Shown piece after piece: positions 1-64,000 of a stretch of DNA of 64,000 nt. Every line of letters starts with the position of its first letter. Position 1 is the first letter of the stretch. The position numbers were made by a program, and so were the translations under genes. The notes beneath the pieces are model-generated. The model was not told the origin of the DNA, ran no database searches, and saw nothing but the letters and a program-made list of their open reading frames with translations. The stretch is from Pegea sp. RAD2-039 (lineage: Eukaryota > Chordata > Thaliacea > Salpida > Salpidae): positions 434,001 through 498,000 of the forward strand of contig JAQGEQ010000357.1 in assembly GCA_034620365.1 (NCBI GenBank), given 5' to 3'.

Positions 1-1372
1 CATTATTTTGTTATAAAAGCTATCTTCTGTAAATAAATACAAACCAACATCTACCTTCAATTTTGTTGGACTCTAAATTTTTCCCATCTTTTAATAATCT
101 CTTCTTCCAATAAGATAAAGTTGAATAGAGCGTTTTGACGCTGTCTTGATTACCAACAATTTCATCTGAATTTTTCGGTTGATGCTTTACAGACCAAATA
201 CTCACTAAAGACCAAAATATTTAAAAAATATTCATCAATATTTGTGAAAAGACATTTTAAGCAACTATTTTCAACACACAAATTTCTTCATTTAAATATT
301 CAGGTTTATCTTGTAGTAATATTACATTTGATTTAACAAAAGGTAGTTTAAAATGTATGTCTGATAAGCTTAAAAAAGATTAGAATTTGGTATTTACCTG
401 GTTTAATAAGATTTGAATTGTTGGTTGAAAAATCTATGAAATAAAAAACATAATTACTTCTTTTTGATTATTAACCTTCTATGTAATGATTCAATGTTAT
501 ATTGTGTAGGAATTATATACTGAAATGCCATGTGTGCTAAATACAAAAATAAAGTAATTTTATCTTGAAAATTTAAAGAACAATTTGAAGTAGATAAATA
601 ATCATCTATCTAAGAAATATATGGATAAAATCAATCAACAATTTTTAACAATTATCATACAGGTTAATTGTTAAATTTATAATAAATATAAATTATTTCT
701 AACTTCTTTTTTGGTTTCTTTTATTCAGATTTTTAGATTTTTCAATCCTGGAGCTTCTGGCTAAAAATAAAAAAACTTTTTAAACTATTTATCATTTTTA
801 TATAAAAAAATTATTAAATAATAAAAGAAACTTAAATAGTAATTACCAGAAGTGGTCCTCAGCTTCTTTGGTGAAGTTTTATGAAGCATCTTTTCTTCTA
901 ATTTATGATCTTCTTTTGAACCATTTGCTTCTGATTATACTTTCATTAAATTTTGCTTTTAAAAAATATAAATACCTTGAAGGAGCTTCCCATTTAATGT
1001 TGATCTTCTAGAAGATGCTGGAAAAGAGTGGGAGTTTTCTCTATTTTCTATTTTGTTTGTTTGCTTGTTCTTTTTTGTTTTTATTTCAGATATTTGCTTA
1101 CTTTCTTGAAGTTTTGGTGCAAAGAAATTTGCTAATTTTGACTGTTTACTTTCTTTAGTTAAATCATTAACTCTAGTGTGTCTTAGAGCTTTTTTTCTTT
1201 GTTTTCTTTCATAAGGTATCTTGCGTTTAATTTTTGTTTTATCTTTTTTTACTATTTCCTCTTTATGATCTGGAATTTCTATCACTTCAACCTCATCACT
1301 ACTAATAACTTCAATCTCATTTTCACATTCAATTACAAAATCATCAAAATTTATACTTTTAGCATTTTCCAT
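1..1372 (-). CDS. ATAD5: ATAD5/ELG1-like PCNA unloader, 5' part, runs off left edge
   Basis: ATAD5 (yeast Elg1) is the large subunit of an RFC-like AAA+ complex that removes PCNA from nuclear DNA. The first coding exon, 976-1372, starts at the ATG at 1372-1370. It encodes an acidic then lysine-rich segment containing QSKLANFF, a perfect PCNA-interacting (PIP) box. Exon 847-930 follows in frame with donor GTAATT. Further exons are seen near 697-756, 517-640 and 266/280-360. Exon 55-204 reads SIWSVKHQPKNSDEIVGNQD and then YWKKR, which matches the block just before the ATPase domain of ATAD5. The next exon begins at 26 and leaves the window, so the Walker motifs are not seen. The junctions between 266 and 760 are uncertain: one donor there appears to be GTTAGA, and the phases do not all close. 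The family call rests on the pre-AAA block plus the PIP box. Confidence 0.68.
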
Positions 1373-4300
1373 TTTTTAACCTAAAAATGCCAATCACTAA
1401 TTATTTATTTAGAAATCATTAAACAAATTTGCTGTTTGATTTTTATTAAATAAAATTAAAATTATTAATTTAATGATTACCATAAGGATAAAACTAAAAA
1501 AAAACAAATGTTATTATTTTTATTTAGTGAATGATTATTATGAAATATAAAAAATGCATACCCTAGTAAATACACACCTAAAAAAATATTTAAAAACTTA
1601 CAAAAAATAATCAAAAATTTTGTTAAATAAATAATTTGATGTTATCTTTATAATAAAAACATACATTTATTAAACTATGGAAATAAAATAAATATAATAT
1701 ATATCATAAATGTATTATAAACTATATGATCTATTTATTTTATATTTATTGAAATATTGTTGTTATTAAGTTAATTTAAAAATATTTACAATAAAAAATA
1801 ATAAATAAATTATTAAATATATAATTAAAAAGCATTGAATAAAAAACATTATTTTATATTTATAAGACAACCATAATAGTAAAAAACGTCAAAATTTGTA
1901 TGTACATGAATATATAGATAAAAAATTAATGATAATTAGTTAATAATCTTTTTAAAATCAAATACTTACATTAATCAGAAAAACTATAATATATGAAACA
2001 TTATATATAACTAGTTATAAATACAAACAAAAACAAAAAATTGATAACTGTTTTTTATAAATTAAAAATCTATTTGACGATATATTAGTATGCTAAAATC
2101 AAAAATGGCATTACTATTAAAAATAACAAATTGACAACAGCAATATAATTACTGTCAATTGAACTCAACTAATTTTTTTGGCTTTGAATTTTTGATTTCC
2201 CTCCAGTACATTTTGGTTTCTAAGTATTTTGAGTTATATATAATATTCACGAGTTAGAAATTGTCTTATAAGCAAAAAAGTTTTTTAAAGATCACGTAAT
2301 CTACTGATGATAAACTCTACTTAAAAAAGTTTCTATCTCGCAACTAATTTTTATTTGAAGTGTGAACTGAAAAAGATTTTAACATATATTTGATAAATAT
2401 ACCAATTTTTATAGAAGTTTAATTATTTTAAAACAAATTTGTTTGTCGAAGAATTTTCTTTATACATGTTGTATCTATTAGAATAATTTTCCAAATTATT
2501 CAATTGCTGTAATCATAACTTAATCCTGTTCTTATTTTATAACTTTGATTATCTATCAATAATGGGAAGGAATTTAATCTAATATTATATTTAATTTAAT
2601 TTATCGAAAGGTTTAGTGTAAAAAACATTTCAATCTACTTATAAAGTAGTAAATAGTTGGTTAAAAATATTTAGTTTTATATTAACCTTGCTAATAAACA
2701 GGTATCATAAGAAATTATAATCTATAATAATAAGCACAAAAACTTTAAAACGAATTCTTAGAAAAGATTGAATTTTTCCGCGACGATATACAGACTTTAA
2801 AATGAGAATTCAGACAAGATGTGAGGTTTCGAAGATAAATCTAAAACCATCAATAATGTAATCATTAAGAAAACTATTTAGAAACTGCCTCTGAGTCTTG
2901 TAGAAAATAGTCTTTTAATAAAATCAAAATCATTTTTCTGTGTAGGAGCTTCAGATATAAAGAGATTCAGAATTAATTATACAAAGAACAAAATAATCTA
3001 TAATGAATAATTCTATAAAATATATGAGATTATAGTAGGATCAATTTAGCTCCTTGCAGACCACTGGTCTCCATAAATCCAAGTCAACAAATCTTAAACG
3101 ATGCATAACTTACCACGTGCGCAACAAAATATGTCCTTTATTATCGTTCGTATGTTTCTTATAAAATTAGTAATATTATTTACTTACTGTTATATAAGAT
3201 GTGTAATTGTATACTAGCAATGCAATGTCAAACTAATTTTTCTATCTGGTCAGTCGGTATGCATTAATTATCTTTCAAATTATAATATTTGTAAACTCAA
3301 TAATTTTATATTTCAACATACATTGAAAAACTGAATAATCTTATCATGTTCATTATTGAATTAATAAAAAAATTTTGTGGCCTTATTATATCTCCTTATA
3401 TCCCTTTTTAATTAAGCAAAAACTGTTTACATTTAAATGTGTCTCAAATGTTTACTTTTCATTCGCTAATATTTTTTATGCATTATTAAGCAAAATATTG
3501 TGGAAAAATTAAACATTTTGGGCTTAGGCAATTTGAAATTGATTTAATTATTTCTTTTTATTATTCAAATAAATGCTAAATATTCTATGGGTAACTGAAA
3601 TGTTGTTTTAATAATATACAACGTTTCATATTAATATTTTCTGAAATAACACTTTTTTGTTCCGTTTTTTTCACTAAATTTTTATGAATAAAAACTCCTC
3701 TTGTAGCTATTTAAAATTGCAATTTTTGTTACGTTTTTGTTTTATTATTATTTTTTTATTTTTTGTTAATAGTATTTAAGTTAATAAATATATATTATTT
3801 CTAATAACTCTGATATTGTTGCTATAACTGAAATTTCTTATGTGTTTTTAGAAGTATATAACCATTTAATAAATGATGTTTGAATTTTAACTTTTAGAAA
3901 AGTTCTAAAAATTGTATTTTTAATTTTAAGTACTTTATTGAAATAGTTAAAACATTGAAAAATAAATTTAGTTATTTAAAATTGTTGTTTATCTTAAATG
4001 ATATGAACAAAATTCTGTTATTATAAAGTTTATTATTGTTTTGTTTATTTATAAAATATTACCATAACATTGATTGAAATAATTTTATTAAAGATGTCAC
4101 TAAAGTGTTGAACTTTCATCATTTTATACATTTAAGGCTTATAAGAGTTACATTTATTAATGAGTAGTAAGTCTATAATAAATTACTTCTAATCAAAAAT
4201 TGATTATTTGTTTAAAAAATTGTTCTTAAGATTGTTTTAACTAAATTTGTTGTGAACAAATTTATTCTAAAATATTTTAGATATAATCAAACTTAACATT

Positions 4301-4775
4301 GAACTTAAGAAAATTTTTTGATAACAACTTTTCATTTCTTTAATTTTATAAGAAGCTTTTAATAAAATAAATAAATCTTTAGGTAATATTTTGAAACTAA
4401 ATTGTTTTGAATGAACTTTGTGTAGTTGTTTACATAAAACTTCTATAGCCTTGTTTAATAGTTTATTCTTATTGAAAATATTTTATGTCTTTAATATTAA
4501 ATACTAATTAATTAGTTTTCTTGTCATAAAATGTGTTGCTCACTTTAAGATTTTTATAATTTGTCATCTGTATCCATGTATTGAATAAAATAAATAAGTT
4601 ATCTCTTATAACTAAAAAAATAATTTGTAAAATAATCTGTTTATAGATATTATATTATCTGCATAATCATAATAATTATTTCATTTGAAATTTTGTAAGT
4701 AAATAATTTCTAAACTTTGAACATGCAACTTTTCTCTTATCTAGTTCAACTTTTTATGAAACTAGTATTATAATA
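1373..4775. other. Gene-free AT-rich gap between divergent ATAD5-like and SLC37 genes
   Basis: No exon-like open stretch with matching splice sites was seen on either strand. It should hold both promoters. A less AT-rich patch near 2760-3130 includes a CACGTG E-box at about 3114. A short copy of a dispersed AT-rich repeat lies at about 4540-4610. Confidence 0.5.
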
Positions 4776-7700
4776 ATGCATTCACTACCACCGTTAATAA
4801 CAGTTATTGAAAAATTTAGCTACCAATCAAGTTATCAAACTCGAAATACCAGGTAAAGTTTATTAAAATATATATTCTTAAAAGTTTTTTTAAAGTAGAG
4901 TTTTTTAATTATTATTTTTAATTAATTTAATACTACTTTTTGTGTTTTGTTAATAACTTTCGCTTATTTGTAGATACAAATATGGAATGTTGGTATTAAC
5001 GTTCTTTACTTATATGTCATATCATTTAAGCAGAAAACCACTTAGTATTGTAAAGGTTAGTCTGTTTTATATTCACAATTAACAAACTTTAAGAAGATTC
5101 CAAAGTTTTTGGTGTATATAGGTTTATCTGAATATTGAATATTTAATTGAAGTATTTATTTAAAAATATTTGTTTTTTTAGTATTATGTAGAATTAGTTA
5201 ATAATTATACTTTTGTGTTATTATTAGCTCTATTGTTTGAAGAAATAACTAATATTTAGTAATATTTTTATATTTAATAGGGTGCTTTACATCACAATTG
5301 CTCAGAAAATCAGACATTTCATTTAGAAATAAGATCTTTAGGAGGAAATCACTCAAACTCACACTGGTGTGACTTTGCACCTTTTGGTAAGATTTAATTT
5401 CATAAATAGTTTAAACATCTATATTTGACTGGTTGCCAAAAAATATCAAACAAAGTTTACATGAATACAAATTGTGATTTGACAAAATAAACTTATCACT
5501 TAAACTACTGACGAACTATCAAAATATTTTTTTGCTTTTTCACAAATGCAAACAACAATAAACTCATCTTATAGGTCGTGATGATTACAAAGCTTTATTT
5601 GGTGACCTTGACTATGCTTTCCTCTTTTCATATGCTGTTGGAATGTTCTTTAGGTAATTAATCTGATCTTGCAGATGAAACAACTGCAATTAATGACTAG
5701 CAATTGTTGTTTCTTTTTAAACCCTGTTTGATTTTGAAGTGGGTTTATTGCTGAACGAGTCTCTTTGAGGTATTTTCTCTCTATTGGAATGATTTTAAGT
5801 GGAATTTTCACCTCTATGTTTGGTCTTGGATATTTCACTCAAGTGCATGCCTTCTGGTTTTACATAATTGCTCAGGTATTGATTTAAACACCACGAGTTA
5901 GTGATTAAACTTCTTTTCTAAAGATTCTAAATGGACTTGCTCAAACAACAGGTTGGCCTGGAGTAGTCACATGTGTTGGAAACTGGTTTGGAAAATCCAA
6001 GTAGGCATCTACTACTAACTATTACCAGTTGATATATTTGTCAATAAACAGGCGAGGTTTAATAATGGGTATCTGGAACTCGCACACCTCAATCGGCAAC
6101 ATCCTTGGATCCATTGTAGCTTCTGTGTTTGTTACTTCACAATGGGGTTTTTCTTTTATTATTCCTGGAATCATCATCGCTATGATGGGAGTCATCGTCT
6201 TTCTAACCCTAATTGAACGTAATACAGCTAGTTGTTGATGACTGAGACCCTTATATAGTGCTCCGTAGATCCTGAAGACCTTCAACTGAACAGTAGAAGT
6301 GATGAGGGTCAACCTATCTGCAATTACCAGCGTGTACCTTCAAAAGAGGTTTTGGCTTTGAAAAAATTAACAATTTCTGTAAGATTTAATGTTAGATAGT
6401 TAGTTAGGAATGTTTTCTAACACTTGCATGTTAGCTGTGCGGTATTTTCATCATATGCAAGTAGTTTGAAGGTATGTTTTGATTTAATAATTATTAAAAC
6501 AAGTTAGTTAGACTACAAGCTCAAGGACTGCAATTTTGCAAAATACTTTTTATTAAAAATCGACTTTTAGCTTGCAGTGGCTCTTAGAATATTCTGTAAG
6601 CTCCTTGTAGTCTGCATGTGATGTTGCTCTTCGTAGAAACAGTAGAGATGAGACTCAAATGGTTTATTTATTTTCAATAGTTTCTAAGTTTTATTCAAAA
6701 AACTTTTCATTTTTCTGCTCGTAGTTTTAGTTGAAATTTGAGCTTTTGTTATTTGGGATTTAGTTTAAAGCATGTTCAAGTTGTTGAAGATCATTTTAAT
6801 TTCCTTTCACTAAATTCAATTTACGAAATAATTTATTATCAGTAGAGTATACGAATAAGTGGCGAAATAACATTCAAATGCTCTCAACTAACAAACATGA
6901 AATTTTATCACAAAACTACATCCAATCACAATAAGCGCTTCAGTTAACCAATCAAATCACAGCTTCATTTGTCACGTGATAATATTTTACAACTAATTTA
7001 ACAGAACATTAATGATGAAGCTGAAAAGATCGAACCACCGACAGAAGAAACTGCAATCGGATTTATTGCTGCATCTCAAATACCGGTAATGTATAAAAAT
7101 CGAACAAATTAGGACTTATTAACCATAGAAATTTTTCAGGGAGTTATCGAGTTCTCTTTATGTTTGTTCTTCGCGAAACTTGTCAGCTACACTTTTCTAT
7201 TTTGGCTTCCTCTTTACATTCAAAATGCTTCAAGTAAAGCTTCTTAATTTCATCAACAAACGAATCAATTTTGTTTATACTCAGCAACTGTGGGTGCTGA
7301 AGATGCTGGTCTTCTCAGTACTTTGTTTGATGTGGGTGGAATTATAGGAGGAATAGTGGCTGGAATTATATCAGATAAATTAGGTGGGCGGGCATGTACT
7401 TGTGGTGGAATGTTGTTAACTGGTGCTATTATGGTAAGATACTTACTGTTTTCAAAACCCATATTGGCAGATGTTCTTTAGATGTTTATTTACAATCAAT
7501 ATGGAAGTATCAGCTTTACTGTAAATGTTATCTTACTTTTAATAACTGGTGCTTTTGTTAATGGACCTTATGCTCTTATTACTACAGCAGTATCAGCTGA
7601 CTTGGGAACACATCAAGGTAACTATCTATTTATTGTAAACACTTTTTTTTAAATCAGTCTTTTTAGTTCTACAAGGAAATTCCAAAGCACTATCTACAGT

Positions 7701-8161
7701 TACAGCTATTATAGATGGAACTGGTTCTATTGGTTTGTTATTTTTTAACTGGTTAAAAAGCATTAAATGGAAATGTAGACTTTTAGGCGCAGCTATTGGC
7801 CCGTTATTAACAGGTTATATCTCTCAAACCGGTTGGAGTAATGTTTTTTACATGCTTATATCAGCAAATATCCTTGCTGTTTTCGTGAGTTGCTTCTACT
7901 ACTTTTACTTTTCTACATTTTCTGATTTTTTTCAGTGTCTGACAAGATTACTTTACAAGGAAATGTACTTATTTTCTATTACTTGTTTAAGATCTACTGA
8001 ATAGTGAGTTTTTGTGGCTTTCAATTCTTAAAGATTCTTTTTTCAACTAACATAAAACAAAATAAACAACTAAAAGAGAAATCATATAAAAAGATATTTA
8101 GTTGAAATTGTTTTGAAGCAATCAGGACTTATTATCTGATGAAGATATTGATCATGCATAA
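4776..8161 (+). CDS. SLC37A2: SLC37A1/A2-type phosphosugar/phosphate antiporter (MFS)
   Basis: SLC37 proteins are 12-helix major-facilitator antiporters that exchange glucose-6-phosphate for phosphate, mostly in the ER membrane. Sixteen exons join in frame to about 512 residues, close to human SLC37A2: 4776-4852, 4974-5055, 5281-5386, 5575-5653, 5740-5875, 5924-6000, 6052-6218, 6269-6348, 7005-7085, 7140-7233, 7285-7433, 7482-7617, 7667-7732, 7787-7884, 7936-8003, 8119-8161. Diagnostic blocks are YHLSRKPLSIVKG near the N-terminus, CDFAPFGRDDYKALFGDLDY, TTGWPGVVTCVGNWFGKSKR and GIWNSHTSIGNILGS. The large first luminal loop, with N-glycosylation sites, fits A1/A2 rather than A4. The last exon uses an AAG acceptor and gives an acidic tail ending DIDHA. 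Stopping at 8004 without that exon is possible, but a consensus GTGAGT donor lies there. A1 versus A2 is not resolved. Confidence 0.92.
6511..6612. repeat. Short inverted repeat in SLC37 intron 8
   Basis: GACTACAAG at about 6511 recurs as CTTGTAGTC at about 6604, with similar flanks (CTCAAGG/CTCCTTG). The 656-bp intron 8 is the longest in this gene. This may be a small foldback element or chance. Confidence 0.3.
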
Positions 8162-8353
8162 GAATACTTAGATGAACATATATTTCAATCGCCTCAGCTA
8201 TTCTATATTCATCATATTTATATTTATTCTTCTATCTTTTTTTTTGTTTCATTGCAATTCACAGCAAAGTTCTTTCGATTTTTTTAATAAGTTAAATTTT
8301 GTGCTGATGAATTTTTCTCGAATAAAAACTTCAACATCCAGAAGTTTCTGGAA

Positions 8354-11300
8354 TCAATCCGTTACTCCCTTCTGTGTCCACCACCAAACTCTTATAGTTC
8401 CATCTTTGCTTCCAGATAGCAGATATTGATCACATATCTGAAATCTAGAAGGTAGAAAGCAGTTTAAAAACGTGTGAAGTCCTTACATCAATATCAGTCA
8501 CTCCATCTGTATGTCCTTGTAAAATTCTCAAACACACTTGTTCTGATATATTCCATTCTTTAATAAATCGATCCCTAAAAAATAAGATTAACAGAATATA
8601 GATTGAGATGAAGATAGATTTTACTCGGAGGCAGTAAAGAGATGATTGTTAAAGATCTTTAACGAAGTGACAGTCTGTTGATGAGCTTGAAAATTATGTT
8701 GGAGTGGTACTTCTTGTAGTAATGACCACACGTAAACATAACCCTGACAATCACCGCTTACAATTGTTTGTTTACATATCTACTCACAATAACAACATTT
8801 AGTAGTTTATTTGCTTCAAATGTCATTTACTTTCACACAATTAACAGCTGAACGATGTCCTTCTAGTTTACGGATTATCGCTCCGTTGTCAGCTGATGTC
8901 ACGTAGATAAGTCTGATAATTGGATAATAAATTATTCATCTATCCAACGCATTGGTTGCAGATGACAAATTATTTTCAATTCTTAAGTTGATAAATTTGA
9001 ATTTAAAATAATTTTTTTTTAATTAGCTTATATATAAAAAACGAACAGAAAGAGTAATGAAAAGGTCTTTAGTGCCACAATTAATGTAGAAAATAGGAAC
9101 ACTGCTGAGAAATAAGTAAATAGAAATAATAAATTAAAAAAACTGGTAACTTAATCTATTACTTAAATCATATTTTTTGAAAGATAATTTTAAAAGATGA
9201 AGATCTCGGTGTCGCGATGTAGTTGAGAAGACGATTTTAAATCCTTATATTAAAATAAGTAGAATAGAAAGGTACCTGTCAACACCTCCTGAAGCAATTG
9301 CTCCATTCGAATAATCTAAACAATCAATTGGTTTAGTGTGTATGAACAAAATGCGAACCAATCGATAATTGATAATATTCCAAATCCTTATACTCTTGTC
9401 ATGTGAGCAACTCACTCTAAAGTGATTTTATATCAATATATTTTGATGATCAAGTATTTGAAGATGACTTACACGTATTTATTATCAAGACATACTCCTG
9501 TTACTGAGCTAGTGTGTCCTTTCATACAATTAATCAGTCGTCCACTTTTTATATTCCAAACTCTTATTGTAGTGTCCCACGAGCCAGCGAATAATCGAAC
9601 ACTTTTTTCATCAGATATAATCGCCATTGATAAAATTGTACCTTTAAAACATCAAAATCAAAATCAAATTATAAATTCATTTTGTAAAAAAAATCAAATT
9701 TTGATTTAAAAAAAAGATAAAGGTCCCGCCGAGATTTGAACTCGGATCGCTGGATTCAAAGTCCAGAGTGCTAACCGTTACACCACGGGGCCGACGATTA
9801 TTTACAAACAATTTCATAATTTTTTTTACCATGAAGTGGTTGCAACATTCCCGTGAAATCTTTTCCACCTGGAGACCACACACGGATTTTCCCACCAGTT
9901 CCACCTGCATATAAACGATCTCCTCGACATAATACTGATGAAATAGGTCGCTTTCTTTTACTCTATATCAAAATTGAAGAAAATATTTATAAAAATTTAA
10001 TTGTTGATATATTTTTAATGTTTTTTTTTTCGAAAAATGGAAGATATTGAAAGATTTGAAAAACTTCGAACAAATTTACCTCTATTATCAACACTTTCTT
10101 CACTTTTACCAATTTTCTGAAACTAAATAAAAAAATGATTCAATGTTTTTCAAATAATCTTGATTTGATTAAACCTTTCATGCGGTTGATCCGTATGAAG
10201 ATCAACAAAGAGCGTGTCTTTTGAGGATTCAAGCTCAGCATCCGTAAGCAAGCTGTTGTGTTCCACACCTTGTATACACAAGTGACTACTTTTGTCTTCC
10301 AAGGTAGTACCTAATAAATAATAATTATTATTTACAAATACATCTTGTGAAGACTTACTTTTTTCAGAGCTTGCTAATTCCAAATCCATAGTATCAGCAT
10401 CATCCTCATCATCATCTAAAGTAAAGATTAAATTACAAGATCTGTTTGATAAATTTTAAAGATTAAACCTTCTTTTATAGGAGTAGGTATCTGAACATCT
10501 ACAGATGGTTGTTTCCAAAATTGTAGGAGTAATTTTTCATCATCTGTTAGTAAATGAATTTTGGAATAAATTTGGAAATTAATTGAGTTTGAAAGAAACA
10601 AACCGTTGAGTTTATGAAATTCTTGCTTTATTTTAGCTAATACTTCATCTTCGAAACAACAGTCTTTACATTGAATTCGTGCTTTTAACTTTTTTAACAA
10701 ATGGTTGCTTGCAGTAAAATGACAAGAAGATTTATTTTGAGGTTTTTCTGTTTAATTAAAAATAAAATAAAAATTAGTTTAAGAATGTAAAAGTTTTGAA
10801 ATTAGTTTTTTTAAGTCTTTTTTAAATCAAAGAACAAAAAATAATGATTTTTACCAAGAAGAGTTTTGGGAGAAGTTCTTTCTTCATCCTTTTTTTTAAT
10901 TTGTTTTTTGGCATCCTCCAACTTCTCATTTTGTATTATTTGATTATCTGATTTCTGTCTCTTTGAAAATTGGCTTTTTATTTTCTTTATTTTTTCTTTA
11001 TTTATTTCTTTATTTAACTTTTCATCAAGTCTTTCAGCTTTTTCAACATCTTCATACCACCTCAACCACTGATTCCGACTTTTTTGTTTTTCATTTTTAT
11101 GCAAAATTGGTAATTTATTTCTAGAAACTTTTGCGCCTATAGAACACCAGAAGAAGTATTACAGAGATGACACAACAAGAAAAACTTGAAACTGATATCT
11201 AAATAGTATTTACTTTTTGATATTTAACAATAAAACTACCTTTTATATGTTTTAAATACTTTGATATCGATTCATTTGTTGATTTTCTCAAAGATTTCAA

Positions 11301-14300
11301 ATCACTTTTCAGTTTTTGAAACTTTCTACTTTTGGCGATGTCTATTAAATATTTAAGAAAGAATCATTTTTCAAAACTACAATTGAATTAAATAATCGAT
11401 GTGTACTTGTTAAAAGAAAAAAAAACTTATTAATTGAAACAGATAGTCACCTAAAAACAAATAAATATGATTTAGTTTTTTCTATAAATAATTTACTTAA
11501 AAATTAGCAGCAGAAAATGACCTGAATTTTTAGATCTAATATCTTCTATGAGGACATTAGAAGATTTTTTAACAAGAGGTGGAAGATGAAAATTTTCATA
11601 TACTGTATGAAAAGATTTTGGAATAAACTGTTTTTTCTTTTCTTCTTTAATTGAACTTTTTGGTTTTATTTTTTTTGCTAAATCTACAGAATTAGAAAAA
11701 TTATTAAAATTATATTTTTGTCATTAAAATTTTAATGATATCTTTTAAGTACACCTTTCAAAAATATATTTTCTTTTTCACTAATCATCTGTTTGTTTGA
11801 AATTTCCTTTTTATCTTTCTTTATCTTTTCTTTCAATTTTTGGCCAAACTTTTCAACTTTTTCAACATCTTTCGGCATTCTTTTCCACAATTTCACTTTT
11901 CGATATTTTTCTTTATTTTGCAAAACTGGTAATCTAGTTTCAGATACTTTCAAATCTATAAAACACCAGAAGAAGTATTACAGACACAAGAAGAAAACGT
12001 TGACATCTAAATAGTAGATAACATAATATTCTTTTAATGTATTTTGTCAATTATTCGAAAATTATGATGTTATATTCATCTATTTTTAATTATTATTTCT
12101 GTAAATGAAAAAACTTTAATTAGTAGGTCATCACTTCGACTTTTTTGTCTTGGATCTTCAATCATTTGATCAGAAATCTTCCGAAGAAGAAGAGGAAGTT
12201 GAAAATCCTCATTTAGGCTCTCAAGTTGATTGGGTTTAGTTTGAAAACTGTTTTGAAGTGACATAAACTGTTTTTCCCAATTTATATCTTCATTAGAAGC
12301 TTTTAATTTAACTTCACTGGCAAGATGTGAGACTCCATTTGCTTCTCCTAAAATGAAAGATTTAAATAGAATAATGATTAGAAGATGGATCTTACCGAGA
12401 TGATTAACCAAATTTTTCCACGAAAATTTCATTTTTTTATATTCTGAATTAACTTCTTTATCAGGTTTTCTTGAAATTACTTCATCAGGTTTTAATTCAG
12501 CTGAAAAATTTATAAAAACTTCAAAAAAACAATTTCTGAAATCGCTTTATTACCTGAATCATTTTCAACTGATTCCGTTTCCACAATTTCATATGAAAAA
12601 TCTTTAGTATGTCGCAAAACATCATCTAAAGAGTCTTCATCATTAATCAAGGAATCTCTTAGAATAAAAAATGCTTTCCTCCAATCTATGACAAAGTTTT
12701 TAGGAACTTTTGCTTTCATTTTATCCACAAGATTCCTGATTTTATATCCTTTTCCTAACTCAAAGAAAATCAGATCTAATTTTTGATTGAAACAGATGTT
12801 CTTTACCTAATTCATAGATCAGGATCTTCCACATCTTTTCTACTTTGCTTAAAAGATTAAACTGATTATTAACTTGCTCAATATTCAATACATCTTCCAA
12901 AGACATTCTACGAAAAACATTAAACCAAAAGGTTTGTGGAAGATAAGCAAAGGTCTCTTCTCCCTGAGAAACTGAAGAAAAGATTAGAAGTGAAGATGAA
13001 ATGGGGAGAGGAACCTTTTAGAACAGTGAAACGAATGAAGCTGGCTGAGAAACGGATCACGTCAGGGTTCTGTTTGCTAAGTATCTCAAGAACTAATTTC
13101 ACTTTATCTTCTTCATTCCACTCGTTGATTATCTGGTGATAAAAAATTTAAATTTTTTGATCATATCTTCATCTATTCTAACTTCAAAGATAATTTTTAT
13201 TTGATGTCGGAACAAATTTTTCAAATTGATTCTTTCTGCTCGTTTCATCTTCGTTGAATTCAACCATAATTTTTGAGGTTTGAAAATTTGTTTAACATTT
13301 GGTGCAAGAGTTTTGTTTTTGTTTGTATGAAAACTAAAAAATAAAGATTTTTTGAGTGAAGATAAAACTTGAACATATTTCGTTTATGACATTTTTTATC
13401 TAAAGTTTAATTTAAACAGACTTTTAAAAAAGCTCATCCCATTTTTTTAATCAAATCCTGATTTTAAATCAAGGGAACCAAGACCCTTCTATTAAATATA
13501 AACTTGTTGCTTCTCGACTTTCAGAACCAGGAAGAGATATTTTACAGAAATTTATTTGAGTATTAGAATATTTAGAAACTTTTTGGTGGTCAACAGCAGA
13601 CAACGAAAAGATTTTTTACAGAATTCTTGAATTTGGTGTTAAAGAGTCATTTTAGTGTATCAAGCTCTATTGCTAGATAGTATATGAAGATATAGGCAAA
13701 GAATTTATGTAAAAATTATGAGAAAACAAAGTCTATTTTATGTCGATTTAAAATATTTCTTTGCTAATAACTTATACAAGAGATAAACTTTTTTTATTAA
13801 ATTAACATATTAATGAATATTTATTAATAAGTATTATCCAGTTACCTCTGAAAATATCTTTCACCAATTTTAGGAGATTTAGTGACAAGGATTCCTAAAT
13901 CATTTTGAGATGATGAAGATAAGAAATCATTGGTATTCACATCTGATAATACAGGTGATGGTAATCCAGTTTTGTCAACAGATTTTCTTTGATTTCTGTG
14001 AAGTATTTTATGGCTAAAAACATTTTTGGTATTTTAAAATTTGAATGTTTATAATTAACCACGTGATTCAACTATATATCTAATTAATTATTTAACTAAC
14101 AAATAAATTTGTGATTAGGTTAATAAATATTTTGAAGAATTAAGGAGTGGCTTTATTGATTAATCTGTCGTTTTAAAGAAAGTATATATTATGAAGAATA
14201 TTTTTTGCTTTTTTATTTGCATAGCTTTTCATTTACAAAATAAAATTAATTTAAATTGATTTTAAAACTATTTTATTGTGTTGTAATTTGATATTGTAAT

Positions 14301-15275
14301 GACAAAACTTCAAATTTAGTCAATTATTATATAGTTGTTGATCTTCTAAGTTTGAATTTTACCAACTAATTATCAGATTAAACTTTTTCAACATAATTTA
14401 TTTGAAAACAAAACTAACTAACATTATAATTATATAGTAAATTATGATAGATTATATAAATTTGTCAACTTATGATAGTTATGAAAGTAAAATTAATAAA
14501 TAAGTTTATAAAACTTGCTAATTTTTTTCGAATATTATTGATTCATATTTTTGCTCAAAATATTACCTTTCAAACGTTTAATTACTTTAATTAATCACAT
14601 AAAAACTCACTTATTAACTAATGAGGGTAACTTTGGAGATTTTTTTTGCGATTTTTCATAAACAGCTGGCTTCCAGCTTTGATTTAAACTTAACTTTTTA
14701 TTCTTATTCAAATGATTTTTGTCTTCTCTTGGCTCTAGGTTTACTTTTAATAATCGTTCACTGTCTGATCTACTTTCTTTTCTATATTCCCATGTATTTA
14801 ATTTACCCAATAAATAAAAATGTTTAATTATTGCACTATAATGATTAAGAAGCCACTCAGCACGCTCAAAACCAGTCTGCTTCTTTTTAGATAATTTACA
14901 TAACAGCTTATCAAAACTTCCACTCGATTCTTTCAAACACGCTTTTAAATTAGAAATACTTAAAATATAGTCAGGATCAAGTAATTGATATTGGAAATTA
15001 TCAAAACTTTCATACAGTTTTGATGGAAAATCTCGATGAAAAACTACCTCAAAAGCAGATTTTAAAAACTTTAACTTTCGTTCAGATAAAGATTGTATGA
15101 TGGTGGTAATAACAAGTCTTTTTTGCCAATCTTTCCAACTTTTAAACCATTCTACTGCAGAAATAAAAACTTTTTCTCTTAAATGAGTAGCATTGTTGTG
15201 TTTTGTAAGTATTTCTTCACTATTTAGAATTTTTTCAAGCAAACTTTTTTGTAATTTCACGTTAGTAACCGACAT
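8354..15275 (-). CDS. F-box/WD40-repeat protein (FBXW10-like architecture)
   Basis: A probable SCF ubiquitin-ligase substrate receptor. Exon 14611-15275 starts at the ATG (15275) and encodes a helical N-terminal domain with EWFKSWKDWQKRL and FHRDF. Exons follow at 13846-14013, 13183-13333, 13015-13132 and 12807-12971. The last reads YLPQTFWFNVFRRMSLEDVL...MWKIL, an F-box. Next come 12554-12754, 12396-12500, about 12135-12347, about 11756-11956, about 11523-11685, about 11241-11343 and about 10853-11139, then smaller exons to about 10050. Most of these later exons encode lysine-rich low-complexity protein. From about 9960 down to 8354, short exons encode WD repeats such as GSWDTTIRVWNIKSG, CSHDKSIRIWN, SGDCQGYVYVW and SGSKDGTIRVW, giving at least seven blades. 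The stop is at 8354-8356. The 3' end faces the SLC37 stop 193 bp away. The order helical domain, F-box, linker, WD40 resembles FBXW10, but orthology is not proven and one blade near 9000-9100 is unclear. Confidence 0.78.
8921..8978 (-). repeat. Copy of short AT-rich dispersed repeat (minus)
   Basis: On the minus strand this reads TTTGTCATCTGCAACCAATG followed by a TTGGATAGATGAATAA-like stretch. It resembles copies at about 4545, 51240 and 58660. It sits in a WD40-region intron. Confidence 0.45.
9721..9792 (-). tRNA. tRNA-Gln(TTG)
   Basis: This 72-nt cloverleaf has D arm, anticodon stem CTGGA/TCCAG around loop CTTTGAA (anticodon TTG), T arm GAGTTCAAATCTC and discriminator T. It closely resembles the usual animal tRNA-Gln. 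The acceptor stem GGCCCCG/CGGGACC pairs except at position 3, where C faces A70; the typical gene has T there. The gene lies within an intron of the F-box/WD40 gene, in the same orientation. No intron in the tRNA and no encoded CCA. It is a real gene, or a very recently decayed copy. Confidence 0.9.
13440..13720 (+). pseudogene. Coding-like degenerate segment, unrecognised
   Basis: On the plus strand, inside an intron of the F-box gene, one frame reads VASRLSEPGRDILQKFI, a stop, then VLEYLETFWWSTADNEKIFY and ILEFGVKESF, with further stops. The residue composition is protein-like, and richer in G/C third bases than the intron around it, but no family was recognised and no splice structure repairs it. 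It could be a decayed retrocopy, a transposon fragment or chance. Confidence 0.22.
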
Positions 15276-18200
15276 TTTAAGGACTTAACAGCATTTATAG
15301 TTCGTTAAAAGGCTATAATAAGATAATTACAACAAAAATATATTAGATTTATTCAAAATTTAAAGTAATAAAGAAAAATATTAAGATTGGGCAAAAAACA
15401 AACTAGTTTTGCAGCAAATTCAATAAAATTTTCAAACTGTAAATTATATTCTGTAAATTAATGAAATTTCTTAATTACTAAAAATGATTATATACACTAA
15501 ATTAAATAGTTAAAAAATAATAAGTTATTTATTTCTACATTCAACATAAAACCCTTTTAATTCTGAAGACAGTTTTTAGCTTTTTTAATAACGCAGTCTA
15601 TCAGAACAATATTTTTAAACAAATTTTTAAATAAAAATCTCTTTACGCTAAACTTTCAAACTTTAAAAAAATATATATGACTTAAGTGCAGAAAATAAAG
15701 CTGTTTAAAGCTTATTATTAATTACTTTAAAAATACCTTAACTTAACAATAGTAAAAATGTATAAAAACAAATAAATCTAATAACTGAAACTTATTATTG
15801 GATTATAATCATTATAATTATTAGATTTTCAATCTAAATAATTTATTTTTCAATTAGATTTTATTAATTGAAATAATAATATATCTAATAAAGAACAATT
15901 AAAATTTAATCATACTTAGTAAATTACATAGCTTAAAAAAGTGTAAATTTTACGGAATGATATTTTATTAGAAATTATCAAAAATATTTTCTTAAATACA
16001 GAATATAAATATCAAAAATAAAAAAAAATTTTTTTGATTAGCTAAGTTTGAAACATATAAAATGAAACTAATTATGCAGTGAATATTTATTATGGTTTCT
16101 GACAATCAAAAATTAACTAATTTTTAAAATCCAGTTATTTCATATTTTAAAAGAAAGTAAAAAATTACTTAAATTCTAAAAATTGTAACTTTTATCATTT
16201 AAATTACAAACAAGCTTTTTCTATAAACTTAAATTTTTTATAGTATGCTAAACAAAGTTAATTAATGATAATAATTAAGTAATGTTGAATTTTAAGTAAA
16301 ATTATTTCGTTTAACTAATTTATAAAATTTGAATAGTAATAAACAACTTTCAGTATTTAACAGTTTTAAAAAATTCTATTAAAAAAAATAACTTTATATC
16401 GTAGTTACTGAGCTTACACAGTAAAAAACATTGGCGAAATATTTTAAAAAGAAAATATAGAAAAAATGAAATTATTTAAATGTTTATTTGTTATTTATTG
16501 AAACTAATTGATTCGATTGTTAATAACAACAAGCACTTTTTTGGTTTATAGCAATTGTTGGTTTTTATTTTTAATTAAAGTATTCAAATAAGACTAAAAA
16601 TAAATACAAAAAGATACTTTCGACTATATAATTTCTTAGTTGACTAGATTAGATCTACTATTCTTAAATTAATGATTCAAAACTCCTCAAATAAGTAAGC
16701 TAAGATATTATTAATGTTATTAACTTGTAAGAATTATTGATTTGAATTTGGATTTTATTGATTCAAACTACATCAAGTATTTTAATAAAAAGATGAAGGA
16801 AAAAGCAAACATAAAATATTTCACGTATCAAATGAAAAATGAAAAAATATAATCATTTTCTCATCAGCTTTTTGAAAAATTTGATAAATGAAATTAGTAT
16901 TTAGAAGGTTTGAACTTTACTAATTTGTTGAGTTAAGTTAATAATATTTGTAAATAATGAAACTGATTTAAATTTAGAAGACACTTCTGAAACTTAAATC
17001 AAAAAAATCAAACTTATTAGGATATTATGTAGAGTCAAACAAACTTTAACTCCAATCATCATTTTTTTGTGAAACAAGTTCTTTGCTCATTGACTTTTTG
17101 TTGTATTTATAATCTGATGCAAATCTTAAAACAGATTAGCTAACAAGCTAAAGTTATTATCGATTAGTAATAGCTAATCGCACTCATTAGTTTATAAAGT
17201 TTTTTTATTTTTACAAGAGCTTAACTGATTTTACTATTATGCTTACAGAACTTTCAATGATTTTAAAAATCAAAATTCGATATACTTTGCTAACTTAATT
17301 AGTAAATATATATTGAAGAAAAGCACATTTTAACTTATGTCAGTTTGCTAAATTAGTTAAGTAAATATTTTAATTTATTTGAAGGTAGAGTTTACATGTC
17401 ATTTCAGACAAAAATGACTTTTCTGAAACAATTAAATATCTCTGATATTAAGTTACACTCAATAATTACTTTTATATAAACTAATACCAAAGTGAGATCT
17501 ATTACAAGAACCTTGATTTTAGCTTTGTTATAAAAGTTATAATATAAAGTTTATAGAAATAACAAAATAGGTGTATTTTAGAATTAGTTCAATTAATTTC
17601 AAATGTGATGCTCCTCAAAGTTAAGCTTATCAAATGTAAAGAGTATTGTTTGATTTTATATTAGACTTAATATAAGTGATTTTTTATCGCATTAAAAGTT
17701 TTATCGCTATTCCATTCTTACAAATTTAAACTGCTTTCAGATTTTCAGAATACAACTTGAGAATTGATCTAATAATTAAACTTTTCATGAAGTCTTTGCT
17801 AACTTTCAATGACAAGTGGTTTTGAGAATCAATTAAAATCTGTAAATTGTTGACTAATTATATAGTAGCTACAAATATTTAATCAAATGATAAAACCAGA
17901 CTGCTCCAAACTTCAGATGATTTAAAATTGTTGTCCAATTAAATATTGGCAACACGAACAAACAGAAAACTTTTACTTATTATTTTGTACCTCTTGCTGA
18001 TATAGTTTTATAAAAAGTAACAAAACAAACAAATGACTAAAATGTTAGTGAACCAGAAGAGTTGATCATTCATTAACTAAAGTTGAACAAGTTTTACTGA
18101 AGATATTACATACTGAACATTTTTGTTTTATAAAAGTCGTTTAGAAAGAAATCAGATTTAAAGAATGTTCTGAGTTTACTTAAGTTTACAACTTTAATTT

Positions 18201-18887
18201 TTTTTGTTGTAGAAGATTTTCTAGAAAGCTTGTGTTTTTTTATTCATTTAAAACTAAATCAAATTTTAGACTTGTGAAAATGAACACAAATTTTAATAAT
18301 ACTTTAAATTTAGTTTAAATTTCTTTTAATGTACATTTTTAATTGTGTAGTTTATCCTTATAATATTTATCTTATTTTCATCTAGCTTAATTCTAAATAA
18401 TTTGATAAGTTCAATGAATTACAATTCAAAATATAGTAAAAAATAAAACTAATCTAAATAAAAGTAAATGCAATTTGACGACAAATTAATAAGCGGACAG
18501 AAAATGGAAACTAATTATCTTAATTATACTTTTAATTATATTAAAATTATTAAAAGCTACTAAGCTACTTTTCTAAAAGAAACTTTTACTAACAAAATGT
18601 TACCAAATTATTTATTTTCACAAATAAAACTTTTATTTTTCTAATATTTTATGATTCTTTTGAACGCTTATTGCTTACAATGAACATAACTTAACTGTTA
18701 ATTAAGCAAAGTTTTATATTTACACAATTTGTTGTAAACACCATAAAAACTAGTAATCGTAGCTACTAAAAAATAGGATAAACTATATCACGTTTAATAC
18801 AACATTAACTGTTTACTAATGTGTTTACAAAATTGAGTAAATTTTTTATACTTAGTTGTTAATGACAGTTAAAAATAAGTCTTTAGA
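15276..18887. other. Gene-free AT-rich gap between divergent F-box and connexin genes
   Basis: 3.6 kb at very low GC with no supported exon, RNA gene or clear repeat on either strand. It should contain both promoters; nothing specific is recognised. Confidence 0.5.
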
Positions 18888-21800
18888 ATGGGCTGGCACA
18901 ATGTGGAAAAACTTTTAGAGCAGGCAGCAGCTCATTCAACATTGATAGGAAAGTTTTGGACAACATTTTTTTATGTATTACGCTTTCTCATTGTAATATC
19001 TATTGCTGATAAAGTGTTTGGTGATGACTTCGGAAAATTCAAATGTAATACATTGACTCCTGGATGCGAGAATATTTGTTTTAATGACTTCAGCCCTATA
19101 TCAATGGTCCGACTATGGGCACTTCAGGTATACTAGACTTATTTGACAAAATATGAAAATAAAAAATAACTTAAGTTTTTGAAAAACAAAAATTTAATGA
19201 TTTACTTTGAGCTGTTGTATCAAAACTTAATAAATATTTACTTGCCCCTAATTAAATAATTAATTTGTTTTAAGTTTCTTGATAAAGGGGGGTTTTCATA
19301 ATAAGTAGAGCTTTATGAGTTAAACGGTTTTTAAATTGCTTATAAATACTCTCTAACTGAATTTAGAAATTAATTGGATATGAAAATAGTGAGTTTAATG
19401 GATTTAATTTAAAGTTTAGATGTATCGTTAAAAACCTACCTAATATTTGATATAACTTTAGCTCCTTAGTGTTGCAATACCAGCTATTATCTTTATCGTC
19501 TACACCGTACATAAGATGAACAAAATAGCAGAAGCCAAAAAGAAAAAGGCAGAAGTAGAGAAAGAAAGGAAGAGAAGAAAAGAAAAACAGAAGTTAAGAA
19601 TGGAACGACTTCAAGCTGCACAAGGAATAACCCAAGATGGAGTCATTCACTCACGAGGTTAGACATTTTTTAACTAGTTTGTAATTCACATTAAAAATAA
19701 ATCCAATACCCATTTTACAACATCTAAAATATATTTCTATAAAAACTTTCTGAGATTATTAAAAAAATTAGTTCAAACTTCAAGTTTTAAATGTAACCAA
19801 TAAAAAAGTGAAAACTTTAATAATTTTATTTGATAAACATTCAAAAATTATTTAGTTTTAATTTAAGGTTAACATGGCTTCAGTTGTCTTTCTCTAATTG
19901 TTGCTTAAAAATAAAATTTAATTTTTTAATTTGTGTGTGAGTTTAGTTATAACAAATATTTACGCTTCAAATTATTCTAAATTCTAGAAAGTACACATAT
20001 AGTATTTCAAAAATATTAATAAAATATTTTTCTACCTGTCACATATTGAAAATTTGTAGTAAATTTAATAATGTTTGTTTAAAAAATTTTAATTAATTTC
20101 TTTTTCTCATAACTTTTGTTTTTCAGAAAAAAAAGAGGTAGAAAAAAAGGTAAATAGAAAGTAAAAGCTAAATACTCAATTAAGTAGAATATTAAGTATT
20201 AGAAAATATTTGTTAATCATATAAAGGTTTTGAAAACAATTTTTAACAGAAGATATTTCCATTAAATATTAAATTATTTATTAAATTGTTTAAGGAAAGT
20301 GAAGGAGATGGAAAGATAGTTGCAACTAAGCTAGATAGCGATATGCCGTCTAGACTTTTATTAGCATATGTGGGACAAGTACGTACTCTGCAACTATTTA
20401 TATAAAAAAATTAAACTTAAAAATCCTAATAGTCATAACTCTTAAAGAAAGCTTACTGTTATTATAAAATAAACAACAACAAAGATAAATAACACAACTA
20501 TAAGCATACAGAAAATTACATATGAAAAAGTAGCACAAAAGTTGTATTAGAATAACATTTATATATGCGGTAAAATAACCTACTGTAAAACAGTTCAAAT
20601 ATCATTTTAAAAGTCTTAAAATTTAAAAACCCTTAAATTTTTGAAAACAAACAAACATTTTTCAGTTGATTCTACGTCTGGTTGTGGAAATAGTGTTTAT
20701 GTGGGCTCAATATAACACATACGTTTATAAGTTTTGGATGCCAGAAATCTTTAAATGTGCAAGATACCCATGCAAGAATGTAGTAGATTGCTTTGTATCA
20801 AGACCCAAGGAAAAAACTATCATTATGTGGATAATGTTTTGTAAGTATAAAGCTCTATTTGTACTATTTATTATGTGCATAGTTTATCAAACTCAAATAT
20901 TTTAAAGTATATTTTGATCTTTTAGAACTGGTTGGTCTTTTACTTGTCTTTTATTCATTTTAGCGGGGTTTGAATATTAGTAAGATGCAAAATTCTTAAA
21001 GTAAACCTTCAATATATTTACTTTGAAAAGTTTTGTAAATGTAATTCCAAGAAACTTGATAAAAATTTGATTTTGCTGTTGAAAGACGTTTAATGTTGAT
21101 TAATGGTTTTTTCCTTTTGAACAAACAAAGTATTTAATTAATTTTTCTCTCCAGTAATGATTTATTGAAGAGTTGTTTTCCAGCATTTAATAAAGATAGC
21201 AAAAAGCTAATATTTGAAAATATCAGACTTATTCAACCTACAGATGAATAACAAATAGAGTTTTGTACATATCTTGTTTTGTATGTTGCATTTATCTAAA
21301 TCAAATGTCAGTAATAATATTGTAAGTCAAATTCTAATGTATAAAAATCCTTCTGAATATATTCTATCTATCTGAATATATTTGATTGTTCAAATGTTTT
21401 ATATTCTAAATTTTAAGGAAAAGTTTTTTAATGTTATAAATTTTATCAAGTTGAAATTGGAACAAAATTGTCGCTTTACTTTTAATATAGTTTATAGCAG
21501 TGTTTCCAACCTATAAAAATTAAATTTTTAAAAACAAAACTCGAAAACATGATCAACATAATTTATAATAACTTTATTATTTCGTTTAGTAAATACAAAT
21601 TTTAGATACTTTATAATTACATTTATATAAAAAATTTGTTTAAAAAAACTAAAATGAGATGATTCAAAGAATACATTTTTATATTTATTTTTATATATCA
21701 CAACAGCTTTCATTCTGAACGATAATTCTGAATAATAAGAAAACTTTTAATTTGATTTTATAAAAATCGCAAATTTTGAGTAGTTTTTTTAAGATAAAAA

Positions 21801-22116
21801 AAAAATATAATTTAAAAAAAAACAGATTCAAATATTAGTTAAAGATAAACTAAATCTATATTTATTTCAAAATCTAGCAACTGGTCTTCTGATGATCTTT
21901 TTAAATCTAATTGAGCTTCACCACATCGGAATTAAAAAGATATGGAATGCTTGGAAAAATCGTGGAATCGATATTACGAAAATGTATAAAGTTGGAAGTA
22001 ACAGTGACCCCCAATTTCGTACTCGAAGGTTTGGTGTTGAGTACCCCTTCGCTTCTGGCATACCAATTATGCAACCATACCCTTACTATGATGATTACAG
22101 CGAAAGCGAAATTTAA
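18888..22116 (+). CDS. Connexin (gap-junction protein), six coding exons
   Basis: Connexins form hexameric hemichannels that dock between cells. Exons 18888-19127, 19462-19657, 20127-20149, 20295-20378, 20666-20840 and 21878-22116 join in frame to 318 residues. The N-terminus MGWHNVEKLLEQAAAHSTLI is followed by TM1 and the first extracellular loop CNTLTPGCENIC, the exact C-X6-C-X3-C signature. The second loop CARYPCKNVVDCF fits C-X4-C-X5-C and is followed by SRPKEKT. Four membrane segments are visible. The cytoplasmic loop (about residues 100-185) is strongly basic/acidic (KKKKAEVEKERKRRKEKQK). The C-terminus is short, YPYYDDYSESEI, ending in a class I PDZ-ligand form (S-X-I). The second donor is GTTAGA and exon 3 is only 23 nt. 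Connexins are chordate-specific, which supports the host assignment. The subtype is not assigned. Confidence 0.95.
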
Positions 22117-22222
22117 TTACTGCAAATCATTTTGTAATTGCTTTAATAACTATTATATATGTAGCATTAGTATTTGAAAATGTTCTGGTGGTACTGGAAA
22201 TATTTTTAAGATAACTTCTCAT

Positions 22223-22228
22223 AATAAA
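22223..22228 (+). other. Polyadenylation signal of connexin gene
   Basis: AATAAA lies 107 nt after the connexin stop, with a second AATAAA-like run just after it. Ordinary position for a 3'-end signal in this compact gene. Confidence 0.6.
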
Positions 22229-23342
22229 TTAATAAAAGTTTTACTTTTGTGTATTTTGATTAATTTTGTTCCAGTATTTTTTGCTAGTAACTATTTTGTG
22301 ATTTCATATTATGCTTTGGTGGATGTATTATTTGATATACTGAAAAATTAATTATATTTAAAGCTTTTTTCTCCTTTTTTGTTCCACTTGAAGAAGATAT
22401 TAGATTATTAAATTGATCAATTTGTCACAAAGAAATCTTACTTATTTCAGTTTGTGGCTTTTAATAACAAATAGAAGGCAACAAAACGTACCACAAAACA
22501 GCTTTTGAACTTTCAATTGTCGTTTTTATACCAAATAATTAGTTGAAGCGTTTAAATCTAATAAAAACTTTACAGAAAAGTTGTTAAGTACAAAATGTCA
22601 TAATTGTGGTGTAACTAGTCAAAAAATCATTGAAAAAAAAAAGATTTTTGTTAAACTAGTATAAAAATTATAACACATTTTCAGCTTTTAATAAAAGATT
22701 TGGAGTATATTTGATTACAGAGTTTTACTAGTGTATATTAAAATAAATATTAAATGTGAGAAGAAATTGGAAGACATCATTATAAAAGGATCAAAGAGTT
22801 TATTGAGAAAGTAACTAACGAAAATAATTACAAATTAAAATCAAGTCTGAAAATTGAAAGCATAAAATTAAGGTTTCTTAGGGTTATACTATTGCATCTT
22901 ATTAATACGTTAATCAAAATTTTTTTAAATAGTCACATTAGATTAATGATAGTTAATTGTTCTACTTTTTATACAAAGTTTGAGTTTTCAAGTTAAGAAA
23001 AAGAAAAATGTTTTAGTTTACTTTCGATTAAGAGTAACAAAATATATCTAACATAAAAGTTTTCTTCTTGTACTGACAATAAAAATGAGACAATCATAAA
23101 CAAATTCATTTATTTGAAATATAATTTATTTTTTATAAGCTGTATATTTTGTAATTTTGATAAATGCACATTTTGATTTCTAAACAAGAAAAAGGATTGA
23201 ATTTGTATTAGATTTTAAAATAAGTGTTTTGAAAATTAGGCATTTTTACAAAATCGATAGATAAGTCAATTACAAAAAAGATTGCTTACATCACAAGAAA
23301 GATCGTTTGGTTATAAAGAGGCACACGTGATTGAATTGTTAT
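22229..23342. other. Intergenic between convergent connexin and SGPL1
   Basis: AT-rich, with no exon-like sequence. It includes the SGPL1 3' UTR on minus. A stretch near 23130 shares AGCTGTATATTTTGT with the start of the dispersed repeat copy at 51245. Confidence 0.45.
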
Positions 23343-26300
23343 TCAAACTCTATAAATTTCATCAAATAAATCTACCAGGAAATCATTAACCATTTCGTCA
23401 TTGGGGGCCATTTTCAGCATCCCATAGACAGCAGCCTGCCCTTTCTTGGCATTTGTTCCAAATTTCTGAAAACAGTTAAGATTTAAAACCACACAATACT
23501 TTAATAAGCTTACAGATCTGTCAAAACCTAAAATTATTTCTGAGTAACTACTTCAGTTTTCTAGATTTAATACTACAATTGTTTAATAAATCTTGATTAA
23601 AAGTTCTCATGCTTTATTAGATTCTTAATTACTGAAATGTGAGCCATAGAATCTTTTAAATCAATTATCCACTGGTCTACGCTGTGAATATGTGATGGAA
23701 GAACAGTACAATGAACAGAGTCAGGGTTTCTTTGTACCTCCATCTTCCAACCTGAAAAGAACAATTGAGTTACAAGATCAAAAAACATGAAATAATTATG
23801 ATGTTCCACAAATTAAAACTTAGAATTTGTATCAAAATATTATCACATTAATGTCTTGCAGCGTTTTCTTTAATGTCTATAACGTTTTTATTACAATTTT
23901 AATCAACACATTCTTTGAATCGTGGCTTGGCTATGTTTAAATCAGTAACCTATGTAACCTAATACTGGTTGAAATAAATAGAACATCCTGGAGTATTTAG
24001 TTTCTACTTCCTCAAGTTTTCTTATTGAATTTATAGACTTCTTCCAAGTAAAAATTCTTCTAGGCTTTTTTATAACTATTTATGTAATTAGCTCTAATAC
24101 TTTAAGCGTTTTAAATAAAATTTGTTGAAGTATCTCTGCTAAGTTAACTGAGAATTAATTTGTAAATGTTAGTCACTTAGAGCGCTGTTTGGTTGATTAA
24201 TAAAGATAAAGTGTTATCAATATACTGATAGCAAAATATTTATTGAAATATTTGATTTGATAGCTTTAATAAGTACAAGTAAAAATATTGGAAAGATATA
24301 AGAAAACTCCAAAACGTTATTTCAAGGAAAATAAATATGAGTTAGAGAGATGTTTTTTTTGTTTATTGGTGATTGAAATAAGATTTCATTTTAAATAGAA
24401 GATGCTTAAGAACTTAGAAAAGTTAATTAAAAGAGTTTAAGCAGGTTTTCAGTAACTAGTAATTCGTGAAAATTTTTAATACAAAAATATATTCTAAAGA
24501 TCAAGATTTTATTTATCACTTAAACTTGGAATTTAGTAGTACATTTAATAAAGTTGAGTAATTAAAGATGAATTCGAATCTGAAAAACGGATATTTGCTT
24601 CTAATTTATTTTTACTTTATTATTATGGTAACGACAAAATATTCTAGAGATGACTGTAAACAAGAGAAAAAAGGAGGTTTGATAACACCAACAATTAAAT
24701 ATAATAAAAAAATAAAAATTTATCTTTACCAGACTCTAATGGAATTTGGGTTAACTCTACAATGCTAGAGCATCAATTAGAATGGTTACCAGAAACAATA
24801 AATGCGTCATACATTGTTCAATATCACAGTTCAGCGTGGAAATGTTATATCAATGTAACTGAATGCATTGAAATAAAAACGACAAAATGTGATTTAACTA
24901 AGACACTAAAGTTTGTAAGTGCTTTGTATATGATTAGAGTTCTATCAGACACTTATAATGACTCCTGGATTAAATCTATTGAATTCTCTCCAGAATTAGA
25001 CAGTAAGTTTTCTGCTTTTATTGTTTACCTTCATCAAGATAAATTATTTTCATAGCAATTTTATCACCTCCAAAATTTAATGTAACAAGACAACTTGGAA
25101 AGATTATTGTAGATCCTCTGATTCCAGTTGATAAAGGAACAAATGAGACTATTGGACTTCGGCTAACTACTATAAAATACCAAGTAAGCGACATAGACAA
25201 CAAGTTGATTGTTTCACATATAAATGTGCTTGTCACAAGCATCCGAACCTCGCTACAAAAACTATTCAAACCAACAACCAATCATACCAACAGTATGATT
25301 ATTTAATAAATAAGAATTTAAAGTAAAATTGAAACATTAAAATATAATTTTGTTTTGAAAAACTTTGTTAAGTTTGCATTAGCTTATAAATAAGAGTTGT
25401 TTACCAACAAATAATTTTAGATTTTATTTATTTTCATAAACAGGTCCTTAAAATAAATCTTTAAGACCTTATAAGATTTATTTGTTCGCAGGTAAAGTAC
25501 GAGAAAAAACCGAATAAGGAAAATAACAGTGTCCTTTTGTTAAGCTCTCTTGAAACTACTAAAATAATCATACCGGTAATTTACAGAGTATTTCAGTTAA
25601 AAACTGAAATTAAGCTAATAATCGCTGCTACATTTGCTAATTTATATACTTGAAATATGCAGGATATTGACAACAGTCAAATTTATTGCGTTTCAATGAG
25701 GTTACTAAGAGATGTTATGAGAAATAGTGCAAAGGCCAAATGGTCGAAAAGAAAATGCTTGGAGACTTTACAAACAGCTCCAACTTTGAAGTTTTGGATA
25801 GTTTTTCTATATGTTGGTGTAATTGTGTTAATTATTATCATTGCTTGTGCTATGAAACTTGTCTATAAACTATGGAAAGTTTATAAGCATTCCAAAGTAG
25901 TCCCTACATTCTTGGTAAGTTGCATGGTGGACAGTTTATAAAATAAAACTGCAATGAGTATAACAAAAACTAAAGATGCTTCTTTAAGTAGACGAGTGAA
26001 AATAAACTTTGTAGTTTGATTTAACTAATTGGGTTTATTTCTAAAATGTTGCTATATTTTCCGATAGTTAGGGTTCAAAAATTAAAAAAAGCTTTTAACC
26101 TGAAAATATTTGATAAAATCCCTGTTACCTTGTAACTTCCTTATAAGAGTTACGACTTCTAGAGATTAAACTTAAGATATTTTCAATGTAGAAAGAAATG
26201 TTCTTAAAGGAAAAAAATAATCAAACTATCTATGGTCCGTTTGAGGATAAACACCAAAATGAGCTTGTTGATATTTTCTTACCAGCGAAACAAAACGAAG

Positions 26301-29300
26301 ATCATACAATTAAACTTGACTTTAAAACTAATAATTCTCTCAATGGTTTGTTATTTTGCAGTTTGCTGAAAAATATTTACTTTTTTTCTGATTAATTTAT
26401 CAAAATACTAAGTGTTTCAAAAAGTTTCAACATTTTTGAGTCAAAGATACTTTAATCTAGTGAACAGCATTTTATTAGAATAAAAATAATTTGTATTGAC
26501 AAAAAGTCAATAATAAGATATGACTTTTTACAGCAGTAAAAATAATTATTTTTTAAATTATCCTCAATAAACAATTTCAGATGACTTCTTTAATGGACAT
26601 CAAAATAAAGAGCAGATCATTTCTAACAATGTGGACAAATACTATAACAGCTCAAAAACAGAGAAATCGACAACACCTCAAAAAATGAAGCCTGTTGTAA
26701 ATGATGTCGTATTTTTAGACAATTCATTATTATTTAATTCTATGGATAATACATTTTATGATGAGTTTCAAGAGATCGAAGAAGATTCATTTTATCCTGG
26801 AAATAAGAATGAAAATCTTTCATCTGATTATAAACGATTTAATGAGGTTTTTTCAAACTAATCTTTAAATGATCTAAGTGAAAGCATCAAGTGATTCTCT
26901 CATTAAATTCTAAATCAAATGAATATTGGTAACACTGTAAAATTCGTTTTACATAAAATCAAATTATAATAAAAAGTATTGACCTGTTATGCCTGTGTTG
27001 TTTGTACATAAAACATAAATTTATGTACAATTTATGAATTAAAAGATGGATTTCATTAATAAAAAAATACTTTTTCACAAAAACTTTTTATTTGAGGTAA
27101 AGTTGAAAATCACTTTTGTGTGGGATGATACCATCTGTGAAGCTCCAAAAATAGTATCAATTTTGCTCAAAATGCTTTTAAATAAACATTTAACCTTCAC
27201 ACAGATAGATACACATCTTTTTAGATTGGTAATATTTTTCAGTTAATACTGTAATACTATATTATTATAACTATCAAAGATTATTATGTTATAGAAACGA
27301 GTTTCACTCATAAAAACTTTTGTTTTAGTAGCACTAACGGGAAAATAATTTATTTATTTATTACAATAAATGCGAAGGAGGATATCTGAAGGAAGAAGAC
27401 ATAACAAACATTATGTTCAAAATTATTGAATGCTTTTGAAAAAAAGATACTTTGTAAATAAAGTTTTTCAAATTTCAATAGAATTTTATCTACTATTATG
27501 CTTTTATATAAATTTTCTATAAAGCAAATAAAAGCTAACAGTGTGATCGCCTAAACCACAAAACTGATACTGTTAGTTTGATTCTTAGAACCCTTTTTAC
27601 TTCCTAGAATGATAGAAGGATGATTAATGTTGAACTACTAAAAACACATAAACTATTTTGATAATTATTTCAAATGTAGCCACTTAAACTGTGAAAAATT
27701 ATTAACATCAACTATCTAAATCTGTGGTAATCTACTTTAATATTTTTCAATATATTTAATTATATTTTTAAAAAATAAACTGTTTTTAGTCAAGTGAAGC
27801 TAACAAAAAAGATTATTGAAGTTACCAGCAAATTGTGTTGAGTTTTTTAGAAACACCGGTGAAAAAAAAAATAAACAAAAATCAAATTACTTATAAAACT
27901 AGAAACACAAAAACTTTGCCTTATTCAGTAGGCAAAAACTATCCACATGGTTTTAAATAAGATAGTTTTATAATTCTCAAAAATTCTATTCAAATTCAGA
28001 CAGAAGATGTTATTTGTGAGGTTGTATTAGCGAGAGGTGTTCTTTTCAGGCACCCTTCTTTGCATTTATTGTAATAAATAAATAAACCATTGCTGATGAC
28101 CAAATACTTTACAAATTTTGTTTTTCACAAATCCATATTAGTTTTATGCCTTAAATAAATGTTTAAAATCACTTCTATTACATAGTGCTAATAAACTGTT
28201 TAAAGCAAAAAAGATAAATTATAAATATTCATTTCCAATTTTATAATGGTCTTTAAAACTTAGAAGGAATTTGTTTGGTTAATTTTTAGATTTTTTATAA
28301 TTATCTAAAGACATTGTAAAAAGGCTATCATTTAGACTTACAAATGAAAAGATTGTTTGGTACATAAAGGAGCCACTTAAATAATCAAAAATATTTTTCT
28401 GAGAGTAAGTAAATCAAGTTTGTGGAGTCAATACAACAGACAAAAATTCTTCTCAAAAAATAAATATCCTTTATTAAATTTCTTAAAGTTTATTTTGTCA
28501 TAATTTTGAAAGACTTATAGATCAAAGTTACTCTAACAAAGATTTACTTTGGAAAGAAGTATCTAACGATAAAGGAAATTAGTGATTGACTTCTAAGAAT
28601 TTACTTTATGTAATTACAAGGCTAAATGAACTTGAGTTTTAAAGAAATTTTTGAACTGCAAAAGGCTTCAGAATTTTAATAGTTCATTCAAAATTAAAAG
28701 AAAATATCTTTGATAACATTTAGTCGAGTTAAAATAAATGATAGAAATTTGCAAAGTTAAAAATGTGTGATTCTTTTAATTTATGATATTTTAATAAACT
28801 AAAGAAAATAGTATTTAATAGTTAAGTTTATTACTTTGATTAACATAAACAACATTTTCTACATTTGCTAAAGATTCAGTCAATAGAAAGATAACTTATT
28901 TTATTCACTTTTTATAAAAACAAATTTGAGTAAGGAATGTTTTTAGTAAACTTTTAGATAGAGTATGAAATGTATATTATGAAAACATTTTTTTTAATCT
29001 CAAAGAATGAGAAAATTTCGAAAAATTCTTAAACGTAGAAAACAATTTTCAAGGCTGATATAATAACTCTAAAGTCAAATAAATATTTTCTTCTAAAGAC
29101 TTAAAATACTTTTAATTAAGAAATGCTAAGGCATTCAGCCTCCCTTTTTTATTTTCTAATCATTCAAAGCCTATAAAATAATAGCTATCAAGCTAAATAC
29201 TTAAAATATGTTTTATATATCCACCAAAATAGTAAATGCTTTTTTTAATATGTTGCTTTCAAATTTCTTTAATTCTTCAGACATTAAAACCAGTGTTAGA

Positions 29301-32300
29301 AATCAATATTTTCAAATATATTTCTGTAAATAGTTTAAAAAATTTGCAATACAAAGCATCATATACAAAGCAGACACGAGAGGCAGGCTGCATGATTAAT
29401 CAATAATTCCTTATCACGTTTCAAAAGTTTTCAAAGTCTAAAAAATATTTTTTCACGATTTTTTGAAATCTTTTTCCTTGTTCTGTTTACTCTTAATAAA
29501 TGTCTTTCGGCTGTACATTTTTAAGGTTACTAAATCACTAAGTTAAAGCTTGGCAGGAACGATATAAGAATATTTTTTTAGAAAAAGACTTATTAAAATT
29601 TCTATACGAATATCTTTTCGATTTGTCTCAACAAACTGATATATTGCCACCTTCTAAATCCTACTCAACGTTTTACGAAGATTAAAACTGAAGCATTATT
29701 CAAATTTCTATAAGAGTTTGATTATTCTCATTTGAATCAACAATATCTGGATCTGTATCTTTTAAATTAGGTAAGAACTGATTTTCAACGTCCGAAAAAT
29801 GCATTTTTTCTTTTGTTTCATCTTTCAAATTAATCATTGGTGATGTTACATAAATCTAAAAGAAATAAAAATAGCAAATATTAGCTGGTTTAATTAATTT
29901 GTCTTATGATAATAATTTTATTATAATAATTATTTTAATTTAGATTTATATAGAAATTATGAATAGATTTGAAAACTTTACAAACCAGTGACTGTGGAAT
30001 TGACTCATGATTAAGATTAGAGATCTTTTTTTTGTATTGTTTAATTTGTTTCAAAATATAGTATACTATAAGCACAGCTAAAATCGCAGAAAATATGCAT
30101 AGTGTCAGAATCACAGGTTGTGAAGATTTTCTTTGAACTGTAATTGATGATATGTCAGCTGAAAAATACAAAAATGCTATAACCGTCTCTAGTTTTTTTA
30201 AATAATAATTTGACAAAATTAGTTTACAGAGGAAATTTTCTACTTTTATAATACTGATTGGTATTTGTGTAAACTTGTTTTTGTTGATAAAAATGTCATT
30301 ACATAATCTGCTTTAAAGTAAAGCCTTAGGGCTTTCAATCTTTGCTTGTAGTAAATAAGAAGTTTTGATGGAAGTTTTAGCTGTAAAACCATTGGTGAAA
30401 TATGTAACAATAGATTGCATTGTACTTTAAAGCTGTTATGAAATTATAAACCAGTTTAAAAAAAAGTTTGAAGATAGAAGTGATTTTATAGGGAAAGAAT
30501 TCAATAAATATCCGATCTAGTTTCATTTATAAGTCGCTACAAAGTTTAATATTAATTTCTTTAATAATGTATGACTTAGGAATACTTTTTAGAAACATAC
30601 AAATAGTTAAAAATAGATTTTAATGACTTAATTGGCTAATTACATTTCTATCTCTAAGCTTATTGAAATATGATTCATTTGAAATTTATTAAAAAATAAA
30701 ACTTTTAAAAAATTTAATGAGAAGTTTATTTAGAATAACATTAAATTTGATGGAAGAATAATGATAAATAAATGATAAGCTATCATACAGTGGACTTACT
30801 AATTTAAAGATGTATTTCAAAGAACATAATCTTACAAAAAGTTTAAAATTACATAAATACTTCAAAACCACTTCATTTGACTAAGTAAGAAACTGTTGTA
30901 AAAAGAATTTTTTATTCAGTCATAATCTTCTATTTATGGTTTTTTTAAATATAAATTTTTGGTGGCGTTTGGTAAAAATAGCATAAGTGTGGCAATAACT
31001 GCCAACGCTAAGTTATTTGAGCTATTTATGAGAAATTAGCGAAATTGGATATTTTTCAACTAAGTTATTGTTTGCAAAATTTGCTTACTTTTTAAACATT
31101 TTGGCACATGACAGTGTTGGCTATCATACATTTCTGCATTTATAGTTACACAGAAACATATAAAAGAATGTTGTAATAGATCTGGTAGATGGAGTGTTAT
31201 ATTTTCTTTACTAGCCTCTAGAGCAACGATGTGTTTTTTAGGGTCACCCTAAAAAACAGAAAACTTATTTAAAGCATTTTGATATTTTAGCAAAAAGATT
31301 ATTCTTACCTGATACCAATAATCAATTATATATTGAGGATAATGACCTTCAAAAAAGTCTATTAAATCAACATCAGTATAATTTTGTTTAACAGTTTTAT
31401 GGAAGACGCTCAAAAAGGCATTTTGGCCTTTTAATGTAACGTTGAACATTGGAGGTTTAAGTTCAACTACAAAATAAGAATAACAGAAATATTTGATTAA
31501 AACAAAGTATCTAAAACCTTCTATTGAAGACAAGAAAGAGATTTCTCTAAGTGCAATCACATTATCAAGTTTGGAAAATATTTTAAAATAAAATGCTTCA
31601 TAAGAACTCCAATCTTCATTATCAATAAGCTCACATTCACACTTTGTTAAGTTTGTGCAAGATGGTAAAGTTTTTATTCTGTAAAAATTAAGCAATAGTC
31701 TTTAAAAAAACTTTTGAGCTTTAAAGATAATCACTTTAGTTCAGAACCACTCCAGTCTTCCATTTCAACAGAGTAGATAAGATTTTTATTAGTGTTTGTT
31801 TGACCACTAAGGCAACTAAAACCACTTGGGGCGTCCCAAGTCATATTACATTCAAAATTATAACAATTAAATCTGACATTTCGAACTTGGATATCACCTA
31901 AATGAAGATATTTATTTATTATTCGATTATTTATATTAGTTTTGCTTTACTAACCTGATATGGTATGTAGAAGTAAGAAAAAAATTGCAAAATTCCTTGT
32001 GAACCAACTGTTTCTTGAAAGTAAAACCATTTCAACAAGAACTTTATACAATTTCAGGGGTAGAAAGCTAAAGTCAAATTATTTAACTAGCTTTTATTCT
32101 TTTACTTTAACAACTAATCTGAAACTAAAACATCTTTAGCTGTTGAACATATTCTACAAATACATCTTTGTTTCTCATTTCTAAATATTTCTAAGAAAAG
32201 TTGAGACCTGCAACTTGCAAGTGCTAGCCAAATACTAATTTCCTGTACATGTGACACTTCATCCAAACTACTTCTTTTTTATTTTTACTGCCAAATTAGT

Positions 32301-32978
32301 ATACAGTTTTACTGTTTGAAAAAAAAACTTAAATATTCAAACTTCTAAATTCTTTTTTCGAGTCTAGATGATTTTCGAGTTTTCACATAAACAATTTTAA
32401 AAACAAACTCTTATGCTTTACCATCAGACAATTAAAAAAGGCAAAGTGATTGGCAAAGAAGAAAGTTTTGTGAAATATTTACGCACATACCTTTCTCTTC
32501 CATTAAATCGGCGAGACTAAATATATTTGTGGCTTCAGTAGTAAATGAAAAAGCCGTCATTAAAGGGGTTCCCAACACCTTCAGCCCCTAGAAATAGCTT
32601 CAATTAAGCATTTTGGCATTCAATATAGAATAAGTAATTAAAACCCTTACAATAAAAGCTATAAAGAAAAGCGTTTAGCTTATTGATAAAAAATTATTCA
32701 AAATTACATTTATATCTATAAATAATAATTGTATAATCAGTATTTAAAAGATGAATTGATTATTTTTTTATTAAAAAGTTGATGAGAATAATATCTGGCT
32801 AATTTATATTACTGAATAAAATTATGTTGAAAGTTTGTGGATAGTTAAAAACATATTTTCAAATTTAGAGAATTTGTTATTAAAAATTTTGAAAAAAGGA
32901 TGGTTCCAATTATTTATTTTGTGTTTCATAAAAAACCGGAAAATATTTTTTCAAATATTCAAGTTTAATTTTAAGAGG

Positions 32979-33022
<44 letters not shown>

Positions 33023-36000
33023 ATTTTTAATAACCGAAACTCACAAAGTTATAAAAAGTTTTCAAATTTTTGACAAAACTTTAAATATCGATTTGTAACA
33101 AAAATAATAAAATATATTTTAGTACCGATATCTTCCCAACTTCATCTTTCATCCTTTTAGTGACATCCATTAACTTCTGGGCCATTTGTAAGTACCCAGA
33201 CTGTCCCATTGCTCTTAAAGCTACCCAAGCAGCAGCAAGATGACCACCTGGGCGCGTCCCGGCCATAGTCGGTGACACAAACAAACCTCCAGGCCAACCA
33301 ACATGAGCAAAGAACTGGAATTTCCGGATTTCGCTATTACGGTAACATATGACACTCGCTCCTTTTGTTGCGTATCCATATTTATGTAAATCAGCTGATA
33401 TAGAAGTTACTCCCCGTAATCTAAAGTCCCACGGTGGAATTTTATGACCTTTTAATTTTTCTATCCTGTTTAAAAATAACAAAGTCATTTAAAAACGTGT
33501 TTTATGGAAGTTTGAAAATATTAAGTTTATATGAACTCATATATGGGAGATATATTTTTCGTTTTTCGGTTGCTTATAATCAAAATATTTTATTTATTTC
33601 TGAGTGGGTGAAATAGTTTGAAAAAGCCACATAATTAGTAAACGTGTAGTACTTTTCAGATGAATTATTTCTAATATTTACCATGGCAGCATAAATCCTC
33701 CAAAACAAGCATCTACGTGTAACGGGAGGTTATAAGATTCAGCAATCTCTGAAATTTCTTTTATAGGGTCTAAAATAGCCTGTGAAATTATTACAATGTT
33801 ACTAACTGAAGACGTTTGTTTTTATTTACTTGTGGGTAAGAAGGCGCTGAAGCTAATAGAAGGACTGTATCCTTGTCTATAGCGTCTTTGTAGTCTTGTA
33901 AGTTGCAAGTAAATGTTCTGCTACTTACTGGAACAAGTTTCAATTCCAAACCAAAATAATGGGCCGCTTTAGCAAAAGCAGGGTGAATGGTTGAGGGGGC
34001 GACCTTTGAATATTTGATTCATATCACAGCTACCAAAATATTTTCTTGAAAAGTTGTTATCAACAAAAGCTAATATTGTTAAATAAACAAAATTATATTT
34101 TCATAAAGTCGACTTTTTGGTTTGTGAAAGTCAGTTAATTGTTTAGAAGCATTATTATCAAGTCAAGGCTATCTTATGCTTATTAGTTGTCATAAAAATT
34201 ATCTAAAACATCGATTGTTTGAAATTATTTGTAATTTGATTTACAAAATTCAAACTTTTTTATCAATAATTTGATTAATTAAGGCAAACTTTATTATTTA
34301 TAATAGGAATTTTAGTAAAAGTTATTTATCATTGTTAACTGTTTTTTTTTGTAAACTAATAAATCTTTTGAAATTAGTAAAATACAAAAGATCTACATTT
34401 GAAGGTGATAAAATAGAGATTTTTTTTAGTCTATTGTACTATTAGCAACTTTGATTACCAAATATTGCTTTATATATAAAACTGAAATCAATTTTCTCTC
34501 ACAATATTTGGGGTTGTTATATTTGGTCTTAAATGACGGCCACGATCTCTATGTGTTTTAACAGCCATCAAACAACTTTCTGTTCCTCCTGAAGTAACGC
34601 TTCCAACAACTTCAGCATCTCCATTCAACATCCATGAAGTCATTGATGCAACTTCATTCTCAAATTTTCTAAAAAAAAAATATGTAAATATTTTGTGAAA
34701 AGATAATTCTTAACAAAGCTTTATTTGATTATAAGTTAAATCTTTAAAAAATAATCATTTTTAAGTAAGATCACTGATTAAAACTTTAAAGGAGCAAATG
34801 TAATAAAGACTATCTGCTTTTCTTACTGCGCATGCGCATGGACTTCACTTTAATTTACTTATGCCGTGTAGCTACATTTCGTTAGGTAAGTAACAAGTGT
34901 GGAAAATTGTTTATACAAATACATGATAGGATAACTTTCACCTTAATGCGGGAAATATTAATGGATTTAGTGCGTTGTCATGCATGAACGCGTCGAGATA
35001 TGCCCCAACAAGATGATTATGAGTCATATTATCATCGCTTCCTTTAGTTGTTATAGAAGTAAACTTTAAAAATGCTTCTTTCTGTAATTACAGACAGTTA
35101 GTTGAAGATATTTTACAGATAAATCACAAACTAGCTTGAATGATATTGAGTCGTTTGTCTGTGGGTGGTATGGTTACAGTTAACATGAATATATACTAGT
35201 TACACGAAACACTACTAACTAGTCATTTGATACATTTGTATTTATTTACAACTTTCTGGGTAATGTTATGATGCATTTTTGAATAACTAGAATATAAACT
35301 GAATATTTTACTGATAAATTGAAGAATTTTGCAACATTTCATATCAAACACGTGTTCTCTACATACACGCATGTGTACAGATTTTAAAAATTAAGAAAAT
35401 AAGTTGACTTTTGTGGTTCTGTAACAACTGTGTATAACGTCAGTTTCTAAACCTGTAGTTGAAAATGGGATCCTTCTGAAGTATAAACGTAAGCAAAAAG
35501 TCTCCCTCTTTGAGATAAATCCTTGTTCCCTTTTTTCAGCTCGATAAGTTGCCCCTTTAATGTATCTTCGTCATCTCCTACAAAAATATTTTCTAAATTA
35601 AACAAGTTTTACTACAAGTGATACCAACAACGTTAAGCTCTTTTTATTTCATCAAATTTAAAAATTCATTTTATGTTTTCATGAAGACTTTAATAGAGTT
35701 TGCTGAATTTTTATTTATATTTAGTCTACATTTCATAAAAAGTTGAATATCTTGAATATTTGTACTAGTCTAATATTTCTTTAACATTAATGATAACATT
35801 AATTATTATATGATCTTATCAAAAGAAAAATATATTACATAAGGATTATGTAAAATATGAATTTAAAAATATGAAAAGCTAAAAACAAGAAGTTTTTTAA
35901 TTCCAATCTTTTTAAAAACAAACTCTAAGAAAAGTCCGCTTTTATTTTTTGCTCAGGAATTGTTTGTAGATTCAATAATGTTTAGTTGAAGAAATATAAC

Positions 36001-36487
36001 TGAACTATTATAACTAAAATGTAACTTTAAATATTTTCTAAAAATTCTGTTAGTAGTATTTACAGAAAAACAGTGGAGAAACACATTATATTCTTAGGTA
36101 GCTTATTAATCTTCTTAGAAATTTAATTAAAAAGTTAATAAGAATTAATTGATAACCTTTAGCATAGTAAATTTAAATTCGTCAAAAATTTTGCATATAA
36201 CAATTCAAAAACATCAAATATTTTAATAATTTCAACAAACCATTTTCAGGAATAATAATTTGTCTTTTTTCTCCATTAGAAACATTTTCATCAAATGCTT
36301 CTTTAATAAAAGAATCAATTTCTTTTTTAGTAAATATTTTCACAATGGAATTACTTCCAGGCAAAAGAAGTAAAAACGACGTGATCTTTTTCAAAACTGA
36401 AGTTAAACCATTACTGATGAAGATATTAATAAGATAAATTAAAACTAAAGTAAAAACTGAATAAGCTATCCAATCTAAGATCGACAT
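23343..36487 (-). CDS. SGPL1: Sphingosine-1-phosphate lyase
   Basis: SGPL1 is the ER-anchored, PLP-dependent lyase that cleaves sphingosine-1-phosphate to hexadecenal and phosphoethanolamine. Ten exons join in frame to 542 residues (human 568): 36241-36487, 35453-35577, 34942-35081, 34503-34668, 33830-34003, 33682-33779, 33126-33465, 32491-32587, 23633-23751, 23343-23465. An N-terminal membrane segment (DWIAYSVFTLVLIYLINIFI) is followed by NPLIFPALRKFENEV, VGSVTSGGTES, HVDACFGGF and ISADLHKYGYATKG. The lysine at about residue 345 is the Schiff-base lysine of the family. The C-terminus reads GQAAVYGMLKMAPNDEMV. Intron 8 (23752-32490) is about 8.7 kb, far longer than the rest, and encloses two cytokine-receptor genes. 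Joining across it is secure because GLKVLGTPLMTAFS...DLMEEK continues exactly into GWKMEVQRNPDSVHC in phase, as in the family. Confidence 0.95.
24568..26861 (+). CDS. Class II cytokine receptor (CRF2), long cytoplasmic tail, nested in SGPL1 intron
   Basis: A single-pass receptor of the interferon/IL-10 receptor family. Seven exons join in frame to 425 residues: 24568-24676, 24733-25002, 25056-25183, 25492-25575, 25663-25914, 26192-26345, 26581-26861. A hydrophobic signal segment is followed by two fibronectin-III domains. D1 has HQLEWLPETINASYIVQYHS, the cysteine block KCYINVTEC...KCDLT, and YMIRVLSDTYNDSWIKS. The D1/D2 hinge is DTILSPPKFNVT, against the family's D-T-x-I-G-P-P. D2 ends YCVSMRLL...AKWSKRKC, like the YCVxV...WSxxxC of IL10RB. 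The TM helix is WIVFLYVGVIVLIIIIACAM, followed by a box1-like SKVVPTFLK. The tail of about 165 residues has several tyrosines (IYGPF, KYYNSS, FYDEF, FYPGN, DYKRF). It is antisense to SGPL1 and convergent with the second receptor. Ligand and subfamily are unknown. Confidence 0.85.
26968..26973 (+). other. Polyadenylation signal of plus-strand cytokine receptor
   Basis: AATAAA lies 107 nt after the stop. An 11-bp perfect inverted repeat follows at 27002-27030. Confidence 0.5.
27002..27030 (+). other. Perfect 11-bp inverted repeat after cytokine-receptor gene
   Basis: TTGTACATAAA and TTTATGTACAA are separated by 7 nt. It lies about 30 nt beyond the AATAAA, so it may be just downstream of the mRNA end or in an alternative 3' UTR. 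AT-rich chance foldback is possible. Confidence 0.35.
27345..27400 (-). repeat. SINE 3' tail fragment, reversed
   Basis: Read on minus, the sequence TCCTCCTTCGCATTTATTGT followed by AATAAATAAATAAA matches the 3' end of the tRNA-derived SINE. The tRNA-like head is missing. Confidence 0.5.
28008..28088 (+). repeat. SINE 3' part, headless
   Basis: Contains TTAGCGAGAGGTGTTCTTTT, CAGGCACCCTTCTTTGCATT and a TAATAAATAAATAAA tail, matching the body of the SINE copies at 37206 and 52541. The tRNA-like region is absent, a typical 5' truncation. Confidence 0.6.
28089..29699. other. SGPL1 intron 8 between the two receptor genes
   Basis: AT-rich, with no supported exon or RNA gene. It contains the 3' flank of the minus-strand receptor. 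Confidence 0.45.
29700..32030 (-). CDS. Class II cytokine receptor (CRF2), short tail, nested in SGPL1 intron
   Basis: Seven exons join in frame to 348 residues: 31955-32030, 31735-31897, 31518-31678, 31309-31466, 31089-31248, 29986-30158, 29700-29855. Exon 1 is a signal peptide (FAIFFLLLHTIS). D1 has VRFNCYNFECNMTWDAPSG and SCTNLTKCECELI...FYFKIFSKL. The hinge is VELKPPMFNVTLKG. D2 ends HSFICFCVTINAEMYDSQHC then PKC. The TM helix is VILTLCIFSAILAVLIVYYI, followed by a box1-like ESIPQSL. The tail of about 80 residues has few tyrosines. Intron phases are 1-2-1-0-1-0, which as I recall is the conserved vertebrate CRF2 series. It runs on the same strand as SGPL1 within intron 8, so its exons must be excluded from SGPL1 mRNA. 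The first donor is GTTAGT. D2 lacks the WSxxxC of the other gene. The ligand is unknown. Confidence 0.82.
32980..33021 (+). repeat. (TTA)n microsatellite
   Basis: About 14 uninterrupted TTA units in SGPL1 intron 7. It is likely polymorphic. Confidence 0.95.
34827..34838. promoter_or_regulatory. NRF1-like palindrome TGCGCATGCGCA
   Basis: A perfect 12-bp palindrome identical to the animal NRF1 consensus, in an SGPL1 intron. It is preceded by CTTACTGCGC, also found at the repeat copy at 47167, so it may be a fragment of that repeat rather than a working site. Confidence 0.3.
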
Positions 36488-37205
36488 TGCTTTAGCTTTA
36501 TTTCTATTCCAAGTTTATCTTCAATTTTAAACAAACCTAATTTTAGTTAATTATTAATCATTGCAAAAATGTTAAATATTAGTTATAAAGTGTAATTAAA
36601 CTTTGTCTGGTTTTGTGCAACTCAACATTAATCTACTATTGACTCATGTTATTTGATATTTAACATTTTAAAGAAATATGAAAATTGAGGAATTGAAATA
36701 TCTTTTGAACTTAAGCCATAGAATTTCATGAATAATAGTCACAAGATTTTGTTTATGTTTTGCGTAAAGCTTTTTAAACCAATCTATTACTGAGAATTTT
36801 AAAACCTATTGACCAATATGATCAAGTATTGATTACTTAAAACTGTTTCTAGTTACAGCCATAATACAAGCACATTTGGTTTTTAGTTGCTAAAGAATGC
36901 TTAAAACTAATCTATTTAATTTAACGTTTAACAAAACTTTATAAAAATATAGTACTTAAAAATGTGTTACTTAATAAAGCTTAGTAGCTGAATTGATAAT
37001 CAAATTGAAATAAGTATACTTTGATAGTTTAGTTCTTACTACTTTTTAGGCTTCTACCACAAAAGCAATCATTTTTAAGGTTGATTTTTACGGTGAAAGC
37101 GAAACCTTAGTAGCTAAAATAATAAGATAAATGAAAATGAAATGAATAGTTGATCAAAACAAACTATATAAATAAAAAATAATAAATTTCATTAATAAAT
37201 AAATA
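36488..37205. other. 5' flank of SGPL1
   Basis: AT-rich, with no coding signal. It is expected to hold the SGPL1 promoter; no TATA or initiator could be singled out. Confidence 0.4.
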
Positions 37206-37345
37206 ATGGTCCTGCTTTGAACCTACCCTCTAGCTAGGAAGTACCGGGTTCGACCCCAGGTGGAAACATATTTATAAACTCGTGAGAATGTGTGTTAGCG
37301 AGATGTGCTCTCTTTAGGCACCCTCTTTCGCATTTATATATATAA
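37206..37345 (+). mobile_element. tRNA-derived SINE copy, A box lost
   Basis: Shares TAGCTAGGAAG, B box GGTTCGACCCC (with CAGGTGGA after it), GAGAATGTGTGTTAG, GAGATGTGCTCTCT, GGCACCCTC and TTCGCATTTATATATATA with the copy at 52541. The head is shortened and no good A box remains. Confidence 0.8.
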
Positions 37346-40185
37346 GAACAAATTTGAAGATTAGCTGATGTCGATTAGATCATTAAAGAAAATTTCTAAA
37401 TGATGATTGCAACATAAACTTAAATTAAATTGTACAACTAAATAATTCTACTTTTTATGTTAACTTTAGGGTATACAGTTCAACATCTATAAATTTAGTT
37501 AGATATTTTCATACTAAGTATGTAACTAGACACGGAATTTTCACAATGAACCATAAGGTATTAAACTTAGTTGCTAAATTTAATAAATATCTTATTTCAA
37601 AAGCTACCTTGTTTGAACCAAAACCTCATTAAGCATATGCTTTTTAATACAATAGATAAAATATTTACTACTTATAGGCACAATTTCAAAGGCAAAACTT
37701 AGGCAAAACCATTTTGTTTTTGAAGATTACATGTAGATTTAAAGCAGCATTTCAAATAAAAGTTCAAAATTATTTGGAAAATCAATTTAGATTAGATCTA
37801 AAAGACATTGACTCATGTAATGGGTGTTGAATAAATGGTAATACTGCCGATAAACATTATTTCCGATATTTTTTATCAAATCTGAACAATCTTAGTAAAA
37901 AATGAATAATATTTATTAAAAGCAATGTTTCAAAAGTTGTTTTTTTTTTACGAGTATTCTTATGAAAAAAATATATTTAATAAATAATGCTTTTAAAAAG
38001 TATGATTGTAATACTAAGCATCAAAGCGGTCAGTTTAAAAAAATATTTATAAGATATCGAATTGTATACAATAAGAAAATTGAATGGTTTTGTATTTCCA
38101 AATGTATTCAGAGATGCTTGAGTATCAACTAAAAGCTTATAATATATAGCAGAGAAGAACACTTCATTAGATGAACCAAACGATTTTGATTTTCATGGAT
38201 AATCCTAAACAGAAAACGAACTTCTTTATTGTCACAAAAAAGCTTAAATTTTGAATCACTATGTTAGATCATTAGCTCTAGCTTATATTCTTACCTATAG
38301 TATTGTTACATTATATTCCCTACTGTGAAAAAGCTACTGCTAAAAGATTTTTTTATGTGTCTGCCACATTCGTAAAAAAACATCGTAAGATAAACCTAGC
38401 TTTATTTTTACTGATTTTTTTCAAGTTTGATAATTTTTTCCAAAAATTGTAAATTAAAGAAGTTTAAAAACAGTTTTTTCATAATTTCTAATTTTTAAAT
38501 TATCTTTTTATTTGATACCTATTATCTGCGTAAGTGATATACCTATAGATTAAAAGCTGAACAGGAAATATTATTAGTTTTTGCAGTAAGATCTGTTAAT
38601 AGTCGAATAGTTTTTACTTGTTAGAAAATAAGATTAAACCTTTTTCAATTATTTTGTGTATTCATGTCAATAAGCAACTTTGTATTGCAAGAAATAAATA
38701 ACTATAAAAGTCCTTTGATATTAAATAAATTATATTTTATTATTCAGCAGAAAAGTTTATGATGCACATCATAATTACGATAAAATATATTTAAAAATGC
38801 TAATAAAAAAATATTAGTAATTCAAAAGACTTTTTAAAATAGAAAATAGAAGCTCTTATTGATTAGTTGTGTATCTTCATTTTTTTCTAACAAAGACAAT
38901 TGGCTTAGACAGTAGCAAAAGTTTCTTTATTAAAAAATAGATTAGAAATTTTGTGAATATAAAAGTTTGTATTTGTAGAGAACAGAGAATGTGAGATTAT
39001 TTTCTGCTCATTTTTGTGATATTTAAAAACGGTTGGACTTGTTTTTATAATCATGAAAGTTACGATTGCGTGAAAAGTGTTTAATGATAATTAAATTGTC
39101 AAAAAATTAAATGTTTTTTGTGAAAAATATTTATTTTATCGATTAAATTATAATAAAGAGGCTTTGACATGAATTTCCAAAAAGTTGTTATTGAATGTCG
39201 CAACAGAATGTTCCGAAAAGCTCAAGGTTGTGGCCTCCAATGCACTTTAAGAAGTCTGAAAACTGATTTATAACCTTAAGTGGCAATTCCATCAACAGAT
39301 CAAATCATGTAGAATATTGGTTTTCACTTTAGCTGGACTTTTTCTGCCACTTTTGGCGTTACAACATCGATTAAACTTTTCATCTATTACTTCATTCACT
39401 TTCACATTACAAAAAAACAAATCCTAGTTTTCAAAAAACAAGAAAATGAAGTCTTGCCGAAAAGAAAGCGCTAAAATATTCTAGGCGTGATTAAATCGTT
39501 TCAAGCCATAAGGAGATTGTGTGAGGTCTAGGGAACATATTTACTTCTAAATCAATTCCAATTGAAATAGGTGAATTATTGACATGCATAGCAAGTTGCT
39601 AAAAGAACCTGTTTAAGTTTCGAAAATGTTATTTGCTGCCGACAGCGTTGCTGCTTTCTAAACTCAATTATGCACGAATAACTAAATTGACTAACTCGTT
39701 TTGGGTAAGTCTAAGCCGAAACTAAAGCAATTAATTGAGAACGACAAGGAGTTTATTCGATCTGACTTACCACCCTTGCATCTGTCATTGTGAGCGCACG
39801 ATTAACACGGAAGAAAGGGGGGTTGCTTTCGAAAAGTTACCAAAAAGAATGACAGAAAAAAGTTGGAAGATAAGAGAGTAGAACAAAAAGCAAAACACTC
39901 ATAAAATTATTGAGTGATTGATGCCTACATCTTCGTAAAAGATGTGAGAAAACTATGATGCTGTTTTATTGCAAGTTTATTAAAACCTTTTTTGACGTTT
40001 TAATCCAGTTAGAAGTGAATATACCCGACTATAACAAGCACAGTGTCCGGTCTATGAGAAAAAAGAGGTTCTTTGTAACTCAGCAGGTCTTCTTTACGTT
40101 CTTTTCTTATTTTTGCAGCTAATAGTTGTTTATTTAGCTTATGATTGTGAAATAGTTTTGCTGTAAAAAGAGTTATTTTCAAGTG
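37346..40185. other. Upstream region of SIX3/6
   Basis: 37346-39160 is AT-rich with no features. From about 39165 to 40180 the base composition becomes visibly less AT-rich, with no supported exon (one 36-codon ORF starts at 39170). Its position suggests cis-regulatory sequence and 5' UTR of the SIX3/6 gene. This is inference. Confidence 0.4.
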
Positions 40186-42395
40186 ATGGAAGATAGAAAT
40201 CAGCAGAGTGCTTTAACCGGTGCACTACACATTAGATCAATGTGGTCGTTTCTGCTACAAAACCTAGCTTCTCATGGATATACGGTACCAGCAGCTTCTT
40301 TAAACTTTAGCCCTACTCAAATAGCAACAGTCTGCGAAGCCTTAAGCTGTGATGTAGACCGACTAGCACGATTTTTATGGTCGCTACCAGCAACACCACT
40401 AGTGATGCACATCTTGCATACAAATGAGGTGGTCTTGAAAGCAAGAGCGCTTGTGGCTTTTCATCAACGACGCTATCGAGTTTTATATTCGATATTAGAA
40501 AACCATCGATTCAGCGATAAAAGTTCCCATTCTGTTCTTCAAGTAAGTCGCCTTCAAATGAATTTTTTTAATTATCTACTTTACAAATGATGTATTATGA
40601 GTTTATTACAAATATTTTGTTGCTATAGTAGATCTGATAGATCATTATTATTAGCAGTAGCATCAGATAATAATCAAATGATTTCTACGAAGTTTTTTAA
40701 TTCTTAGAATGTAGGAAAAACAAATTTAAAGCCATTTTTGAACATTTTTATTTTATTTTTTAGACAATGTGGTTAGAGGCTCACTATATTGAAGCGGAGC
40801 AAATGCGAGGCAAATCTCTTGGGCCAGTAGACAAATACAGAATTCGGAAAAAGTTTCCATTTCCACGAACTATTTGGGACGGTGAACAAAAAAGCCACTG
40901 CTTTAAGGTAAGTCCATTTTGATAAAAAAATTCAATTTCCAAATCCGCTGTGGTTGATCTTTACAAAACAAAATTTTAATAAATATGATGAGAAGTTTTA
41001 TAAAAAAAAGTAAATTCAATTTTTACAAAGTTAATAATGATTTAATTTGATTTGTTCTAGGAACGGACCCGTAATTTACTTCGTGAATCTTATTTGCAAA
41101 ATGCATATCCAAATCCAGCTAAAAAAAAAGAATTAGCTCAAGCGACGGGACTTACTCCTACTCAAGTTGGGAACTGGTTTAAGAACAGAAGACAGAGGGA
41201 TCGAGCCGCCGACGCGCGACACAAGTAAACTTCTTGCACATCTGTTTATTAGATTTGTTGTAAGATTTCATTCTCGTTAAATTACTGATGATTTAAAAGA
41301 TATTAAAATGATTGTTAGAAGTTACCAACAAAAATAAGTAGATTTTTAAATAGACTAAAACCCTAATTCAAACTGTGTTCTCACCATTGTCTTTTATTTT
41401 ATTTCAACTTTTTTTTTAATAATAAAAATGTTTTAAATTTCGAAAGACTACAATAGCTGGTTGATATTTTTAAAAGCTTTTATTTTCAATTGAAAGCAAT
41501 GCGGCCTACAATAGTATAGTGATGTTTTGTGTGTGGTTATTATCATAGAAAAGTTCCAAACTAAAACCCTATTTTCACTTGAATAACAATGAAATAAGAC
41601 TTTTAAAAATTCGATATGGTCTTTTAATGGTCTTGTCACAGAAGCTATGTTTTTAATCTTGTTATAATTTCAATGGAAAGATTATAAGTTTATAGAAACT
41701 AAAGCATTGTACGATTGGCGGTAATGTCAATTTGATTTAAATAGATGTTAATAGTCTTGGCCCTTGCCCTTTTGACTAGTCTTCATAGCATTTAAGTGCC
41801 AAAGTAACTATAATTTTATTCAAAGTTTAATCATTTTGGGTTTTAGTATTTTTTTTAATTACAATTGCAATTTACAAATTTAAATTGCTTGGTTTAAAAA
41901 TATTGCTAGTTTTGGCGTAGCTTAGTGCATGTTTAGTATAATTTAGAAGCTTTACCTTGTATTAAAATGGTTGTTTATTAATAGTTTAAAAACTTTATAA
42001 GGCTAAGACTTAAAAATAAAAGTAAATTTTAACAAACAAACCTATTAAAAGTTAAAATATGAATAATATAACTGATAAAATGCAATAAAGTAAACATAAA
42101 GTTAGAATATTTAAACTTTAATTAAATAAAATGGAGATTTATAACTATAAAAAAACTCTGTAGACTGGAGGAAAGCTCTCAAATGGAAAAGGCAAGAGTG
42201 TCTGGTTCAGTGAACACATACACCAGAATATTCGGTAACATGCCTTCTGCGATTTGCTGGGAAAATTTGAGTTCATTTTCACCCATTGGGCGTGCAGATC
42301 ACTCTCTTAACAACAACAAAATCCCCAAAACTCCGGTTTCACGAAACAGTAATCTTATTTCTAACACAAAGAACGAACATAAATCTGAAGATTAA
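40186..42395 (+). CDS. SIX3/6: SIX3/6-class homeobox transcription factor
   Basis: A nuclear regulator of anterior neural/eye fate in animals. Exon 40186-40542 holds most of the SIX domain ([47 protein letters not shown]). Exon 40764-40907 has [39 protein letters not shown] and EQKSHCFK. Exon 41061-41224 carries the homeodomain end [38 protein letters not shown] and TPTQVGNWF separate it from SIX1/2 and SIX4/5. A GTAAAC donor at 41225 and acceptor at 42164 join exon 42164-42395 in frame (78 codons), giving 298 residues. Without that exon the protein stops at once after RHK. The start is the ATG at 40186, since the codon just upstream is GTG. The C-terminal tail does not resemble the vertebrate SIX3/6 tail. 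Confidence 0.94.
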
Positions 42396-45300
42396 ACCTT
42401 TTGCTGGTATCGACCCATTTATATATATATGACGTATTTTATAATGAATGTGTATTACTACTTTCAAAGTATTAGTATTCCTGTTTAATTATTCAGATAC
42501 TGTCACATTATTTAATAACTTAAATTGATTAAAACTTTGAAATATATCAAATATTTCTATCAATTTTGTCGATATTTTAAAATTATCTAAATAATCAGCT
42601 AGCTTCTTCTATTTCTTTGCTATCTTTAGTTTTATAGCTTTGAGTTTAAATAAACTTGTTGTACAAATAGCTCAAATGATGAAACTTAATCATTTCAATC
42701 TTGAACAAATCAATAAATTGATTCTAAAAAATTATGAAACAAATAAATAATGATAATCATGCGAGCAATTTCAAAAGATGTCAAAAATATATTTGGTGTT
42801 GACAGATAATAGTATAGAAGCTATTTTAGCATTAAGAGGAATCTTAACCACAAATGTAATAAGTTAGAGAAGATTTTGTTTTAATAATGAAGCTAGTAAG
42901 TGCATTTATATCTATATAATTTTTAAACAAGCGTTCAGTCATGTACTTATCTTCAGAAAAGTATTTTTTTTTTAATTTTAGTGTTTATCTTTTATTAGGA
43001 GAGGAACTGATTTATCATAAAAAGATTTTAATAATCAAATAAACAGTTTTCATATTATTTACTTTTATCTGTAGAACAAGAATTAATGAATGATATTTTG
43101 CAAAACGTTTAGCTGAACAAGTTAAACAATCTAAACTATAGCATCTAATTTTTAGTTTATTGCTTGAATAAAAACAAGTTAATATGTGCAATTCTCAAAA
43201 AACAGGAATAAGTAATTGAATTAATTAAAATCAGTTAAAAAAGCATAAATATATGTTTATTAAGCTGTATTTTCAGACGTAAAAATGTCTAATATTAAGC
43301 GTTTTAAATCTTTTTTAAAGTTTAAATTTATTGATTATAATAATTCAACAAACTTTAGTAAATTATAACAACTGATGGCTTAAAAAAATGTGTCTTACAA
43401 ACAATGTAAGTTATGAATTGAATAAGTTAAGCCCTTTTTCTTTTCCCAGGTGTAATCCTAAATTACATTTTGCAGAAAATTTGTTTTGAGCTAATAGTGT
43501 AAGAAAAAAAGCTTGCTTGTTGAGAACACATTAAGAATAGAAATCCACCAAAACCATTTATTTTTAAACTTACAAAACCTTTAAATTTTATAAAGCAGCA
43601 CGGATAATTAGAGCTTTTCACTTTTGATTTAAATAATAAAATCGAATACTTAAAACTAATGCACAGACTCTGTTTTTTAAAATATTTGTTGCTGATAAAA
43701 TTTTAAGGAATGAAATTAGAATCTATTTTGTATTTAATGAAAAATAATTTTATAATCTAATTTTTATAAGAAAATACTTTTTTTCCAAATCAACAAGTAT
43801 TTCTAAATGTTCTTAAGATTTTAAGAAAAGCTTTCACTTGAATAAAGATGGTTTAGTTGTTCTTACAGCTGTTAAATGATATCATAGATTTTTTCCTTTA
43901 AAATGTTGTAATAATCTTTGTAAATAAACTTTTAATATGAAGATGTAAGTATTTTATTCTGTACTACAAACCTTAGATTATTTTTACTGATAAATCAAAT
44001 TTGTACTTCGAAAAGTAAACAATTACATTCTTTAAATTTCTTTAAAGCGAATAATTTATAAATCACTTATTTTATTTTCTCTTTTTAAATCATTAAAGTA
44101 CATCAAAAAACACCTTTTCTTTCCAGGTTTTAATATACATACATCAGCTGAATTTAAAGCTGAATTAGATTTTTAAATTCATTAAGAGCTTATTGCTATT
44201 TTGAAATTATATTTTTTATACATATATTATCTCGTTTCGTACTTCAAATTATTCTTAAACTTGTTCCTTACTCTTTTATAATAACTTTGGAGTCGTTGGT
44301 GTTCATCGATTTTTCAATAATCTTCACAATCGGCAGCAATTAGACCTTACTTTTTTAGTTTTTGACATCTACTTATAGAGCACATCATTTAAACTACCGT
44401 CGACTTAATTAGATATATTGACAATAAATATTGAAAGTTTATAAGTTCAGTATTTTAAAATAAATTTAAAAGTTGTCAAAGGCTGTCTGCGTTTTAAAAT
44501 TTAATTTTGATTCAATTTATTAAATGTTAATTTGTATTTGGTTGCAATATTGTTAAATTTCATATAAAGGATCTAATCTTTACAAAATGATCAGTGATTA
44601 ATTTAGTCTTTGTAAAGATTATCTTTATTTTTCTCAACAATTTTGTTTAATTTTTAAGCTAGATAGAAGTATTTAGATAAAATAGTTTGATTAATACCTC
44701 AAATGAAATATTTTCTATCCAATCCTAACTCTAAGTTATTACAGCTGTCGTAAAATAACAAAAAAGTTGAAAAATAAATCAAAACTAAATAATAAGTTTT
44801 TTCAGAATCAATGAAAGCCTTATTTCTTTTTTTAAAATTACAAATGATAGAAAAGTTTAAAGGTGAATTATTCTTTAAGTTTATTAAAACATAAAAAATA
44901 GAAATTTAGAGAGAGAAACTCTGAGATAAGTGATTTACAGACTTGGATATGAGCAAGAGTTGAAAATACTTTCAAGCATAAATGTGACCTCATGTAACCT
45001 TAAATACTCCTAAAATTGTTTGTATTTTAAAATAACATTTAAACAAATGAATTTGAAAAGCAAAATATAAAACAAGATGGAATATAATTAATTGAAAATA
45101 GTTCTAGTGACTTGCTGCTTCTTTAGTTTAATAATTTAATTACATTTATTCTAAAAGTAGAAAGGTAATGATTAAATTGGCCTTTTAGCTTTTAAAGCTC
45201 TAGAAATTCATATTTTAGATATCATAAGGTCTTCTGACTCTACAAGATGTCTTGAAAAATTAAAGCTACTTTTAAAATATGATCACAGAGAAAAGAATAA

Positions 45301-45621
45301 TCTCTAAAACTAGTTTTCTAAAATATTGATCAATTTAAAATAAATTTTTAAAATATAGTTCAGTGTTTACTTTCATCAAAATTGATTTAAAAGATTTAGA
45401 ATCATTGAATCATATTCTCCAATCTAAATGAGTGTTCAAAATGAGTTTATTTAGAAAACAACAAAATCTATAATAACATTTTGTAGAAGACAAAAATTAA
45501 AAATATTTTTATAACAAATGAAAGTCGGTTAGACTAAAAAGCTTTTGAAGATTTTGAAATGATCTCAAATCGAATCTTCTTTAAAAATCAACAGAATCTG
45601 AAAACATTTACAAATTAATCT
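42396..45621. other. Gene-free AT-rich gap between convergent SIX3/6 and PRIM1
   Basis: 3.2 kb with no supported exon, RNA gene or clear repeat. It includes both 3' UTRs. A short (TA)n lies near 42420. Confidence 0.5.
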
Positions 45622-48600
45622 TCAGAAGAATTTAATAAAATGTTGATAATCAGATGAAAGATCACCTTTTGAGATCTTATTTTTCATCTCTTCTTTCGCT
45701 TCTTGGACACGGAGTCGAGAGACGAACTTCTCAAAAACTTTCATATATTTTGCGAGTGATGTACGATTGTACAAATTTTTTTCTTTTTCTCCTACAATTT
45801 TCACTTGTTCATCAAACAAAAAAGAGGATGAAGAACTAACCTGATTGTGAATCACTCTTCAATTTCTCGAGCTCCAAACAAATATCACTAAATCATAAAA
45901 TTTATTTTATAAACCATTAAGCCTGCATTAGAACTACTTTTAAACTTATTACTGCCTAAAAGGTAATAATTGAATAATTAAATAATAAAATTGATTTTGT
46001 AGACACCTTATAGTAGGAACATTGAATGGATCAAAACTATCAACATCTTCAGGATCAATCGGGACACAAATCCTTCCTAGAAAAATTTAAATAACAGAAA
46101 AGTGAAGAAAACTTTGAGAAAAAAACCTGTTTTTGGATGTACCGAAAATGGACTTTTTAAAAGATGGTTTACGCTTTTAGAAACATTTGCATCAAGACGC
46201 GGTGAGCAAAACTCTAAGATTATTTCGCTGGTTAGATGACGAAGCTTTTCGCGGCGGGGATTTTCCTGAAACAAAATAATTGAATCAAGCATAAAAAACT
46301 TTGAATAGAAAAGCTAACTTGAATAAGTTGTTTACAGACTAGTCGAATTGCCTGCCAAATTTGTTCAGAATCTTTAAGATCTGAGGAAAAAAAACTCCTG
46401 GATTAGATTTATGAAGATATCTTAAGACTTTTATTAAAATAGTTTTTCTTTAAATATTTAACTATTTATTTGTAAGAATGGAAACCTTTTGTGGCAGCAG
46501 AAATCTTTTCTTTCAACCCAACATCTGTTATCATCTTCAAAATATTTTTAAAAGAGTTTTTATTTTCAAACAACTGTTGATCTTCAACAGCAAATTTATT
46601 CCAATAAGAGCCAGCAACTTCAACACATCTTCTGCAGTTGCAAAGTTACAAACCACAAATTGAGATTTATAAACAAACTAACCTGATGTAAGGATGTACA
46701 GGGGACCTTAAAACCACTTTCTTGTCTAGTTTACCAGCTTTTAATACGGTTAGATAGTCAACAATTGAAACCCGCGCATGCGCAGAAAGACGACGCGCCT
46801 GAGATACAATAAACAACAAATTATAAACGGATCACAACAGCTGGGTTACAAATGATGAAAATTGATAGATAATCTTACTGAGGAGTCACAAACCCAACAA
46901 TGTACTCCTCTTCTACCAGAATAAACCCAAAGAATTTGTTTGAATCCAAAATCCTCTGCATTACAACTATTAAAAAGTTTAACTCCTAAACACAAAACTA
47001 CCTCTTAATGAACCATCTATAATCTTTACAGAGATCTTCATCAAAGTCCAACACCGGTTACAGATATCTGTTCCTCTGAAAACAAACAAATAGAAAGATG
47101 AAGAAGTTAAATTGATAAAAAGTTTCGTAGACGAAGGAGTACAAGGAAGTTGACAGATAAACTTCCTTACTGCGCATGCGCTTTCATAACAGCGTACGCT
47201 GAACAATTCTCACTCTACAAATCAGATGCCTGGTGGCACGATCCGGTGACCTAGGACGGTGACCTCAAGGTCAACATAATGTAGGTCTCAGACTTGTCCT
47301 GTCCTAGATAAGTTGCTTACCAGGTCTGATATGAGATATTTAAACAGATCTTGTTGTTAAAAAGTTTTTCTCCCCAAAAACTATTCTTTACATCTGCTAC
47401 TAAGTGACACGGCCCAGGGACTTTCCATGTCCCAGAAAAGCTTCTTGAGGGCTGATAAGAGACATTAAGACCTTGTTGTAGGGGAAATTTCTTTCATATC
47501 CCGATTCACCTACTACGCATGCGCTTTAAATATAGTAGCGTGCTCTGAACTATCCCAACTCATTAGATATTGGATGACCTCGTGACCTAGGACAGTGACC
47601 TCAAGGTCAATGGATCTTAGGTTTTCTACCTGGGCTCATATTCTTTACTGATGATGAAACATACTTACTGGCAACAAACACGAACGTCATCGTAATCAGT
47701 CATGTCGATATCGAACACCAGTTCCTTAGTCAACGCCTTAAACTTGCCGCTTGGGTATCTTTTATGATCTTTTGGCTAAGATAGAAATAAATTTGAAAAA
47801 TTAAAAATAAATCTGACAAAATTTTAGTTTTAAATATTTTATGATAAACACAAATATATTAAGAAATAGAAAAAGAGAAGGGTCATGCAAGTAAGCCAGG
47901 GCAGAAATTATAGATATTTAGTTGCTGCCCATGCAATAGGAAATCCAACATTATGCAGCAGAACAGACGGACTGATGCAGCTGCGCCCAGCTGGCGTCAC
48001 AGGAGCTGCCAGAACGACACTGAGTACATTGACCTACTACCTATGGGGCTCCAACTCTGGCTTTAAATTCAGAGTATTGGTTCTCCTAGAACCAAACTAA
48101 CAAGGTCCTTCTACTCAGGGTTTCTATGGACTTTTCCTTGTCACAAATGTGTCCACCTGGGCTAGAACCTGAGACCTTCTGCATGTCAGGTGGGTGTGAT
48201 AAGCATTACATTAAGGAGACGGATAAATTTTATACTGATAAAACTATTAAATGATGAATTCAATCATTTACAAATAAGATTAAATCTCTGATGTAGAAGA
48301 TTAAACAATAGATTTATAAAAATCAAAAATTTAAAACAACAAAAGTTTGTTGTGAAGCTTCATATTTAGCTTAAAAACAGAAATTGTCATCTGATAAACT
48401 CTAATACTCACAGGAAGATTATAAATTGCTCCAATATCAATCTTATATGGGCAAAATCTTAGAACTTCTTTCTCAAGTTCATTTTGGTTACAAAATGACA
48501 AATATCTTATATAAGTCTCTGAATTATCTCGTTGTAAAGTGAAAGAAAACTCACGAGTCTCCAAGTCATCTAGAACAAGATGTCATTATTCAGCAAAAAC

Positions 48601-48758
48601 TTTATCATAAATAGTTAAAAGAAAAACTAATTTCTATTGTATAAAGAATGTGACAAACCTTTTGATTGGTTATAATTCAACCATTGGTAATAAGGATTAA
48701 ATGGGAAAAGATATTTGTAATAAATTGGCAAAAGATTTGGCAGCAAAGAAGAATCCAT
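45622..48758 (-). CDS. PRIM1: DNA primase catalytic (small) subunit
   Basis: PRIM1 makes the RNA primers in DNA polymerase alpha-primase. Twelve exons join in frame to 421 residues (human 420): 48659-48758, 48412-48569, 47669-47775, 47002-47075, 46879-46955, 46683-46798, 46486-46631, 46319-46380, 46127-46265, 46007-46076, 45841-45887, 45622-45791. Blocks in order: [28 protein letters not shown]; catalytic [13 protein letters not shown] (metal-binding Asp pair near residues 108/110); zinc-type [86 protein letters not shown]. Introns 2 and 3 contain mobile elements. A probable E2F site lies about 390 bp upstream. Several donors are GTTAG or GTTTG. Confidence 0.95.
47163..47275 (+). repeat. GC-richer repeat copy 1 (CGCATGCGC / AGCGTACGCT / TCAAGGTCA)
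   Basis: In PRIM1 intron 3. In order it carries TGCGCATGCGCT, AGCGTACGCTGAAC, GTGACCTAGGACGGTGACCT and CAAGGTCAA. The same ordered blocks recur at 47512, and inverted at 58060-58203. Confidence 0.7.
47512..47611 (+). repeat. GC-richer repeat copy 2
   Basis: Same intron as copy 1. ACGCATGCGCTTT, AGCGTGCTCTGAAC, GTGACCTAGGACAGTGACCT and CAAGGTCAA lie in the same order and orientation, about 336 bp after copy 1. Confidence 0.7.
47880..48225 (-). mobile_element. Long SINE-like element in PRIM1 intron 2
   Basis: Read on minus, a tRNA-like head (ATGCTTATCAC..., CTGACATGCAGAAGGTCTCA, B-box-like GGTTCTAGCCC, AGGTGG) is followed by about 280 bp of clearly GC-richer body with no reading frame of note. 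Base composition differs sharply from the AT-rich surroundings. The head shows a plausible pol III promoter; the family is not recognised. Confidence 0.6.
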
Positions 48759-49142
48759 TTTAAAATTAATTTCTATAAAAAATAAAGTTAACAAAATATC
48801 ACTTCAAAAAATTATGTAAATACACAACATTTATATATCTTAACAAATTATTTTGAAATAGTTTACAACTTATTTTGAAGACACAATGTCTAATTAAAGA
48901 CATCTTATCTAAAACTTTTGTTTCAATATTATAATTAGAATTTTAATTATTTATAAATAAATAAAACAACCTATTTTTAAAATTAAAAAAAATATAAAGA
49001 AAATGTAAAAATATTGAAGTTACTAATTAATAAAAAATAGATTAAAAACACTTAATTATGACATAAAATTACATCTAAAAAAAAAAGACTTTAAACGTTA
49101 CAAAGTTGTTAATAAATAATTATTTTACAAAGCAAAATTTTG

Positions 49143-49154
49143 TCCCGCGAAAAA
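49143..49154. promoter_or_regulatory. E2F-like site upstream of PRIM1
   Basis: TCCCGCGAAAAA on plus reads TTTTTCGCGGGA on minus, an E2F-type core about 390 bp upstream of the PRIM1 ATG. It stands out in an AT-rich stretch. Primase genes are classic E2F targets, so a role in S-phase expression is plausible but inferred. Confidence 0.45.
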
Positions 49155-51224
49155 TGGGTGCAATGTAAGTAGCAATAAAATGGCTTTTTACTTATTTAAA
49201 CCTATTTCTAACTTTTTAGGCAAACAGTTTCAGCAAGTTTTCTAACAGAAAAAATCAACATTTCTGTTAAAGTTAACAATAATTTTAAATTCTAAATTAA
49301 AATTTTAGTGCAATTCACAAAAAAAATTACTTTTGCAAAAATCGACACAACTTATCGTGCTAAAGTTTTATATAAAATCATTTGAATAATAGTTAAGTTT
49401 TTAAAATCAGAAAATTATGACTTATATAAGAACCAGTTAATATTTAAAAATGCTGCAAATAATTTAATCAATTAATCAATCACTGTATTAAAAATTGAAT
49501 AAGCCAGATGTAGTTCTTACCAAAATACTAAAACAACATACAGAAAAATGCTTTTTGTTCTGTAATTGTAGAAATTAAGTTCTTTAATTAGAACTTTGAT
49601 GAAATTCCGGATCAAACCTGATTATTAAAATCATTGAATAAATAAGTTTAGATTTTCTTTGTCAAAGAGATTATTGTAATTAAAATTTTTTTAATTTTTC
49701 AATTACAGCAGACTTTTTAGATTTTCTACTCCAAAATATCAAATGGTTATACCGAGAAATCAGTATGACTTAATAATTGCTTAATTAACTATGATATATA
49801 AGTTTAGTTACTTAAATTATAATTATGGGCGTTGAATTCATTGAGAAAAAATACTTTGGGATTATTTAAAACTATTTTAAGTTCAGTTTAATCCTTAGTT
49901 AGGCTAACAAGTATTTGGCAACTCTACTGTGAAAGGTTTTTGTAGACAGAAGTTTATAAAACAAATTTTTTAACAACTTCTCTATCTTTGCTCTAGTTGA
50001 AGATCTTACTGGTCCCTTTTAAATTAACTTTGATTGTTTTGCTCCACGCTAATGATTCAAACTAAAAATAAATAAAATTAAAATGCTTGGCGAGTGCTTA
50101 TATGTTTATAGATGATTTTAAATTCATTATTTATATAGGTAAAGTAACTATTAAATATGCAAAATGAGTTCTACTGAAAAAAGTTCAGTTTTCTTATACT
50201 CTTTTTCTAAAATGACTAAATATTTTCGTTGAAACATCAATGGAATAGTGCAGAAAAGTATTTCAAAGTTTTATTTTTTCACTCAAACTTCACGGTTATG
50301 AGTTAATACAATCTTAATGTCATTTCAAAGCTTTTTTCTCATGTTTTAACCTTCAAAAGAATTACTAATGTTTGTCTTTATTTGAAAAATCTTTGTATTT
50401 ATATCTTAATTTTTGGTTAATTTATTGATCATTTAACAAAAATTCAAACTTAACTTTTGTATTTATTGACTAAAAGAGTTTTTTAATTCTTAACTTTCTA
50501 CTAAAGATTATAAAAGGACAGTTTCGTCACTTATATTTTCTTTGTACCAAATAACATTTTAATTTTTAATTCAATCAAGATGTTTTTATTTTCAGTTCCT
50601 TAAACCTTTTTTGAAAGTATTATTTTCAAAACTTAATAATGATAATAGTGATTATTAACTTATGGTATTTTAGTATCTATTAGAATATTATTATTTGTAA
50701 AGTTCAATTCATTAGAACAAAACTAGTTATGATTAGAAAATTAGATTATTATAAAGTCTTGTAATTCTGTTTATGAAATATATTGGTTCTATTCTTACTA
50801 ATTTTTTATTTCTTTTAATTTAAATTAATTTAGGTATTTTTTAAGCTGTTGATGAAATAGGATATTTTATTGAGTGTGACTTTTATAGTTTTGGTTATTA
50901 CAATTGACCTCAACTTTTTAATTACATGTTTGTTCATTAAATGAAATTAATTGAAACAAAAGAGTTGTTGATTTACAAAAAGAGATAGAATTGAACATTT
51001 GAAATATTTATATTTGAAATATCTTTTAAAATCATACTAAAAAATATAATTTAAGTAATTTTATTAAAAATTGATATATTTTAATGCCAGTTTATTTATT
51101 ATTTCTGCATTTATTTGTTATTTTTGTTTTATAACTCATATTTACTTATGCTTTTGCATAAGTGTACCTATTTTTTCTACATCATTTATCTTAAATTTTG
51201 ATACTTAAGACCTTTCCATCATCT

Positions 51225-51305
51225 TGATGTAGTCACCTTAAAGAGCTGTATATTTTGTCATTTGCAGCCATGTGTTGAATAGAATAAAAATATTTTTTAA
51301 TCTCA
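51225..51305 (+). repeat. Copy of short AT-rich dispersed repeat
   Basis: TCACCTTAAAGAGCTGTATA, TTTTGTCATTTGCAGCCATG and TGTTGAATAGAATAAAAAT match the copy near 4540-4610 at most positions. More diverged copies lie at 58655 and, inverted, at 8921. Confidence 0.5.
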
Positions 51306-51396
51306 TGAATTTGTGAATTAAATTAATAATTAAAAATGTATTTATACTTTTTGATTTTAGAATATTATTTATAAATAGTTAATGATCTTATAAAAG

Positions 51397-52057
51397 ATGC
51401 CAATTGGATTTAGAGAACTCACTAAGTTTCTTCATCCTTCAAAGTTTACTCAGCTGGATCTAGCTGTTGGAAAAGTGGTGAATAGAAATGCTCCTGAAAG
51501 AGTAAAAGTTGCTGTGCAGTTAAACAGATTTAATCCATACATAAAAATGGTCAGTACTTGAAGTTTTTAAAGTTTTATTTTCAGTAGACATATTTTTTTA
51601 TAATTTAAAAGTATTTAAGTTAGCATCAAAATAAATTTTTAACTTTAACTATTAATTGTAGTATTTTCCTGAAAGTCGAAATCTGTATGTTTCTGACTTG
51701 GGTGATACCACCTTGCTTGGAGATATTGTGTTAATCAAGAAGTTAGATAAACCAAGAAGAAATGTAGAAACTCATGAGATTAAAGATATCATCTACACTA
51801 TTGGACATATAGTTGATCCATTGACTGGCCTCAGAGTTACTAAAGAAGAGTAATTATAAAACTTTTAATCAATTTATAACAAAGTTTATTATTCTCTTTT
51901 TTCATTCAGATACCTGGAGTGCAAACTTGATTCAGAGGAATTGAAACAAATGAGAGATTCGATGAAAGATAGAGAAATTGCTTATGAGTATTCTACTGAA
52001 ACAAGGAGACATATACCACTTTTATATCCAAAAAGATTTCCAAAACCTGATTCTTAA
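51397..52057 (+). CDS. MRPS17: Mitochondrial ribosomal protein uS17m
   Basis: A component of the mitochondrial small ribosomal subunit. Exons 51397-51549, 51662-51849 and 51910-52057 join in frame to 162 residues (human 130). The OB-fold is recognisable from AVGKVVNRNAPERVKVAVQ, NPYIKMYFPESRNLYVSD, GDIVLIKKLDKPRRN and IIYTIGHIVDPLTGLRV. The N-terminus and C-terminus (to KRFPKPDS) are longer than in human. The first donor is GTCAGT. It lies in tandem upstream of the TLR gene, 3.9 kb away. Confidence 0.88.
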
Positions 52058-52540
52058 AATGAAAGAGATATGAAGATAGTTTAATAACTAGATTGTTTGT
52101 ACTTTTTCATCTCTTCGTAAATAGAACAATTTATTGACTGAATTTATTAATTTGTTTTTCACAGATTTCTAAGTTAGTTTTTTGGGTCTATTACATTTCT
52201 AAAAACTTTTCAAGAAATCTTTTTTATTATAAATTGAACATAAGTGCAATGTAGTCACTGGCAACTAAGAAAGGCTTATTAAAATACGACCTTGCTGCAC
52301 AACTTACATCATTCTAAACTCACTTATTTGATCTATCATTCCATTTAAATCTGTTAGAATAAGAAACGAAGCGCCTGAGACAAACAAAATATTAAGTGTT
52401 TTAAAGAAAGTTTTAAAAACACAAAATTATCTCACAGAAATATCTTATAATTGTACAATTAACAAATAGACCTAAAGTAATTTGTTTTTATTAGTATAGA
52501 AATGCTGATTTGACAAAACAAATAAACCTTTCAAAGAAGT
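52058..52540. other. 3' flank of MRPS17
   Basis: AT-rich; no further gene is seen before the SINE at 52541. Confidence 0.45.
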
Positions 52541-52700
52541 CCTGCTTGGTGGCGAAGCGGTTACTACACCTAGCAACAAGGTACATCTAGCTAGGAAGAC
52601 CGGGTTCGACCCCAGGTGGAGACATATAAAACTCCTGAGAATGTGTGTTAGTGAGATGTGCTCTCTGTAGGCACCCTCCTTCGCATTTATATATATAAAA
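52541..52700 (+). mobile_element. tRNA-derived SINE, best-preserved copy
   Basis: The head has A box TGGCGAAGCGG (52550-52560) and B box GGTTCGACCCC (52603-52613), the internal pol III promoter of a tRNA. The body includes GAGAATGTGTGTTAG, GAGATGTGCTCTC and GGCACCCTCCTTCGCATT, and the element ends in TATATATA and an A run. Partial copies lie at 37206, 28008 and 27345 (reversed). Non-autonomous; its partner LINE is not in the window. Confidence 0.85.
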
Positions 52701-55700
52701 AAAAAATAGAAAAATATTCTGCTAAAATTAAAGTTTAGAAGTTTAAAAATAATTTTAATTTAGTTAGAACTTAAATTAATGAAACAAGATAGAAATTATT
52801 GTTATTTTTAAAATATTTTACAATAGATTAAGTGTTTGAAAAATAACCATGTGCAAATATCTTTAAATTCCATTTGAAAAATCAAGAATTAAAAGATTAA
52901 GGATAGCTTTTCAGTTATTTTCAAGAAAAAGCGGACATCATTATATACCTCAGCTTAAAGCTCTGCCAAAGACTTTAAAAACATCAATTTAATAACAAAG
53001 CAATGAAAAGTTCAAGCATATCGACTTTTAAATGAAAAACTAACTTTAACTTCATGTATTAGGACTATTGAAGTTAATCCAGACAGAGAACCCACAATCC
53101 TATAACTTCGATGATATTGTCCCGGGTCACGACCTAGTGACACTAGACAATGGATATAAAGATTGGTGGTAGTGCACGCTAGACTTCACTATAATGAAGT
53201 CTTCTGTAGATGCATAAGGGAACTATTTCATACAAAACACCTCTAAAAGTTATATAAAAATATGAAAGGCCGAAACTGGATGATTGAAGATGACATTTGG
53301 ACCACATTTTTGTTTCTGCCTATAGGTGGTCTAGAAGTATGGGTCTTCTTCGCTATTGAGATGATAACAGAAAAAATATATATCCTCATCTATAAACTTA
53401 TCATCTGCTCAATATATTCTGGCCGTTTCACAAACACTATGGTCTGAAAAGTTTTATTTTTCTTAAAAATAGGTCAAAGTAGTTATTTTTATTGAATTTT
53501 CAAAGTTTATATGTTTGATAACTAAAATAAAAAAGATAGTTTACTGCGGAAGCTATAATAAGTTAGAAACATACTTTTTAGGAAACAAGAAAATATATTA
53601 CATATTGTGATTAAAAATTGAAATACAAAAGAAATAAAACCGAATGTCAAAAAAGCTTGTTGAAATGTTGAATAATTAAATAGTTTACAAGATGTGTTGA
53701 CAGATGTGTTGAAATTTTCTACGTGTGAATGATAAAAAATAATTTTAAGAGTTCTCTAATTTTCTTTAAAGTTTTTTATTTATATTTATCAAAATATAAT
53801 AAGTCTAGATGTTTTTAAAAACATATCCCTATAAAGCATTTGGTTGACTTAACGAGAATATATTCAAATTAAATGTTTATAAGTTTTCTTATAACTGGAG
53901 TAAAGGTGTTTACTTATTAGAACAAAAGTTAAACTTCTTGCGGACAAATTTGTCTGGCAAAAAAGCTTACCCTGGAAACCAGTTTGTGAAGATTAATTTC
54001 TAAGAGTCAATGATATTATACAAATGGAAACATATATCTTGAAAACATTTGTTGCTAAAGTTATCTGAAAGTGGCTATCAAGTATACTGAAAAATAACTT
54101 CAAGAATATTAATTAATATTATCTGCCTCTAATTTTATGTGGATGCATCATAAAAATAATATAAACAGTTTGTGTTGAGGTTAACTGTTTTAACGCATAC
54201 TGAAGGATAGAGAAGAAAAACCAGTCTCAAAAGAAAGGAAGAACCCCTAAAGGCTTTTTATTATCCATTTAACTGTGTCTTACTTTATCAGTTCCTTTGT
54301 ATTTGTTTGTTTTGCTTTATTTTTAATATCATCACTCATAGCACATCCAGCATTATTAAAGAGCTTCAAAAAATTTTATTAAACAAATTAATTATTCTTA
54401 TGATTAGCTTGCAGATAATGTTTTTTAAGTTTTGTTTTTTAATAACTGTTTTAATTATTTTGAAATAGTTTTTGAAACAATTTGGTAGATCAAACCAGTA
54501 ATAGATAAATTTAGCAAGCAGTTTTGTACTTATATATAAAAAAAATGGGCTTATAATCTTGGTTAGAAATTTTTCTGATTAAAACATAAATTTCTTAATA
54601 AGAATTATAAGTGGTTAGTACTATAACAGTGAGAAAATGTGGCATAGCAAAGTAAGAAATACCAATTCTCTAAATCAGGAAAAAAACAAAACCATTAAAA
54701 AGAAAGCTTATCAACGTACAACAAGTTTTACTTTATCAACTATAAAAACAAGTTTGAAAATAAAATAAAGCAATTAAGAAATAATGATTTATCGTTTGAT
54801 TTTTATCTTTAAAAGAAACTATTAACCAATTTTTTAAGCTCATAATTGATATATATGTTTACAATTATTGAAAAAAAGTTTATTTCTAATAACTCTGATT
54901 AAGTATTTGATATTTTCTAAAACAAAAATATCAAAAGCACTCGTTGAAGAAAAAGTAACTACCCTTTTTTAAACAGTTTCTTTGGTTTTTCATTTTTATT
55001 ATAACACTAAAGTATTTTTTTATATATTTCTAGATTACAAATAATTTTTTAATTCGAAATATTGATAAAAAATTCACTTTTATTAAAATTGCCTAAATTA
55101 TTTTTCATATCTTTGAAGGCCTGTTCTGAATTTTTTTTTAATTTTTCTTATTTTATATTACAATGTTATCAAATGCTTTTAAGTTTAAGAATTGATTCAA
55201 TAAACTATAAACTTCAGTTTTAGATGAAAAATATTACCTTGGAAGGTTTTTGGTTAACTTGTGCGTAAGTTATACTATTTTTTTCACCACAAACTTACAT
55301 ACTTGCAACATTTAGTACATCAAACTCAATCTGACCACGTGATGTCAATTGAAAATCATTTTCATTCACAGAACATGTTTTAACAAACTTGGTTAGTTCA
55401 ATATTCAAGTTATTAAGCTTTGGCAATAATATGCGTCATCTATAAGATGTTATGAAATGCAAACATTTTTTTAAAATAGCTTTTGAGTATTATTATGAAG
55501 CAAATATTAAATGAAGTTATTGAAGTGTGAAACTGTTAGGAGAAACTATTATGAGAGACATGCAAAAAAAGCTGATTTTCTACAAAAATATCTAACTGTA
55601 TAAATAACATTTTGAACTTGATTTTAAGATATTTTTGAAGAAAGTTATAAAGTTTGAAAATAATTATTTAGTTGGTGGTTGATTTTAGAATAACTGACAA

Positions 55701-55934
55701 AAAATTGTAGAAGAAAATTTAAATTTAAACTGAGTAGAAACTTTTTTGAGTTTTTGATTTCAATTAAGAAGAATTGGTAGTAGTTTTACTTTTTTAGTTT
55801 AAACAAGATACTTTGTAATCTTAAATTTTTTCTCATAAAAACTTATGTTTATGAAACCTCACCAGAAATAAGATTAAAAAATTGATTGATTATTTTTGAG
55901 TAATTATAATAGAACTAATGTACAAATTTTTAGA
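52701..55934. other. 5' flank of the TLR gene
   Basis: Mostly AT-rich with no supported exon. A GC-richer block at about 53050-53240 is a diverged repeat copy, listed separately. ORFs here, such as 53262-53447, have no splice or family support. Confidence 0.45.
53075..53235 (-). repeat. Diverged copy of the GC-richer repeat
   Basis: Read on minus, TAGCGTGCACTACC then GTCACTAGGTCGTGACCCGG and GACAATATCATCGAAGTTA follow the order of the copies at 47163 and 47512 with many changes. It includes a near-perfect palindrome, GACTTCACTATAATGAAGTC (53182-53201). Confidence 0.45.
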
Positions 55935-58900
55935 ATGAACTGCTGGCAGTTTTTGATATTTCTGTTTGTGCCTAATTGCTTAGTCTTTCATCGAGGAAGT
56001 GTTTGTATTCATGCAGTAGGTTATTTCGATGACAAGAAATGCAGGTAAGCACTTTTTGAAGTAGCTTTCTTCTTAATACTTGTCTTTAATTTTACATAAC
56101 CCATATTTTTTTGAGTTTTTGTTATGATCACATAACACAGAAAATTTTTCTGTAAATGTTGTTTGTCTCTTAAAGGTATGCAGAGAGCTCGAAAAATTCT
56201 TTTATGTATTATATTAGATGTTCAGGAGAAAACCCTAGATTCTATAACTTTACAGCCAAAGAAAATATCACAAAATTAGTATTTAAAAGTTAGTTTTTGA
56301 ACTCTTTTTTAGCCTATATATATTATAAAGTTTTTTTATAGGTGGTACCGTGTTCACCAACATATCAATCTTAGAAGAGTTGCGGACACTGGAAAATCTT
56401 GAAACTGTCATGCTTAAAAGTGATCTTGGTGTGGTTGATTGGAATTGGTTTCCGAGTCAGTTTTAAACGTTACATATAGGAATATTTCAACACATTATCA
56501 TTATTAAGCGAACCTTATTAACTTTATTATTAGCATTTTAAGATATAAAGCTGTTAGTATTAGTAATTTAACAATTTAAATTGAGTTGTTTATTAAACTT
56601 TTAAGTTTACAGCATGACAAAAGTATATATAAGTTAACCAACAGGTTGAGATTACCTTTACAGAGTTTTATCACAACTAAGGCATTTTTGTTTAATCTTA
56701 GGTTCTATGAGATCTGTTTCCATATTTTATTGGAGTTCAATTAGATTTAAAAGTAGTTATCGTTCTGGAGATTGTGACATAAGACCAGATTTTAATATTA
56801 AGTTGGTAGGTATTTACTTTATAAGGAATCTAACAGATATGCCAAGTTGTTTACCTGATTCAATTTCAACTTTATCGATTTCAGGGTCTCACCCAGATGG
56901 AGGTAAATTTTGGTTACTAAAGATGTAAAAATTATAATCAAAATTTGTTTATTTAAAATGATTTTGGTAGTTTAGTGAATTGTCATCAAAAAACAAAAAC
57001 TTAAAGATACAAAAGAATCTTTTATTAGAAAGAAGATATCTGTTACAATATAAGGCTTGAAAATTGTTCTTTTAAAAATCTACATCTTAATACAAATGAA
57101 TATATGTTAGTAATTTATCAATTAAAATCGTAAGTTGTTTTATTTCAGATATTTTAAAGGATTTTAATAAAGAAACTCAAAATAAAAGTGACGACTGCAA
57201 AGGTTTTAAATGGCCTTCCAATTTAGTGAATTTGAAGTTTGAAAATATTCAATTCAACAAATTTACGTACTCAATGTTTTGCAACCTTCCAAATACTTTA
57301 AGAACCATATTTATTGAGAAATCAAGACACAATGTAACCAATATTGGAAACTTTTTTCCTTTAACTATAACCACCATGAGTATTCAATATTGCGGACTAC
57401 AAGAAACTACAGAAGACAATTTCAATTATTTATCAAACTTAACGAATCTAAATTTAAAAAACAATCTACTAAAAAAGTTTCCGGTTGGTCTGCCAAAAAG
57501 TTTATTACGTTTAGATTTATCATACAATCAAATTGAGACTATATCTGACGCTTTAGCATCTTTACCTAACTTGGAAAATCTTAATGTAAATAGCAATAGA
57601 ATCATTCTTCACATGCAAACGTTCCCGAGCAGCCTGAGGACAGTAGAATTTAATGATAACGGAATAGAATATGTTCCACCCAATATATTCACCAATATAT
57701 CAAAGCTTCATTTGAACAACAATAAGTAAGTACATTGAGTAATTGTAATTTATTAAGTTAATTCTTTCAAATAACTGCTTATTATCATGACCACAAGATG
57801 CCAAGCTAGTTGGCGCCAAATTATTTTACTCGTCGTTTAAGCCCTTTGTTGAAGTTACGGGGAGCCCCCTTTCCAATATAAATCGCGGAAAGTACCTCAC
57901 TCAATTATAAAGGAAGAAGTTTGTGGGTTTGATCTTAGACAAAAGAATCCAGACTTAGAGAAAAATTCCCAACAATAGAATTTAGTGGATGCATCTTATC
58001 ACCTCTAGTAGGCAACTCATTTTCAATTTAGGGGAAGTGAAGTAAGGCGAGACATAACATTTGTTGATCCTAAAATTGATTGACTTCGATGTCACTGTTC
58101 TAGGTCATTAAGGCATACTATCGAATATTGCATCTAAAGAGTGGGTTAGTTCAGCGTACGCTGCTCTCCACTATAAACTAAGCGCATGCTTTGGTTGGGA
58201 GAAAATATGTAAACTTTCTTTTATCTACTGCTTTGACTTATGAAGTTTATTTAAAAGTTATGTCACAAAAATTATTATTTTAGGCTAAAGATGATACCTC
58301 CCGGCCTTCCTAGCTCGTTATTGATGGTTGAGTTGAAGAACAATGAAATATCAGTAATATTAGACGAACATTATAAGTTTTGTCTTCGCTGTTTGCTGAG
58401 TTTAGAAGACAACCCCCTAATTTGTACTCGTGATTTATTCAACTTATTTATATGGATAGAATCTAATTATCCTCAAAGAAAAATTCGTCTAAACGGAAAA
58501 TGCTCAACATTTATAAGAAGTATTTTCTATATTATAGTAATAATTATTCATTTCTAACTTTGTTATAACTAAAAGCTGTGTTCTATTCTTTCTCTGCACT
58601 ACTAATGTTGAATTGTGGTACTATAGACCATTTATTATTTCTCTATAACTATATGATTTTGTGTTTGTAAAATTTGTTATTTGAAGCCACATATTAAATA
58701 TATAAATACTTTATAGTAAAATAAGTTGTAAATTCTTAAGCTAACTATTGATTTTTTGATATTTATTAAACAGTAAAGTTTTTATCTACAGTAAAATCAA
58801 TAGAAGATGAAGATAAGGTTTTAGCTGATATAAGACATTATAGTGAGCTTAAATGCAATTATGATTTGGATACACTTGAATGTAACAACTCCGCCAACTT

Positions 58901-61900
58901 GGAAAGATATCCAAGATCTCCATGGATGTCATTAAAGGTTAAGATTAATATCAATAACTTAGCTCTGGGAAATTTACCAAGATACATCTATCAAAACCAA
59001 ACAGATCTTGAAGGGTGGGTATTTAGAAATTTTTAAGTTTTATAAATCTATATCTTGTATAATTTGTTGGAAGAGAATTATAAATCATTTGAACCTTTTT
59101 AAAATATACTTTTGAATCAAGAGATACAAGACAATGATGTAAAATTAGTTATTAACGGGTGTGACATAAATTCCTCTTTAGAAAAGTTATCTGGTTGACA
59201 AACGCTAATATTCCTAATTTATAAACTTTATAATTGTTTCTGTGATAAACTAATTTTGTTGGCATTATCATCTTTCATCAGACAAACTTTCTTTGGTCTG
59301 AATAACTAAAAAGATTCTTAACAAACTTAACCTGTATTCGAAAACATACTTTTTCAAATCACATTTGATGTTTCAAATAAGTACTGAAATACTATAGTGT
59401 AAAACTTGTTAAGAAAAAGCAGGGCATAATTTTTTTACACCATTTTAATCACTTTCTTGTAAATAAAAATATCAATTACGTTTTTAAGATTGAAGCTGAA
59501 CTATAATGGAATCACTGAATTTCCAGTTGGGCTTCCACCTCTATTAGTAGAACTCAATTTGAATTTTAACAATATCACTTCTCTCAATGAATGGAATCAA
59601 AATGAGTTGATGGGCTTAAAGAAGCTGAAGTATTTATCTATGATAGATAACAGAATTACTTTCTTAACTTCGTGGTTTCTAATGAAAATGCCACAGTTTC
59701 GACAGTTGGAAATGAGAAACAACCCTCTAGTAAGTATGAGATTATTTACATGATATGAAATAACTGTTTTGTTGAATTTTGCCAAAAAAGCTAGCATGTC
59801 ATGACCTCCAATTACTAAGCAAAATATTATCTGTAAAAGATATTTGTTATGACAAAACATAAATATCAGTTATTTTTAATTTAAACAAGAGTTTTGTCAC
59901 CGCTAGAAAGTAAATATTATATCATACATGTTTCTGAATCTGAGATACATATGTGGTATGACTCGTACACTGAGTTGCTGCAAAGTTAGTTTAAATCAAA
60001 CTTAATTTGTAAATCCGGCAATTCAATATGCAAATAAAACCAAACTCAAATAAATAGACTTATAGGGTAAGTAGGTTGGGACTTAATTATCGAAAGACTT
60101 AATTTCGTTTAAGAAAACTTAGTGCTACGCCTCAAAACTAATTTATTTTTCTCTTACTTAAATAATTTGAATATATATAATTTAAGAATGATTCATTATA
60201 AGCTATACAATACTGAAGTATCTTATAATTAAATCATTTATTTGTAAATATACAAATCGAATTAAAAAGACATCTTAGATATTTCATCTTTAAATGTTTT
60301 AGAATAACGATGATAATTTTTTGAGTTGGTTTTTCAAAGTAAAACCTTTTCTGATTTAAAAATAACTTTTTTAAAGTTAGAAAAACTATTTAATACATTT
60401 TCAAACGTTTTAGTTTCTAACAATTTTGATTTAAAACTTTTTTAGCATACTTAAAAATATTTTTGAAGATTTATAATCTGATCTTTCACAAAAATAGTTG
60501 GTTAGTAACCATAATTTTTAGAACTGTACGTGTTACTTGATGTATTTAGCTGAGTATTTTGAACAAATGTATTCAAGTTATCTTTGGCCATTTAAATTAC
60601 CCACCTGTGCTGCTCCAGAAAATATGAAAAATCGACTGATTACATCTCTAATAAGGTCAGATATTATTTCACATATCACTTTATTTAAACATAAAATTCG
60701 AATTCTTAATTGAACTGTTTTAAAATACTTTTTTTTTTAAATTAATAATCAAAGTCATAATAATACTCGTTTTAAAACAAAATTGAAATTTTAATAAAAT
60801 ATGAACAAGTAAATAAGTTTTTAATTTGTTTTATCGTCCTTTGTTATACACTTGTCATTAAAAACTTTCAAAATGTTCTTTTTTGAGGCTTACATCAGTC
60901 TATAAATATGAGAAATTACATGATTTAAAATCGAACTAATTTCCAAGAATGTTAAGTCTACTTTTACAACAATTTTTTAAAGAAATATTATCTTATACAA
61001 AGTATTTGTTATGCTTTTAGCTTAAAATTTTAGTGATACTTTTAGAAAAAGAAGCTCAAAGAGATTTCATCTTCATTTTTTAAATTTTTTTGGCAGTTCT
61101 TGTAGGTATGAAACGATTTGTTCACAACTTTTCGACTTTCAATATATAGATTGCAGTAAACGAACCAGCTTTTTAAAAGTTAGTTTCAAAATTAGTTTAT
61201 TCAAAAGTTAAAGGATATGTTTATTTATGAACATTTTCAAGTTGATCTTTTTATTTTAAAATAATTTTTTTGATGTGTAATTTTCATGAGATTACTTAAA
61301 GTTGAGACTACTGAATTATGTGTTTTCTTTTCTTTAGATTTCGTGGAGTGTTGAGGCTGCATCAGAAGAGTTAAAAGCATCATATTACGGCTTATTAAAC
61401 ATCACAATTGCTTTGAACTATTCAGAAATCAGTGATGTTCAAATCAAAAAAGCATTTTTCAATTTCACTCGAATTAATCTTTCAAGTAATAAGTGATGAA
61501 TTCATTTGTCAAAATCTAAAAATCAATTTAAATAGTTCGAAACATGATTAACTTTTAAGAAGAAATCTAAATCTTCACTTATGTTAATTTTCAGTGCTAA
61601 ATTTTAAAGCAAGAGTATTACTGGGTTAGATTTTAAATCAATTTCATTCATTTGTGCTTCTTCTAAAGATTTAGAAAACTGATAAATTTTTAATCAAAGA
61701 TTTTTATTTTGAGTAGAATAAAACTTCTAATATTAAATTGTTGTTGTAGCTAGTTGCTTGTCTGCATAATGATGTATTTAACTTTATTTAAAAGAATGAC
61801 TTTATTGTGATGATAATTTAACTTATTTCAAAATATTTTAACCTTTAAAAATGTATTATGTTTTAATTTGTATTAATTAAGCTGATTATTATTTATAACA

Positions 61901-63909
61901 ATTAATTAATGATATTTATTACTTACTTTTTAATATCTATTCTGTGCATCGTACCCCAGACAAATAGTTACTGCCATGAAACATTTTAGATGTCTTAAAT
62001 TTCTTGGTTTGGCAATGACTGTCTAAAACGCTTTTAATTTTCTTATAAATATTTTTACAGGCTTGTGAACTTAACTTATTTTTATTGACATTTAATAGTG
62101 ATAATTATCATTTAACTTTTTTGTGTACTTTTGCTTTAATTTGCTTTAGTTATCTTAGTATTCCGTTGTTTAGATCTCCTCTGCAATGGTTTACTTACTA
62201 GCGTCTAGGTTTGGTTTTAATTTAAAAGATTAATTTGCTTCACTCATGAGCTCTTGTGTTCATTTGCACCTTTATTTGCATTTGGTGTTGGTTTGATGTT
62301 TGAGAAATTGCACTACTCGTAATAACTCAGCTTTTTTTTTGAAGAGTTTATTTCAGAAAATTCTATTATCTCGTAGTAGACCGATGCTGTAATTTTTAGA
62401 GTGATTTTCATTAATAGGACTTCTAATTTGTTTTTAGATAATCTTCTTTCAGTTTTTCCTACCAAATCACTTGGCAAAGTTTTACAATCAATCAACCTTA
62501 CGAATAACGTGATCACTTCTCTTCCGTCGAATTTACAAGATTTCAAAGACTTGAAATCAATTGATATCAGAAATAACAAAATTATGTAAGCTTTCACTAA
62601 TTTAAATGAATCAAAAGGAGTTAAAATGAGATTTTTAGTGTCATTGATGCCAATTCTGTTATGAACTTCAAAAATATTCCATCAATAAAATTGTTTGGTA
62701 ATCCACTGCGGTGTGATTGTAGTCAAAAGCATTTTACAATTTGGCTTGAAAGTGAGAATTTACAAAAGGATAATAAAACTGGTAAAAAACCCTCAGATGA
62801 CGTGAAGGTTTGGAAGTTTATTTCTTCATCAGTAATTTCAATCATATTGATATTTTGATCAGAATTTAATATGTGATTCACCTACTGAACAAAAAGGAAA
62901 GAAGCTTTTAGAAATACTAAAAGAAAACAACGATCTTTGTTCAAAGCCATCTCCAACTAATGTAGCTTTGATAGCAACCATCATTCTAATTTGTATTTCT
63001 GGATTTATCTTCATAATATTTGCTTTCAATAGGCATCTAAAAAAGGTATTGTGTTATTACACTCACAAGAAAAACTATTTTTATTTTCAAACTAATTCTT
63101 AGATTTAAAAATTGATTTAACTTGAGTGAGTTCGAACTTACAATATTATAAAGATAATTTTATGTGTAAGAAATAAAGTTTCTATTTTGCTGAACTATAA
63201 CAGAAGCGAAAAAAAAGAGAAAGTGAAGATATTGTTACTGGGTTTAAGGAATTGCTCGAAAGAGAGAACAAGAAAAACCCTGAGACTGGCATTGGATGCA
63301 CCGAAAATTATGAATTTGATGTTTTTATCTCCTTCTCACATGAAGATGAGGACTTGGCATACTCAGTTATAAAAGTAAATAAAAGATTAATTGTACTGTA
63401 AACTGATTTCAAAGTTTTTGTTTAATCTGTAAACTGGAACCTTTATGGCTTATACTAAACACATTATTCAAATGAATTAAAGGAGCTAGAAGAGAATAGG
63501 AACAGAAAAGTTTGTTTTCATGAGAGGGATTTTGTTGCTGGAAAGGGAATTGCAGATAACATTGTAGATTGCATCGGGAAATCTGCCAGAGTTGCTCTTA
63601 TCATATCTCGGTCATATACAAAAAGTTCCTGGTGTCAATATGAAGTTCAGATCTCATTATCAAATATGCATGCTAGAAGAAGGGGAAAATTTCTTATTCC
63701 TATTACTGTACAAGTAGGTTTTTTTTAATATTCGATTTGTAGTGATGGTTAAACCTATTTTCATGATTTAGAAGGACGCTGATAATCAAAAGATTATCGG
63801 AAATTTAGAGTCTATTTTATCTGATATTCCAGGCCTATCTACACCGTCCAAATCTGATCAAAAGTCTTGGAATACATTTTGGGATAAATTGGAAAGTTAC
63901 CTGCCATAA
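55935..63909 (+). CDS. TLR: Toll-like receptor with three LRR C-terminal caps and TIR domain
   Basis: An innate immune receptor. Seventeen exons join in frame to 1069 residues: 55935-56044, 56176-56288, 56342-56455, 56702-56902, 57149-57725, 58284-58519, 58792-59014, 59489-59729, 60522-60655, 61106-61178, 61338-61485, 62438-62585, 62639-62807, 62863-63045, 63204-63374, 63483-63713, 63772-63909. A signal peptide (WQFLIFLFVPNCLVF) precedes leucine-rich repeats such as LTNLNLKNNLLKKFPVGLP. Three cysteine caps lie near residues 415 (NPLICT), 604 (NPLNCTC) and 795 (NPLRCDC). TM is at about 863-885. The TIR domain (about 925-1065) has FDVFISFSHEDED (box 1), RDFVAGKGI (box 2, usually RDxxPGxxI) and FWDKL (box 3). 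Multiple caps give a Drosophila-Toll-like layout. Intron 5 carries a mobile element. The 3' end is complete at 63909. Confidence 0.93.
57785..58205 (-). mobile_element. GC-richer repeat in TLR intron 5
   Basis: On minus, AGCATGCGCTT, AGCGTACGCTGAAC, ACTCTTTAGAT and TGACCTAGAACAGTGACATC (then GAAGTCAA) reproduce the order of the PRIM1-intron repeats. The element continues for some 250 bp to a CGCGATT- and GGGGGCTC-containing end. This is the longest copy and may show the element's full extent. Confidence 0.6.
58655..58720 (+). repeat. Diverged copy of AT-rich dispersed repeat in TLR intron 6
   Basis: TTTGTTATTTGAAGCCACAT followed by ATTAAATATATAAATAC resembles the copies at 4540 and 51225, with more changes. 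Confidence 0.35.
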
Positions 63910-64000
63910 ATTTTATGAAATATGCAAATATAATCGCTTCTTTTCATCTACAGCAAACAACTTTTGAAATTATTATTTTTTTATTGACAATATGACATTT
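63910..64000. other. 3' flank of TLR gene
   Basis: AT-rich start of the 3' UTR. No AATAAA is seen before the window ends. Confidence 0.5.

Follow-up and report, generated by a model that had tools for sequence, protein, structure and literature searches.

A predicted class II cytokine receptor gene and a very probable second, tail to tail within an SGPL1 intron of a tunicate-like animal

Introduction

Interferons, together with cytokines of the IL-10 type, are generally regarded as a system of jawed vertebrates. In a 64-kb stretch of DNA from a tunicate-like animal (64,000 nucleotides, hereafter the window), a reading made from the sequence alone had placed two complete, convergent genes for receptors of the class II cytokine receptor family (CRF2) inside one intron of SGPL1, the gene for sphingosine-1-phosphate (S1P) lyase. 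Are both of these genes CRF2 members, and what might such a pair do in an invertebrate chordate?

Results

The SGPL1 host intron, on the minus strand, spans exactly 32490..23752 (8,739 bp, GTATGT...TTTCAG, with GT...AG ends), and its flanking exons fuse in frame. The exon upstream of the intron (32491..32587, minus strand; GLKVLGTPL...DLMEEKG) and the exon downstream (23633..23751, minus strand; WKMEVQRNPDSVHC...) are both open frames that match S1P lyases, with the start of the former and the 3' end of the latter placed by eye. Together with the next exon, joined by eye as the third exon of the query, they align as one uninterrupted stretch to S1P lyases over residues 2-111 of 111 (best E 4e-10); S1P lyase 1 (4q6r) matches the joined exons at E 8e-8. 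Within this intron, gene A (24568-26861, plus strand) and gene B (32030-29700, minus strand) converge tail to tail. The exact intron ends, the in-frame flanking exons and the S1P lyase alignment confirm the nesting described by the sequence-only reading; the nesting itself is probably passive.

Exon borders of both genes were predicted from reading frames and splice consensus. Gene A has seven exons encoding 425 aa in a closed frame, with all six introns GT-AG. Exon 1 (24568..24676) encodes a putative signal peptide, the N terminus being moderately hydrophobic (1.44; Kyte-Doolittle, 19 residues). Exon 2 (24733..25002) carries the entire first FN3-like domain (D1), including a C-x7-C pair at residues 81-89, and is the best match to PF01108 across the whole genome (E 3.1e-10); a single-sequence AlphaFold2 prediction of this exon alone has a pLDDT of 39.7. 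The hinge, D-T-I-L-S-P-P, and the start of the second domain (D2), matched by PF09294 in the spliced protein, lie in exon 3 (25056..25183), and the middle of D2 is assigned by the gene model to exon 4 (25492..25575). Exon 5 (25663..25914) encodes the end of D2, the one strong membrane segment (3.18) and, past it at residue 277, the box1-like motif VPTFL. The gene model assigns exon 6 (26192..26345) to the intracellular tail and exon 7 (26581..26861) to the tail end and the stop codon; the tail as a whole has 154 residues and six tyrosines.

Gene B likewise has seven exons and six GT-AG introns, on the minus strand, and encodes 348 aa. Its exon 1 (31955..32030) encodes a putative signal peptide that is weakly hydrophobic (1.08 on the same scale). 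D1 is divided between exon 2 (31735..31897), with a PF01108 match below cut-off, and exon 3 (31518..31678), with C-x7-C at residues 87-95. Exon 4 (31309..31466) holds the V-E-L-K-P-P hinge and the first half of D2, matched by PF09294 below cut-off, and exon 5 (31089..31248) the second half. The one strong membrane segment (2.68) is in exon 6 (29986..30158), followed at residue 293 by the box1-like IPQSL; exon 7 (29700..29855), by the gene model, encodes a short tail and the stop codon. The tail has 69 residues and two tyrosines, 2 and 20 residues beyond the membrane segment.

These models bear out the earlier description of two complete seven-exon genes, each with a membrane segment and a proline motif. 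The hinge had been given as D-T-x-x-PP or LKPP, which is right for the ELKPP of gene B; gene A has DTxxxPP rather than DTxxPP. We regard it as very improbable that one or both genes are decaying, with frames still open and function lost. The two proteins are very divergent, and a truncated copy of another receptor gene (gene C, below) shows that broken copies exist in this genome; against decay stand the unbroken frames of all fourteen exons, GT-AG ends at 12 of 12 introns, a GC content of 30% in exons against 22-25% in introns, and the paired cysteines of D1.

The intron phases of gene B are 1-2-1-0-1-0, which matches a published receptor series and has a chance of about 0.0012-0.0015 under assumed phase frequencies. 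The available text of PMC8863823 reports that most IFN-upsilon-R1 genes keep this series, as do the receptor genes of other interferons; because it says "most", and of one receptor type, the series is no strict rule. Gene A departs from it, with phases 1,1,0,0,0,1. From a visual comparison with the domain layout, four of its introns could correspond to the series (between signal peptide and D1, between D1 and D2, in mid-D2 and past the membrane segment); two introns of the series have no counterpart in gene A, and two of gene A are additional.

Gene A exceeds the cut-offs of two Pfam families, Tissue_fac (PF01108; E 3.9e-11, 43.2 bits against a cut-off of 27) followed by Interfer-bind (PF09294; E 6.4e-6, 26.8 bits against 21). 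No other family was listed for it at E<=10, a list from which the HMMER filters discard most matches above E about 0.1. Gene B has the same two domains in the same order, just below cut-off (PF01108, E 2.4e-5, 24.5 bits against 27; PF09294, E 0.0013, 19.4 bits against 21), and a further weak, unrelated match to DUF272 (E 0.083). Among PDB sequences, 25 of the 28 matched by gene A at E<=10 are CRF2 members or tissue factor, the other three lying at E 0.27 or worse, and the best are IFNAR1 (6.9e-11), IL-20RA (3.4e-9) and IFNGR1 (3.1e-7). Gene B alone has a single match that is not significant (IL-22RA1, E 1.3). The ectodomains of A and B are more similar to each other than in any of 500 shuffles; by BLASTP the similarity is weak (E about 0.01 in a four-sequence set). 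In both proteins the cysteines of D1 have the spacing typical of CRF2, as read off PDB alignments of three members.

The FN3 fold is common to class I receptors, class II receptors and FN3 adhesion proteins, and A and B might on that account be class I receptors or ordinary adhesion proteins taken for CRF2. At E<=10 Pfam listed neither fn3 nor any class I family for A or B, the class I motif WSXWS occurs in neither, and all 39 PDB matches to a profile of the joint A and B ectodomains (E<=1) are CRF2 members or tissue factor, which together make such a misassignment extremely improbable. By the Pfam and PDB comparisons, gene A is a class II cytokine receptor; the ordered matches below cut-off, the intron phases and the likeness to A make gene B very probably another. 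The class II identity proposed for both genes, and the profile search suggested as its check, have accordingly come out firmly for A, with both domains over cut-off, and short of that for B.

Membership of the family leaves room for a different function. A and B could have the CRF2 fold and yet be tissue-factor-like surface cofactors for a protease or another non-cytokine ligand; the first family model that they match is itself named Tissue_fac, and in the PDB gene A also matches chains of tissue factor. Those chains are outranked by IFNAR1, IL-20RA and IFNGR1. The tail of tissue factor is very short, unlike those of A and B with their box1-like prolines, and we consider a cofactor role improbable.

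A second tail-to-tail pair, genes C and D, lies on contig C29. The genome search with PF01108 found three places: gene A, gene C (24.7 bits) and a 6547-aa open frame. The last, at 27.5 bits, is over cut-off and was rejected; it consists of Ig/FN3 repeats and is titin-like by eye. PF09294 found nine places, four of them marked over cut-off; the six of the nine inspected by eye resemble FN3- or Ig-repeat genes. This search missed A and B, in both of which introns interrupt D2, and the genome may therefore contain further CRF2 genes. As genome queries, A and B matched themselves alone, as did gene D; gene C found itself and one truncated copy. A 605 bp repeat lies near that copy, and the repeat is also located upstream of gene D.

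Gene C is over cut-off for one CRF2 domain and lacks WSXWS, and gene D is linked to the family by its paralogy to C only. In the shuffle comparisons C was represented by a partial model of 292 aa, and C-D similarity exceeded 500 of 500 shuffles. Across the pairs, the number of shuffles (of 500) that reached the observed similarity was 156 for A-C, 293 for A-D, 302 for B-C and 268 for B-D, again with the partial C. The idea that C and D are a block duplicate of A and B is unsupported, since similarity is at shuffle level between pairs and above all 500 shuffles within each; very fast divergence could be another cause of the shuffle-level values. The genome would then hold three CRF2 genes recognisable from profiles, with B close to the limit, and one more recognised through paralogy; together they form two tail-to-tail pairs.

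The genome also encodes a JAK (FERM_F2, 8.1e-18; kinase domain, 7.4e-29) and a STAT (C18, 5.3e-14), with a second STAT match (C21) below cut-off. The IL10 family model (PF00726) matched nothing in this genome, nor in any of 14 control genomes. For the genes of such secreted helical ligands, the available text of PMC8863823 gives a rule of five exons with every intron in phase 0.

Discussion

We think it likely that A and B form a JAK-coupled CRF2 heterodimer derived from an inverted local duplication and lying tail to tail in the SGPL1 intron. After the duplication the two genes would have become lodged in the intron. Gene A, with its longer tail and six tyrosines, would be the signalling, R1-like chain and gene B, with its shorter tail and two tyrosines, the accessory, R2-like chain, an assignment made from tail length and tyrosine count. 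A secreted helical cytokine would bring the chains together, JAK bound at the box1-like motifs would phosphorylate A on its tail, and the signal would be relayed onward by STATs. Against this reading as a whole we counted the weakly hydrophobic N terminus of B, its sub-cut-off Pfam matches and lone PDB match, the departure of A from the phase series, the weak A-B BLASTP similarity, the sub-cut-off second STAT and the similar tails of C and D.

Those last tails, of about 138 and 146 residues, do not repeat the unequal lengths of A and B. They bear on a reading that we hold to be unlikely, though by far the most serious competitor: A and B are genuine CRF2 members that are not partners but form homodimers or pair with C or D, and their adjacency is a mark of duplication. 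The likeness of A to B and a tail-to-tail arrangement seen twice both fit it, and so do the similar tails of C and D, by which a difference in tail length is no general feature of these pairs. The difference in tail length between A and B would suit an R1/R2 division of labour.

Vertebrate CRF2 members (IFNAR1, IL-20RA, IFNGR1, IL-10RB, IL-22RA1/2 and tissue factor) share with A and B the succession of D1 (PF01108) and D2 (PF09294), below cut-off in the case of B, the C-x7-C of D1, a PP hinge, a single predicted membrane helix and a box1-like motif, and with gene B also the intron phases. A and B differ from them in being very divergent, with B near the detection limit and the intron set of A rearranged, and in coming from a tunicate-like animal, nested in SGPL1. 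Closer in kind are the invertebrate chordate receptors of PMC3210801, the available text of which counts one CRF2 in Ciona intestinalis (GI 198428337) and one in amphioxus (GI 260796075), against two tail-to-tail pairs here. The view that the family is known mainly from vertebrates therefore does not make A and B the first outside them. The class I receptors of Ciona, gp130-like and CLF-3-like, are also FN3-based, and in tunicates they are believed to function upstream of JAK-STAT; in the part of PMC1963337 available, class I is defined by WSXWS and a four-cysteine pattern, the latter lacking from the CLF-3-like proteins. A, B and C have no WSXWS.

In its available text, a 2021 survey that included tunicates (PMC8226699; BLASTP, E<=1e-10) places the first IL10R-family receptors in lampreys, and a term search of the accessible part of a review of interferon receptor evolution (PMC5332411) turned up neither amphioxus nor urochordates nor sea squirts. 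Divergence may explain why strict BLAST surveys miss genes of this kind. As far as the literature searched goes, what is new is the presence of several receptors, their pairing and their nesting in one invertebrate chordate genome, which suggests that a class II cytokine system had already gone beyond a single receptor outside vertebrates. Two divergent tunicate receptor pairs, a JAK and a STAT offer a concrete place for asking what the system did before interferon. Only tentatively do we extend this to a larger, doubtful proposal, in which the heterodimer of a long signalling and a short accessory CRF2 chain would predate vertebrates in the form of A/B, C/D would be a second, very divergent tunicate pair, both pairs would be retained as tail-to-tail genes, and novel IFN/IL-10-like ligands would act through a small JAK-STAT set.

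The pair had also been called an ancestral one in an invertebrate chordate. A and B are alike, however, and could instead stem from a tunicate-specific duplication, and the genome has C/D as a second, very divergent pair. The animal does look like an invertebrate chordate: a connexin is encoded within the window, and the genome has a domain resembling GH6 cellulase that narrowly passes its cut-off, a combination that we take to be a mark of tunicates.

Two probable class II cytokine receptor genes within an SGPL1 intron

The genome that we searched comprises 105.7 Mb in 387 contigs, the window corresponding to bases 434001-498000 of contig C71. Within the window, SGPL1 contains on the minus strand an 8,739-bp intron (32490 down to 23752) with consensus ends, whose flanking exons join in frame and, when joined, give a gap-free alignment to sphingosine-1-phosphate lyases. 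Inside this intron we modelled two genes of seven exons each, whose 3' ends converge to within 2.8 kb: gene A (plus strand, 24568-26861, 425 aa) and gene B (minus strand, 32030-29700, 348 aa). All 12 modelled introns are GT-AG and both reading frames close, bearing out the nested, convergent arrangement proposed in a sequence-only reading. GC content is 30% in the exons of A and B versus 22-25% in introns, and 26% over the window. The nesting is most simply the place of insertion. Adjoining SGPL1 is a connexin gene (18879-22116, plus strand), modelled by eye except for its profile-tested first exon (18879-19133, family match 7.4e-30). Connexins are chordate genes, and GH6 in an animal is a tunicate marker; the genome encodes a GH6 cellulase-like domain at 27.5 bits, where the cut-off is 27.

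Gene A matches the profiles of both fibronectin-III-like domains of the class II cytokine receptor family (CRF2), Tissue_fac (PF01108, first domain, D1; 3.9e-11) and Interfer-bind (PF09294, second domain, D2; 6.4e-6). Both matches exceed the Pfam cut-offs, and no further family is listed at E ≤ 10. Against the PDB, CRF2 receptors or tissue factor account for 25 of the 28 sequences at E ≤ 10, led by IFNAR1, IL-20RA, and IFNGR1, and the other three have E values of 0.27 or worse. Exon 2 of gene A is also the best of the three Tissue_fac matches in a six-frame search of the genome.

Gene B shows the same domain order at 24.5 bits for Tissue_fac (cut-off 27) and 19.4 for Interfer-bind (cut-off 21), along with an unrelated weak match to DUF272 (0.083). 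Because both domain matches fall below cut-off and the sole PDB match is IL-22RA1 at E 1.3, gene B alone makes a weak case. That case is strengthened by its intron phases, its similarity to gene A, and the matches of a joint profile. Its phases are 1-2-1-0-1-0, a series expected by chance about once in 650-830 under assumed phase frequencies and given for most IFN-upsilon-R1 genes in a comparison with other interferon receptor genes (PMC8863823); those of gene A are 1,1,0,0,0,1, not this series. The similarity of the A and B ectodomains is matched by none of 500 shuffles, although the BLASTP E value is only about 0.01 (database of four sequences), and a two-sequence profile of both retrieves only CRF2 or tissue factor from the PDB (39 of 39 matches at E ≤ 1), a signal that gene A may mostly carry. 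Naming the family CRF2 was right, with A above both Pfam cut-offs and B below both yet in the same order.

The two proteins have in common a C-x7-C in D1, a spacing also readable in alignments of IFNAR1, IL-20RA, and IL-22RA1, as well as a PP hinge, one strong membrane segment by hydropathy, and a proline motif past it. WSXWS occurs in neither, and the N terminus of gene B is weakly hydrophobic.

A second tail-to-tail pair on contig C29

Following a weak Tissue_fac match of 24.7 bits on contig C29 revealed gene C (plus strand, C29:688171-690971; 12 exons, 424 aa), which gene D (minus strand, C29:695706-691941; 11 exons, 439 aa) faces tail to tail. In both models the exons encoding the tail were placed by eye, with less certainty. 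A 292-aa portion of gene C matches Tissue_fac above cut-off (5.6e-12) without an Interfer-bind match, and its 251-aa ectodomain finds only IL-20RA (8.2e-4) and IL-22RA2 (0.051) in the PDB. Gene D matches no Pfam family; it is linked to C by a similarity that none of 500 shuffles reaches, with a BLASTP E value near 7e-5 in the set of four, and by identical phases at ten introns (1-2-1-1-1-0-1-0-2-1). The two also share extra introns. Searched with a C+D profile, the PDB yields two sequences at E ≤ 1, and each is a CRF2 member. The D1 cysteines lie 12 apart in C and 11 in D versus 8 in A and B, and cross-comparisons between the pairs give similarity at shuffle level. C and D are apparently not nested, since they sit between sodium/proton exchanger-like and aminopeptidase N-like genes, as judged by eye.

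Profile matches thus give the genome three CRF2 genes, A, C, and (near the limit) B, and paralogy adds D as a fourth, a lower bound because the search overlooks domains interrupted by introns. The interferon-receptor D2 profile has mutually alike matches at C19:455815, C19:260507, C77:309331, and C249:958552, two of the four over cut-off; the two inspected (loci L014 and L016) show Ig-like and FN3-like exons in succession, and the four are perhaps an Ig-FN3 receptor family.

Further along C29, at 818239-819269, lies a truncated copy of gene C, with 1,105 bp matching its 5' portion (exons 1-4 plus the beginning of exon 5) at 98.4% identity. It reflects either a segmental duplication of recent date or redundancy in the assembly. 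This locus also carries 605 bp that are 96% identical to a stretch upstream of gene D (about L041:7113-7717), probably a repeat, as the frames there look retroelement-like by eye.

Unequal tails and signalling components

Earlier reports describe one apparent class II receptor identifiable in Ciona and one in amphioxus (PMC3210801), two class I receptors in Ciona (PMC1963337), and the first IL10R-family receptors in lampreys, placed there by BLASTP (PMC8226699). Among the literature matches listed, covering titles and abstract openings with subscription journals largely outside, none was recognisable as a description of multiple tunicate CRF2 genes, of CRF2 genes paired tail to tail, or of an SGPL1 intron harbouring such genes. 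Relative to these reports, the additions are more than one CRF2 receptor in a tunicate, the repeated tail-to-tail layout, and the unequal tails of A and B.

With tail starts taken from hydropathy windows, the tail of A spans 154 residues and carries six tyrosines, and that of B spans 69 and carries two (281 and 299), near the membrane. The tails of C and D are similar in length (about 138 and 146 residues), without such inequality. Vertebrate R1 receptors are long-tailed signalling chains and R2 receptors short accessory chains; by analogy, A would be the signalling chain and B the accessory one. Their unequal tails turn a heterodimer predating the vertebrates into a testable hypothesis. The ancestral pair and the new cytokine axis that had been suggested are hypothetical. 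An IL10 family search gave no matches in this genome and likewise none in all 14 control genomes, so its empty outcome carries no weight regarding the ligand.

Ciona has one JAK and two STATs, according to PMC3296744. Here, a STAT is clear on contig C18 (5.3e-14), and a second match on C21 is weak and below cut-off (0.0273). A JAK matches FERM_F2 (8.1e-18) and a kinase domain (7.4e-29) over cut-off, and SH2_1, FERM_F1, and Jak1_Phl below it. At the JAK locus (L034, C46:409088-409180), the FERM domain, the SH2-like domain, and a kinase domain lie in one intronless open frame of 870 codons within the locus, or 1144 by a separate reading.
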